From Auricularia sp. M13 (taxonomy: Eukaryota > Basidiomycota > Agaricomycetes > Auriculariales > Auriculariaceae), in contig CM073200.1 of NCBI GenBank assembly GCA_037042915.1, positions 2,600,832-2,664,831 on the forward strand: 64,000 nucleotides of DNA, written 5' to 3'. Positions within the stretch are counted from its first letter, which is position 1, and the number at the start of each line of letters is the position of its first letter. A program made the translations under genes and the position numbers. Shown in pieces: positions 1-64,000 of this stretch. The notes under the pieces were generated by a model. That model was not told the DNA's origin, did no database searches, and worked only from the letters and a program-made list of their open reading frames with translations.

Positions 1-2119
1 CTATATCCTGAAGAACTTAGTCTTATCATGGCCCGTTAGGTGATGTCTCCGAGATGTCACGCCAGTGGCTTGACACTGCGCTAGCCTACGACAAGACTCG
101 CACCTCCGTGCCCGACTTAAACGACTTTCGAACGGCAAACAATTACGGAGTAAGTAAATTCATGGGCTCTCACTCATATAGTTCACTCTTCCTGACACCT
201 GGAATGCTAGCCCTTGCAAAAGTGCGTCTTAAGACTCGTCGTCCTCCGTTCGTAGACTAACCCGCCCGCAACCTGCAGGTGGATCAGCAATAAAGGTGTA
301 CGGCAGGACGCCGCTCACCTATTCCTCTACCCCGCTGTGCACAGTGGGGAGAAAGGAACGAACGTCCGGTTGCTAGCCAATTGCACCGTGTCACGAGTCC
401 TCCTCGAGTGCGTAATCCGGTTGGTTCCAGGGAAATGGAACCCAATCCTATTTTACCAGGGGCGACCGGGCGGTGGGTGTTGAATACCTGCAGGACGGCA
501 CGCGCAAGGTGGCGAAGGCGACCAAATTGGTGGTTATATCCTCTGGCGCGTTTGGTTCGTCGTCTCTTCTCGATCCACTTTCAGGCAAATTTCTAACACG
601 AACGATCATGCAGGCAGCCCACAAATCCTAGAACGCAGCGGTATCGGGTCTCCGGAGGTTCTGAAGGCTGCCGGCGTCAGGGTCACGGTCCCTCTGGAAG
701 GCGTGGGTGAGAATTACCAGGGTGCGTGACTATGCAGGAATTGCAAGTACTTCTCGACTGAGGTCGCTCTGTCAGACCACAACTTGATGGCGACCGTGTA
801 TCTCTCCGAGACCGGTGGACTGCGAGACTCCTATCTTAGAGGAGATCCGATCGTAAGAGCTTGAACATGCCTTCCCCCTTTTCTTGCTGACCGATCGCGT
901 CACAGGTTGTAGAATCTGCTAAATTGCAGTACCAGCGTGACGGCAGCGGCGTTCTCGGCACAAAGTTTGTCTTTATACGTCTATCGCTCCTCGTAGTAGT
1001 TAACTCTGTTCTCCAGTGGTATTGACGTCGGCGCAAAGTTGCGGCCCAACGCCGCGGAGCTGCGCACGTTGGGCGACGCGATGAAGAAGGAGTGGGATTA
1101 TTTCGAAGGCGCGACAGATAAGCCGCTGCTTTTCCACGGCGTCATTTCTGCGTATGTTGCTCTGAGTATTCAGGGAGACAATAGCTAATAGCGGACCTCA
1201 TAGGCCATTGGTGTCGCACGGTTTTCCACAGGGAGAGCATATCACTGCTTTTGCATACTCTGTGAGCGCCTTCGCTGATCCATCTTTCGCATTTCTCACC
1301 GGCCAATACCAAAACAGGGATATCCATTCTCGCACGGGAGTGTACACATAAAGTCCGAAGATCCCACAGAACTGCCACGCTTCGTATCCGGATTGTTCAC
1401 CCAGTAAGCTTCCCCAGCTATGTAATGCGTTCCCATCGACTCATGATTCCCAAGCCCAGCAGATATTCCCCCGTTGATGTGGGAATATAAGCTTTCTCGC
1501 GAGATCATCCGGCGGATGCCTTCGTATCGAGGGGAATTCATTGCGGCGCACCCCAAGTTCCCGGAGGGCAGTCAGGCTGCGGCTTGCGCCAACAGCAAGC
1601 CCGTCCCCATCGATGCGCCTGATATCGTGTATACTCCGGAGGACGACGAGGCGCTTGACAAGTGGATACGGACGACAGGTGAGACCATACTGCGCGGACA
1701 ATACCATTCGCGTTATTGACTGAGTAACCTAGTTCGGACTATGTGGCACTCGGTGAGCACCCGCCGAGCAAAAGACCTCAGATGCGAGATGATAAGCTAA
1801 TCGATTCGACAGATGGGTACCTGCGCGATGAAGCCGCGATCGCAAGGGGGCGTTCTCGACCCGCGCTTGAACGTCTATGGCGTTGAGGGTCTGAAAGTTG
1901 CGGGTATGTTAGATTCGCCCTCGCGGGTGCCGCTCTTCTCAACGCCCTTAAATCAGACATTTCCATTTGTCCTGCAAACATCAGCGCCGTAAGCTCTTAC
2001 GTTGGAGATGCGAGCAGTATGCTGACTGCCGTCCGCAGAATACAGCAGGTACTGCTTTGGCAATTGGCGAGAGGGCAGCAGTCTTGATCGCCGAGGATCT
2101 TGGGATCCAGGGGGTATAA
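1..2119 (+). CDS. Alcohol oxidase-type GMC oxidoreductase, 5' part outside window
   Basis: FAD-dependent glucose-methanol-choline oxidoreductase of the alcohol (methanol) oxidase branch, which oxidises short primary alcohols to aldehydes with release of H2O2. The window opens inside an intron; the first exon seen starts near base 40 and encodes EMSRQWLDTALAYDK. Later exons give the second GMC signature (ILERSGIGSPEVLKAAGV, near 630-680) and LEGVGENYQ. Next come YPFSHGSVHIKSEDP (near 1320) and MWEYKLSREIIRRMPSYRGE (1474 on). The C-terminal active-site block is GTCAMKPRDQGGVVDPRLNV (1811-1870), ending with GEKAAVLIAEDLG before TAA. The GTC-M and GEKAA blocks fit alcohol oxidase better than aryl-alcohol oxidase. 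Exons are joined by short introns and I saw no break. The FAD-binding N-terminus lies outside the window. It is clearly paralogous to the gene at 13431-16173 on the other strand. The substrate is inferred from the family only. Confidence 0.85.
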
Positions 2120-2203
2120 TGCATGATTCAGACAAATGAATTAGAGGTACGAGTAGCGCTACATCTGTACACTGTACAATATGGAAGAGTCCCGTTCTGT
2201 TGT

Positions 2204-2559
2204 TCACTGAGGGGCAGCACCGCGATTGGTGATGACCTCCTTCTCGGCGGGCACCTCCTTGTTAAGGATCTTGTGCCCGAATTCTTTCTCTTCAGGCTGA
2301 AAGCAAGGCTCATGAGTTATTACGATCTGGCGAGCAGTCGTGAACGCACCTTGCCAAGTAAAGTGCCGCGTATTATCTTCGCCTCAGCGACGACCTGCTG
2401 CTTGAAGCCAACCTTTCCGTCGTCGCGCACGTCTGTCGCGGTCGGGCCGGTGTCTGCGGCCTGCCTGGGCTCGGTAGCAACACCAACGTCTGGATCATAT
2501 GAGATTATGAGAAGATCTAAAGCACGGCTGGACGCACTCTCGTGGCGATTGTCGGGCAC
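2204..2559 (-). CDS. Small conserved hydrophilic protein, function unknown
   Basis: Read as a three-exon gene of about 84 residues. It starts MPDNRHENVGVATEP and ends NRGAAPQ, with TGA at 2204. Intron 1 (2490-2537, 48 nt) and intron 2 (53 nt, ending near 2314) have GT-AG borders. Both keep one continuous frame through GFKQQVVAEAKIIRGTLLGK into PEEKEFGHKILNKEVPAEKE. The lysine/glutamate-rich core QVVAEAKIIRGTLLGKPEEK resembles small uncharacterised proteins I know from other basidiomycetes. I can name no activity. There is no signal peptide, membrane segment or cysteine. It lies tail to tail with the alcohol oxidase ending at 2119 and head to head with the kinase at 3161. Confidence 0.6.
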
Positions 2560-3160
2560 GGCGTCGGAGCCGTAACCGGTGTTGGGCGTAGCGATGGATG
2601 TCTAATTGCAGTACGTGAGTTGCGCGGTCCTGGGCTGAAGCCCAGAGCGACGAACCATGATTGTCTTGGGTGGCGAGCGATGAGGAGAGGCACGAGACGC
2701 GGTGACCCCTATTTATGCGGTTTGGAGCGTCGATGACGTCGTCATCTGTACTTCGTCGGACTCAGCCGCAGTGGTTGTCAGACGTGGTCGATGACCGGGA
2801 AGTACGGTGAGAGTACAGATAGGAGCCTTTGTCAGCTAAATGCGACCGTGTAAATGGAGGGATCTCAAAAAGTTTCAAGTGGTTTCGATGACCGTCTGTC
2901 GCTTTCAAGGGTTAGAGCCTTTTGGGATGCACTGTACTTATACAGTAGTCGTCCTAAAGTTATATAGCCAGATGGAGCATGCGGGAAACAGTTCATGCCT
3001 TTTGTCATGCTTCCAATGTTCCATCTCAGATATTTCCGCCAGGTACAAGGACTCGGGAAACGGCAATGGCCGCCGGACAGCCGCCACCGCCGCAGGATGC
3101 CGGTTCGCTCAACAAGCGCAAACACGGCCCAACAGCGCGCGATTTGCCCTCCCGTCCACG
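2560..3160. other. Divergent intergenic region
   Basis: This stretch separates the 5' ends of the small minus-strand gene and the kinase, so it should hold both promoters. A short palindrome (CTGGGCTGAAGCCCAG) lies near 2629-2644 and an AT-rich TATTTATG near 2709. No gene is recognised. Confidence 0.4.
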
Positions 3161-6100
3161 ATGTCCGAGTCGGCGCCCAATCCCCTCCTTAGCGACTATA
3201 CTCGTTTCCCAGAATCCGAGCGAGGTGGCCCTGAAGTAGCAGCGCTCATCGCCAATGCCGCTGCGAAGGGACTATTTGAACTCACACACGATGAACGTTT
3301 TTGGCGTGACCTTCAACCCTTCTTGCTTAGCAAAGGATACATACTGCGCCCAAGGTATACTCCTGGGTGGACTGCCCCATGGATTGGGACCGACTTCTTG
3401 CTTAATCGTTTTGAGGAGTTGGTCATATTGGGGGTAAGCGGTTGAGCAGTCCGATCGGGATAACACATCGTTAACAACTCATAGATGCGCAATGTCATAG
3501 ATGCACGTCGTGAATCGGATGGTGCAACGGTAGCCATTAAGTGGATACCTGAGCGAGACATCACGCAACACGAACTAGACATCTTGCGCTATGTGTCCTC
3601 CCCAGACCTCCAGGCCGATCCCCGCAATCATTGCAACCCTCTCCTCGACTTCTTTGCACACCCTGATGATTCCATAGCCGGCGTCTTTGTTGTCTCACCA
3701 TGGCTGCATGACTTTGCTTTCATACCACTCTTACATGTCAACGAAGTAGTCGATTTTATGCTGCAGGCATTTGAGGTACGTAGCCGTTATCTGCAGGGTA
3801 GTACCATCATTGAACGAGTCCAGGGCTTATCGTTCCTCCATTCCCATGGGATTGCTCATCGGTGAGTTTCGTGTCATACGCAGAACTCATCTCAGACCAA
3901 GAACCAGGGATTGCACGCGCTTCAATATCCTGCAGGATACTCGTTCAGCCTTTCCAGACCTACAGCCACACCCGCAGAGGCCTATGTTCAGCTTTGATCG
4001 GCGCACTGTTCTAACACCTCTTCCTCGCTGTATGTGCAACCCACCAGTCCGCTACTACTTCATCGATTTTGGTATTTCCAAGCGGTTCCTGGGCCCAGGA
4101 CCTCACCTCGTTACTGGAACTGCTTGCCGCGACCCTACAGCGCCCGAGCTGTCCGATTCCGTGCCATACGATCCATTCAAACTTGATGTGTACATTCTCG
4201 GTCATCTCTTCCTTCGGGATTATGTCTTAGTATGTCACATATATCCTCTTACCATTCACTGCGTGCGCAAGATTTATGTCAGGACATATCTAGGTTGAGC
4301 TACAGCATGTGGGCACGCTCAACTGCCGAATTACTAGGTCATCTAGCCAGACTCACGTACAGAAACTGATAACGAACTATCTTGACCTAGCCGAAATTGC
4401 TAGGTCAGCTGCACGGCTACAAAGTTATGACAATCCAGCTCGGTTAGCAGATCCGTGGCTAGGTCGCCTAGACCGCGACCTGCAAGACCCTCCAGCTTGC
4501 CTTGCCAACCTGCAAGAGCCCTTGGCCAGGGACTATCAATCAGTTAAATTTACATGCGTTTTCCAATTTGCTTCCCGATTTGCTCACTCGAATTGATTCG
4601 GGAACGGAAATACGGTGAAAATTCATTATATTGCATTGGAATAAGATACTGCGCAGGGCATCTAAGGGAGAGAATACACAAACTACCGATACAACGCATA
4701 ACCGATGTATGGAGAAGCCCCCCCCCCCCCCCCCCCCCCCCATGCCTTCGCAACACCTCGATCACCCAATTCTGACGCATGGCTGCGAGCTACATCCCTG
4801 CATCCCTGCAGCAAAGCCGCGGGGTCAGAGGCAGCGCGGGGTAGGTGAAAATCTAAAGCATGGTCAGCTCAAAGGCATGATGCAACTCTACACGCACCCC
4901 GCACCTCGAAGCAACCGAGCCTAATATGTGCCTAAAGGAATCATCACACAGAACGGGAAGCCGATTAACATAAAGCGGCAGGCTACGCGCATAGATCGCG
5001 GGCACCGTTGCAAGATCGTTTGTGGTCCTGCAACGTTGTTAGCATAAGCCTACGGCAGCAGCAGGAGAAGGGGCCGCGGTGCGTACTTGAAAGGGTCCGA
5101 CAATGTATTCCAGAGCGACGATGGGGCAAATTTTCCTGCACCAGCGTGAGCCCGCCGCCCCCACCTGAGACAGTCTTGTGCAAGGACTTACCGCTCGTGA
5201 TATGGCGCAGTACCAGAGGCTGTTGCCTGCCCTTTGATCTGCTCAACGGATTCCTAGTGCAGTGCTAAGCAGACGGGGTAGCGACGGGCGAGAGGAGGGC
5301 CAGTCAGGGATCATACCCGGCTGTCGCTGCGATGGCCGGCGGAAAACTGCAATAGTTAATGGGCTATGAGTTGCCTGCAGACAGGTGCAGGCGATGGGCT
5401 TACAGGAAGCGTTGCTGAGGTTGGGTACGGAACGGGGCGCCTGGAGCGAACATGACCGAGGGCAAGAGCAGTTTGCGCAGTTTGAATATTTTCGTGCGTC
5501 CTTTGCCCTCAGCTGCCTGAAAGTCCTAAGTCCAAAGCCTGGACTTTCCACGGAGTACGGGATAACCAGGGCATGTAGAAGGGTGGTTGCTGGACAGCGG
5601 CAGGCAATGTGCATGTGTGCAGATTGCCGGACTCGAGGTCATCTAGCCGGCCCAGCCGTCCAGATGGCATAGATTTGTTTATCCCAGTCAGTTTCCTTGT
5701 GTCAGACTACCTAGCAAAGTCCCGCTATTTCTGCAGCTATCCTGCCTAGCCAGTGGGAGAGCTGTGAAGCAGCAGCTGAACTAGATCCGACTGGCGGCAC
5801 TGTTGGTTAGGTGATTTAACGTTCTTGCTGGGAACATCGACGATACGATCTACTTTCATATAGCGCTCTCGGCCAGGTTTGTCGCGCATGCAGTGATTGA
5901 GCTCACGAGATCTAGAAATGCTCGAATCTTGAATTCCTTCGGCCACTACTCCTAAGGATGACACGAGCCAATCCTGATCGGCGTCCAACTATCGACGAGG
6001 CCTTGCGCTCCTCGAGAAAGGTCGCGCAGCAACCATCAGGCATACGTTATAGATGGCGAATTCGTAAACGTTCGGAGGGTATGCTAGAATCTCTGTTCAA

Positions 6101-6188
6101 GGATGCAGGTTCTCTCTGGCGCAAAGGTTACTTCCAGGCACGTCATATTATCTACGGCGGCAACGAATTATCGTTCGGTAGACCATAA
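3161..6188 (+). CDS. Protein kinase domain protein (basidiomycete type)
   Basis: Protein-kinase-fold protein of about 398 residues in five exons: 3161-3433, 3485-3775, 3824-3861, 3908-4229 and 5916-6188. The start ATG opens MSESAPNPLLSDY. The kinase core keeps the usual landmarks. These are the ATP-anchoring lysine in ATVAIKWIPE, the catalytic loop as HRDCTRFNIL (HRD and Asn), the metal-binding DFG in YYFIDFGIS, and an APE-like TAPELS. The last exon begins KCSNLEFLRPLLLRMTRANP and continues to RRPTIDEAL, the usual C-lobe end of these fungal kinases. The fourth intron is 1686 bp instead of about 50 bp because a DNA transposon sits in it (4257-5895). The exons on both sides join in phase. Substrate and pathway are unknown. 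All key catalytic residues are present, so it is probably active if the long intron is spliced. Confidence 0.8.
4257..5895. mobile_element. Non-autonomous CACTG-ended DNA transposon in kinase intron
   Basis: The 1639-bp insert starts CACTGCGTGCGC and ends with the reverse complement of CACTGCATGCGC, so the terminal inverted repeats match at 11 of 12 bases. It is flanked by a 3-bp direct repeat ATT (4254-4256 and 5896-5898). CACTA/CACTG termini with 3-bp target duplications are typical of the CMC (EnSpm/CACTA) superfamily. TAGGTC and its complement occur several times in the first 230 bp, like the subterminal repeats of that group. I find no transposase, so it is probably non-autonomous. It carries a run of 24 C at 4718-4741. 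The superfamily call is inference; the ends and duplication are seen directly. Confidence 0.7.
4718..4741 (+). repeat. Poly(C) tract, 24 bases
   Basis: An uninterrupted run of 24 cytosines lies inside the transposon at 4257-5895. In one frame it produces a polyproline ORF that is not a real gene. Such a long C homopolymer is unusual and also prone to sequencing error in its length. Confidence 0.9.
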
Positions 6189-6599
6189 CGCAGGGTGTAC
6201 CATATGTCTGGCCCTGCTGTAGCAGTGTAATGGCAGTTCTCACTTGCTCGTTCGTCCGTCTCAGTCCGCGCTGTCGGGGCAACTGGGCATGCCTGTTTAG
6301 CGGGCATCAGGCGACCTACCCGACAACAGTGTTGTTCTGATAATGTCGTATTCTATGCATGTCAATGTCCTGTCAATGTCTTCATTATGTATCGCAACTG
6401 ATTGCGGATGTTGAAGGCGGCATACCCATGTGGTTGTTGTCTCTGAGGATGCCAACGTCAGGCACCAAAAACGTCGGTAGGCCTTGCTCCTCGTTGTTCT
6501 CAGCAGGGCTCCCCAAGGCAGTAGGGCTCCTCAAAGCAGTATGCTGTAATTTGTGAGGAAAGTTGACGTATTCGACGGCATGAAAACACCGGTTTGTTA
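6189..6599. other. Intergenic region after the kinase
   Basis: No gene or repeat is recognised here. Short ORFs show no family pattern. It probably holds the kinase 3' end and the promoter or first exon of the next, poorly defined gene. Confidence 0.3.
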
Positions 6600-7193
6600 G
6601 CACCGTCCTCAACCCTACTGGAGGCAGTCTAGTTACTATTGTTGGCGCTGCCGCCGCTGTCTTCAAGCTGGACCCTTATCGTGCGGCAAACACTGCCCTG
6701 CAAGAGTGCGCATGGACAGACGAAACGCTGAGCTACGCACGCAAGGACCCGGCGATGCAAAAATACTTCCTTCACTTCCTCAACGACAGTGAGCAGTTAT
6801 TAAATGCGTACGTGTCGTGCTTTACTGCATTGGCCATGTATGTCTTTCCCACTGACATTGACTTTCAGCATTCAACTGGACCTGGCTGTCAAACGCTCTG
6901 AGTGGTCACGCAAACGACGACATGTGTTGCTCCTCCATCCGTGGACTCAGACGTCAACGGAGCTCCGGGCGGTCGCTGCAGAAGCATTCCAAATTGCTGA
7001 GATGATGCAGCATAATATCTCGGTAATTACGTCCCTGCTCAGTCATTATGCACGATTTCTCACGCAAATAGACTACAACCGAAGCGGCAAGGCAGCTCAT
7101 GGAAACCGATAGCGAGGTGCTCGGGCGGGAAGAACAGCTGAAGTACGCAACAGGTATGGTGGCCAATGGATTGGCGTCGTCGAATAACAGCTA
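6600..7193 (+). CDS. Unrecognised protein, start not found
   Basis: A coherent set of exons can be read, but I do not recognise the product. The first runs from about 6596 with LVTIVGAAAAVFKLDPYRAA, a short hydrophobic stretch, then ETLSYARKDPAMQKYFLHF. A roughly 60-nt intron with GTACGT/TTCAG borders follows at about 6808-6869. The next exon encodes IQLDLAVKRSEWSRKRRHV and AEAFQIAEMMQHNIS. After a second intron the last exon gives TTEAARQLMETDSEVLGREE and ends SSNNS before TAA (7191-7193). The frame holds across both introns, which favours a real gene. No start codon is convincing, so the 5' end may be missing or further upstream. The sequence is mostly charged and helical-looking. Confidence 0.35.
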
Positions 7194-7214
7194 AAGTATG
7201 AATCAGCCTTCAAG

Positions 7215-7946
7215 CCTATGGACCCACCTAAGTCAAAGTGGATCAAGCTCACTTCCTTGACTGGTGCTCTCGGAGGGGGACAGATGCAGGAGCCGCTGCA
7301 TATTCGTATGCGAAGAAGGGCACCTGGTCAGGCTGCTGCGTCAAGCTCTCCATCTCCAGGTCCCAGCCGTACGTGATCCTCCGCGTGCGGTGCAATGTGT
7401 TCTCATGTGCAGTGCCAGTTGGTGGGAACGACCCTGGCTCCATCGGCCTCCAAACATTCCATACGCCGGAGGATTCTGCGAGTGAGTGAAAAGAAGCTGC
7501 AGTAGTACAGCCCGGGCCTGACTGGATCCAGCGCCTACGGAAGATCAGGCTCAGCATGCTCTGAACACTGTTCTATAAAGTGAGCCTGGTCATCAGGTCC
7601 GCATGTCCTGGCGTTGACGTCGTCGTCAGCTGCGTTCTCTTCCCAGCAGCCGTCTTCCGGCGGCTTTGACTATCTGTCACAGGCAGTACATGCAGATGCA
7701 GGGGATGGCATGAGAGGGGATGCCGCATCGAGCTCTTCCAGCACGCCTTCTCAGAACTCTAACTTCACTCCTGGGGAGGGAGACGCTTGGCAGTCGGCGA
7801 TCGATATAACTGAGGCGCTCCAGGCGCTAGGGCTGGTGAATCTCAGTGTGGGATCATGTGACGTCCATCCAGAGGAGCAATTCTTCGCGTCGCGGGCTGG
7901 AAGCGGCGAACCAAGCGTTGACGCACCCCAGGACGATCTTGATTAG
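7215..7946 (+). CDS. Serine/proline-rich protein, unrecognised
   Basis: A possible gene starts MDPPKSKWIKLTSLTGALGG and continues through a Ser/Pro-rich stretch (AAASSSPSPGPS). Introns of 48-50 nt with GTACGT and GTGAGT donors lead to PVGGNDPGSIGLQTFHTPED and then TPTEDQAQHALNT. A last, longer intron would join this to QPSSGGFDYLSQAVHADAG and the C-terminus AIDITEALQALGLVNLSVGS, ending before TAG near 7946. The joint between the last two parts is the weakest, because TAA follows soon after HALNTVL in the unspliced frame. The composition suggests a disordered regulatory protein, but no domain is visible and no function is proposed. It may belong with the gene ending at 7193. Confidence 0.3.
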
Positions 7947-8159
7947 ATGCTGTACCCCTCTGGCCCGCTATGGATAGTGGACGGAAAGCTTTGTCTCACT
8001 TCTTCATTCAAGATAAATGACTACCTTCCTTTGATGTTCTATTGTGCATCCGATGCCGGCGAGACAGCACTCGGATTGCTGAGAACCGGGCCGTTGGCGC
8101 TTGGCAAGCATCACGAAAGCGGAGTTAGCAGCGCGTTGCTCTCAACCTGTTCGCAGACC

Positions 8160-11100
8160 ATGAAGGGAGCAGTGCACACGCCGCCAGCGCGTAGGGCGCC
8201 CTCGAGGCTGCTCATATTGGGCGCCCTGGTCTCATGCTCTGTTCTGGCTTCCTGGCTCTTTGTGCTCAGCGCCGACACGCAGTCGCCGACCACGGCACAC
8301 GCGTTACCTCGCAACTACCAGGCCATACTCGACACTTGCTCATCTCTTCATGACAAGCCGCTTGGACCGGAGTCATTTGCCCGCCGCACAGAATCTGACC
8401 GCTTCGTGCCTGGAACCGCGGCCGTCTGGTTGCGCAACGCATCTATCTGGACGGGCAGCAGAGACGGTTCCGTCCATGGCGACATACTCCTTGGAAGAGG
8501 GCTCATCAAGTTTGTTGGCAACTTCGACTCTGCGCGAATTGCGGAATTGGGTATCAATATGGACGAATTGAAGATCGTCAACGTCAACGGCGCATGGATT
8601 ACGCCTGGCATCGTCGATATACACTCGCACTTGGGCGTGGATTCTGCTCCGGGATTAGAAGGTATGCCGCTTGCATATGCCCTATGCACCGTAGCTGAAA
8701 TGTTACAGGTTCGGGGGATACGAACTCTCTGAACGGGATCACTCAACCATGGTGTGGAATGTTGTGCAATGGCGAATCCGGCTAACAAGCCGACCAGGCT
8801 CCGTTCGCTGGATGGTATCAACACTCACGACGCAGCATACGAGCTCAGCGTCTCAGGGGGTGTCACGACCGCGCTCGTTATCCCCGGCTCCGCAAATTCC
8901 ATCGGTACGAGCTCACTTCACGGAGCGCGCTGTTTCTGACTGATATGTTATGCAGGTGGACAGGGCTTCACATTGAAGCTGCGACCCACCGCGGAACGCT
9001 CTCCATTCTCCAAGCTTGTCGACCCCCCCTTCACATACAATGGCTCCGGCATCATACCCGCGCACCCTCCGCGCTGGCGTCATCTCAAGCAGGCATGCGG
9101 AGAGAACCCGAGCCGCGTGTACGGCGCGACGCGCATGGACGCCATCTGGGCCTTGCGTGCTGCCTACAACGAAGCGCGCAAGGTCAAGGAAAAGCAGGAC
9201 GACTACTGCGTCAAGGCGCAGGCCGGCCTGTGGGGCGAGGTGAAAGCCTTGGGCGATTTCCCCGAGAGCTTGCAATGGGAGGCACTCGTCGATGTGCTGC
9301 GCGGCCGCGTCAAGATCGCCAACCACTGCTACGAGGCGGTCGACCTGGACGGGCTTGTTCGTCTGACGAACGAGTTCCACTTCTCTATTGCTGCATTCCA
9401 TCATGCGCACGAGGCCTACCTTGTTCCCGACCTGCTCAAGAAGCAGTATGGACACCCTCCGGCCGTCGCGATGTTTGCGACGAATGCCCGGTACAAGCGC
9501 GAGGCTTACCGCGGCTCCGAGTTCGCGCCAAAGGTTCTCGCTGATAATGGCCTCAAGGTCATCATGAAGGTTTGTCACTCCTTTCGTGTGGCGGCCTTAA
9601 TCCAGACACTGAACGGCATTTCAGAGTGATCATCCCGTTCTGAATTCGCGCTTCTTGCTGTACGAAGCGCAGCAGGCGCATTACTACGGCTTGTCCGCCG
9701 ATCTGGCCCTGGCGTCCGTGACGAGCACTCCTGCAGAGGTGCTTGGGCTAGACCATCGCGTCGGTTTCATCCAGGAAGGTGATTCCCACTCTTTAAACCT
9801 CCCCTTTCCGCGCTCACTCTTATGCAGGCCATGACGCGGACATTGTCATCTGGGATAGCCATCCGCTCTCGCTCGGTGCCACGCCCAAGCAGGTCTACAT
9901 CGACGGCATCCCGCAGCTCAAGGAGCCCGTCGTGCACGAGAAGTCCGCGGCGTTCCAGGTGGTTCCCAAGACGCCCGACTTCGAGGACGAGGCGCGCAAG
10001 GCCGTTGAGTACGAGGGACTTCCTCCGTTGACGCCCACTCCGGACGCCGGTGTCGTCGTCTTCACGAACGTCGGGGCCATCAACGCTCAATCTTACGCGG
10101 GCGGCACGACCGTTGTCGTCGAGCGTGGGGAGGTCGTGTGCTCGAGCAATTGCGTGGCACCCTCCAATGCCGGGCGTGTCGTCGACCTGCGCGGAGGTGC
10201 GCTCGCGCCCGGACTTGTCAGCTTTGGCTCGCCGCTCGGTGTTACCGAGATAGACGCGGAGCCTTCCACCAACGACGGTGTCGTCCCGGACGTGCTGCGC
10301 GGCTCTGTGCCTGAGCTGGTCGGTGGGGAGGGAGCTCTCATCCGCGCGAGCGACGGCTTGCAGTTCGGTGGGCGCAATGCTTTGTGAGTTGACGGTCCCG
10401 CATATTCCACGAACTGTCAATTCTCATTCTCGCCATTAGGCTGGCATACCGCGCAGGCGTGACGCACGCCATCACCGCGCCGCATTCATATGGCTTCGTC
10501 GCCGGCCTGAGCACGGCATTCTCGCTCGCGGCGGCTCACAGGCTCGAGAAGGGCGCCATTGCGCAGCACGTTGCCGCGCTGCATATTGCCATTGGGCGCG
10601 GCGCGCGCCAGAGCGTGAGCACGCAGATCGCTGCCCTGCGCCGCTTGCTTTTGGGCGGCGGCAAGGGTGACCTTGGCGAGTACTTTAAGAAGGCCGCCGG
10701 CGGCGGGATCCCCCTTGTTGTGGACGTCGCCAGTGCCGATATTATTGCGACGCTGCTGGAGCTGAAGAGCGAAGTTGAGCATGAGACCGGCGAGAAGTTG
10801 AGGCTGGTCCTTGCACGGGCCACCGAGGCCCACTTGCTTGCACCGCAGCTGTGAGTCTTGTCCCCAATGTGGGTGAGTACAGCACTGACACGCAGCACTC
10901 AGTGCCCGCGCCGATGTTGGTGTCATCCTCATCCCGACACGCCCGTTCCCTAGCGTCTGGGATATGGTCCGAATGTACGCTGCGGTCGTTGCGTGGGTAG
11001 TTCTGCTGCTTGACAAATGCTTCTCTGCAGGCTTCCAGGGCCGCCGCTGACGGAGCAGACTGCGCTCGGCGTTCTTCTCGACCATAATGTCACCGTCGGC

Positions 11101-11396
11101 ATCGGTATCGAGGAATCTTGGAGCGCGCGCAACACGCGCTTCGATATCGCATGGGTGCGTGAGCTTGCTCTGATACTCTGACAGCCTGGTCAACTCCTCC
11201 TTAGGCTGCGCTGGAGTCGGGGGAGAACATTTCACGCAAAGTCGCCTTTGCGCTCGCGTCGAGCAATCTCGAGAAGCTCCTCGGCGTTGAGCTGCCTTCT
11301 GAGGTCGTTGCCTACGAGGGTGGAGACGCGTTCTCGAAGTCCTCTAGGCCGGTCGCGGTCATCTCGAGCAGCAGGGGCGTCGTTGATCTGTTCTGA
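8160..11396 (+). CDS. Membrane-anchored amidohydrolase (CE9-like, double domain)
   Basis: Large metal-dependent hydrolase of roughly 930 residues in about nine exons. After the start (MKGAVHTPPARRAPSR) comes one hydrophobic segment, LILGALVSCSVLASWLFVL. The bulk is therefore probably lumenal or extracellular behind a signal anchor. The first amidohydrolase half has the metal-binding HxH in ITPGIVDIHSHLGVD. It also has VKIANHCYEAVD, AAFHHAHEAYLVP and the C-terminal SDHPVLNSR, which supply the usual Lys/His/His/Asp set. A second half starts after ADIVIWDSHPLSLGATPKQV and repeats the entry motif as LAPGLVSFGSPLGVTEIDAE, where HxH is replaced by FGS. That half probably does not bind metal in the usual way. 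Fungal relatives are often annotated carbohydrate esterase family 9 or imidazolonepropionase-like; the substrate is not known. Introns are 45-75 nt and no break was seen. Confidence 0.8.
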
Positions 11397-11712
11397 GCCC
11401 TTGCTGATCAAATCGGTTGTCAGTGTGTGGGGGTATAAATGTGGATAGATTCCACGCAGTCCGGAAATTCCATGGAATATTGAAACGCCATTTACCCTGG
11501 CTCCGATCAAGGTTGAAATTTCGTCTCAGTCTGGCCATGGATTGGGTGGCGGCTGTCCGGGCACGTTCGAAACCGGACTGGGCTGCCCCCTAGCGCGGAT
11601 CACTGGGCCGGCCCATAAAACAACACGAGAACGAACTCCGCTCGGCCGTCCTTGCTCCTCTTTTCCCGCCTTCCCAGCCTTCCCTACGTTACTGCTAGAA
11701 CGCCTTATAATC
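11397..11712. other. Short intergenic region
   Basis: It holds the 3' end of the amidohydrolase gene and the promoter of the coiled-coil gene. I see no further feature. Confidence 0.4.
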
Positions 11713-12949
11713 ATGCACGGGCAATTGTACTCGCTCTCGTCGCTCGCGCCGCCGCTCGCAGCGCGCCCGGTCGCTGCGTTCACGTTCTGCGTGCTCGTTG
11801 CGTTGCTCGTCATGTCCAGCCAGCATGTTTTTCATCTGGTACGCCACATGCACCTCTGATACAGTGGCAACGGCTTATTTTCCCGTCGCAGGACTGGCCG
11901 TTCTATGCTCTGCGTGCTGGTCGCGCTCGTTGGTCGTCGACGTTCCGCAAAACAGCGGGAACAGTATTCAAATTGCTCCTGGTCGCCGAGCCCGTGCTGC
12001 CCTTGACAAGCGTTTCGAGCCTGGCGTCCCAGCTCTGGGCCGCAATCAATGCGAAGCAGGTTGCCCTAGACAGACTCCAGGCAGAACTTCGGGCAACACA
12101 GGAACAGCTTGAGCTCATGGAGCGCGCATGTGAAAAAGCGTGGACAGACTTGGCTGCTTCTCACGCCAACGAGGCTCGGCTCAGCGCTGAGGTATGTGCA
12201 TTCGTCCTAGAACATCGATGATAGAGCACTGACTTTTCCATCGTAAGCTTGAAGCCTCGAGAGCCGAAGCAGCCGAATTCAAAATCGCGCTTGAAAACAC
12301 TTTGGACCACTCGTTCGACCTTGAAATTGACCTCGACAAGGCGGACGAACACAACACCCAGCTTCTGTTCGACCTCCAGAACAAGGACGCCGACCTCGCC
12401 ATTGCCGAGGACGACCTGCGTCACCTAGAGCGCGAGCTCGAAGCATTGTGCATTGACCACAAACACGCGCGCCAGCTGTACGAGACGCATGTCGAGGAGC
12501 TCAACATGCAAATCGACGACCTGCGACGCGCCCAGCGTGAGATGCCCCGCGAGCGCGAGCGCGGCCGGGACTCGCGTCAAAAACATGTGCGGCCGTCTCG
12601 TTCTGCGCGCTCTAGCTCTGCCGCCGAGCTGCAAGTCTCGCCGACGGATAAGCCCATATCCTTCGACTTTCCTCTCGCTGGAATCATCGTGACCATTCAT
12701 CCGCCCGAGGAGCCCGCTCAGGAGACGCACAGCCAGTGGTGGCTCCCGCCCAAGCAGCATCACGAGGACCAGCTCTCGGTCTGGCCGCACTACAGAACCT
12801 CCACATCCGGACGCACCCTGCGCGGGTTCACCGCGGAGGGGCGACAGTCGTGGGTGATGTGGGACCGCGGTTGCGAATGGCGCATGGTCGCTGAGGTCGA
12901 CGGCCGGTTAATGTACCAGCCTAGTGGCCAGTGGGTCGCTTCTTCTTGA
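11713..12949 (+). CDS. Coiled-coil protein with N-terminal hydrophobic segment
   Basis: Three exons (11713-11838, 11892-12191, 12248-12949) give about 375 residues. Introns of 53 and 56 nt have GT-AG borders. After MHGQLYSLSSLAPPLAARPV comes AAFTFCVLVALLVMSSQHVF, a membrane segment or signal anchor. Residues of about 90-230 form a heptad-rich coiled coil (ALDRLQAELRATQEQLELME, then AEDDLRHLERELEAL). An Arg/Ser-rich linker follows (PRERERGRDSRQKH), then a compact tryptophan-rich C-terminus (SQWWLPPKQHHED, SWVMWDRGCEWRMV). I do not recognise a family. The layout suggests a tethering or scaffold protein on a membrane, which is inference only. Confidence 0.6.
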
Positions 12950-13430
12950 ACCCTAGTATCCTAGACTACCTACATAATCGCTGCCTGTCACTTCCATAGC
13001 CCCCCGAACCAACTGTATCCATAGTCACTCACTATCGCTTTGTACTGTCGCTCTCTGCCTGTGTCCCTCTGTATTCGTCCACCATTGTCCACCTAATTCG
13101 TCCTGCTATAGAGCTGTACCGTGCATTACTAGACTTTCAGGGAGCCACAAGTGCAAGCACTCAGCGGTCCAGTGGCCGATAGCTGAGGCTCTCCATCCTC
13201 AATTCTTGCGTCTGAATTCGCAACTGGACCTGTTGCGCTCTTACCTGGCACTGGCAATGCATTGGGGCGCCCGTGACTTCAATACTCATATATTTGAAGT
13301 CTTCCTATTTTCCTGCTGTTTGATTTGCCACTCGACGGCTCTCGCCAAAGATAAGTTCAATAAACTACTACCATCTCACTGTTAGGCAATTTCTCATCGT
13401 AAAGAATCGTTGGGAAACAGTCTCTAGTGC
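12950..13430. other. Convergent intergenic region
   Basis: It separates the 3' ends of the coiled-coil gene and the minus-strand alcohol oxidase. It is AT-richer than the genes, and AATAAAC-like motifs near 13360 could serve polyadenylation. No gene is seen. Confidence 0.4.
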
Positions 13431-16173
13431 TCAGACCTTGATTCCGAGTTCCTCCCCGATGATCACCGCGGCTTTCTCGCCAATGACCAGCGCAGTTGAC
13501 TCGGTGTTCTGAGAAGTATCAGCAACGCGCAAAATGATTTTGGGACAGATCACTGACCGCGCTGACATTGGCCGGGCAGATGGACAAATCTGCATGGGAC
13601 GTTGAGAACCTCGATGTGATGAAATATAGCACAAGCTTTCTTACCCGCCACCTTCAGGCCCTTGAGACCGTACACGTTGAGGCGCGCATCGACCACACCG
13701 CCTTGGTCACGAGGCTTCATGGCGCAGGTCCCCATCTGGTTTAGGTCTCAATGGGTGCGTCTTATCGCTACAGCACAATATGGGTCTCACAGAATGCCAC
13801 GTTGCAGCCACTGCGACGCACACTCGATCAGTTGGGAATACCAATGCCGCGACTGCATGACTGACCGTTCTGTCGTACCCATGTCTCCAGCGCCGCGTCA
13901 TCTGCAGCCGAGTACCTGAGATCGAGCGCCTCGATGGGCACAGGCTGCCCCGTCGCAGAGGCCGCGGCGTCGCTTGTCGGCGCAAATGCGGGATGTGCCT
14001 CGACGACCTCGCCGCGGTAGCAGGGCATGCGCCGCGCAATCTCCCGCGAGAGTTTGTACTGCCACATGAGAAGCGCGATATCCGCCTTGCTGTGGGTGTA
14101 TGAAGCTCTGAGATGGTGCTCTGCATGTCTCGAGATACGGCGGCATTACCTTGCTAGCCAACCTGGAACGAATTTGGGCGGGTCCGCAGGGTTGGATGTG
14201 CGGCTATGGAGGCTCCCGCGAGCTGCAGGATACATCTGAGACCTGCTAGTCAGCTGTCGTTCCGTAACATAATCGGGGTCATTACTCACAGAAATGCCGA
14301 CAGTGGTGAAGTAATCGCCTCTAATAGCGCCGTTCGGGTTGAGGACGCTGAAAATATAAACAGATCAGATGGTTCTTCCGACGCGCAAAGTAAACGGCTG
14401 CAACCCAGCAATAGTCGCTACGATCACCGCTGCCTTGTCGGGCGAGTTCTGGAAGTAGTCCCATTCTTTTCCAAGCACGTCGCGAAGTTCGACCGGTGGG
14501 CGGAGCTTGCCACCGACATCAAGCCCGCTAAATGCGCCCCTTCAGCGAATATTCTCACCTGGGTAATCAAACTAACTTTGTAGCCAGTAAACCCCCACCA
14601 TTCTTCTCGTATTGCTTAGTGGCATCCGTAACTACCTGCGTTTGCGCCATCAAGAGAATTATAGCGCTGGAGGCTTGTTCATGCCCGCACCTTTAGATCC
14701 CCTCGGAGATATGCGTCACGCTGACCAGTGACGCCAGTCTCACATGCGTAGGGCGCCGTCAAGAGGTTATGATCTACGATTCCCATTGAGCCACCAGTAG
14801 GACAATCATCTGGATACGGCTTCTCACCTTGGTAATTCTCGCCAACGCCCTCGAGCGAGATTTTTACATCAATGCCGGCCGTGGAGAGTACGTCCGGGGC
14901 ACCAATACCGCTTCGCTCGAGGATCAAGGGACTAGCTATTGTAGATCATAAGCGAACGTTAGCTCAAGAGAGCTGGAGGCGTACCAAGGGGCCCCGCAGA
15001 GAGTACTACTAGCTTCTTAGCCGTGACAACCCTCGTCGTCGGCGCATTGTCCGCGGTGAGGTCCAGGTACTCCACGCCAACGGCACGATCCTCTCTGGGA
15101 TACAATGAGATAGGAATATACAATACGAGTAACCGTGCTCACCTGAATATGACTCGGTTCACCCTGCACATAACGCGTAGCGTAACGTTACTATCGGCAG
15201 TCCGAGTTGCAGGATACAAGTAGCGGTGCGCCACATCCTGACGCACACCCTTCGTGCTGATCCACCTGGTAACACATATCAATTGTCTTGAATTAAAAAG
15301 TGAGACCAGGCACGAACTTCTGCCATCTCTAAAGACACTGTCAGTCGGTCACGTGACAGTGAGTCGGAATACACACGCACTCCGTACGCGTCGGAAGTAT
15401 GAAAGTTGTTGACGTCAGCAGCTGCAATAGAGCGGTTCTTGTCCCACGCCAAGGCTGTTGCAAGCCATTGCTTCGACATCTCTGAATCTTCACCTAAAGG
15501 GAGGTCCATCACAGCAATTATTGTGAGGGGAATAACATACTACCACGAGAGATGTGCAGCGGTCCTGAGAAGCCATAGTTCTGAGGGTCGGATGTCTCGA
15601 GCTCGTAGGTCTCTTGCTGTTGATTGATGTTAACAAGGTCATCACACGGTCACGTGCAGCATTTCATCACCTTGATGAAGAGCGGCTTCAAAGAAGCAAA
15701 GCCCCACCCGGGATTCTTGTAGACGCGCTCCCAATCGTCGTAGTCGCTCTGCGCAGCTCGAGTGTACATCATGACTGTCAAACTGTTAGCTCTCACGCTT
15801 ATCCCATCATGGTACGAGGCTCACAATTAATCGCGGTTCCGCCACCGACACAACCGCCGGCCTGGACTGTAGTCTGGCGCCCCAGCAAGTCTGCGCTCGG
15901 TTCAGTCGTGAAGTACCGTGTGCGCGGCATGTTCGGGAGAAGATTCTTCAAGAACGGGCCCGGCGTCGTCACATCCGGGTCATTGAGCGTGTGGGGGCCA
16001 CCTTCAAGAACGAGAATCTTGAGGCTCGGATCGGCCGCCGCAAGACGCGCTGTAAGGACGCTGCCCGCGGCGCCAGCTGCGCGTGTGTGAGATAGGTTTG
16101 TTGATTGCGTTACAGCGATGAACGTACCTCCGACGACAATGATGTCTACGGTAGGGGATGGAAGGTCTGACAT
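13431..16173 (-). CDS. Alcohol oxidase-type GMC oxidoreductase
   Basis: Full-length GMC flavoenzyme of the alcohol oxidase branch with many short introns. It starts MSDLPSPTVDIIVVGG, where an intron interrupts the FAD-binding Gly motif, followed by GAAGSVLTARLAAADPSLKI. Next are SADLLGRQTTVQAGGCVGGG, a methanol-oxidase hallmark, and YTRAAQSDYDDWERVYKNPG. The MSKQWLATALAWDKNRS exon matches the gene at 1-2119. Then come LILERSGIGAPDVLSTAGI, MWQYKLSREIARRMPCYRGE and the active-site block GTCAMKPRDQGGVVDARLNV. It ends GEKAAVIIGEELGIKV with TGA at 13431. There is no signal peptide, and family members are often peroxisomal or leave the cell by unusual routes. I found no break. The expected product is aldehyde plus H2O2 from a short alcohol; the substrate is inferred. 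Confidence 0.85.
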
Positions 16174-17659
16174 GGTGCAGTAGTAGAGCTTATGGGAATT
16201 CCTCTCTCATGCCAGATCTACTGTCCAATTTATGTGTCCACGATTGTTACCGCCATCTCGTCCCAAAGCAGACGGCGTGCATCTTGGGACGATTCGCTCA
16301 GCCAATTCGAGCGTGTGGCGCCAGAATTGCTAAACATATGTAGCTTACCATATTAACCTGAGCGACAGTGGCGCTGCTGCGGTCCGGAAAGCGACATGAT
16401 CCCAATAGGGTTTGCTGCCAAACTCTGAGGTCTGGTTGGTTGTTCAACTTGCGATGAGTTTGCCCGCCCCTGTTGCAGACGGTCATGATTTGCTTCCACA
16501 GGGAAGAAACTTCGTACAAACAGGATGACCGCCCGTCCGCTTCGAGCCGCTGCGCATATTTGTCTGATTTCATCGCTCCGAACGCTGCGAGCATAAAATT
16601 GCAATCAGTCCCCGCGGAATGAAAGATCATCCAGGCTCTGAGTGACACAGGATCACACGCACCGCCCTCAATTACAGCCGTACGAAAGTTCCATGTTGCG
16701 CTGTGAGACCACAGAGAGTCACGAGGGCGCTATGCACAGTGCGGCTGTTCGAGTGGACACGAGGCTCACGCTCTCCGACGGCGAATGGCGAGTAGTTATC
16801 AAGAGCTAGTCTGCGCTTCTGGAATATGGGACGATTTTGCTTTGAGGCGATACGGCAAACAAAGCATCCCCCCTCTCCTCGAAATTTGAAGGTTGGGCGA
16901 GAGCTGCGTAACCAGTATGTAGGCAGTTATTAGGATCCAGACGCCTGAACTGTTTCATGATCCCGAGCGCCATTGAACGGGTGAGTTGCGCGCCATGCGA
17001 TAGGAGTTGCGCAATTCCGAGCTCCATGATTCTCCCATTGGCTGGGTTCCTGTTTGTAGAAGTACGGGGCAGGCTTGTCGTGCTCCTGTCGGTATTTGGA
17101 CGAGCACCGGTCCGACTGCGTGAGTCGATGCACCCTATTGGCCGCGGCACCTCTATGAGCGAAGAAAAAAAGAGCCAGACACAGGACAGGAGTGTAGGAT
17201 TGAGATGCAGCCTCCAGGATAGGGTCGACATTGGCAAGAACTTCGAGAAGCCGATGTTGTCGTACTAGATTCGGAGACGGTGATCGTACAAGCGCCTCCC
17301 TGTTCGAGCGTTCTGAGCACCAGAAGTCACTGTGCGTACGATGACATAGATTCTGGATAATACGATACTGCGAGTGCCTCTGCAAAGTCCTGGCAACAGG
17401 GAAGGAATGGGGAAGGAAGAAGAGCGGAACGAGCTTCGAAGAAACACAACAAACGAGCCTGCGCCAAGTCCAAGAAGATCGCCATTCCAAGTCAATATTG
17501 GTGACTGCTAGCTGGGTGTCTGTGCTCCGGCTATGACTTAGCGCAACGAAGTCGGATAGGGTGCCTTTGTACATGTTTGGTCTGCAGGTTGTAAGTAGCC
17601 GGTATGTCCGCAGATAAGATAAATTTGTCCCTGTGCACCCGCTGACGCCATCTCACAAC
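16174..17659. other. 1.5-kb divergent intergenic region
   Basis: It lies between the 5' ends of the alcohol oxidase and the aldo-keto reductase. Several medium ORFs on both strands (for example 16930-17574 minus) have erratic composition and no family pattern. I see no repeat ends. It probably holds two promoters. Confidence 0.35.
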
Positions 17660-19044
17660 ATGCCTTTCACCACTATCAAGCTCAACGACGGCAACGAGGC
17701 ATGGTTCTCTGAGATAGCTGGAGAGTATGCTCATCAGCCTGCAGATACCTCAAATCGCGTACGGCACTGGTTCGGCTCGAGTATGTTGTTTATGGTAGCT
17801 GAACACGGAGAGCCCCCTGTTGACGCTATCGGCAGTTTGGAAAAGCGAGATATATTTGCTTATCCTCAATAATCCATAATGACAGTTTTCAGGATGCTAC
17901 TTCATACGTGAAGCAGGCGCTGGGCGCAGGCTTCGTCCACATCGACACCGCCCAAGGCATGTGCCAGTCCGACTGCTAATTCAAGCGGTGCTCACGGGCT
18001 ACCTCTTACAACAGCGTATCGCAACGAGGAAAGTGTCGGGTTGGCTCTATCGGAGGCTCGGGTGTCTCGGGAAGACGTCTACATCACAACCAAGTATTCG
18101 TCCGGTTCCATTAAACCAGCCCTAGCAAGCAGCCTGAAAAAGGTGAGCAGCGGCGTGTTGAGGGGTCCTGTAGCATGATCTTATCGCAACTCAGCTCGGC
18201 CTCGATTATGTGGACCTGTATCTGATTCACAATCCAAATGCGGTACTAGACGACATAGCTGGGGCGTGGAAACAGCTCGAGGGGTTTGCCGCTGCAGGTT
18301 TAACCAAGTCCATCGGCGTTAGTAACTTCAAGATCGAGCACCTGCGTCAAGTCCTTGCTGTCGCGAAGATCAAGCCAGCAGTCAATCAGGCACGTTTCGA
18401 GTATTCCAAATACCATCCATCCATGCTGAACGTAATCTACAGATCTCTTTGCACCCGTACAATTACCATGAGAATCTTCCTCTACTTGAGTTTTGTGCTC
18501 GCGAGGGAATCGTCATCGAGGCATACGGCTCCCTCAAGTGTGTACTACCTAAGCACTTCCGCTGCGAGCATGTTGTACTCATCTGGAGCGTTAAGTCCCA
18601 TAACTCGTACTCCAGGAGGACCAGTTGATACGCCCCTGCTCGAAGCGGCGGCGCGGATCGGAGGAACGCCAGCCCAGGTGATATTCTCCTGGCTTGCTAG
18701 CAAGAAGATCGTCATCGTCACGTGCGTGGAAAGAGGATCCGATGCACGTTGAACTGAAAGGCGACCGCATCATCAACAGGACTAGTTCAAGCAACAGCCG
18801 TCTCAAGGAGTATCTCGATACTGCCGATCTTCGTAAGAGTATTCCTTCGTAGCGGTCGAGCATCTCATCTCAGATTTCTCCAGCTCCCCTCACACCGCAA
18901 GAGATTGCAGCCATCGAAAAGGCCGCGAAGCAAGGTCCTCCAAACAGGCGAGTGTATTCAGCGGGTTTGATGAAGTTTTCTTACAGGTCGCAGCCGTCGG
19001 TGAGAGCGCTATCAGAACGACGTGGAAGGCAGAGAGGAGTCTGA
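17660..19044 (+). CDS. Aldo-keto reductase
   Basis: NAD(P)H-dependent aldo-keto reductase of about 320 residues in roughly nine exons, reducing aldehydes or sugars. It starts MPFTTIKLNDGNE and continues IPQIAYGTGSAR. The catalytic set is visible: Asp and Tyr in HIDTAQ-AYRNEE, Lys in VYITTKYSSG, His in DLYLIHNPN. Further family blocks are GLTKSIGVSNF, ISLHPYNYHENLPLLEF, TPGGPVDTPLLE, VIFSWLASKK and TSSSNSRLKEYL. Three introns need a GC donor to keep the frame: 17699-17744 (GAG|gcatgg), 17957-18014 (CAAG|gcatgt) and 18390-18442 (CAG|gcacgt). A fourth (CAG|gcgagt, near 18950, 39 nt) is possible, but reading through it also stays open. The C-terminus after PLTPQEIAAIEKAAKQGPP is therefore uncertain. 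Substrate unknown. Confidence 0.8.
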
Positions 19045-19157
19045 GTAGAAGAGGGTGTGTTTTAAGCGACGATCCTGTGACTATAGAACCGCTCAAGCGG
19101 GCTGCACCAATTGAGCCATGGAACACTCTGAAATTGACATTCAAGTGGTGGTTATCG

Positions 19158-19944
19158 TTAAGAGGGGGTGCAAGTGTCACCATCAGTCGAACGTACGCAG
19201 CCCGCGGGACAGCGGGCGGAAGGATCGAACTGCCAGCTGAACATCCCGTCCGTCTCATTGACCAGTACACCGCCCAGCAGGCGCCCGGGACTTGGGAGAT
19301 CGAAGCTCTGCTTGAAGACTTCGATGCTGGCAATTCGAATTTGATCCCAACCAAATGCGATGAGAGCCTCGAGAGAAGTGCCGTAGATGTATTCGCGGAA
19401 GCCCGCCCAACGAATTGCAGAAGCGCACTGTGATAACATTAGTTAAGTCAAGTGAAGGCGGATAAAAGAGAGAGGCAGCTATAACCTACCATGGGACAGC
19501 TTTCAGCATTTGTGTACAACGAAAGCTGCGTGAAGGCTAAAAGCGCCTGCGCGGGCGTCATCCTATATGAGCCCGCGGGATCCGTCAAAATGCTCGAGCA
19601 GTTCTGAATCGCAGCTATTTCCCCTGCAATAAGTCGTTTAGCTTTCACATCGATGATTTATAATCCTATTTACCATGTAGGGTCGGGTTGCCCTGTGCAT
19701 TCCGGGCGTTGGCACCGATGCAGACAAGTTGGCCAAGCCCAGGCGCGGTATGATTGACTATGACGCTCCCGAACGCCCCGATTGCGCACGGCGCGGCGAC
19801 CTTGTTAGCCATCCGCATCCAGTGGGCGCGTGTGCTGGACGGGATGTCGTTTATAGTAACGTCCGAGCGGGCGATGATCCTCTGCATCTGTGCAGCTGCG
19901 GAAGCGAATCCAATGAAAAATACGTAGACCGCAGCTAAGACCAT
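19158..19944 (-). CDS. Secreted nucleoside deaminase-like protein
   Basis: Cytidine/deoxycytidylate deaminase superfamily protein of 224 residues in three exons: 19674-19944, 19490-19623 and 19158-19427. The zinc site is assembled across introns. The HxE motif is TLHGEIAAIQNCSS (exon 1/2 border). The cysteine motif is ESCPM-CASAIRWAGF (exon 2/3 border), reading SCPMC instead of the usual PCPMC. The N-terminus MVLAAVYVFFIGFASAAAQM is a good signal peptide, so the protein probably enters the secretory path. The C-terminus has FSWQFDPSARCPAGCV, whose extra cysteines would suit disulfides. Fungal relatives are annotated guanine, cytosine or tRNA adenosine deaminase-like, without a proven substrate. 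The gene is convergent with the aldo-keto reductase, 113 bp apart. Confidence 0.75.
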
Positions 19945-20795
19945 CGTAACGGAGAGCTATCGCAGCAAGCAGGCGCATTGCGTCTTGAACTTTAAGCATC
20001 GAGAGCTAGGATGGTGCCGCAACAGTGCCACTGGCAGGACAGCCAGGCATTGTGTGCAACCAATATAGCCGTAGAACGGGAAAACCGTAATCCGTGCCGC
20101 TGTCATCTACCGCGACGAGATGTACGAGGATGCGGACAGCGCGGTCAGATCGCGAGGTCGGAGCTCTGACGGCCTCGTCGTCAGCGCGTTGGTACACCGA
20201 ATAGACAGTGCGAAATCGTGGCGACTCGAGCCCAGCTATCATAAGCGGCAGCTGGAACCAGAAACAGTGGCCTGGGTGGTATTCGGGTCCGATGCGGATG
20301 CAGCAGAACGCAAAGCCTCAGCCCACAGAAAGCCAGCTATGTGTGCGGCACATTTCCTGCCATTCTTCAAATACAGCAACATTAAATGGGGTAGTGTGGC
20401 CTGGTACATGGACGTTGAGCTGTCAAGGATAGCCAGGAGCAGGTGATGATTCTGCTGAGGATGTCGCCTGCAGCTTGGTCAACTCTTTTTGAGCTTGTTC
20501 ACAAGGCAGAAGTCTTGGAAACGGACACAACCTCATGAACATGTCTTGCGAGACAATGAGCTACTGCGGGCGTGACATATCGTGCACGCTATGAAGTTCA
20601 CGAACATACTGTTTATGGCCATAGCAGGATAACTGGCACACGGCCGGCGTCGGCCGGTTGCGGGCCGAAGCGTGGAAAGTCCGCCATCCGGTAGAGTCAA
20701 CGCAGATTTTGTTGTGGCTTCTGCGACGTTCCTGCACTGGGACAGTACGCAACTATCTTTCTTCCCACAGCTATCTGTGACAAAATTGAAAGGTC
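19945..20795. other. Intergenic region before the hairpin element
   Basis: Upstream region of the deaminase gene. ORFs such as 20006-20242 (minus) and 20120-20446 (plus) show no family pattern. A small GC palindrome (CGGCCGGCGTCGGCCG) lies near 20642. No gene is called. Confidence 0.35.
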
Positions 20796-21445
20796 TATCC
20801 CCCTTATTCTGCACAAAAATAAAAACCTCCAAATGAGACCTTCCTCCACCCTGAGAAACTATTCCATCCTAGAATTGATGTCCATCCCAAAATAAGCGCC
20901 CACCCTCCAAATGGGGATCTGTCCATCCAAACTGGGCGATGTCCATCCCAAATAAGCGCCCATCCTTCCAAAATGACCCCCCTCCAATTCTTGTGAGGAT
21001 ATCCATCCCAGCCATGCTTTCCATCCTAAATATTATATAAGCAGTCCTCATCGGCAGAGCTGAGAATCTCGGACTGAACTCGAGCCCGAACTCCGGATGC
21101 TTCCAAGTAGGCTTTTCAGGCTTCGGCCGCAAACTCGGAAGCATCCGGAGTTCGGGCTCGAGTTCAGTCCGAGATTCTCAGCTCTGCCGATGAGGACTGC
21201 TTATATAATATTTAGGATGGAAAGCATGGCTGGGATGGATATCCTCACAAGAATTGGAGGGGGGTCATTTTGGAAGGATGGGCGCTTATTTGGGATGGAC
21301 ATCGCCCAGTTTGGATGGACAGATCCCCATTTGGAGGGTGGGCGCTTATTTTGGGATGGACATCAATTCTAGGATGGAATAGTTTCTCAGGGTGGAGGAA
21401 GGTCTCATTTGGAGGTTTTTTTATTTGTGCAGAATAAGGAGGATA
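20796..21445. mobile_element. 650-bp fold-back hairpin element
   Basis: Two arms of 309 bp (20796-21104 and 21137-21445) are near-perfect reverse complements around a 32-bp spacer. The same 74-residue translation appears on both strands. Each arm contains two diverged copies of a unit around GTCCATCCCAAAATAAGCG. The outer ends read TATCC at the left and GGATA at the right, then TTATTCTGCACAAA inward on each arm. A 6-bp direct repeat AAGGTC (7 bp if the end is trimmed by one base) flanks the element at 20790-20795 and 21446-21451. That marks a true insertion. No protein is encoded. It is best described as a fold-back MITE; the superfamily cannot be set from the sequence alone. Confidence 0.8.
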
Positions 21446-21879
21446 AAGGTCCGCGATATGTCAGGCTAATGCCAGCTGTCATGATATCGCTCTTCGACGG
21501 AGAAGCTGGACGCGTCGCGTAGCCACGATTGCGAAGCTGCTGAGAGCCTTCCTCAACTTCTTACCAAGGATCACGACCTCGACCACGCGCCAAGCTGATA
21601 TCCCAGAGTGATAGCAGTCCTGCCCGTTACGGGACCAGACATGTACATCATTGGAGACTCTTCTGAAACTTTGGACCAACGCCAACATCCAGTCGTACCA
21701 TCGTGTAGGTGTCTAGGAGCCGAACGGTCGTGAATTGAGATACAATCGTGATACATAGACAAGGCTGCGCGCGCGCTACACAAAATCCCACCAGTCCAGG
21801 GCGGGGAACGGAGGCTGCAAAATGTGAGCATCCTTGTGAGGTCAACGTCCACTGCGCTCTTACAATTCTATGAGTACAC
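21446..21879. other. Region between hairpin element and peptide gene
   Basis: No gene or repeat end is recognised. It should include the 3' end of the minus-strand peptide precursor gene. ORFs here have no pattern. Confidence 0.35.
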
Positions 21880-23686
21880 CTAGATGGTGGAGTCAGCGCC
21901 GAGCTCGCCAGCGGCCTCCGACGAGGAGAACGCTGCTCGCTTAATAGTCGACTCGCTGCCCAGCTCGCCAACGGTATCGGCAGAGGTGAAGGCCGCGCGC
22001 TTGATCGTACATCAGCAAAGTTGGTTTTTGCTCACGAGGCTCGTCAAGCCTCGTCGAGCCTCGTGAGCACTCAAGCGACTCAAGCTCGTACACAAAAGGT
22101 CCGCCTAATTTTGTTCAGGCGAGCTCGTCAAGCGTCTCAAGCTTTGCCGAGCTTGACGAGCTTGAGTGCTTGAGCAGCTTGACGAGCTCAGCCGAGCTCG
22201 GCCGAGCTTGACAAACAATCAAAGCTTCGTGAGCTCGCGCGTCTCCGGCCTCTCCTCACGGTCATTTCTGATTCATTGGGCCCCGTTATTTGTTCTCCAG
22301 GCCATAATGCAGTAGAAATCATAGTTTAGAATTCAGTGGTTCAGATTATGCTTCACGAGTATAGTATATACAAGCTGGCAAGGCAAGGACGCTGGAAAGG
22401 TGAGAAGCTGGACCCACAAGCGGTCTGGGAACCGACGTGTGTGTACGACGGCGTGCACAGCCTAAATAAGCGCTAGAGTCAGTGACGTGCAAACTACGCA
22501 GCTGAGCGCACACACCTTTGCATCGTGAGTTGTGACACCTATAGATGACGGAAGGGTTAGTAAAGCACCAGCGGAGCAGATCTAGAACACAGCGCAGAAG
22601 CCGGGACAGATAGCAGACGACACAGCAGACCACCGAGCACGGAGTAGACCACAGAGAACAGGGACTGCAGCTAAGAGCCTAAGACAGAGTCCCCAGAGTA
22701 GAGCAAGTCCCGTACAGCCATATTCTAGAGCCAGTGTTCAAGTCCCATATAAGTACTGCGGGAGAGGGGGGGCCAGCGCGGCGCCAGTGCAAAGAACCGG
22801 GCAGCAGACGTTGGGAGAAGGAAGAGACTTAGTGAATTTCGGCGACCGCACACCGCGCTGCAGGAATCACCCGCCAGCGACCTTTCGAGGCCAAAAAAAT
22901 CGTACGACCTTCCACAGCGAGACCAGGTGCTTGAGCTGCTTGAGGGGCTTGACCGGCTTGAGCCGTTTGGCGAGCTTGATCGTGCTTGGTGGAGCTCGAC
23001 GAAGCTCGGCGAGGATCGCTAAGCTCCGACTTGCTTCTTACCGTTTCCCAAGGAGCTCTTACTCGACGGAGGAGCTCAAACTTGCTCAAATGCCTTGAGC
23101 ACGGGAAAGCCAGCCCGAGCCAGCTCGAGCAAAAACCAACTTTGCTGATGTAGAGTCGGCACCGAGTTCGCCAGAGGTCCCCACAGAGATGACAGCTGTT
23201 CTCAAATGTCAGAGAATTCTGCAGGTGTGTGTGTTCGGGCTCGTGGATTCGCGCTCCAACGAGATGCTCCACTTCACCATACAGATTTTACTCCCGAAGA
23301 CGGCCTATGCTCTCTAAGTCCGTCCCGCGCGCAAATTCATATGGCGGCACTGCGAGCGCCCGTGGAGCGCAAATCCACTAGCCCGAACACACACAGCTGT
23401 GGAATTCTCTCACATTTGCGAACAGCTGGAACGGCAAGGCCGCTCGTTTGATTGTGGAGTCAGCACTAAGCTCTCCAACAGTCTCTGAAGCCGTGAACGC
23501 TGCTCGTTTGATCGTAGACTCGGCGCCGAGCTCGCCCACGGTCTCCGAAGAGGTGAACGGCAACGCTGCCCGCTTAATCGTCGACTCAGCGCCGAGTTCA
23601 CCAGCGGCCTCCGAGGTGAATGGCAAGGCCGCGGCGTAGGCAGCCGCAGAGCTGAGGGCGACAAGGACGATGCGGAGGGCGAGCAT
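21880..23686 (-). CDS. Kex2-type repeat peptide precursor, split by two transposons
   Basis: Secreted precursor built from about six similar units of 18-22 residues. The start MLALRIVLVALSSAAAYA is a clear signal peptide. Each unit begins AALPF or AAF, has a core like SETVGELGAEST and ends IKR; the last ends in STI before TAG (21880-21882). The Lys-Arg at each border is a classic Kex2/furin-type site, so processing should free several near-identical peptides. This matches fungal Kex2-processed repeat proteins, which include peptide signals and precursors of modified peptides. Three complete units lie at 23450-23640. The fourth is interrupted by a 236-bp MITE (23193-23428) and near its end by a 1141-bp element (22010-23150). 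The fifth and sixth follow at 21880-22007. Frame is preserved on both sides of each element. No tailoring enzyme of the UstY type is seen nearby. In this copy the full precursor is probably not made unless the inserts are removed. Confidence 0.75.
22010..22220. repeat. Subterminal GAGCTTGA-type repeats, left end
   Basis: Variants of CGAGCTTGACGAGC recur in both orientations close to the left end of the 1141-bp element. Similar copies occur at 22925-23100 near the right end. Such arrays are typical binding sites for transposase near element ends. Confidence 0.6.
22010..23150. mobile_element. 1141-bp TIR element with TA duplication
   Basis: The two ends are exact 24-bp inverted repeats beginning CATCAGCAAAGTTGG. 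TA flanks both sides (22008-22009 and 23151-23152), and one TA completes the host codon order around DST-IKR, so TA is the target duplication. TA targets are the rule for the Tc1/mariner superfamily. The interior has no transposase. It holds dense subterminal repeats of GAGCTTGA/TCAAGCTC in the first 200 and last 250 bp. It is a non-autonomous element; the superfamily is inferred from the TA target alone. Confidence 0.75.
23193..23428. mobile_element. 236-bp MITE
   Basis: Both ends carry a long imperfect inverted repeat of about 48 bp, starting CAGCTGTTC then CAAATGT and AGAGAATTC. A 2-bp direct repeat GA (23191-23192 and 23429-23430) flanks it. Taking one GA away restores the local coding frame of the peptide precursor, which supports the exact borders. 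Size and lack of coding sequence fit a MITE. Its family is not recognised. Confidence 0.7.
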
Positions 23687-23760
23687 TTTGTGCGAAGCGA
23701 CGGGCAGTGAGACGGTTCAGCGAAGTCCCAACCAAGCCCACCGCTTCGCCCCCACCTCTA

Positions 23761-23767
23761 TTTTATA
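23761..23767 (-). promoter_or_regulatory. TATA-like box of the peptide precursor gene
   Basis: On the minus strand this reads TATAAAA, about 75 bases before the ATG at 23686. That is a plausible core promoter for a strongly expressed secreted-peptide gene. Confidence 0.45.
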
Positions 23768-23819
23768 CGAAGTCCTGCGCGGACCGGCTCCGCACAGAGT
23801 CCGCAGTGCCAGGACTTCG
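23768..23819. repeat. Hairpin upstream of the peptide precursor gene
   Basis: CGAAGTCCTG and GCGGAC on the left pair with GTCCGC and CAGGACTTCG on the right, leaving a loop of about 14 bases and a small bulge. It lies immediately upstream of the TATA-like box. Confidence 0.55.
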
Positions 23820-24436
23820 ATATCCTCATGATATCCCACGAGGCGCGATGACTCTGCGTTCGCTCGCTTGTGGCACTGGCGGTCTTCTCAGTGGTGCCGA
23901 AGCCGTTTCGCCGACCCCGCCCGTGCTTCGATCGTCTCCATGCGCGGCGGGGCCCCCTAGCAGAAGAGGAGAAGAGCACGGTACCGTCTGCAAGAGTGTA
24001 TTATTTTCGAGCGGGTGAACTTCGAGGCTCCCACGCCCCCCGCGGGTCGATCGTTGTTTGGAAAATATGAATGTTTACGTCGAAATGGCGCCGGCTCCTC
24101 AGGGCGACAGCAAGGCATGCCGAGCAGATCATGATGTCCTCGGGAGTCGCAGCAGCTCACGGAATATCCCAGAAGTTGCGTGTCGAGCAGGTGTCGAGTG
24201 ACGTGATGATACGACCAGACTCCAACAGGTGCGACAGACGCAGGCACTACACTGTCCCAGGTCTTAATGTGCTAACAGGCCCGTAACCTGTGCAAAAAGC
24301 AGGGTACAATTCAGCATGACACACAGCGATCGAATAAACTATACAGGAGTAGAATTAGCCTGGAACGAGGGGCGAGAAGAAGCGGCGACAGCAGAACGAA
24401 ATAGGACGGTGGGCGAGTGATCAACGCGTCGTGGCA

Positions 24437-25635
24437 TTACTCGTCGTCTTCGTCTTCGCTGGCAGCCTTGGCCTTCCGTTTCTTGGCAGCCGGTTTCTTC
24501 GCAGCGGGAGCGCGTTTGCGCTTCTTGCCAGCTTCCGCATCGTCATCGTCGTCGTCACCGCCCGATACGTCGTCAATCGCATCGCCAAAGTCTTCACCAC
24601 CATCCTCGTCGCTATCCTATAACCAGGACCAGAATTTTTAGAAATCACAGGTGCAGGAAGATAGAGCCATATACGCACAGCTGCCTTCTTTTTCTTGGGT
24701 GCGGCGCGCTTTGCAGCGGGTTTCTTCTTGGGCTTGTCCTCGTCGTCCGCATCCTTCTTCTTGCGCGGCGCACGCTTGGGCTTGGGCTTCTCCTCGTCGT
24801 CCTCGTCGTCATCATCGGCCGCCTTTTTCTTGCGCGGCGCCCGTTTCGGCTTGGGCTTCTCTTCCTCGCCATCTTCCCCGTCCTCCTCGTCCGCCTAGTG
24901 TCGGGAAAATTGCATCAGCACATCGCCCAATCGCTTGCGCCGCAATAAATAAGGAGAAACTACCGACCTTCTTCTTCTTCGCGGGCGCCCGCTTCTTCTT
25001 GGGCTTCTCCTCGTCGTCGCCGTCCTTCTCGGGCTTGCGCGCCGAGTCCGGGATATCCTCGTCCGCGACGTGGCCCTCCTCCCACGCCTTGTCGATCTTG
25101 GCCTGGTCCTCCGGCTTCAGGTCCTCGTACCCGTCGAGATCCCTCGACTCTTCAATCGACTTTTTGATGTTCGCGAGCACGCGGGCCGTCACGCAGCCCC
25201 AATCTGCGAGCGCCTCAGTCGAATCGGATAAACGCCACGATAAAATCATAAAAGGTCAAACGGACGTTTCCACGAGCTGCAATCATTTCAGTCAACATGT
25301 CCTCAGGACAAGAAACCGGAAACAAAACGCACAAGTTGGTGTGGTCCCTGATTTCGACGAGCGAGCCCAGGCGCAACGCGCCTTTCTCTATCGGCGTGCC
25401 CTGGCATGGCTTGGGACCTGCAAATAAAAAAAAATCAAAGAATATAAATTAGAAAATCCGGACACGCAGAGCGCTGGCCAGAGGGTCCAGATAAGCACCT
25501 GCGGGCAGAGTCAGCACGCTGGACGTGGTGGGCGGCGACGGCGAAGCGGGCGGTACCTTTGCATTTCGCTCTGCCGGACGCGGCGTACTCGATGCGATAT
25601 CCGCCGCGCTTGGCTGGGGCCTCTGTGTCGGACAT
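24437..25635 (-). CDS. PARP-type zinc finger protein with lysine-rich tail
   Basis: Nuclear-type protein of about 240 residues in about six exons. The start MSDTEAPAKRGGYRIEYAAS leads into a PARP-type zinc finger. Two cysteines lie in RAKCKGPKPCQGTP, and the His and last Cys in NFSWKHWGCVTARV, giving the CCHC set needed for zinc. LGSLVEIRDHTNF between them fits the family, which senses DNA breaks. The next segment is LANIKKSIEESRDLDGYEDL. The rest is a long alternating Lys/Ala/Asp/Glu tail (for example KKKRAPAKKKK), ending ASEDEDDE before TAA. No ADP-ribosyltransferase domain is present. It is therefore a stand-alone finger protein, as found in many basidiomycetes, likely a DNA or chromatin binder. 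The middle finger exon is only about 14 nt, which makes annotation errors likely. Confidence 0.8.
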
Positions 25636-26017
25636 GGGGGAGCGAAGGCAAAATGTATTTTGGACGCCGCTGCTGAGCGCAAAACGCGGGTTTGATCGCG
25701 TCGCATTAGATTCGGATGCATCTCACCTCCCGCCTGGGCGCGGACTCGGAGGGCTATTCAGAACACACGAATGACTATATTGGTAAATACTCGTGAAACA
25801 CGGTATAATTGCGAATGGTGCCTAAATGGCCAATTGTGGCAAGAATACATGTGAGGTCAAGATGGGCAGCGCGAACAAGATTGCATGACAGCAAGATTCG
25901 ATGCGACGCGAGGCAAAGGCTGGCAAGGGAGCAGAGACAGGTCAGAGCCGTTAGCTTTCAAAGAGCGAGAGCAGGCAAAAGTACAGCAAGAAGCAGAGCA
26001 TAAAGACGGATATTCAT
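25636..26017. other. Intergenic region
   Basis: It holds the promoter of the PARP-finger gene and the 3' end of the MYND gene, both on the minus strand. No other feature is seen. Confidence 0.4.
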
Positions 26018-27599
26018 TCAGACGCCAGCGTGGCGGAGTACGTCCTCGATGTTGAAGCCCATTTCGTTGAAACGGCGCACAGCCTCGGCGCGCTCGCGCG
26101 GAGGTAGGTTCTGCATGAGCATGGTCATGGCCATGGGCACGAACGCCTTGTCCATGTCGTTCAGCTGCGCCGCGCGTTGCCCGAGGCGCGACGCGGCAAA
26201 CGCGTCCGCGTTCTGGTCGAAGTACGGCTTGTAGTACTCGTCGAAGTACGCGTGGTCCATCTTCGCGGTGAGCATGAAGCATATGCCCGCCGGCCGCCGG
26301 CCGCGCAGCGACAGCACGTCGCGGCGCACAGCGTCGGCCCAGCCGGCGTCGGACGCGCCGTTCTGCGAGCGGCACACGGGCAGCGTGACGCACAGCGTCT
26401 GGTCGAGCAGGTCCGGGTACGCCTTCCAGGTGCCGCCGTCGCCGACGCGGTACTGGCACGCGAACACTACGTAGTCGCCCGGCGCGAGCATGACGGCGCC
26501 CGTGCTCCAGTCGATCACGCGGTCCCAGGGCTGCCCGGACGGCGGCGGCGCAGGCTGGTACTCGCCGGGCTGCTCCACTGTGCCCGCGAACTTGCCCTTG
26601 GGCGCCTCGACGCCGTTGAGCTCGATGATGCCGGCGCGCAGGACGCCGTTGTAGTCTGTCCAAGGAGGGGTCGACAGCACTGGTGACCTGATCGCGCATA
26701 AGTCCCAAGTGTAACAGTCGCATTCCCAGCAATGCTCACCCGTCGCCGGGCAAAGTCATGAACTTGACTTTCTTGAGGTCCTCGGGCAGCAGGTTGTCCT
26801 TCACCCTGGCATGGATCACGAGCTCCATCTCGCCAGGGAAAATGGCCATAACACGCCCGTCCTGACGCCGATTCTGAACGATGACGCGGAGGCCCATCAC
26901 GGTCGAACCAATGCGCTTCACGAGTTCAGGCCCATAAGCGGGGGGCTGCGGCCCCGCGACGCCCGCCCATTTCTGGTACGACGGCGGGCCTTGCGGCGCG
27001 GTGCCCGACGTCGCGTCCAGGTTGATGGGTTCGAATGCTTGCTGCAACCTGATAAATAGAAAAGAAAGGCTCAATGAGCTTAGAGTAGGCAGAAAATTTG
27101 CCTTTGAAGAACTGACTGGGTGCTGAGCTGGCCGTGGGTCGTCATCCACATCCCGATGCCGTCCATCGATTCCGCCGCGAAGATGGGGTCCTCAGGCCAC
27201 GGCACGTCCGTGCGGTCCGACGCATCGAAATTCTTTGCGAACGGCGGGTGCGCAAAGCCGTTGCAGTCGGCCTTGTGACCGGCTTTCCAGTGCTCGCGCT
27301 GGCAGGCGGCCGAGCAGCTGCCAGCCAGTCACGCCGTGTCAATCGCGACTCTGACTCTCAGTACGTACTAGTTAATCGATCTTGAAAAATGGTAAGCAGG
27401 ATATTTTGTGATCAGATCACTGTAGGACGCACTTGCAGCGAGAGCAGGTCTGCAGCTTGGAGCCCGTGGCGCCCTGGCCACAATGGCCGCATGTAGTCTT
27501 CCTCAGCTTCTTGCGGGCCTTGCGAGCGCGATTCTCAGCTCGCGCAGTTTCAAGGACACGTTGCGAGGCCTCGCGTCCAGCTTGCGCAAGGTGAGCCAT
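26018..27599 (-). CDS. MYND zinc finger protein
   Basis: Protein of about 430 residues in four exons. The start MAHLAQAGREASQRVLETAR leads through a basic stretch into a MYND finger. The finger is TCGHCGQGATGSKLQTCSRC, then after an intron YCSAACQREHWKAGHKADC, with all Cys/His ligands. Next comes FAHPPFAKNFDASDRTDVPW and a region common to fungal MYND proteins (HGQLSTQ, FEPINLDATSG, STVMGLRVIVQNRRQDG, KDNLLPEDLKKVKFMTLPGD). The C-terminal exon has WTDYNGVLRAGIIELNGVEA, FDEYYKPYFDQNADAFAASR and FNEMGFNIEDVLRHAGV. There is no SET domain. MYND fingers bind proline-rich partners, so a regulatory role is likely, but none is proven. A second in-frame ATG 39 bases upstream is possible. Confidence 0.8.
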
Positions 27600-28051
27600 G
27601 CTCGAAAGTGATGACCGCGAAAGCCTTCGGAAAGGCAAGCCGCAGATCAGCGCCGAATCTTCGGAGACCTCATCGACTTCGAAGTTCGCAGGACGGCATT
27701 CTTCCCACGATACCCTGCTCTGTCATGATCAGCTTCATAGGCTACCAGACGTCCTGAAAAGTGCTGTACTGCTGGAAACGGAGAAACAAATCGTCCATTT
27801 GCATGCAATGGCAACAGGCCAGTGGCTGACAGTCGACGGCCACGAATGTGCTCTTGTCACGCACACAGTAGTTGAACCCCCTAGACCATTTGTGAGTATT
27901 TCGGAATAATGTCACGGTGGTGGCCGACTGTGAAGAGCGAGGAACGCTTTGGAACTCCGCGGCGTCTTGCAGTAAAAATGAAGCTCTATCGTGCGAGTCT
28001 ACTATAGCGAGGGATAATTTACTTGGAAGTCTGCTAAGACTGTTCTAACGA
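27600..28051. other. Intergenic region
   Basis: Promoter side of the MYND gene and 3' side of squalene epoxidase. A 103-codon plus-strand ORF (27598-27909) is not supported by any pattern. Confidence 0.35.
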
Positions 28052-29586
28052 CTACCACCATTTGATCTCTGTCCACATCACCGGCAAAAACACAACGCAT
28101 GCCGTCCAGAACTAGAAAGCGTCAGCACCGTCGCAAAGCTCGAGGAAGACCACATACCACCGTGATGGACCGCACGACCAATATCGGCCATTCGTCCGGC
28201 CGCGGACGGCGCATGGCCATCTTGCCCTCGGCGCTGACGCGGACGGGGCGCGGGTGGGTGAAGAGCACCCATAACGAGTAGAACGCGACGGCGAAAAAGT
28301 GCATGAAGAGCGTGAGGAAGGACGGTTTCGTCGCAGCGAGCAGCGAGACGGGTCCCTTGACGCATTCGCCGCCGAGTTCAAAGTACTTGAAGCAGCCGTT
28401 GCGAAGGACGGCAAGGTCGTCACCTGAGAACAAAATCAGCAACTGCATTATACGAAGATGGCCACTCACTCTCTGCGCCAAAGAGGTCGTAGAGAGCGAC
28501 GCTGAGGACGTTGACCGTCGCCGCGAGACGTTTCCGCTGCCAGAACCAGCGATGGGCGGCTTCCAAGACGGCGTCCCAGTCGTGCAGGTCGTCGATCGGC
28601 GCCAGCTGCTCGGCGAGAAGGAGGACGTCGTGGAACGCGACGGTCATGCCACCGCCGGTGAGCGGATGGCGCATGTTCCAGGCGTCGCCGAGCAGCAGCA
28701 CGCCCTCCTTGGCCAGCGGGCGCGCGCCCTGCATGCGGCTCGGCATGAACGAGTTGGGCATCCTCCGCAGCCGGTCGTTGGCGAGCGCGTCGCGCAGGGG
28801 CGCGTGCACGCCGGCGGGCAGGTGCGGCAGGATGTTCTGCTCGATGTGGGCGCGCAGGTCCTTGGGCAGCGGCTCGCGGACGTCGACGAGGATGCGGGTC
28901 TCGTGCGCCGCGCCCTGCTCGATCTGGTACATCAGCACGGGGCCCTGGCCCGGCACGAGCGCGACGGTGCCGCAGCCGGGCACGGGCAGCTGGGCGTCCC
29001 TGAGCACGACGCCGACGAAATGGCTCTTGACCGTGCTCGCCGTCTCGCCGCGCTCGAGGCCGAGCACCTCGGCGCGGAACTTGGACGCGTAGCCGTCGGC
29101 GACGATGACGAGCGGTGCGAGAAACGTTTCGGCCTGCTTGCCCGTCCTCGTCGTCGTCGCGCGCACGCCGAGCACGCGATAGGTGTTGTCGCACTCGACG
29201 AACTCGGAGACGGTGCCTTCGACGAGCTCGACGCCGTCCGACGCCGCCGCCGCCGCCCTTAGGTTCTGGATAAAGCGGCCGTGGTGGAAAGAGCGGCCCT
29301 GGTCGTCGTCGTTGTATGGTATGTGTACCTGGCGCCCAGCGCGCGAGTCGATGATGCAGTAGCCGCGGCAGACGACGGCGCCGATGCCCTCCGTGCACGC
29401 GCCCATGCCCAGCTTCTCCAGCGCGCGGACGCCGGCGGGCTGCAGTAGCTCGCCGACGATGCGGTCGGGCTCGGCCAGCGAGCGCTCCAGTACGCAGACT
29501 CGGCGCTTTTGCAGCGACAAGGCGCGGGCCATGGCGCAGCCGGCGACGCCGCCGCCGACAATGATCACGTCGTAGGCGTTGGTCAT
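28052..29586 (-). CDS. ERG1: Squalene epoxidase (squalene monooxygenase)
   Basis: FAD enzyme that turns squalene into 2,3-oxidosqualene, an early step of ergosterol synthesis, on the ER membrane. About 470 residues in three exons. The N-terminal dinucleotide motif is VIIVGGGVAGCAMARAL, followed by ERSLAEPDRIVGELLQPAGV. The family block VKSHFVGVVLRDAQLPVPG and the second FAD motif VLLLGDAWNMRHPLTGGGM are both present. The C-terminus has two membrane stretches, LTLFMHFFAVAFYSLWVLF and a last one ending FLPVMWTEIKWW. The final exon is short and joined through a 45-nt intron. No defect is seen. The 455-residue first exon is unusually long for this window, where most genes have many introns. It is the target enzyme class of allylamine antifungals. 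Confidence 0.93.
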
Positions 29587-30333
29587 CGTCCTGGTCGTTG
29601 GCGAGGGAAGAAGTGGCGATCACTCATCGTACCACTCGCGTTCGCGCGCTTTTTCAATCGCCGCATTCGCGGTCGCGCCCTCCGAGTCTGGGCTTTCAAA
29701 ACTCGCGTAAAATGCGCACCATCGAACCACTCTCACCACTGCTGCAGTCAGTCTAGACGGCGTAAAATTTCTGCAACCAGACTTTATTCCATTGAGACGA
29801 GCGTCCGGAAAACAGCCGACGTGAGAACACTAGTCCCTATGGCCCGCTCTAAATGAAGCTCCCGCAGGTCAATCGGTGCTGTGTGTCGATACGAATATCA
29901 TGATCAATATCTCACTCTAAATCGCGAGTAATACAGGGGACACGGCGGAGAAACGTTGCGAAATTGTGTGCAAGTTCAACCTAGAATGAACCTGACTAGG
30001 GGCCAACTCGGGGCCGCAGCGATTCTTTCTTGTGATTCATCGACAAACGCCATGAAATTATCTTGGCCAATCGTGCCGCATGCACGAAGTCAAGCGGAGG
30101 TTATTGCCTGTGTTCAAAATAGATGGTCAGCAGTTACCTATCGCGTCCCATGATCGAGCTTCCGCACCCTTCGAAGCGCTCGCAGACGAGTCGACCGTCA
30201 CAACTGCGGTCCGATCTCACCACGCTGCATCCTGCATGCGCGAAAGTGTCTGACTGTCGGCCCGGCACTGCGCATCGTGTCTCTTCCCAGGTGTGCTCGC
30301 ACGCTTCGAGGCTTTCATTTTGCCACATCAGCC
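29587..30333. other. Divergent intergenic region
   Basis: It lies between the 5' ends of squalene epoxidase and the BTB gene and should hold both promoters. I saw no clear sterol-response element or other feature. Confidence 0.35.
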
Positions 30334-31519
30334 ATGCAACGCTCAAGCGTTTTCAGCGATTTCGGCAGCGACGTCGAAGATAACGTGCAATATCCGCTGT
30401 ACAGAGACGACGGCAACGCCGAGTCACACTATCTGATTAGCGAATACTATTATGACGAGGATGGCGTCGCACTTCTGGTTGGAGGTATCCTCTACAAGGT
30501 GAGATACTTATGATGTGATTCGGAGCACAAGGCTAATGAGATGCCTCTTTGGTTCCCTCAGATCTCGCGCGGACGACTGACACAGGATTCTCCTATCTTC
30601 AGAGACATGTTCTCTCTCCCTGTACCCCGCGATACGGGCGAAGGCACGCTGGATAATCCTATCGTATTGGGAAACACCGAGCCAGTCGCCTTCGAAGACT
30701 ATCTGTGGATACTGCACGAAAGGTTCGCATTCCAGACTCTCAATCTGCAACACGGACTTGACATCTCTCAGAGCGCCCGTGGTCGAGAAATTCATGCAAG
30801 AAGAGCACAACTGTCTCAAGCTCCGCAGACTGCTGCACATCCTCCTCCTGACGCATAAATATCAGAATACACTCCTGCACGCGTGGGCCATCAAGCATTC
30901 GCACCGCATATTGTCCTCGCGCTCTGTCCCGCTGTTCCAGCCGTTCATCAGCCTCGTCGTTGCGGCTATCAACCTCATGCGCCCCGGTGGTCGTACTAGA
31001 GCAGCCTTCGAGATAGCGGTCAGAGCGTATCTCATCGACGGGGAAAGTCAAGTAGTGCCACCAGATCTGCTGGAGCACGTCGACGTCTCCGAGCTGATGT
31101 CTGCCTGCGACGCCCACGGCCTCAGCAAGCTTGCGACGGAAGCACGCTACGCCCTCCTCCGCGTCCATCCGCAGCGTCTCGCGGAGTCCTATCCGCGCCT
31201 GACGAAGACGCAGCTCCATATGCTGCGACTGGGACGGCGCGCGCTGCTGCGCCGCTGGGTGCGCATCCGCGACCACATGCTGGCGCTAGGCCAGCGCTAC
31301 AACGTGCGATTCAACTGCTTGACCAGGGATGATATGCTCGGGCTCGACACGGGCCTGTGGACCAGATTGACCGCCGTCCTGCCGTCTGTGGAAAAGTTCT
31401 GCAGCCTGCCGCGCGTCGCAGAGCCCGATCGGAGGATTCGAGACGTTATCGTGCGGGAGCTCAAGACGTTGCACGACCACCTCGAGCTGTACTTCACCGA
31501 GGCGGCAGCCAAGGGTTAA
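30334..31519 (+). CDS. BTB/POZ domain protein
   Basis: Protein of about 360 residues in three exons. It starts MQRSSVFSDFGSDVE. The BTB-like part (about residues 25-120) reads YYYDEDGVALLVGGILYK, then after an intron ISRGRLTQDSPIFRDMFSLP and NTEPVAFEDYLWILHER. This is the order seen in the many BTB proteins of agaricomycetes. A 46-nt intron leads to APVVEKFMQEEHNCLKLRRL and a helical C-terminal region (SLVVAAINLMRP, LEHVDVSELMSACDAHGLSK, ending YFTEAAAKG). There is no Kelch or MATH domain. BTB proteins dimerise and often link targets to Cul3 ligases; here that is inference only. Confidence 0.75.
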
Positions 31520-32103
31520 TTCTTGTCGCGTTCGTCTTCGTGTAACAGTAGGCTTTCAAAGAGATCCTGTAAGAAGACTGTCGTTTAACGTGATGTATGC
31601 AGGACAGTGCGAGGAGTCTAGGGCAGGCGGTTGAAACGCAAAATGCGCGCAGATGCGCGCCGCAAGCCGTCCCGGCACCGATTTGCTTCAAACTTAGTTT
31701 TTGGGTACCTTGTATTATTGCCAATGGAACTGCCGCTTGAGGGTGGATAGGGATGTCTAGGGGTGCCAAAAACGACGATTTTAGATGAAGAACGAAAAGC
31801 TCGGCCGTTTCCGAGGTCTGGATGCTATGTTCAGGCTCCGCCTCCGGTGCTCAAACGACGGCCGTACGCTCATCTAGACACTGTGTCGTCACAGAAGTGG
31901 TTTCTCATCGGATAAAACTTATGTATTCATGGAATTGAACATTAATGATAATGTTTTAAGGCTGTTATATACTGTGAGACAGTTTTTCTGAAGAAGAATC
32001 GCAGAATGCATGAGAAACGTCGGTTTTCAAGCGGAGTAACAATGCGCGTTAACGCCCGGAAACGGCACCGCAGCCCATCACTGCATATACAATAGCCTTT
32101 AAG
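31520..32103. other. Convergent intergenic region
   Basis: It lies between the 3' ends of the BTB gene and the EZH2 gene. It is AT-rich around 31915-31980 and no gene or repeat end is recognised. Confidence 0.4.
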
Positions 32104-34612
32104 TTACAACTCTGGAGAGAGCTCTCTCTGCTCTTCGTCTTCGTCTTCATCCTCCTGGTCAGATAGAAAGTAATTCTGTCCGTAGTTGATGAGTATCTCT
32201 TGGTTTTTATGGATATCCCGCACTGCAGCACAGTCAGCAAAGGAAGCCTGGTCAACCTGCAACACTCACATGCGTAAATTCCGAGCTTGATATCGCCGTT
32301 CACCCATTTATCTGGCGCAAGATTGGATACCAAAAAGCAGGGTGCGCAGTAGACGTACATATCGCGGTGGCGTTGGCTTTGCGTCCGTCGGCGTGGTTAA
32401 TGAACCTCGTGGCGTTTCCCGCTTCCAACGAATCCAGAAAGAGGGCATCGTCCTGGCACCAGTCAAAGAGGTAGTTGCGGCGCACATGTCGCGCGATGAC
32501 TCTAGGGCCAGCGTTCATGAGAGTGAGATGTGTAGCAGCTCCGGCACGTACCCTTGCGAGTCCGTTCTCGGCGGGGCAATGACCTCGGCAATGTATTCTG
32601 GTACCAAATGACGGTATCAGAAATGGTGAAAGCACAAGAAAGAGGTATTTACCCCCAATACATTGCCTCGAGTGGATCTTCTCCCTCGCATATAGACCAT
32701 ATCCATATGCGCTCTCCGCGACCTTGTACTGTGGGCGAACGCTGAGAACCGACGAATGCGCTATCTAATGAAGTTCTTACGCGGATAATGGGAGCAGCTC
32801 CGAGTATGCGGTTGCAACATTTCTTGCGACCCTCATGAGTGCGACAGCTTTTGCACACTCCTGGTTCGCATTCGCGTGCCAGGCGCACGCATAGACAGCT
32901 CTGAGGAGTCCGGCATACAGCCGACTTGGAAGAAGCGTGGCAAGAGCATCCAGGATACTGTCTCCCGCCTGCTCGGCTCTTAATAAACGGGGGGTATTTG
33001 GGTGAAAAAGGACGCACACGCGGAAGTGCACGAGCAGGATGCTCGACAGTAGAGATTATTCTGCGCGCAGTGACACCCCGATTCAAATGTGCACGGACCA
33101 GCGTGTGAACATCCGAAAGCCCTGTACGGATTGTTAAGACATGACGAACGAATATGGAAACGTCATGACTGGTGCACGTACAAATGGACCTGCTTGCCAT
33201 TTATAGCTGAGTCGAGATGTGTGAAAACGTTCACATGGACTTGCACATGACACGTACGCAAGTTAAGGGCTTCTTCACGAGAGACTTCCTGGCGAGGCGG
33301 TCGAGGACGAAACACTTCCGGATTTCGCTGTGGTAAGTTTCTCCTCTGCACAAAGACCTAATCGGCCATATGAGAGCTAGAAAACACACACGGCGTAGAT
33401 TTACCTCTCTGCAAGGCTTATCCATCACAACGGCGAGGCTGCAAATGGAGATTTTGGGACATTGCGTAACCATCAGTGCAAGGGTGTCCAGTTCGTCCTC
33501 AGCCCATAATACGTCCTAAAACCATTGAGTCGGGCCTGGAACAGGCCGGGCAGTAGAATTAATACGCGCCTCGTCTGCCACAGATGATCTGTAACACGCA
33601 TCTCCACATGGAGAGACGTGTTCTCCATCCGATATTGCGGCCAGAGGCACTGGCCGATCGCGCATTGGCAACCTTTGCTGGTGAGCTTCGCTTGTAGTTA
33701 GCACTCAGTCTAGAGGACGCATGACACCCACAATGAGCTATGCATGAAGGCTCGATGCAGAGCAAACGGAAACAGGATTGGTTCATGAGACACGAGAAAT
33801 GCTCGCGAAGCAGTTGAGACTCCGGGTTGGATACACGATCGGCAAGGATGGAGAATAGTTCTCCGTATTGCGTAAATTCGTCCCAAGGCGGAAGATCTCT
33901 AGATCAAAGATGAAGGATATTAAAAGAGCAGGCGGGAGACTTGCCGTTGCCAGCAGAGTTCTAGTAAGACTTGCGGAGTCTGCGACAGAAAAGCCAGTTG
34001 CTCAATCTCGGACAGCGTAAACGCCTCCGAGTATAGCCTGCGTAGGGTTGCAAGCTCAATCGCATGTAGGTTGGGGTCTTCCGGACATGGCGTCATCTTG
34101 TCTTGTAGCCGTCGAAGCAACTTTGCGCGATCCCTGGCCGAGACTCCGTCCACGTCCGCGCCAGCTAAGCTGTACAGATACTCGTCGGAGTCAAAGCTGG
34201 GGTCGTCCACAAACGGAATGGCTCGTGGCCAGAGAATGCAGTCTTCCCGTCCCAGGAAGACAGGTGCAACAAGTGCGTCGCAGCTCTCGTACCGTGGCCC
34301 AGCCCGTACGGTTGCGCAGCGCAGCACAGGACGAGAAGAACGCGTAGCCATCCCGATATCGCCATCGAATATATGGAGATAAGCCGCCTCTATAACCGGC
34401 TTACGCTGATCCATGTCGCTATCGTCGGGCTTTGGCGGCTGGGTGGACTCGTAGGGGGTGTACATATCGTCCGAAAGCGAGGACTCCGAGTCGACATCCG
34501 GGTCCAAGCGGTCTAGGATTTCGCGCGCATTTTGCTGCTCCCAGTCGTAGAAGTCGCTCCATGTCCGTTCGTACGCGCCCACCGCGAGATCGCGGCGAGG
34601 ATTGAACGCCAT
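32104..34612 (-). CDS. EZH2: Histone H3K27 methyltransferase, EZH2/KMT6 type (PRC2)
   Basis: Catalytic subunit of Polycomb repressive complex 2. The N-terminal exon (MAFNPRRDLAVGAYERTWSD) ends with LSEIEQLAFLSQTPQVLLEL. The middle part has SPCGDACYR and VLWAEDELDTLALMVTQCPK, matching the second SANT region, up to MDKPCREV. The CXC domain reads PGCSCHASSKSAVCRTPQSC, then LCVRLARECEPGVCKSC, followed by HEGRKKCCN. The SET domain spans several exons: YKVAESAYGYGLYAREKIHS, EYIAEVIAPPRTDSQG, LEAGNATRFINHADGR, WVNGDIKLGIYA and DIHKNQEILINYGQNYF. The key RFINH motif is intact. An acidic tail ends at TAA (32104). One intron (33899-33944) uses a GC donor (CG|gcaagt). About 560-600 residues, somewhat shorter than animal EZH2. 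The exact start is the least certain part. Confidence 0.85.
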
Positions 34613-34809
34613 CCCCGGGGGACGGCTAATGCCGTACGCGTTTGCCCTTTCATCCTCCGACCGCCATGGTCACGACCACGCTGTGCGGCTATTCTGGAGT
34701 TGCAGGCCCGACGGCGGGAAGCACTGGAAGCTAGCTATACTTCATTGCATGTTTCTATCTCATACAGAGCTTAATCACGGTCTGGATTCGGCAAAAACGC
34801 GGGCCCAGT

Positions 34810-37458
34810 TTAATCGTGTTTCCCGTGGCCATGACCGTGGGCGGCCTTGACAAAGTCTGCGCCGCGTTCTCCGATAGCGTATGCTGTACCCATCAAGTGC
34901 GTTGCGAGCATCTGTAAGCGGCGGTGTCAATGTCTACATATGAGCGACAAGAAAAATACTTTCTGACCATGGGCAGAATCGACACATCGACGACACGCAC
35001 GTTGCTTGTGCCGTATACCTTAAACTGCGGGTCCACGACGCCGTCTCGCGACTTTGGGAGCATTGCCGCAGTGCCTAGGTTGCCCACCAGGTTAGTCTCG
35101 AGACGAGACGACGGCCTGAGCTCCGACTCACAGCAGGGATGGTACGGGTTTGCTGATGTCTTGCGGATAAAGTCTAGCCACTCCTCGTCCGACGCCGTTC
35201 CCTCGGGGGGCTCAATATCATTCAGAACGATGCGAGACAACGGCAATTTGTCCGTAAGGCTACGAGCAAACTTCGCCCCAGCGAGCATGATCACACGGTC
35301 TTGAAGAATCATTGGCGTACTTCCATTGCAACGTCCAGGGACTCACCGATGTCAAGTGCCCATGCGTTGAGATCGATAGCAGGCCCAATCAAAGGATCCC
35401 CGGACTTGATATGGATACTGCCACGGGAGAACGGGTGCATGGGAATCGCCACAATCTGGATGTAGCTTGAGTTTGGTTTCACCAATGCTGGGTAAGCGCT
35501 GGCCGGTGAGGCGTATATCCTGCTGGTACGTGAGCGATGGCGCATTCATTCAGAACCGACCTTACTCAAGCGTTGCCTCATTGCTGTCAGTGGTCAGGCG
35601 GCGGCGCTGAATGGCATACTGCGCTCGAGCACCGGGGCCGAGTGGCCTGGCATGCAGCTCGCGATCAAGTTGGCGCCTCCATTCGCTGAGGGTTTTTTCT
35701 CCGGCGATGTGGCGCGCACTCATGTAAGAGATGGCGTTGATGCCTGCAGTATATATCCCGGTACGATTTTGGAGACTGAGATGAGAGAGCTCGTGAGTTT
35801 GCTTTATTGACGCGACGATCGGCGGTTTAACTCACTATTCTTCATACGCAGTTGCGTTCTTCACGGGGTCGTTGAGAATATCCCACGTCACGATGGAGTT
35901 GGGAACCTCGAACGTCTCAAAAACCATCAGGTGATCCTGGTAGTTCTCTCCGACGGAGGGCAGATCGATTAGTGCCTTGATGCCAAACTGGCCTAGAAGA
36001 GTCGCGTTCCCAATACCTGAGAGCTCGAGGATCTGCGGGGACTGAACTCCACCGCCAGCGACGATAACCTCCTTCGTCACCGGTACAGTGTATGTTTTCT
36101 TAGCAGCGAGGTCCACGTAGGTGACTCCAGTGGCGAGTATATTCCCGTCAGAATCGGGCTTGGGAGACATCTCGATCTTGACGACCTGGGCACCTGTGAG
36201 CAAGACCAGGTTCGTTCGGTGTGCGTTCGGTTCGTAGTACGACTGGGACACTGAATTCTCAGTGAAAAGTGGATGTGAGACCCATGCATACATTTGCAGC
36301 ATATGATCGCTCCTGCGTCTCCTGGTTGACAGCAAGGATGGGATTCCAAACGTAATTTGCATCCGTACCATCTCCCTAACACTTGTCAGTGATATGCAGG
36401 GCAAGTTTTTCACAGCTGACCCCATCTCTGATTGGATCCAGCCCTATTCGTAGCATTGTGTCCACGAACGGGGGGATCGCCTCGGAGTACCATTGTGAAA
36501 ACGAGGTATGGATCGGCTGCAAGATGTCAGCCGGCAGCTCTTGAACGCGCACTACAGTCGCGTACCCCATGATGTCCGCGAACGCGAGGGTCGATCGTAG
36601 CGTGCGTTTTCACTTGTAGTTCTTTGGATGATGCCGATACATTCTCGCTCTTGATGAAATATGGATGGATTTCTTTATAGCTCCATCCGGGGTTGCCCAA
36701 TTCACCAATTTCTAACCGAAGTGCAGTCAGCGTGCGGTGATATGGCACGAGTTTAACTTGGGCTCACGGTCGTATTCGACCGCACCAGCGCGCAGAAACC
36801 CCATATTATTTATCATGCTGCTGCCACCGAGCCCTTTGCCACGCGAAACGGGTATTTCTCTGTTGTCCAATGTCGGCTGTGGGGTAGTCTTGAAGTCTAG
36901 TATATCGATCAGCGCTGTGTGCAAAGACGGCGGCGAGAAACCAAGACGCACTCCAATCATAGCTCTGTGGCACAGGGCGTTAATCGTCCCTAAAGCTCAT
37001 CGGTATCTGAAAGCTACCCACAGCATTTCCCCACGTCTTTCCAACGTTCCATCCCTGTGGGACCTGCATTACGGGATGAGAAATTGAACCTATACCGGAA
37101 GGCAAAGAAAACTAACCAGCACGGCCGGGTCGTCCTGAGACTATGTAAGCGATTTTGTACAGGGTGCTTTGAATCTCCCGAACCTTGTGATAAACGCCGG
37201 CCTCGATGATTCCCACCTTCCAAGAGGTCACTTCAGACAGTCTCCATGTGCGCATCGCAGTCAGAATCATAACTCTGGTTTCCACCCTAGGTGTACATAC
37301 CTGACAGCCACCGTCGTACCTGCAGTTCCACCGCCACAGACGATGAAATCGAATTTCTGCCTAGCGAAGGTTGCCGCATCCATTTCGATGGCCGCGACAC
37401 TGCTAGCCGCCATGAGCGCAAATGAAAGGGACGTAGAGCTGGAAGTCTGAAGACGCAT
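34810..37458 (-). CDS. Secreted GMC oxidoreductase (aryl-alcohol/glucose oxidase type)
   Basis: Secreted FAD oxidoreductase of about 610 residues with many introns. The start MRLQTSSSTSLSFALMAASS is a signal peptide. The FAD motif is FDFIVCGGGTAGTTVAVR. GMC signature 1 is RGKGLGGSSMINNMGFLRAG and signature 2 is GGGVQSPQILELSGIGNATL. LPSVGENYQDHLMVFETFEV follows. The C-terminal active site has NPYHPC, then AAMLPKSRDGVVDPQFKVYG and THLMGTAYAIGERGADFV. It ends in a His-rich tail (HGHGHGKHD). It shares exon layout and sequence with 40639-43285, so the two are duplicates. Family members oxidise alcohols or sugars and feed H2O2 to wood- or litter-degrading peroxidases; the substrate here is unknown. 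Confidence 0.85.
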
Positions 37459-38164
37459 GGTGGCAAGAGTTTCAGTAGACTGAGGGCACAAAGTCCGTCG
37501 AACTAGAGCGTCCACCAAGTACTTCCCGACTTTAACGTAACGGAGTTTGGCTTTCTCACAGCTGCCCCTGCTGTCACTGAGCAGTATTCAACAGCGGGGA
37601 TAGCAGGGCACAAGCAATTGCCACCAGATGCCGAGACAAGGGCGGAGTTCAGCATCCATACATATTCTCCCAGAGCCAGGAACGTCCTATCCCGTTCGCA
37701 AGTTCTGGGACGCGCACCATGAGCTCCGCGCAAAAAAAGGAATCCCGGGCAGCAGGCCTGTACCACATGTAGAACATTTCCAATGGTCCGAAGACTCGCG
37801 GATGCTACACTGTCAGTAGGGCGAACGTAGTACGGCGACTTCCCCTTCGTAGAAACGGGCGTCAAGTTCGTGAGGGCGAACGTTGCTGAAAAGCAGCGCC
37901 ATCCATACAGTTGGCAGGGCTGGACACATGCTCCGCCTCACGTCCACAGTCACCGAGCATCATGGGAGCGTGAACCTTATAAGTAATCTTCCCGATTTGC
38001 GCCGCGAGTACGGTAGTGCGCTTGGAGATTGCATGGACGAAGAGTAAACACCGACGTTTTGCCGTTCCTCGCCGAACATATGCTCTTGGCCTTCGGCAGT
38101 CATCAAGAAAGATACGCGTTGCGCGGCCAGAGTGCGACATCCAAGAAATTGCTCGCCGCTATTG
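37459..38164. other. Intergenic region
   Basis: Promoter of the secreted GMC gene and 3' end of the Suz12-like gene, both minus strand. ORF 37503-37865 shows no family pattern. No repeat is seen. Confidence 0.35.
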
Positions 38165-40245
38165 TTATACAGTTGGAGGCGCAACCGGACCCGTTTCGGA
38201 CGAAAGACGCTCGGCACGCTTTCGCTCAGCCTTGGCCCATTCGCCGTAGATGTCGACAAACTCGAACTGGGTTATGAAGTCCTGGTTTACTAGGGCCTGT
38301 GCATGGACGAAGGGATTGCAAATTGTTAACACTGAAAACATGTAAACAACCGATGGACGTACCAGTAGCCAGGCCTTTAGTACGTCCCGTCCAGCCACCC
38401 GCACAGCTTCTGCATATTTGTGCAAGAATGACCCAAGAGCCCTGGCAGGGGCTGCGATGAAGTCTTCTCGGTGTTCGAATATCCAGCGCTTCCATGCGGC
38501 GACGAATATCGGCAGAGGGCCCGGGCGCGCGAGGACGCGCATCTCCTCGAAGCGCACGCGGTCCCGCATGTACCCGAAATTGGGCATCGGTTGCAAGCCA
38601 GTCACTCGTTCGCTGACTGGCGATGGCAGTTCAGCGAGAGTGGACGACAAACATGAAGGTATACTGACTATGCGGGAAATGAAGGCCTTGCGTTGGACGT
38701 TTGACAGCATGTGTGGGAACATACTCTCGCGCCTGCGGCGGTGCAGTCGTTTTGCCAGCACTTGAAGGACCCGTCAGGACCGCGATGCCACGGGAGGCAA
38801 GGGCGCACCGTAACGCATTGTTGCTGATCACTTTACCATTATATTCTTCGTGCCAGAACTTGATGTGCATATCGCGTGCATCCGGGCTGCTGAATAGTCC
38901 GAAGACGGGGCACAGCGGGCACACCCAGCGATCATCGACCTGGTCGCGAGGCACGCCCAGCCGCACAGGATGCCCCAAAGAGTCTTCCATATGAGGCTCC
39001 ACAGCACGGCGCAGCGTGCGAGGAAGAAACGGCAGGCGCCTGACCTGCCACAAAGTCAAGACCGCCTTGTCGAAGTAGGACATCGGGTTATCCTCCTTGT
39101 CGGTCGCGGACTCGTCCTCGGTTAACGAAAGCTCTTGCTGCTTGGGCGCAGCCTGACGAGGACGAAGCTGGCGAACAGACGTCGGCGGAGGTACCGCGGG
39201 CGTGATTGCAAGTTCGGCTCGAAGGGGCGTCGCGAATGGTTTACGCATCCGAGCCTGCGAAGATGAACCCTGCGATGGCTGCGCCAATTCCTCAACATCG
39301 TCGTCGTCAGCTAGCTCGATGCGGCCTCTGTCAATATCATCATAATGGTGGTCGCTGATGCTTTCCGAATCAGAGTCTTCGCTGCGGTCGCTATAATCGT
39401 CCTCCGGGTTGTATGGTGAGGACGATGGTCCCTCGGGCCGTGGCTTCCTGCTCGATTCACTTAGCTGTCACAGCACAGCGCATACTATGCACCGTACATG
39501 GTCTTTCTGGCCATCTGAAAACCGTGTGAGGGCAAGCGAGACTCTGCGGTACGAGCCTGTGACATAGACGTCGATGCTCGGGCGACTGGCGGAGGCGAAT
39601 CATCGCCGTCTGAGCTTATTATGATGACTTCCTGTTCTTTGGGTATTTCTCGGGGCGCATTGCGGTCGACCTGCTTTCGCCTGTATGGCCCAAAATGTTG
39701 ATCTAGAGTCGGCTGGGATCCTGATGGTTCTGCTGCATGCCTGTGCAAGAGTTCAGTCGAGAAGGCAGTGACATAGCACGCAAAACGGACCTGGCGGTCT
39801 TGGCCACTCGTATGGGCGTCCGACCAGAGTTCTTGCGTGAAGACGGGATCGTGTTATTATCTCTCCGCGGCGCTGCTTCCGGCGGAGGAGTAGTCTCGCG
39901 TGCGGCTGTCATTCGTGGTGTTCGCTGTGAACGTTTCAGAAAACGCGCAAAGAGCATGCCTGAGGCTCGGGTGACCTTTGGCTTGGATGAGCTGGCTTCC
40001 AGAGCAGTCTTCCTAGCAGGCTGGAAATGTGCGAGGAATGGGTTCACTGCTGGCCGCTTGGGCGTTTCAAACGCGCGCGAGCTACGTTCCACGCGACTAG
40101 GACCAGAGTCTGCCGAGGCGTTTCTACCCAAGGCATCGGAATCGCGATGTGGCGGCATGAGCTGGTGGTTGCAGGTTGAGATCCTTTCGGGGATACCGGA
40201 CCGCAGCGTCGAAGGGATTCCCGCGGCAGCATTTACATAGGCCAC
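38165..40245 (-). CDS. Suz12-like VEFS-box protein (putative PRC2 subunit)
   Basis: Protein of about 600 residues. The N-terminal part (from MAYVNAAAGIPSTLRSG) is basic, Ser/Pro-rich and looks disordered. It contains QPTLDQHFGPYRRKQ and an acidic block (EDDYSDRSEDSDSESISDHH). A single C2H2 finger follows: WVCPLCPVFGLFSSPDARDM then HIKFWHEEYNG. The C-terminus reads NFGYMRDRVRFEEMRVLARP, FVAAWKRWIFEHREDFIAAP, GSFLHKYAEAVRVAGRDVLK and LVNQDFITQFEFVDIYGEWA. Finger followed by this helix pattern (W at the LWN position, F.xxYxx, then NxDFIT) is the layout of Suz12 and its VEFS box, which binds EZH2. The assignment rests on pattern, not a search. The EZH2 gene 3.5 kb downstream on the same strand supports it. 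Start is uncertain; MPPHRDSDALG (40158) is an alternative. Confidence 0.62.
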
Positions 40246-40638
40246 TCCTCCGCAAAGTCACAGTGGGTCAAACGTTGTGTCACGTGGCGAGAAATTGCGC
40301 ACAGGTCCCATAAGTAATTCCTACAATGGACGAATAATCTGCTTCGGCTCACATGTGGGAAACTGCTGGGCCGTGCCCAACAAGTGCCTGAGCACCGTGA
40401 CTGATACTCCAGACAAGGATTCTACAAGCCTGCATTGATTTGCAATGGTGAATTGTATATACATGATTACGGCGGATGAGCCTATTGAGTGAGATACATT
40501 GAGTTGACACTGTAGGTCTAAGATTTAGTTTGGAATGAATGATACTGTGCGAGACGGAATTGTAATCAAGGGAGTGGGCGGTCGTCCATCTGAATACACA
40601 TTTTAAATATTCTTGACAAGGCCTTTAGAAGTAGCTAA
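40246..40638. other. Intergenic region
   Basis: Promoter side of the Suz12-like gene and 3' end of the second secreted GMC gene. AT-rich; nothing else seen. Confidence 0.4.
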
Positions 40639-43285
40639 TCAAAGCTTTCCGTGGGCGGCCTTGATAAAGTCAGCACCCTGCTCGGCAATGGCGTAGGTGG
40701 TCCCCATCAAGTGGGTTCCAAGAACCTGCAATGAGCGGTCAGACCCCGAGCAACGATGCCAGTGAGAAACTGAAAGCATACCATAGGAATGACTGAGATG
40801 TCGATAACACGGAGGTTGCTGGTACCGAAGACCTTGAGAGTGGGGTCAACGACGCCGCCGAACTCTTTCGGCATCATGGTCGCCGTGCCTGCGAAACAAA
40901 CCCATTAGAGAGTAGAGTCGGACAGGAATGAACCGCAACATACAGCACGGGTGGTACGAGTTAGAAGCAGTGTTCCTGATAAACTCGAGCCATTCGTCGT
41001 CGGTGGCGTTGCTCTGGGGAGGGGCAATGTCCTGCGTGATGATGCGGGAGAACGGCAGCGAGTCCGTGACCTTGCGGGCGAACTTGGCACCGGCGAGCAT
41101 GACCTTACGATCTGCAATAATGTCGTCAGCTGAATGTTCGCCGGGTGAGCGGAAGGCACATTACCAATATCCAGGGCCCAAGTGTTCAGGTCGATAGCAG
41201 GCTCGGCAAGAGGGTCGGACGATTGAATGTGGATGCTACCACGAGAGAACTGGTGCGACGGGATCGCAACGACCTGAACGTAGCTCGAGTTCGGCTGAAC
41301 AAGGCTGGCAGAGGCGGCGGCGGGCGCGGCGTAAACTCTAGAAGACGACGCGATCAGCATGGCCACAATGTAATAGCAAGCTGCGACATACTCCAGGCTG
41401 GCCTCGTTGCTCGTCGGGCTGAGGCGCTTGCGCTGAATCTCATACTGGGCGCGGGCACCTGCGCTCGGGTTCGTGGCGTTGAAGTCCTTGTCGAGCTGCT
41501 GGACCCATTCATCGAGTGTGGCATCGTCAATGAATTTGTTGGCGCTGATATACGAAATCGCAGTGACGCCCGCGGTGTAGATGCCAGTGTGGTTCTTCAG
41601 GCTATAATTGTATGTTATAACCCTTGTTCAATATGAGTAAGGAGATGCACGCACTACTGCGCATAGGCGGTGGCGTTCTTCTCCGGGTCGTTGAGGATGT
41701 CCCAGGTGACGATTGTGTTGGGGACCTCGTAGGTCTCAAAGACCATGAGATGGTCCTGGTAGTTCTCGCCAACAGCAGGGAGATCAATGCGGGTCTTGAT
41801 GCCGAACTTGGTGAGCAGGTCCTTGTTGCCAATCCCAGACAGCTCAAGCAGCTGGGGCGACTGAATGGCACCACTCGAGAGGACGACCTCCGTCGAGGCC
41901 GAAGCAGTGAAGGTCTTCTTGCTCTTCGTATCGACATAGGTCACACCGGTCGCTCGAAGGTTGCCGTTCGCATCCGCCTTCTCGGCAAGTTCGACCTTGA
42001 TAACTTGGGCTCCAGTAAGCAATATGAGGTTATCACGGTTCGAGTTGGGCTCATAGTATGCCTGTATTGGGTAAGGCGAGATGAGGCAATGTATAAGACT
42101 GCTCCGAATGCACGCACATTCGCAGCGTAAGAGCGCTCCTCGGTGTCCTGATTGATGGCAAGAATAGGATTCCAAACATAGTTCGCGTCCGTCCCGTCGC
42201 CCTGCGATGAAGTATGAGAAACAATTGAGAAAACAGTATGCCAGACCTCTTACCCCATCGAGAATGGCCTTGAATCCAAGATTGACCATCGCGTCAAAGA
42301 AGGGCGGGATCGCCTCCGAGAACCATTGCGAGAACGACGTGTGAACAGGCTGCACGAGAATATCAATAGGCATCCGACTATTTGAGCTGGTTACAACGCA
42401 CCCCACTGTGTCCACGAATCGTCGGGTCGATGGTCGCGTGCGTTTGGTTCTGGAGTTCAGGGGATGCTGCGTGCACAGTCTCCGCCTTCATGAAATAAGG
42501 AAGGATCTGCTTCCAGCTCCATCCTGGGTTGCCGAGCTGCCCGATTTCTGAAGCTCTTGAATGAGGGGACGAGCAAGTCATAAGCTACGGTGCTCACGGT
42601 CATACTCGACGGCACCAGCTCGCAAAAAGCCCATGAGGTTGATCATGGAGCTGCCACCCAGACCCTTGCCGCGAGCCATGGGCACCTTTCTGCCATTTAG
42701 CGCAGCCTGTGGTGTGGTTGCAAAGTCTGTCGACAAAGCATCAGTTTTGCGCTCCAATCCTAGTCGGGGCAGACGCACTCCAGTCGTAGCTCTACATGTC
42801 CCGGCGTGAGTTATGAGCCACAAAAGCACCAGGCGACGAACCGCATTGCCCCACGTGTGCCCAACGTTCCAACCTTGAGGAATCTAAAGACGAAATTGAA
42901 GTCACGATCCGGCTCGACGCGGCGAGAAAAAAAAAAAAAGACGTGCCAGAACGGCGGGATCGCCCTGTGATGACAAAGCGTCAGCATAGCCATTGGGATA
43001 CTCTGATTGATCCCGCGAACCTTGTGGTAAAGCCCGGCTTCGATGAGCCCAACTTTCCAGCCCGCAACTTCGGAGAGCCTGGTTTCCCCAAGTGAGGAGA
43101 TGAAAACAGGAAGGACATTACACGAACCTCGTTGCAACCGCCGTCCCTGCCGTGCCGCCACCGCAGACGATGAAGTCGAACTTCTGCTGCGCGAAAGTCG
43201 CCGCATCCATTTCGATGGCGCCGCCGAGCCCGGCAACAGCAAATAATACAAGCAAAGAGTTAAAGTAAGACTGAGAGCGGCGCAT
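40639..43285 (-). CDS. Secreted GMC oxidoreductase, paralogue
   Basis: Close relative of 34810-37458 with the same domain order and intron positions. The signal peptide is MRRSQSYFNSLLVLFAVAGL, then EMDAATFAQQKFDFIVCGGG. Signature 1 is RGKGLGGSSMINLMGFLRAG and signature 2 is SSGAIQSPQLLELSGIGNKD. LPAVGENYQDHLMVFETYEV follows. C-terminal active-site blocks are SNSYHPC, GGVVDPTLKVFGTSNLRVID and THLMGTTYAIAEQGADFIKA, ending HGKL before TGA. The His-rich tail of the sister gene is missing. The pair is a tandem duplication now separated by the Suz12-like gene. No defect was seen. The substrate is unknown; a secreted alcohol or sugar oxidase is likely. Confidence 0.85.
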
Positions 43286-44846
43286 GGCTAAGTAAGTAGG
43301 GTACTGAAGGAACGCAGTTGGGTCGGTCGGCAGACGGTACGACCATACTTATACGTGCAGATATTGAGGCTGTGCCGCCTGCGACAGGGCATGAATAGCT
43401 CTGACAAACACCATGGCAGTCCCTGGCGGGATATTCTTACGGTTGACGTGCACAGGGGCTCGATTTCGCCGAACGTTGACTCGCCGAACGATAAGCTAGC
43501 GAGACCTCCGTAGAGCGTGGGATGACACACTATACCTATAGCAATGCGCTGTGTGGTGTACCAAGGGCTAGCCACGGAACAGAGACCATCTCACACCGGG
43601 AGTCATGTCCTTGGTCTGAACACAGGCAAGCTATGATGATCATGCTGTACGCGGTTTCCAATCAAACAGGCCATGCTCGGAGCATAATAATGATGCGATT
43701 ATCAATGGAACGCACGATATTGAGGACCGTATACGTGATTTCTGGTCTCAACCGCAACGCACACTCCTCGGAGTCCGCGGTGCTGAGGAATAGTGTACGT
43801 AGGATCTCAGAGACTTCTTGCACGGTCTGGCGCGCGCCTGAACCCAGCGAAGAAGTGTCGTTGGGCTTCACAACATGACGCAAGGATCGGCCCACCGGAG
43901 GGCGGTTCTCCAACTGTCAAACTGTTGGACTTCGTATTTTACCTTTCATCGCCACATGTAGCCGCTGAGACTGACGCCTGTCACCATATTGGGACATGAG
44001 TCTTCCACGCTCGATGAATAACTTGTCCGAGGAACCGGATGTTACACGCCATGGTTAACAGCCCCACGCACGACCACAGCGTTGTTTTCGGTCGCATCGG
44101 TGTTTACTCAGCGTCTCAGATGGCTTTCTCACGCGCTCAACATGACGCCTTCCAATGATTGGTAGACTGACCTTTCGGCGCTCGCTACAATCTCAATGGC
44201 GGTCCAATTTCACCAGGCGGCATGGGAGGAAATGTTCGGAGTCACCCTGACCGGTGAGGCTGCGAATGCTGTATCTCTCTCCCACTACCTCCCTAGTCTA
44301 TTTCGTCCTTAGGAGCAGTATTGTAGAGCCACGGCGGACATGGCGATGCATTTTATCGGCCGAGCGAAGAGAAATGAGAGCGCTGGACACGAATACTCCG
44401 GCAATACCTTAACGTGAATCAATGAGTACACTGACAGTGACGGACGACGTAGATCCTGGGTCTGGACAGAATATTGTAGAATGCATCTTATATTGGCCTG
44501 CAGTCCAACACGAACACGGCCATCACAGAAGGTAAAGGTGGTCACAATCCGTGATAGCATATGGTCCGCGTCAGTGATGGAAGGGATCTGACATCTGGCT
44601 GCGACCCCCAATCGTCTCCCAATCTACCAACGGCTTTGCACTCGAGCGAGCATAACCATCATTGTGATCACATCCAGTGCCACCACATTTCGCTCCGCGT
44701 CCTGGCAGATCGCGCAGGGATCACGTAGCGCCTACTGACGGTCATCCATTACGAGGGCCTTCCGCAAAGCAACTGAATTCTTGACTGTGCCACTACAGAT
44801 GCAGTGGTACAATAAGAAGTCACCATGTGTAATTACAGACGATTCG
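43286..44846. other. 1.5-kb gene-poor region
   Basis: Promoter of the secreted GMC gene (TATA-like element on the minus strand near 43347) and the 3' side of the DUF5695-like gene. ORFs such as 43522-43878 and 44309-44611 show no family pattern. No repeat ends were found. Confidence 0.35.
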
Positions 44847-47800
44847 TCAACCACCGAATGTGACGGTGGCGGAGCCACTCGAGCCGAAGGATACAACGTA
44901 GGCGCCCGCGTCGACAGGCAGTGAGGAAGTGGGCATTATCTTTCCGACACCCGCGACAGCCGCAGTCTGCGTGACAACAATGCGCCCTTGAGGCGCCGCG
45001 GCGGCGCTGGGGGCGGCGGACGGGCGCGACGCAATGACGAAGGCAGCCGTGCGCTTGCTCAAGTCGATGCTCACGCTTACAAACGCGCCTGCATCAATGG
45101 CAAAGAGCGCACCAAGAGGCGCGATGAACACTCTTCTCCTGCCGTCGTCCAGAATATCAACGTCACCCGTCGGACTAGTACACTTCACGCGCCCGCCATA
45201 TGCCTGCCATCCGAACAGAGGATGCTGCACGATGAAGGTGCCGATGCCCATCGAGTGCCCGGAGAAGTTGGGTCCGTAGTCTCCGGAGTACCCATCCCAC
45301 TTCAGCGTGTCGGGGAACGAGTGGAAGCTTGCAGAAGCAAAGCCGGCCTGGTCAATGTTGGACGTGGGGCCGAGCATTCCTGCGTAGCCGACGCGAAGGA
45401 GGTACAGGTCTGATGGGTTCGCCTGGAATTGGAAGATGAGCGGGATCGCGTTGAGTCCGCTGCCATAATGGTGGAGCTGCCGCTCGATGCGCTGAAGCTT
45501 GCCGCCGTAGACGTTGTCCCTATTGAACGGTCAGCTTGCACTTGCACTTGCAAGCCCTGTACGTACCAGTAGCGACGTGCATTGCCGTCATAACCCCTGC
45601 ATACGTAGTCGATATCAGACGATAGATCAGTTTGGAGTGAGTAGCGTACCAATGCGGAACGGTAGGCTGGAACGCTAGGATTGAGTTGAGGCTGTTGGTC
45701 GCTGTCTTCGAGTCATTGAAGTACTGCGACCAGACAAAGACGCCCTCTTGGCCTGCCCATCGTTAGACATTGCTTGCCTACTTCATCGCAAGCACTGACC
45801 GGTCGAATCCCAAGCCATTTCAGACCCGAAACTACAGCTCTGCATGAGTAGGGCCCTGAGAAGAAAACCAACGCAGAACGTACGGATATTTCTGCCCGGC
45901 CCAAGCACTCTGCCGGCGCCGCATCGCGGCCTCGAGCGCTGTGGCATTGGCACTCAGACCCTCGCGCTTGAGGTCGTTCAGCAAGAACCAGAAGACGGTT
46001 TCGCCCATCAAGCCGTCGTTCGTATAGCCCACGCCGCCGCCGACCATGCGGAGTACCGTAGCGAGTGCCTGATTGATATACCACTGCCAGTTGTGTGTGG
46101 TCACAAGGGCGGGATAGTTGCGTGCGACGCGGTAGAGTGACCAGTACGCAGCTGCGACGTGTACGTAGTCATATGCACGGTCGGTAAGCGACGCGTCGTG
46201 CTGGTTCCAGCTCCACCAATTGCCATAGTCGATGTTCGTCGGGTAACGGTACGACGGCAGAACCGCGGGGTCGTAGAAGTAGACCGACTGAAGGGGCGTG
46301 TCAAATCGTTTGAAAGTAGGTCATGGTGTGAAGCTGACCTTCTTGACCGTGACTGTAATGAGCGGAGCGTCTTAGTCGCCTAAAGTTCTACAGGAAAAGA
46401 TACAGCTCACAATCGGTATTTTGCAGGACTCCGAACATGACTTTGCTTATAAACTGTTCCATCTTGGCCACTTCAGCCGCGTTGGGCTGCAAGAACTGTT
46501 TCATCGCAGCTGCGAGCCTGCCCGAACTTTAGATGAATCATGAACCGGCTCGCAAGAGACTCACCAGGACCCGGCGCCCGCCTCGTCAGAAAGTCCGGCG
46601 ATCCACGCACGCGCCTCGTCTACGACCTGCTTGTTGGTCTCGCGATCGAACGAAATGACGCTCGGAGCGCGTTTGAAAGGGTCAGACGTATTGCTGTACC
46701 ACTGGCTCGTAGTGAGGAAGTTGCCCAAATCGCTCACGAGCTGCGGCCCGCTCTTGGTCACGTAGAAATGCACGGTCTGTAGCGTCCCGTCCGCATAGGT
46801 CACGCTGAGCCGTGCGCGGCCCCACTGCACACCCGACACCTCGTAGGCGACCCAGCCCTGCGCCACGGCGTCGTTGCTGCGCGTCCAGCTCAGAGCGCCG
46901 GAGGGCGAGGCGGCGATGCTGGACACTGCGGCGGTGTGGTGGAGGAATAGCTTGGCTGGGCGGTCCTGCGCGACGACATAGCCCGGGATGGCGTTCGCCA
47001 CCGGATGGCCGGCGGCCTGCAGCGCGGCGTCGATGCCGCGGATGCTTTCGGCTAGCACGAAGCGCAGGCCGTACGTGCGCGTTTGGTTGGGTTGCAGGAC
47101 GGCGCTCGTCGCAGCGTTCCAGGGCGTGACGGAGGCCCATTCGCTTTGTGCATAGGCAAGGGTGTGGAAGGACCATTCGTAGAGCGCCTCGAACGTTTGC
47201 GACTGCAGCCGATTAATGTCTAGAATGTGCGGTGCGCAACCACCCAACGTACCTGATAGTAGGGGAATGGTCCGGTGTTTTCTTGCAAGAAGCGCCAGCC
47301 TTCGAGTGGTGACTTGCTAGCTGGGAGCACCAGCAGGGGCGGAAGGGTTCCGAGCAACGGTGTCACTTGCACATATCCCGCGTCTGCGCCGATGTACGGG
47401 TCGAAGAGCGAGCATTTCTCGTTCGTGTCGGCTGCAGAACGGCCAGTGAAGATCTACAATGTGCGTTCAGGTTCATGCGACGGTGAATGATGAGGACAGA
47501 CGCACATTATTGAACTCAAGTGGCGCGCCAATGTCACCAATCTCAACGGGTGATTTCTGGATGTTCGTGACGTCAAACAGCATCTGGAGCGTGCCGTTCT
47601 GCAGGGCCCATCGCCTAACAATTTTCAGAAAATTCCCAGCAGCCCCGAGAGTGGGCGTCAAGTCTGCCGCGGCGAGCGTGCTGCCGCTCGTCGCAAGAGC
47701 AGTCACTGGCTTGCGGGAGGACGCAGAGTTCCCGGATGTCCACGCAGATGTACCCTGCACGCGAGCGCGGAAGGTGATATCTCCAAGGTGATATTGTGCG

Positions 47801-48012
47801 TTGGCTGACCGGTTGGCCATCATGTCGGCGGGTACAAAGTTGAACGAAGACGACGTCGGCGAGATGAGATACGCCGTCTGCGAGTCTTTGACGAGCTGCA
47901 GACGCAGCGCCGAGGAGTTGAAGGTGAGAAAGCCATGGCCAAGTCCCAGTGTATCGCTCTGAGCGACAACCAGCGACAGCAACGCCAGTCCCAGGATGTA
48001 GAGCGCCATCAT
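44847..48012 (-). CDS. Secreted DUF5695-like putative glycoside hydrolase
   Basis: Large secreted protein of about 900 residues in about ten exons. The start MMALYILGLALLSLVVAQSD is a signal peptide; an ATG 54 bases upstream is possible. An N-terminal beta-rich half has LGLGHGFLTFNSSALRLQLV, VEIGDIGAPLEFNN and NQTRTYGLRFVLAESIRGID. The alpha-helical half has DYGNWWSWNQHDASLTDRAY, VHVAAAYWSLYRVARNYPAL, HNWQWYINQALATVLRMVGG and GQEGVFVWSQYFNDSKTATN. These blocks recall the DUF5695 family, thought to have an alpha/alpha-barrel glycosidase fold. The C-terminus (ending SGSATVTFGG) is beta-rich. No catalytic pair can be named. With the lyase at 50739 it gives a small group of carbohydrate-active secreted proteins. 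Confidence 0.7.
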
Positions 48013-48692
48013 ATGGGGAGGTGGATGCGAGCATATCGAGTGCATGCTTTTAGCTCGTCGCGTCACATGAGGAAGGCAAGAAGCAGCGACATGGCGGCCC
48101 GCCGGAATAGCCTGGGACGAGCAGGTGCGTATGCTTCGTAGCTTTACGCGCAGAATTCATTGCAGTGTTGAGCTGGGTGACGTGGGAGCCTGGGTGGATT
48201 CAACGGCCCGCCTTGGAGCACCCGTTAGTGCGTTCTTGTGAAGTACCCGCTGAAGGCCATGTGGGCGCTGGAGGTCCATGATAGCGATGGCCCAGCCCGC
48301 GTAAACCTCGCCAATTGAGTGACACGTAGGGTATGGAGGACACAACTCCCGACTGAACAAAGATTGCGAACTTCTCCGCGTCTGGCGCCTGTCAAGTCTT
48401 CAAATCTGGAACAAAATTCAGTAAAATTCGATTAAAAATACTTAAATAAATATTAACACAATGTGATCCTGTTGAGTACAAAGCATTGATTCCAACAGCA
48501 AGTCCATGGCGTTTCGACGGAAATATCGCCGTTCAAAGAGAGAGAGAGTTGACATCGGACTTTCAAAGCGAGACCACAGCTCGCTCCGTGATCCCGAACC
48601 ATCACCAACTTCCAGAGCAGCCAGGCCTCTGTACGCATACTAGGGGCCCTTATACGCCTGGCTTACGCGTCGATTACCCAGAGCTTCGTACG
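48013..48692. other. Divergent intergenic region
   Basis: Shared upstream region of the DUF5695-like gene and the dynein light chain gene. It includes an AT-rich block at 48410-48465. No further feature is recognised. Confidence 0.4.
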
Positions 48693-49053
48693 ATGGCCGA
48701 AACCGCGGTGACGCAGACTGGCGGCGAGACCTCAACCAAGGTCGTCGTAAAGAATGTGGACATGTCCGAGGAGATGCAGCAGGAGGCCATAGACCTGGCC
48801 ACGTCTGCGCTCGAGAAATTTACAGTCGAAAAGGACATGGCCGCCCACATCAAAAAGGAATGCGACAGGCGGTTCGGCCACACCTGGCACGTCGTCGTCG
48901 GCAAGAATTTTGGTTCCTATGTTACCCATGGTGCGGCCTGGCTCCGTTGAATACTGCTGGAACGTATATCTAATGAAAATTCGGTCCGCAGAGACGAAGC
49001 ATTTCATCTACTTTTACATCGGACCGCTCGCCATCCTCATGTGGAGATCCTGA
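48693..49053 (+). CDS. DYN2: Dynein light chain LC8 (DYNLL type)
   Basis: LC8-family hub protein of about 99 residues in two exons. It starts [20 protein letters not shown]. The family core follows: [40 protein letters not shown] and [10 protein letters not shown]. After an intron of about 63 nt comes [20 protein letters not shown], then TGA. All the beta strands that form the dimer groove are present. It binds short linear motifs in dynein intermediate chain and many other partners, as a soluble cytoplasmic protein. The short N-terminal extension before VVVKNVDMS is common in fungi. Confidence 0.95.
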
Positions 49054-50738
49054 AACCCGTCTTTGTCTTGCTTTCAGTATATTCATGATCAATGCGCTCC
49101 CCCAGTACATAATCGCTCTCCACAACATGCCGCTACCCGCCTACTCGTCCCCTTGGACGGCGTACAACGAACTCTGCCAGGCGAGCCACATGTGGTCATC
49201 TCGGCGCTAAAGCAAATTGGCGTTTTCGCCTTCACGCGCGTGTCCAACTCGTGTCAGCGGTGTGGAACGCGATAAGTCAGACGTGCATTCTAGTGCGCTT
49301 ACTCTGCATTCCATGCTGGACTTACAGGAACCGCTCTGTGCTGGCGCTTTCTCCCTGTTCAGGTCATCTGGGCAACATTGTCTGGATCGATGCGCCACTC
49401 CATCGTGGAAGCAAGCGCAGTAAGCCTTTGAGCAACCTAAGTTTGTGTTTACCCAGAAATGTCTCGGAAAGAGCATCCAAAGTCTTGCGACGAATATTAC
49501 GAACAGCTGGTATTAATAAACTATCGCCCACGCAAAAATGCTCATCTTTCAATGTGCTGCAATGCTCGAACTATACTTCATTCGTTGACGAAGTTTTCTT
49601 TACAGGACACAAATGGTCGGCCTGTCGCTCGGTGCATCGGACATAGCAGCCTTATCGCCGTGCGGGATTGGTTATCTCGCAGCTCTCGAAGAAATAAATG
49701 GCCACTAAGAAACTGGCTATTCGCAGACTCGCGCAGCGTTCAAAACTGGTCTTTGAATCAAGTATCAGCGTAATGCCAGACGCCCGCGGCCGTCACGCAC
49801 TGTTCTTCTATCCTGCCAGCCGACCAACTAGGGCTATTTCTTTTCGGCGTACCCAACTACATTTATGTCATTTAAAGACTTGACGTATTCTCTCAGGCTG
49901 ACGCCAGCCCTGGCGTCAAGGGCTGGCCTCAGGATTCCTTGTCAAGGTATGTAGACTATGGATCGAGGAGAACCGGCGCACGGTTCCATCCTCACCCTCC
50001 CTAACACATCTATACACACCAGAGTTTACGTCCTACACGAATCATGGTCCAGGAAGGGCACTCCGCCTGACTGCGGGAATCGTGCTGACATGGTTGCCGG
50101 AGAGGAATTTGTCCCGGCGCAGCTACTTACCATTCGCACGTTATCTTGCGGGCATCTGTGCGTTCCATATGTAAGTGTCTCCGCTTGTCTGGAGCTGTAT
50201 GTTCACTCAACCTCTTCGGATTTGCTCAGCTATTGAAGTGTGTGGCTGAAAACCCATTATATCCAGATGGTACTGTACGGTACTGTCAGAGATATTGGGA
50301 GAGGCATACACGTGACATTATGCTCGCTTCTCCTTACTACAGCAGCCGTTCGAGAGTCGACGGACAGACTGCGCAGTCGGCCTGCCCCTTATGTGCCATT
50401 CGCTGCGGCTGCGGGATCGACAAGCTGCTTCAGCGCTTCAGCCCTTGGCCTCATGTTGAAGCTTCATAATCAGGCCTACCAGAGCGTTCAGGGTAGGCAC
50501 AATACGACAAAATCGTCCTTAGAGCGAGAGATAGTGACGGTCCTGGCCAGGACGGATATACGGGAGGAATGGCGCAGGCCAATGGAAGTACGAGATTCTG
50601 CCGCATGCAGCATCGTAGAGACAATCTGACAATCTGCATTGCAAGGGTACTGCTGATGGTCTGCAGGTCCAGGTCCCACGGAGTATAAATGGGGACTACC
50701 AAGCCCCGAGCCGCGCAGTTCCTTGCATTCACATCGAT
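49054..50738. other. 1.7-kb region without a recognised gene
   Basis: Many short ORFs occur on both strands, none with a family pattern or a convincing chain of exons. A small inverted repeat (GACGCCAGCCCTGGCGTC) lies near 49901-49918. The last 60 bases hold the TATA box of the lyase gene. Confidence 0.4.
50684..50690 (+). promoter_or_regulatory. TATA box of the polysaccharide lyase gene
   Basis: TATAAAT lies 49 bases before the ATG at 50739, a typical spacing for a regulated fungal secreted enzyme. Confidence 0.55.
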
Positions 50739-52414
50739 ATGTTCTCATCGACTCTAATCGTACTTGCGCTCGGCCTGGCGACCAGTGCTCAGACCACCGC
50801 ATTCCCTATCAAACTCTCGAGCGCCATTCCCAAGACCGTGGTCATCGACGGCATCAGCATGTTGGAGGCGCGCCTGCGTCTCCGCTTCCGACAAGAAGAC
50901 AAGGCGCTCGAGCGCACCCTCTCCCTTCTCACGAAGGATGCGGATGCGTGGCTGACTGAGGGGCCGTGGACTGTGGTCGACAAGCCGAATCCGCCCCCTG
51001 GTGGGGAGATCCATGACTATTTGAGCCAGGCGCCGTATCTGTGAGTTCGGGATGGGCCGACGTGCGTCGCCGACGCTGATGCGTGCTTGCAGGTGGCCTA
51101 CTCAGAACAAGACTAGTATTAATGTAAGCATTCAGGCCGCCTAGCTTGCTTGTGCTCAAGTTTGTCTGCAGCCTTACGGCTGCCCTTATGAAGAAAGAGG
51201 TAAACCGTCCCCAGAATGCCTTTCCGGCACGGAGGCTGATGCTCTGCTAAGACGGTTTGCGGAACCCGGACGTCGACACTGCGACCGATCGGCCAAAGGT
51301 GGGCCTTTTGGATGGTCGTGGATAGAGGGTGCTAACTTCCCTTGACTTCGAATAGATCGGCAAAGTGTGCAGCGCCGTGCCGTCCCTCGCCTTCGCTTGG
51401 TATTACACGCAGAACGCAGCATACGCTGAGCACGCGGCACAGATAATTCGCACTTGGTGGGTGCCATTTATTGCGGTCCATCCCTGTCTGACATGCCAAA
51501 GGTTCCTTGACCCTGCTACGAGGTCGTTTGCGTCGTGTTTCCCAATCGCAAAGGCTGACTCCATATGGCCCCGGCAGGATGAATCCCAACCTGAATCACG
51601 GCCAGGTCATTCCTTGCCAGAATAACGGGCGAGCCATTGGTATGTTCTGCACTACGCGTCTTCGATGGATATGGCTGATGACTCGCCAGGCATCATCGAC
51701 TTCAGCCAGGTAAGCGCAGGTTGCAGGGAGTATCACCTACAGCGGAACTGATATTCTTTGCAGATGTATACCACTGTGCTCGACGCGATCGCCATTCTGA
51801 ACACGGGCGCACCCGGGTGGACCAAGGAGGACGCACAGGCCATGACGCAGTGGAACAAGGAGTTCTTGGCCTGGCTTCTCGACTCCGACTTCGGCAAGGA
51901 GGAGGCGGCCACGAAGAACAACCACGGCACGTTCAGCGACGTGCAGATCGCCGCACTCGCTCTCTCCGTCGGCGACAAGGACTTGGCCAAGGCGACCGTG
52001 GAGAATGCACGCTACCTCCGCGTCGACGCTCAGATCTCGGGCGACGGCTCGCTGCCGCTGGAGCTCGCGCGCACGCGCAGCTTTCACTACAGCACCTTCA
52101 CACTCGTCGGCTTCACTCGCCTCGCGGCCATCGGGAAGAAGGTCAGCGTCGATTTATGGAACTACGTGGGACCCGAGGGCCAGTCGATTCAGAAGGCCGT
52201 CGATTACATCTTGCCCGCCGCGACGGGAGAGGCCCCGTGGACACACCCCGAACTTGGATTCACGAGATACTCTGCGAGCGATGTCGTACGCGCTGCGGCC
52301 GATGCAGGAAACGAGAAGGCGAAGGAGGCCGTTTCGAGGCTCGAGACGCCGCCTAATGGAGACTTGTGGGCACTGCGCCCGGCTGCTGAACAACTGGACT
52401 CTCTCGCTGGCTAA
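50739..52414 (+). CDS. Secreted alginate lyase-domain protein (PL38-like)
   Basis: Secreted polysaccharide lyase of about 400 residues in seven or so exons. The signal peptide is MFSSTLIVLALGLATSAQTT. The alginate-lyase-like alpha-barrel then has LTEGPWTVVDKPNPPPGGEI, YLSQAPYLWPTQNKTSINPY, VPSLAFAWYYTQNAAYAEHA, MNPNLNHGQVIPCQNNGRAI and QWNKEFLAWLLDSDFGKEEA. The catalytic-region motif is KNNHGTFSDVQIAALALSVG, and FHYSTFTLVGFTRLAAIG supplies a further His/Tyr pair. The NNHG motif is shared with alginate lyases; fungal members of this type fall in family PL38 and cleave glucuronan. The exact substrate is inferred. A clear TATA box precedes it. No defect seen. Confidence 0.82.
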
Positions 52415-52848
52415 CTACTTACTTTCCTGTAGTGCATGATACTGTATTCATCCTGTTGTGTTTTATGGGCAGTCCGCACATCTTAGGCGTCAGTTCTGGG
52501 AATTGAAGGTCGAAATTTTATGCCTGGTAAAGTGCTGGCGAAACTTCGGCGACAGGGAAAGAGTCTTACAATGCACTGAGTTCTCAGTTCTCGAGTCTTG
52601 ACTGAGCGGATATAGCGGGTTGAGCGGAGATAGCGCGCATTCGGCCATTCCCGCATGTTGTCCTCCGAGTCCTCTGCGCAGCTCACCGGCAGCACGGTCG
52701 TCACTTCACATGCGCTTGAGCTGCGCGCCTCGTGGCACCTGGCCGCGAACATGCCTGCCAAACGCCAAACGAAGCCGTGCCGGCTCGTGGTGGTCCCAAA
52801 CAACGCGCCGGTGATGCCCGACCCTTCGCGTTTTTACTACGCGTCTCA
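52415..52848. other. Intergenic region
   Basis: It holds the 3' end of the lyase gene and the upstream region of the next gene. The frame of the next gene is open further upstream (to 52732), but that part looks non-coding. Confidence 0.4.
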
Positions 52849-54235
52849 ATGGCCAAAGCCAAGTCCAAGTTCTACGCCGTCGCGAAGGGAAAGCACCCCG
52901 ATAGCCCAGGCATTTACATGACGTGGACAGAGGCCAAATGCCATGTGCACGGCGAATCGGGTGCACGACACCACAGCTTTCCAACTCGAGAGCAGGCCCA
53001 GCGGTGGTTGGAAGCGAACCGCGAGAGCGCGGGCAGCGCGCCGCCTGTTGAACAGGTTATGCAGAACGCCAGCACAACGCGGTCCGACATGGCCTCGGCG
53101 ACTCTGGCTACGGCGCCCATCTCGTCCTCGCTGAGCTCTTCGTCTGCTACTTCACCGAAACACGAACAGGACCATGAACTGGACTCGTGCACCTGGTACC
53201 TCTGTGCGACGAAGTCTGCCGAGGAAGTTATTGCCAGAGAACAAATTTCGTATTTCTATCGCGATGTCGCGGTCCCGTTGGGCAATATCCCTGACGTCCC
53301 GATCGGCGCGTACGACACCCGTCCGCCTCCCAGGCGTTTCTTCGACAGCGACGAAGAAGACGAAACAGATGACGAGGAAGATGCCCTCTTCTTGCACTCG
53401 CTTCTCTCCGCTTGTCGCCCGTCCGTATGGGAAGAGGAAGAGTACATTCCCTTGTCCCCGGGCCGGTCCCCACCCTCCACACCGCTCCCAGCCAGCGGCA
53501 GACGCAAAAAGCGCAAGCCAACAAAATTCTACGCTGTGCCGGTCGGCCACCTTCCGGGAGTCTACCGTACTTGGTGCGTCGTCTTGGTAGATCCTACATG
53601 CAGCACGAAGATTCTGACCGTCACACAGGGCTGATACGGAAGTACAGCTAATAGGCTTTACCGATAGTTACTGTAAAAGTAACAAGGACGAGGGCATGGC
53701 GTGGCTTTATTATTTCAGTCGATACAAGCGGCCACGTGACTATAGCGACGACGAGGACGCTGTAGGCGGTGTCGTCATCAAACAGGACGAACTGGAGACC
53801 GGCAATGATCTTCTCGCGAGCACCACGTCGCCGGAGCCTCTTTATTCGCGGTCCAGCTCCCGGTCGAGCTCGCCTCAGCTGCTCCCTGCTTCCTCGCCGC
53901 CCACGTCTAGCCCTGGGCACTACTATGGCCCACCCGCACCTCCCCTGGAAGGCCCATGTGTGCCCCGGCGTGACGCGGCGTCCCGTAACGATGATTTTTA
54001 CAACTCGGAGGACGAGTTTGCGGACGACGACTCTCAATGGATCGATAATGTGCCCGGGGAGGAGCTCGACAGGCTCGAGGTGCAGCTCTTGACCTCGCAG
54101 CAAACAGTCACGTGCAGCGGTGCTTCTGCGTGCACTTCCGAGGGCGAGTTCGCGGACGCCGATGCGGACTCGGAGTGGATGGACTCTCTGACGGACGACG
54201 AACTGGGCCGGATTGATAGTCAACAATCATCGTGA
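52849..54235 (+). CDS. Protein with two RNase H1 N-terminal (hybrid-binding) domains
   Basis: Two exons (52849-53573 and 53629-54235) give 443 residues. The first domain starts at residue 5: SKFYAVAKGKHPDSPGIYMT, then WTEAKCHVHGESGARHHSFP. The second reads KFYAVPVGHLPGVYRTW-ADT across the intron, continuing to DEGMAWLYYFSRYK. Both match the small RNase H1 N-terminal domain that binds RNA/DNA hybrids and double-stranded RNA. The linker is acidic (SDEEDETDDEEDALF), and the long C-terminus is Ser/Pro-rich with two similar acidic blocks (NSEDEFADDDSQWID and SEGEFADADADSEWMD). No RNase H catalytic domain follows. It is a host gene; the same fold also occurs in caulimovirus inclusion proteins. Role unknown, probably nucleic-acid binding. 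Confidence 0.75.
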
Positions 54236-54376
54236 CACTGTCCAGCTAACCCGAGAAAGCAGCCCACACGTTGACACGCTCTCCCCTGGCAGGCACCCAT
54301 CTCGTTGCTTCGAGAACTTGGACATTACGCAAATGAGTCTCAGTAGCCTACTACAGTCATATTTTGTATTCTTTGA

Positions 54377-57300
54377 TTATAACTCGACGATACCTCCCAC
54401 GCAGCCGATCAAGAGCGCCTCGACCGAGTTCTCGCTCTCCTTGTCTATCCACGCGTCGAGCTTCTCGAAGAGCTCCATCGCTGGCCCCTCGGGCTCGTGC
54501 CGTTTCCCGGGCCACATCGAGCGCTCGCCGATGCCGACGAACGAGAACTGGATGGGCGCGGTGCCCTGCACGACGAGGTCGAGCGTCCACTCGTCCACGC
54601 CGTAGAACGACGCCTCCTTGATGTGGTGCCGCGTCTTGTGGTTCGCGGGAGGGCTCGAGAGACTCCATTCAAGCACGTGCGCGTCGAAGGCGAGCACTGA
54701 CGAGGTTCAGCTTACAATCCTCAGGCACGTCGCGGTATTTCTCACCAGACCAAATGACGCCCGGGTGGCTAATCTTGAGCGTGAGCCCGCGACTCCCGGC
54801 AGTCACATCAACGGCCTCGGTGAGCTTGGTCACGGTGAACTTTTCCGCCCACGGTGACTTGTACCCTGGCGGCGTAGGGAGTGCGATTTTGTACGGCGAA
54901 ACGAACTTTGCCACATAGTCAAAAAAACTCTCAATGCGTCAAAATCTGTGATAGGGGACTCACCTGAGAGAACGGATACATGACGTCCCACTCCGCCCTA
55001 TACCTGTTCATGGGCAACTCTACAGGCGCGACGCCCTTCGCGCCAAACGCCGAGGCGATATTCGCGACAAAGTCCGCCGCACCAGGCGCACGGTCCGACA
55101 CGGCCACGTTGAGCGAGAACTCGTGCGTCGTCACCTGCATGCAACAGCGCAAAATCCTCCACGTCAGCATTCTGCGTGATATGCAGGGTGCAGTGGGGAG
55201 CGTACGTTTTCGACATGGATGATGAAGAAGCGGCGCTGGTGCTCCGCGTCGAACGGGTTCTTGCGGAGGAACACGCTCGCGGAGAGCGCGCTGAGCCCCC
55301 ACAGCACGATGACCAGCCAGCGCAGCGTCGCCTGCCCTGCGCGGCGTGCGAGGGGCAGAATCATCGGGAGCGAGAATGGGCCTAGGAAACCGACGATCGA
55401 GGCGATGATGTGTTCTGCGGGGGCTTCCTATGTACGTCCCAGGTACATCGGTGTGAGAAATACATGACCTCATGTGAGAGGGATAACTTACCCTGCCTAT
55501 ACGCCCAGTCTAAGACGGTGTGATGAGCGAGTGGCTAACCGCTACTGAAGAACGCGCGCACCAACGGAACGAAGACATCCAGATCTCCAAGCAGCAACTC
55601 CGTGCCGACGACCAGGGGAATGGCCTGGCCGACCGCATAGCAAACAGCACTCAGCCCGTCACGAGAGGTGACAGCCACCTGAGCTTTCTTCGCATACCGC
55701 CTCGCAAAAGCAGCAGCCTTGCCTTTTGTTTTCGCACTCTTCTTCTCCTTCTCCTGCACTGCGCGACCGCTCTCCTTTGGCGCGGGAGCGGGAGGCGCAA
55801 ATGCGCGAAGGACGATATCTAGGAGGTACGCAGCGAGCAGCGAGGCGCCCGAGAGCAGGAGTAGCACGCTCGAGCCGATGTGGAACACAGTCTGCAGCAA
55901 CAGCGCGAGCCCGCTCTGCAGGAGCGCCTGGCCGGCGAGAACTTCGCGCTCGTCCGCGGAGGGGACGAGCAAGCTGGCTGTCAACGCCCCCGCGAGCGAG
56001 GCAGGCCCGTACAGCAACACGGCGTGCAGCTCGCGCGAAAACCAGCTGAGGGGGCGGTCGAAGATTCGGTCCATCGTCAACGCGAGCAGATTCGTCCCCA
56101 AGACACTGCCTACTACCGCTGCGCAGGGCGCAGCAATACTGCTCGTGATGTTGTGAAACTGATGTGGAGTAATCATAAGCGTCCATTGTGGGATGTCGAA
56201 AGAATATTTTCACCTTTGAGGACAAGCCGACGACGACGAGAGCAATTGCTGCAAGGACGCTATGCAGGATGACCGCAGTGCGAGTCGAATATTGGAAGAA
56301 GAGACTTCCGAGGAGGGAGAAGAATGTAGTGCTCGGTTTCTGGTACCCAGTTTCCAGCGTTGAGAGAGGCGAGTCTGCCGACGTTAGATGTTTCAAGATC
56401 TCGAGCGTGTTTTCTGCCATGTGCTGAAGGATTTAGTAGAAGCGGTGAGGAGAATGAATCTGCAAACCTGAGGCACGCCGCGTTCGATATTCGCTACAAC
56501 ATCCTACGAAAATATGCTGATTCAGCGTCAAGCACACAAAAATATTGCGGACCTACTCTGCGAGTGTGATAAAGGTAGCTGTTTCCAACGATGGCCATCT
56601 GCGGGGAGGGATCAACAAATGTCGATATCTTGGGTGGAACAACGCACATCGAGCCCAGTAACGTTGAGATACTCCACGAACTGTCTGAAATCGGTGCTAC
56701 AATACTCATTCAGTCTTCTAAGAGCCGGCAAGGCGTCGCTGTCGCTCACTCGGACATGATGATTCCTGACGAGAAGATCTCGTTCGCTACAACTGTGCCG
56801 TATGGCCTGGAAGACGCCATCAGAGCTCAGCGAAATGTACGGGAGGGGCTCATACTTGGAGACGTGAGAGTATGCCTGGATCATCTCCTCGGAGTTGGCT
56901 TGGAATAGCAATTCCGGCCCTGTCGAGCCGGCCGCTGAGCAATGAGTGAGCCAACGCAGTGTCAACGGGAAAGCCAGATTGCATACCCTCCAAGTTGATA
57001 GCAGCTCGTACGCTGCGGCGCAGTCAACATGGGGTTGGCGAGTCTAGCATGTTGGCTCACGTGTGCCGCGTCTCATGCTGCGTCGAATATAAGTGGGAGC
57101 CGTCCTGGAGGCTTTCTTCCGCATTGTTAAAGACTGCGATAGTGCTCTCTCAGTGCTCAACAAGTGTGATGGATAGTACTGCAACGTACGAAATATGATT
57201 GCATGGTGCGGCGCCCAATCGTCGGTATTGGTCAGCACCCGTATGAGTTCGAGCATGACCCCGGCCGAGACGGCATCGTCTGCGGCGCCCGGCGTGGAAA

Positions 57301-58005
57301 GCGTGCTGAGATAGGACCTGCGTCACACAAAACGAAGGAGCGGCGGGAGACGCGTCGCGCGCGGGGGCAGACGCACGAGTCGACGTGCGAGTTGACGAGG
57401 ACGGCGTTCGCCTTGCCCGCGGGCGTGCCGTCCGACACGCGCATGACGATGTTGGTCAGGTTGCGGTACGTCTTGTACAGCACCTCGCCCATCATGTCGA
57501 ATCTGCAGTTGCTCAGCGCCGGAGCCGCGAAACGCAGTCACGGTGAGGACTGAGGACTGGGCGCACCGATGCGAGCCGCTGCCGACCTGGTGCCAGGTCT
57601 CGCACTGCAGACGCGGCGGACACGCCTTCGCCAGCGCCTCGACCTGCGCGAGCATCCACGCGTCGCCCAGCGCGTGCTCGCGCGTGCCGACCGTGCGGTA
57701 CCCGATGTCCTCCGACAGCACGCGCGCCGTCTCGATCATCGCGCTCTCTGCCAGCTGCGGCTTCCCCGTGCGCGCGTTCACGCTGCAAAGGACGCGTTAT
57801 TGGGCTGCAGTTACGCGCTGAATGGCGACTCACGCGACTTCATTGGCCTTTGGGAGGTCTGAGATATTTGTGCTCAGAGTTTCTTACTTGCTGAAGCCAA
57901 AGCACGGCACGCACGATAGTGTTGCACATATGTGTAGTACGGCACACCGACGAACACGCTCAGCAGCAGCAAAACTGACGATAGCTTTCCGGATTGTCGC
58001 GACAT
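54377..58005 (-). CDS. M28 membrane metalloprotease (Pff1/ERMP1 type)
   Basis: Zinc aminopeptidase-like protein of vacuole or ER membranes, about 880 residues in many exons. The start MSRQSGKLSSVLLLLSVFVG is a membrane anchor. The M28 domain has IETARVLSEDIGYRTVGTRE, AVLVNSHVDS with the first His and Asp, GAADDAVSAGVMLELIR with the bridging Asp, and FNNAEESLQDGSHLYSTQHE with the catalytic Glu pair. Then DTDFRQFVEYLNVTGLD and MAENTLEILKHLTSADSPLS follow. A multi-span membrane region comes next (for example AVILHSVLAAIALVVVGLSS). The lumenal C-terminal domain (GYKSPWAEKFTVTKLTEAVD, GVDEWTLDLVVQGTAPIQFS) ends IGCVGGIVEL. All zinc-site residues that can be seen are present. It is convergent with the RNase H1-N gene, 141 bp apart. 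Confidence 0.85.
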
Positions 58006-58231
58006 GGCGATCCCAGTGAGACGCGGACAAAGCAGAGCGCTCAGAAGCGCGCAGGTAATTACCGTTGTCGCTCTTGACATACGATTGGACAGCAAGAAAA
58101 AATCGGAATGTCTAATCGCCATAAGCTTACAACAACTGCGTACGTTCAAACCCGAGGTATATATTTGCACACACCACCTGCTTAACGCGCATAACATAAG
58201 TAAGTACTTACGGGCCCTCCGGAGCCTCAAG

Positions 58232-60185
58232 CTACTGTTCGCCGCCAAGCAGCTCCTTCGCGCGCTGCGCGTTCGTGCGCATCGTCTCGACCTGCAGCTC
58301 GAGCGCGCGGATCTGCGCGCGCGCGTCGCGCAGCTCGCTCGCCAGGCGCGCGTTCTCCTCCTGCACCGCGCTCGACGCGGGCGCGGCGTTCTTCGCCGCC
58401 GGCGGGCTCGCCTGCCGTGCCGGCGCGGGTGGCTCGACCACCTTCGGTGCGGCCGCGGGGGCCGGCGCGGTGTAACTCGGCGTAGGGGCGGGCGCGGCAG
58501 CAGGCGGTGGCAGCGTGTTCTTCGGCGTCGGCGTTGAGGAGAACGAGCTGGGCGCGATGGCGCCGGTCTCCAGGCTCTGGAGGTTGGGCGCGGCGTTCTT
58601 CCCAGCGAAGAACTCGGCCGCGGACATGGAGGGCTCCGAGCTTAGGGCGGGCGGGAAGATGTCTGCCTGGAAGCTGTCGGACTGTGGGTTGCGTTAGCAA
58701 GCAGTTAAGGGAGGCACGGAGCAGCCGCGTCGCAGTATGCGCACGGACACCTGGGCCGTTGCCCCATTTGCAAATGCGCTCGCTATTGCTGCACCCAAGG
58801 GTAGAGCACAAGCCTCAAAGTGCAGGATGACCCAACAACTGCAGAGCAGCTATCCCATTGCGGCAGCAAGCAGCCCAAGCATCTACATGGACCCCAAAGA
58901 ATGAAAATAAAAAAACTCGCCTTGCGTGGTACCACAAACGCAATGGGCTCGATGATGGTGCCCGACACCTTGTACGCCCGTGCGATTTCGCATTCGGACA
59001 CCTCGAGCGCGCGACGCGGGAGGAAGCACAGCCCGCGCTGCGGTTCCGTGGACTTGTATTCCGAGAGCGCAATAAAGTTGTCGTTCTCGTATTCGTAGTA
59101 TCTGAGCTGCCGTTAGCCATGCAAGCGCAGTCTTGTGCCCGCGTGCATGCCTCACCTTATGTTGCCGTCGCCCTTGCCAGCGAGGAAGAGAATCTGGTTG
59201 TCGGACCAGAAGGGCATGAGCACGCCTGCAGACTGGTCGATGACGAGCTTGCGCATGTTCTCGAGGCTGCCGGCGTTCCAGATGGCGAGCTCGCGGTCGC
59301 TCTGCCTGCTGAAGCCGGTGGTCGCGATGCGGTCCGTCTGGCCCATCCAGACCGCGCGCGCGGGCTTGATGCCGGCGTGGCCCTCGGAGGAGTGCACGGC
59401 CTCGGTGCTCGCGCGCGGGTCGAAGAGGCGGATCTTGCGGTCGCGGCTGGTGGTGACGAGCAGGTTGCCGGACCAGTTCCAGTCCATGGACTGGATGGTG
59501 TCGCCGTGGCCGGTGAGGGTGATGCGCGGGTCGTCGTTGCGCTCGAGGTCCCAGATCTTGACGGTGTGGTCGCCGGTCGCGCTGGCGAGGACGTGGTTCG
59601 CGGACGGGTGGAAGAGCAGCTGGCCGATGCGCTTCGGGCTCGCGGAGATGCGGGCGACGGGGTCGAAGTCGACCGGCTCCCACTTGTCGTGGCCCCAGCC
59701 GTCGAAGACGCCGCTCTCGACCTTCCAGATGAGGATGTTGCCGTCGTCGCCGCCGGACGCGACGAGGCTGTCGTCGAACGGCGACCAGGCCGTGTCGAGC
59801 ACCGGCGCCGAGTGGCCGCGGGCGAGCGGGATGATGTCGGGCAGCTTCCAGGGGATCCCGTGCGGCAGCGGCTTGAACGGCGACGGCAGCGGCAGGATGG
59901 CGAACGCGCCGCCACCGCTGGCGAGCCAGTTGACCGAGATGTAGCGCTGCGGGCTGGGGGTCACTCGCCGTCGCGCCAGGCAGCGCGCAAGCCACGTACG
60001 CCAGACGCCGCGAGCATGTTCGTGTCCCAGGCGCTGTTAGAGATCTTGACGTTGTCCACAGCGTACTCCTTCTTGCCAGGCTGGCCGAAGACGTGCCTGG
60101 CGGATTATGCTCAGTGGACTAGGATAATCCCAGGGATCACACATTGCACAAACCTGTACTTGGACGCCCGAACGAAGCGAGACAT
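58232..60185 (-). CDS. CRN1: Coronin
   Basis: Actin-binding WD40 protein of about 530 residues that works with Arp2/3 at actin patches. The start MSRFVRASKYR-HVFGQPGK is the coronin N-terminal block, followed by AWDTNMLAASGV. The propeller has HSAPVLDTAWSPFDDSLVAS, HPSANHVLASATGDHTVKIW, WSGNLLVTTSRDRKIRLFDP and RELAIWNAGSLENMRKL. The coronin extension includes YYEYENDNFIALSEYKST and LPRRALEVSECEIARAYKVS. Next is the DIFPPALSSEPSMSAAEFFA block. A Pro/Ala linker leads to the C-terminal coiled coil NARLASELRDARAQIRALEL, ending LLGGEQ. The linker is short compared with budding yeast Crn1. The gene is head to head with Hsp78, 105 bp apart, so they share a promoter region. Confidence 0.92.
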
Positions 60186-60290
60186 GGCCTATCACGGACG
60201 GCTCAACGAGCGGGACGATTGAAAGGGTTGCAACTCGAGACCGGCAAAATCCGCATCTTTCACCGCGTCTCACACGACCTCATCCCTAAT

Positions 60291-63200
60291 ATGCTACGAC
60301 GACTGCCTTACTCCCGCCCTCTCATACGCTCTCTCCTCAGCCCCCGTACTCCTCTTGCCGCTGCTGCTGCGAATGCGGCGCGATTGCAGCTCGCAGCTGC
60401 GTCTCAGCGGAGATGGATCAATATGCCTGGCGGCGGCTCAGGCGGCCCAGGCGGCTTCCCGGGGGGCTTCAGAATGCCTGGCATGGAGGGCATGCAGAAG
60501 GGCGAAGCTCTCAAGCAATTTGTGAGTGTTGAGAGCTGTCTGCCCGGCCGGGATGCTTCTGCTAAACTCACCGCTCGCAGAGCGTCGACTTGACCGAGCT
60601 CGCAAAGACCGGCAAGCTCGACCCAACCATTGGAAGGGACGCAGGTACGCTCTACAACGCCTACGACACGTCGTCCGTGCGTTCTCTGACGCGTCTCTGT
60701 GTTATAGAAATCCGTAGAACAATCCAGAGTATGTCGCAGTATCCCGAAGATTCCAGCATACAACCGAATGCTCACCTCGTATTCCAGTCCTTTCGCGCAG
60801 GACAAAGTCCAATCCAGTCGTACGTTTGTTTCTGCATTATCCAGCCCATTCGTTGCTCACTGTGACAATAGCTAATCGGCCCTCCTGGTGTGGGTAAAAC
60901 TGCCATCCTCGAAGGCCTTGCGTCTCGCATTGTCGCGAAAGAAGTCCCTGAAGTTCGTACTCTGCTCATCCACCACTGATCTTTGTTACTGACGCGTCTT
61001 GTTCGCAGTCGCTATTCGATAAACGCGTGCTCTCTCTCGACCTCGCAGGCATCATCGCCGGCTCAGGTATCCGCGGCCAATTTGAGGAAAAGTTCAAGGC
61101 GCTTCTCCGCGACATCGACGAAGAGGGCGGAAATGTCATCTGCTTCATAGACGAGCTCCGTGAGTACCACTGGCTTGAAAATTTCACGGCGTTACCCCGT
61201 GTATGCTGACGCGGTTCCCGGCAGACACGCTCCTCGGTCTCGGCCAGACTGAAGGCTCGATCTCTGCTTCGAACCTGATCAAGCCTGCCCTCGCGCGCGG
61301 TCTGCAACTCGTTGGCGCGACGTACGTCTTCTACGGACTCTACTTGCACACCAGCTAATCCTGACTTGAATGCGTTCAGCACGCCCGATGAATACCGCAA
61401 GTACATCGAGAAGGACGCCGCGCTCGAGCGGCGCTTCCAGCCTGTGCAGATCGAGGAGCCCACCGTCGAAGCGACCATTTCCATCCTGCGCGGCCTGAAG
61501 CCCAAGTACGAGGTGCATCATGGCGTTGGCATTTCCGACGCGGCGCTCGTTACCGCGGCCGTGTACTCTGCGCGCTACATCCCCGACCGATTCCTGCCGG
61601 ACAAGGCCATCGACCTGGTTGACGAGGCGGCGAGCTCGCTCCGGCTCGCGCAGGAGTCGAAGCCCGACGAGCTTGAAAAGCTCGACCGTGAAATTATGAC
61701 ACTGCAGGTATGCCTGCCTTCCCTCTGGTCGCGTGACAATATGCTAACTCCGGACCAGATCGAGCTCGAGTCGCTGAAGAACGAGACGGACACGTTCAGC
61801 GTCGACCGGCGCGCCAAGGCGACGGCCGAGGTGGACGCGAAGCGGCAGGACCGCGCGCGGCTGCACGCGCTCTGGCAGGACGAGCGCCGGCGGCTGCACG
61901 ACATCCAGACGGCGCAGAAGGAGCTCGAGCGGCTCAAGCACGAGCTCGACGTCAGCGTGCGCGCGGGCAACTACGAGCGCGCGTCGCAGCTGCGCTACGG
62001 CCTCATCCCCGAGCTCGAGCGCAAGCTGCCCAAGGAAGCCGACTTCGAGCGCGGCCAGGGCTCCGGCGCGTTCGAGATGCTCCATGGGCGCGTCACGAGC
62101 GACGATGTGGCCCGCGTTGTGGCGCGCGCGACGGGCGTGCCGGTGCAGAGCCTCATGCGCGGCGAGAGGGAGAAACTGGTGCATGTATGTTGTCGACGCA
62201 TCTTCCTGACATACGTGCTGATGCATTCCTTAATTTTTCTAGATGGAGGATGCGCTGCGGCAGCGGGTTGTTGGACAAGACCACGTCGTGGCCCAGGTCA
62301 GCGACGCAGTCCGCATCTCGCGTGCAGGGCTGCAGAACCCGTCGCGGCCCATCGCCAGTTTCCTCTTCATGGGTCCTACTGGCGTGGGCAAGACCGAGCT
62401 CACGAAAGCGTTGGCCGAATTTTTGTACGACGACGAGAAGCGTGGCTTGTGAGTTTCCTCTCCCTCGTCTGTCAAATCCCGGGCTCATGATTCCAGGATC
62501 ACGATCAACATGACCGAGTACCACGAACGGCATACTATCTCTCGTCTCATTGGTTCTGCGCCTGGCTACGTAGGATACGACGAGGGCGGTGAGTCCCAAG
62601 GTCAAGTTCTAAGATGCCCGTGCTGACGTGCTTCTAGGACAGCTTACCGAGGCAGTAAGGAGGAAGCCTTATGGTACGTCGCATACTATGGTTGACAGGT
62701 TAGTTTCTGACTCAGCGTAGCTGTCATCCTTTTGGACGAGCTTGAGAAGGCCCATCCTGTATGTCCAGCGCGCATCATTGACGAAAGCTGACGGCGAAAC
62801 AGGACGTGGCCATGATTCTTCTGCAAATCTTGGACGAAGGGTCGTTGACCGATAGCCATGGACGTCGGGTTGACTTCAAGGTCAGTGCATCCACGCCGTC
62901 GAAGCTTCCAAACTCTGACCATGCCTGCAGAACACACTCATCATCGCGACGTCCAATCTGGGCTCAGACATCCTCGCCAAGCCGACCGCGACCAACTCAG
63001 AAGGCGAAGTGACGCCGGACGCACGCGCAGCCGTCATCGCCGCCGCGCAGGCGTACTTCCCGCCGGAGCTGCTGAACCGGCTGGACGCGCAGGTGGTTTT
63101 CAACAAACTCTCGCGCCCGGCGCTGCTCGACGTCGTATCGCTGCGCCTGCGCGACGTGCAGACGCGTCTGCAGCCGCGCGGCATCACGCTCAATGTGGAC

Positions 63201-63545
63201 GCTGCCGCGCGCGCATGGCTTGCGCATGCGGGATACTCGGAGATCTATGGCGCGCGCGCCATCGCGCGCACCGTGCGCGAGCACGTCACGAACCCTCTTG
63301 CGCAGAAGCTGCTGGCGGGCACCATTCGGTAAGCACAGTAGGTCGGTTGTCGCATTCTGTCTGAGCTGACCGCTTGCATTGCCAGCGACCATGACGAAGT
63401 GTTCGTCACTCGTAACGAAACCAGCAACGGACTGTCCATAAAGGACAACCACCCGGCCGATAAGCAGGCCGCATCGCGATCCATCACCGAGTTTGCTCGC
63501 TCTGCGGAGGAAGACGAGGCGGACGACGAGGACCGCGTCCACTAA
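60291..63545 (+). CDS. HSP78: Mitochondrial ClpB-type chaperone Hsp78
   Basis: AAA+ disaggregase of the mitochondrial matrix, about 800 residues in many exons. The N-terminus ([20 protein letters not shown]) is a basic mitochondrial presequence. The ClpB N-domain is absent, as in yeast Hsp78. Ring 1 has [20 protein letters not shown], Walker [20 protein letters not shown] and Walker [17 protein letters not shown]. The middle coiled coil is seen in [20 protein letters not shown]. Ring 2 has [11 protein letters not shown], Walker [21 protein letters not shown], Walker [18 protein letters not shown] and the sensor block [20 protein letters not shown]. The C-domain has [20 protein letters not shown] and [14 protein letters not shown]. 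An acidic tail ends [10 protein letters not shown]. All key motifs are present. Confidence 0.93.
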
Positions 63546-64000
63546 AACGACCAATACCGGAACTGAAACTTAGGATATCACTCTAGAACTACTCACCGCT
63601 CACATGTATCGTTATTAAGCTCTGGTCAAAGGATGAAGGTGTAAAATACATAAACTGACTGATAGAATGATTCGATGAAGTCGCTGCTAGCATTGGCGGA
63701 ATCAGATAGGCTTGTCTCATGCCATGATGTTGGACCCTTGCCCGGGACCGATGTCGCTGCTCCTTCACTCGCCTGCGCGCTTGGAGCCGCCACTAGTCTT
63801 ATTCCTCGAGACGCTGTGCGCGTAGTCTAGTCTCACTTGCACCCGGTTTGATGGAGGTCCCGGTTCGCGGAAAGGTCCGGTGAACCTTATATCTCGACCC
63901 ACTTGAATGTACGCTCCTCCAGACATACCGACTTGATTTTATGCGGGATCTGTTGAGAAGGGCTGTATGTGCCTTAATATCCAGGAAATTGTGCTGAAAT
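63546..64000. other. Region after Hsp78
   Basis: 3' side of Hsp78 and unassigned sequence to the end of the window. No gene is recognised. Confidence 0.4.

What the first reader, a model, noticed from the sequence alone, without database searches (positions are those of the whole stretch)
21880..23686. Kex2-processed repeat peptide precursor with about six near-identical units
A signal peptide is followed by units that end STIKR, with a conserved core around GELGAEST. This is the hallmark of precursors that release many copies of one peptide, such as fungal signal peptides or modified cyclic peptides. The core does not match any such peptide I know.
Basis: partly seen in the sequence, partly recalled or inferred. 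Interest (0 to 1): 0.82.

Follow-up and report, generated by a model that had tools for sequence, protein, structure and literature searches.

The report
Broken multi-copy secreted peptide gene
This is a fungal gene that once encoded six copies of a small secreted peptide, now interrupted by two jumping-DNA inserts; its smaller relatives in the same genome often sit beside genes for peptide-modifying enzymes, which points to a little-noticed family of fungal peptides.

Summary
On the minus strand, 23686 to 21880, an ATG, an apparent signal sequence and six units of AA(LP)F...GEL...STI can be read; five end in KR, the last in STI-stop. The gene is broken: unit 4 carries two transposon-like inserts (236 and 1141 bp, 2-bp target duplications, identical or 96-97% similar copies elsewhere), so the leading ORF holds three full units. 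Unit-to-unit differences are mainly synonymous.

It is the most repeated of 17 related loci found in this genome. Most relatives are short precursors with one core, (XP)1-3-F-GPG...PF-KR, 18 residues long in 8 of 12. Prolines before the core lie only in X-P register, the pattern of Ste13-type trimming known from alpha-factor-like Kex2 precursors. Eight of 17 lie within 2 kb of UstYa (DUF3328) genes; one, P13, sits between two. The window copy does not: its nearest UstYa is 97 kb away.

Most likely: a Kex2/Ste13/Kex1-processed precursor, probably releasing linear 15-16-mers, related to UstYa-linked single-core precursors. A new variant of known kinds; product and function untested, and no other species could be searched.

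The parts
23633..23686 (-). ATG and apparent signal sequence MLALRIVLVALSSAAAYA
   Evidence: translated; similar start in L002, L004, L005. Judged by eye and a hydropathy threshold; no signal-peptide predictor was available
23570..23632 (-). unit 1, AALPFTSEAAGELGAESTIKR
23504..23569 (-). unit 2, AALPFTSSETVGELGAESTIKR
23444..23503 (-). unit 3, AAFTASETVGELSADSTIKR
23429..23443 (-). unit 4, first piece (AALPF), ended by insert 1
23193..23428 (.). insert 1: 236-bp MITE-like element, 66-nt terminal inverted repeats 89% complementary, 2-bp duplication GA; 16 near-full-length copies at 88-100% identity in the genome counting itself, one other identical
23153..23192 (-). unit 4, middle piece (..TSGELGADS..), between the inserts
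   Evidence: sequence; read as ..VGTSGELGADST.. (the stretch labelled U4b was read in another frame)
22010..23150 (.). insert 2: 1141-bp element with inverted ends, 2-bp duplication TA; five further copies at 96-97% and one at 75% over the whole 1081-bp query
21997..22008 (-). unit 4, last piece (TIKR)
21937..21996 (-). unit 5, AAFTSADTVGELGSESTIKR
21880..21936 (-). unit 6, AAFSSSEAAGELGADSTI, then stop TAG, no KR
23378..23686 (-). leading ORF as it stands: signal, three full units, AALPF, then 16 residues from insert 1 and a stop (102 aa)

Best explanation
The window holds a disrupted copy of a secreted-peptide precursor gene with six units. Shown: the anatomy, the two inserts, mainly synonymous differences between units, and relatives in the same genome. 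Inferred: the signal peptide is removed, Kex2 cuts after each KR, Kex1 removes KR (the last unit needs no trimming), and a Ste13-like dipeptidyl aminopeptidase removes AA and LP, leaving 15-16-mers of the form F[TS]...GEL..[ED]STI. The gene is a repeat-expanded relative of short single-core precursors that often lie beside UstYa genes. As the window copy has no UstYa within about 97 kb, its product was more likely a linear secreted peptide (a signal, or used against or towards other organisms) than a cyclised RiPP. With the inserts in place, at most the first three units can still be made.
For: Six units and ATG-to-stop anatomy. Pooled pS 0.62 against pN 0.17 among the five whole units, 0.715 against 0.091 over GEL..STI. 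The final unit ends STI-stop in the window and in L002 and L004. Units begin AALPF (1, 2, 4) or AAF (3, 5, 6), differing by one dipeptide; in 15 family members all 11 prolines found within eight residues upstream of the core Phe, beyond the one next to it, lie in X-P register and none out of it; P10 and P11 differ in protein only by VPRP before the core, with 6 synonymous and 0 nonsynonymous changes in 48 codons. Domains of processing enzymes in the genome: two P_proprotein (kexin-type) hits on C4, one DPPIV_N locus on C8; Kex1 was not searched. In other agaricomycetes, precursors of this architecture give linear peptides whose XA/XP dipeptides are probably removed by STE13 (PMC9769878, passages and part 1 of 9).
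Against: No expression or peptide data. No other species could be searched, so conservation beyond this genome is untested. Signal peptide and cleavage sites are read by eye. P13 (C8:2316), which shares MLALR and STIKR with the window gene, sits between two UstYa genes, so a modified product, in the past or made in trans, is not excluded. The second unit of L002/L004 (AVACEAVGELGACSTI) does not start with XA/XP-F.
Confidence: 0.75

Rival explanations
1. The peptides are UstYa-modified RiPPs (dikaritin-like), with the modifying enzymes supplied in trans from a cluster elsewhere in the genome.
For: 8 of 17 family loci lie within 2 kb of UstYa hits, while hits plus 2-kb flanks cover 0.09% of the genome. 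P13, with GACSTIKR, lies between two UstYa genes. On a small unrooted tree, members of each of two UstYa types that come from precursor-bearing clusters group together (support 0.76 and 0.82).
Against: The nearest UstYa hit is about 97 kb from the window copy, and none of the 16 hits is on C5, where L002 and L004 lie. No Tyr in the five whole window units and none in 11 of 12 single-core cores; the 10 tyrosinase hits are all on C9 and C1, the UstYa hits on C8, C4 and C2.
Confidence: 0.25
2. The window locus is now a dead pseudogene and nothing is made from it (not exclusive of the main reading).
For: Two inserts inside unit 4; insert 1 has an identical copy on C12, so it may be recent. The ORF reads into insert 1 and stops.
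Against: Signal sequence and three complete units stand in one frame without a stop.
Confidence: 0.4
3. A structural repeat protein (cell wall, or Rep1-like fibril former) in which the KR sites are incidental or the peptides structural.
For: Repeats plus a secretion signal also occur in structural proteins; Rep1 peptides of Ustilago are Kex2-released and form amyloid-like fibrils (PMC9769878, passages).
Against: KR ends every unit but the last; related precursors have a single core.
Confidence: 0.05
4. Chance repeat without a gene.
For: Only the broken frame.
Against: Shuffle control (0 of 100 with any match); synonymous bias; paralogues.
Confidence: 0.01

Closest known systems
Kex2-processed repeat proteins (KEPs) with STE13 signature in Basidiomycota (PMC6339444; PMC9769878)
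   Same: signal, repeats cut at KR, XA/XP dipeptides after the cleavage site
   Different: cores named in the passages read end in W (AADW, KAPSW, XSDW) or are other sequences; GEL..STI did not occur in them. Most relatives here have one core and so would not be called repeat proteins
Dikaritin RiPP precursors (ustiloxin, phomopsin, asperipin-2a, victorin)
   Same: signal, Kex2-flanked cores; UstYa genes beside some relatives
   Different: no UstYa at the window locus, almost no Tyr in cores, no tyrosinase hit on the contigs with UstYa, mostly one core per precursor
Ascomycete alpha-pheromone precursors
   Same: Kex2, Kex1 and Ste13-type architecture
   Different: different core; basidiomycete mating pheromones are a-type (passages of PMC6339444 and PMC9769878)
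Ustilago Rep1
   Same: Kex2-released repeats in a basidiomycete
   Different: 37-residue structural peptides (passages); single-core relatives of Rep1 are not known to me (recalled, not searched)

Membership tests
KEP (Kex2-processed repeat protein) | N-terminal signal peptide | tested here: inconclusive
   hydrophobic N-terminus passes a hydropathy threshold; no dedicated predictor
KEP (Kex2-processed repeat protein) | repeated cores separated by dibasic sites | tested here: met
   six units, KR after units 1-5, unit 4 in pieces
KEP with STE13 signature | XA/XP dipeptides after the cleavage site | tested here: met
   AALP or AA before the core Phe in all six units; 11 of 11 further prolines in X-P register in 15 family members
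KEP | peptides released in vivo | not testable with these tools
   needs peptidomics
Dikaritin | UstYa/DUF3328 gene in the cluster (class-defining enzyme according to PMC12048977, passage) | tested here: not met
   window: nearest hit 96.5 kb away. Hits lie within 2 kb of P1-P6, P13 and P14
Dikaritin | tyrosinase in the cluster | tested here: not met
   10 tyrosinase hits, all on C9 and C1. Clusters lacking one or more of the classic genes are reported (PMC12048977 passage), so this weighs little
Dikaritin | Tyr in core for ether macrocycle | tested here: not met
   0 of 5 whole window units; 1 of 12 single-core cores, P6
Dikaritin | cyclic product | not testable with these tools
   needs chemistry

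The most novel reading that the evidence does not exclude
A basidiomycete RiPP family has been overlooked because its precursors are very short and carry one core: Phe-capped, mostly 18-residue, Tyr-poor cores, trimmed at the N-terminus by a Ste13-type peptidase and modified by dedicated UstYa pairs, perhaps at a Cys four residues from the end. The window gene would be an offshoot that lost its UstYa partner and multiplied its core, catching a switch between a modified single-core product and an unmodified multi-copy peptide.
Probability: 0.35. Interest if true: 0.75.

Novelty: new variant of a known kind. Interest (0 to 1): 0.55.

Why it matters
A survey of 1461 fungal genomes found DUF3328 (UstYa) genes near only 103 of 1680 basidiomycete repeat precursors, and offered two readings: the motif to be cyclised differs, or cyclisation hardly occurs there (PMC7329392, section 7). 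That survey kept only proteins with tandem repeats (passages). A 2025 lichen study found UstY clusters without repeated regions and named a single core as one of two possibilities (PMC12048977 passage). Here single-core precursors beside UstYa genes can be named one by one, so the idea becomes testable by ordinary expression and mass spectrometry. The finding also links single-core and multi-core precursors in one genome.

Tried and rejected
Mariner-like origin of insert 2, first thought of because its duplication is TA: three other copies have CG, AA and CT, so 2 bp of varying sequence. Cys in cores as a mark of UstYa linkage: 6 of 7 linked against 3 of 8 unlinked genes have a Cys (one-sided p 0.08), Cys at -4 5 of 7 against 3 of 8 (p 0.21); P2 and P12 were left out; only a lead. 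Precursors in the three UstYa clusters without this family (L022, L023, L029): the pattern scan gave one ORF in L029, judged chance because it ends in RR and lacks the family signature; a comparison of their ORFs, whose output was cut, showed UstYa and other shared ORFs but no precursor that I recognised. Pfam gave nothing for the three precursor ORFs tested (window, L005, L002). Pleurotus SSPs as relatives: about 18 kDa, so different (passages). Papers holding the letters PFGPG: 7, none fungal by title (listing).

Full report
What is there. The finding's interval is one minus-strand gene from ATG (23686) to TAG (21880). After an apparent signal sequence (MLALRIVLVALSSAAAYA) come units 1-3 complete, unit 4 cut into three pieces by two inserts, then units 5 and 6. 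Units 1, 2, 3 and 5 end in STIKR, unit 4 does so in pieces, unit 6 ends STI-stop. Six sites match GELGAESTI at 7 of 9 or better, against none in 100 shuffles.

The inserts. Insert 1 (23193-23428, 236 bp) has 66-nt inverted ends and a GA duplication; 16 near-full-length copies at 88-100% identity exist counting itself, one other identical on C12, besides weaker and partial ones. Insert 2 (22010-23150, 1141 bp) has a TA duplication; its inner 1081 bp find five more whole copies at 96-97%, one at 75%, and partial ones. Both lists are lower bounds. Four other copies of insert 1 have duplications TC, TG, GA and GC; three of insert 2 have CG, AA and CT. These are transposon-like insertions; that they might be spliced as introns was not tested but is unlikely. 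The leading ORF keeps three units, then reads 16 residues of insert 1 and stops.

Selection. Among the five whole units (unit 4 left out), over 15 codons counted back from STI, pooled pS is 0.62 and pN 0.17 (ratio 0.27); over the nine codons GEL..STI 0.715 and 0.091; over the six before 0.49 and 0.29. The ten pairs are not independent, and unit 1 is one residue shorter, so its first codons are out of register. This shows constraint on the units in the past, not use today.

Relatives in the same genome. The window ORF finds L002 and L004 (C5), L005 (C8:2316) and, as L003, its own downstream units. L002 and L004 are 56-residue, two-unit precursors ending GACSTI-stop, in a duplication of at least 6.6 kb at 98.4% identity; the coding part differs at 8 of 171 bases (3 nonsynonymous, 5 synonymous) against 65 mismatches in all 6655 aligned. 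L005 holds a single-core precursor, P13, between two UstYa genes. A scan of UstYa loci showed P1, P3, P4, P6 and P14 as well; two genome searches with P1 and P4 added P2, P5 and P7-P12. In all 17 loci, a lower bound: P1-P14 (P2 frameshifted, read by eye; P12 without core Phe and KR), the window, L002 and L004.

The family pattern. In 12 single-core precursors with a readable core, the stretch from Phe to the residue before KR is 18 residues in 8, and 14, 16, 20 and 22 in the others. P1, P3 and P7 have a further KR in their tail, so 'single-core' is my judgement. The core is preceded by one to three dipeptides; in 15 members the 11 prolines found beyond the one next to Phe (within eight residues) all lie in X-P register. 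P10 and P11 differ in protein by VPRP only, with 6 synonymous and 0 nonsynonymous changes in 48 codons. This is what a dipeptidyl aminopeptidase would demand. P_proprotein and DPPIV_N domains are present; Kex1 was not searched.

Link to UstYa. PF11807 gives 16 hits; a protein search finds the same 16 places and one weak further hit on C7, E 0.04. Eight of 17 loci, P2 included, lie within 2 kb; hits and flanks cover 0.089% of the genome; counted as independent loci 4 of 12, binomial p 3e-10. Bias: P1, P3, P4, P6 and P14 were first seen because I looked beside UstYa genes, and P14 was found in no other way. Outside the query's own cluster, searches give nine members, of which P5, P6 and P13 (two loci) are near UstYa and P7-P12 are not; about 0.01 would be expected. 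In nine UstYa loci (89 kb) a precursor pattern hits seven ORFs: six family members and one judged chance; it misses P5. A Markov-3 control gives 5 in 891 kb, or 0.5 per 89 kb; in the 64-kb window and 32 kb of other loci it hits only the finding's own ORF. A FastTree tree of 16 short UstYa fragments (unrooted) separates two types; in each, the members from precursor-bearing clusters group together, with support only 0.76 and 0.82, and the rest of one type forms a grade. The UstYa beside P2 has stops and is 85% identical to that beside P5; P2 resembles P5: a duplicated module in which both genes seem to have decayed.

What it most likely does. Inferred: secretion, Kex2 cut, Kex1 and Ste13-type trimming, release of 15-16-mers. 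For the window gene, without UstYa nearby and without Tyr or Cys in its five whole cores, a linear peptide is the better guess; for P13 and other UstYa-linked members a modified product is likely. Role: untested; communication or interaction with other organisms is a guess from such peptides in general. [quoted passage not shown]

Known context. PMC6339444: passages and sections 9 and 10. PMC7329392: passages and section 7. PMC9769878: outline with abstract, passages, part 1 of 9 of the full text. PMC12048977: passages. PMC8893723: passages, reporting 16 UstYa-like genes in Pleurotus, 6 developmentally expressed. PMC5674062: passages. Other papers: listings only. In these readings and the listings I saw no report of this family; supplements, figures and most subscription papers could not be searched.

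Limits. No other species could be searched. Signal peptides and cleavage sites are read by eye.

Noticed in passing
window 20796-21445: Near-perfect palindrome: two 313-nt arms, 99% complementary, 24 nt apart; perhaps a fold-back element.
   Followed up: no
L031 and L032 (C5:3.00 and 3.58 Mb): Duplication of at least 6.6 kb at 98.4% identity in which the precursor ORF differs at 8 of 171 bases, several times more than the rest.
   Followed up: partly
L022, L023, L029, L026: UstYa clusters without the precursor family share further ORFs: an alpha/beta-hydrolase-like ORF in L022 and L023, and a membrane-type ORF in L022, L023 and L029. L026, with UstYa and P4, has an alpha/beta-hydrolase and a But2-domain ORF. 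Precursors for the first three were not found.
   Followed up: partly
C8:2396121 and C8:2396873 (L019, L055): UstYa with stops next to a frameshifted precursor, close copies of the pair at C8:2527: a module that seems to have decayed together.
   Followed up: partly
L052 and L056: P10 and P11 lie in 3.2 kb alike at 87% with many gaps, and differ by an exact two-dipeptide indel before the core.
   Followed up: yes
window 28420-29619 and 35835-36443, minus strand: Squalene epoxidase and GMC oxidoreductase ORFs; no evident connection with the peptide gene.
   Followed up: no
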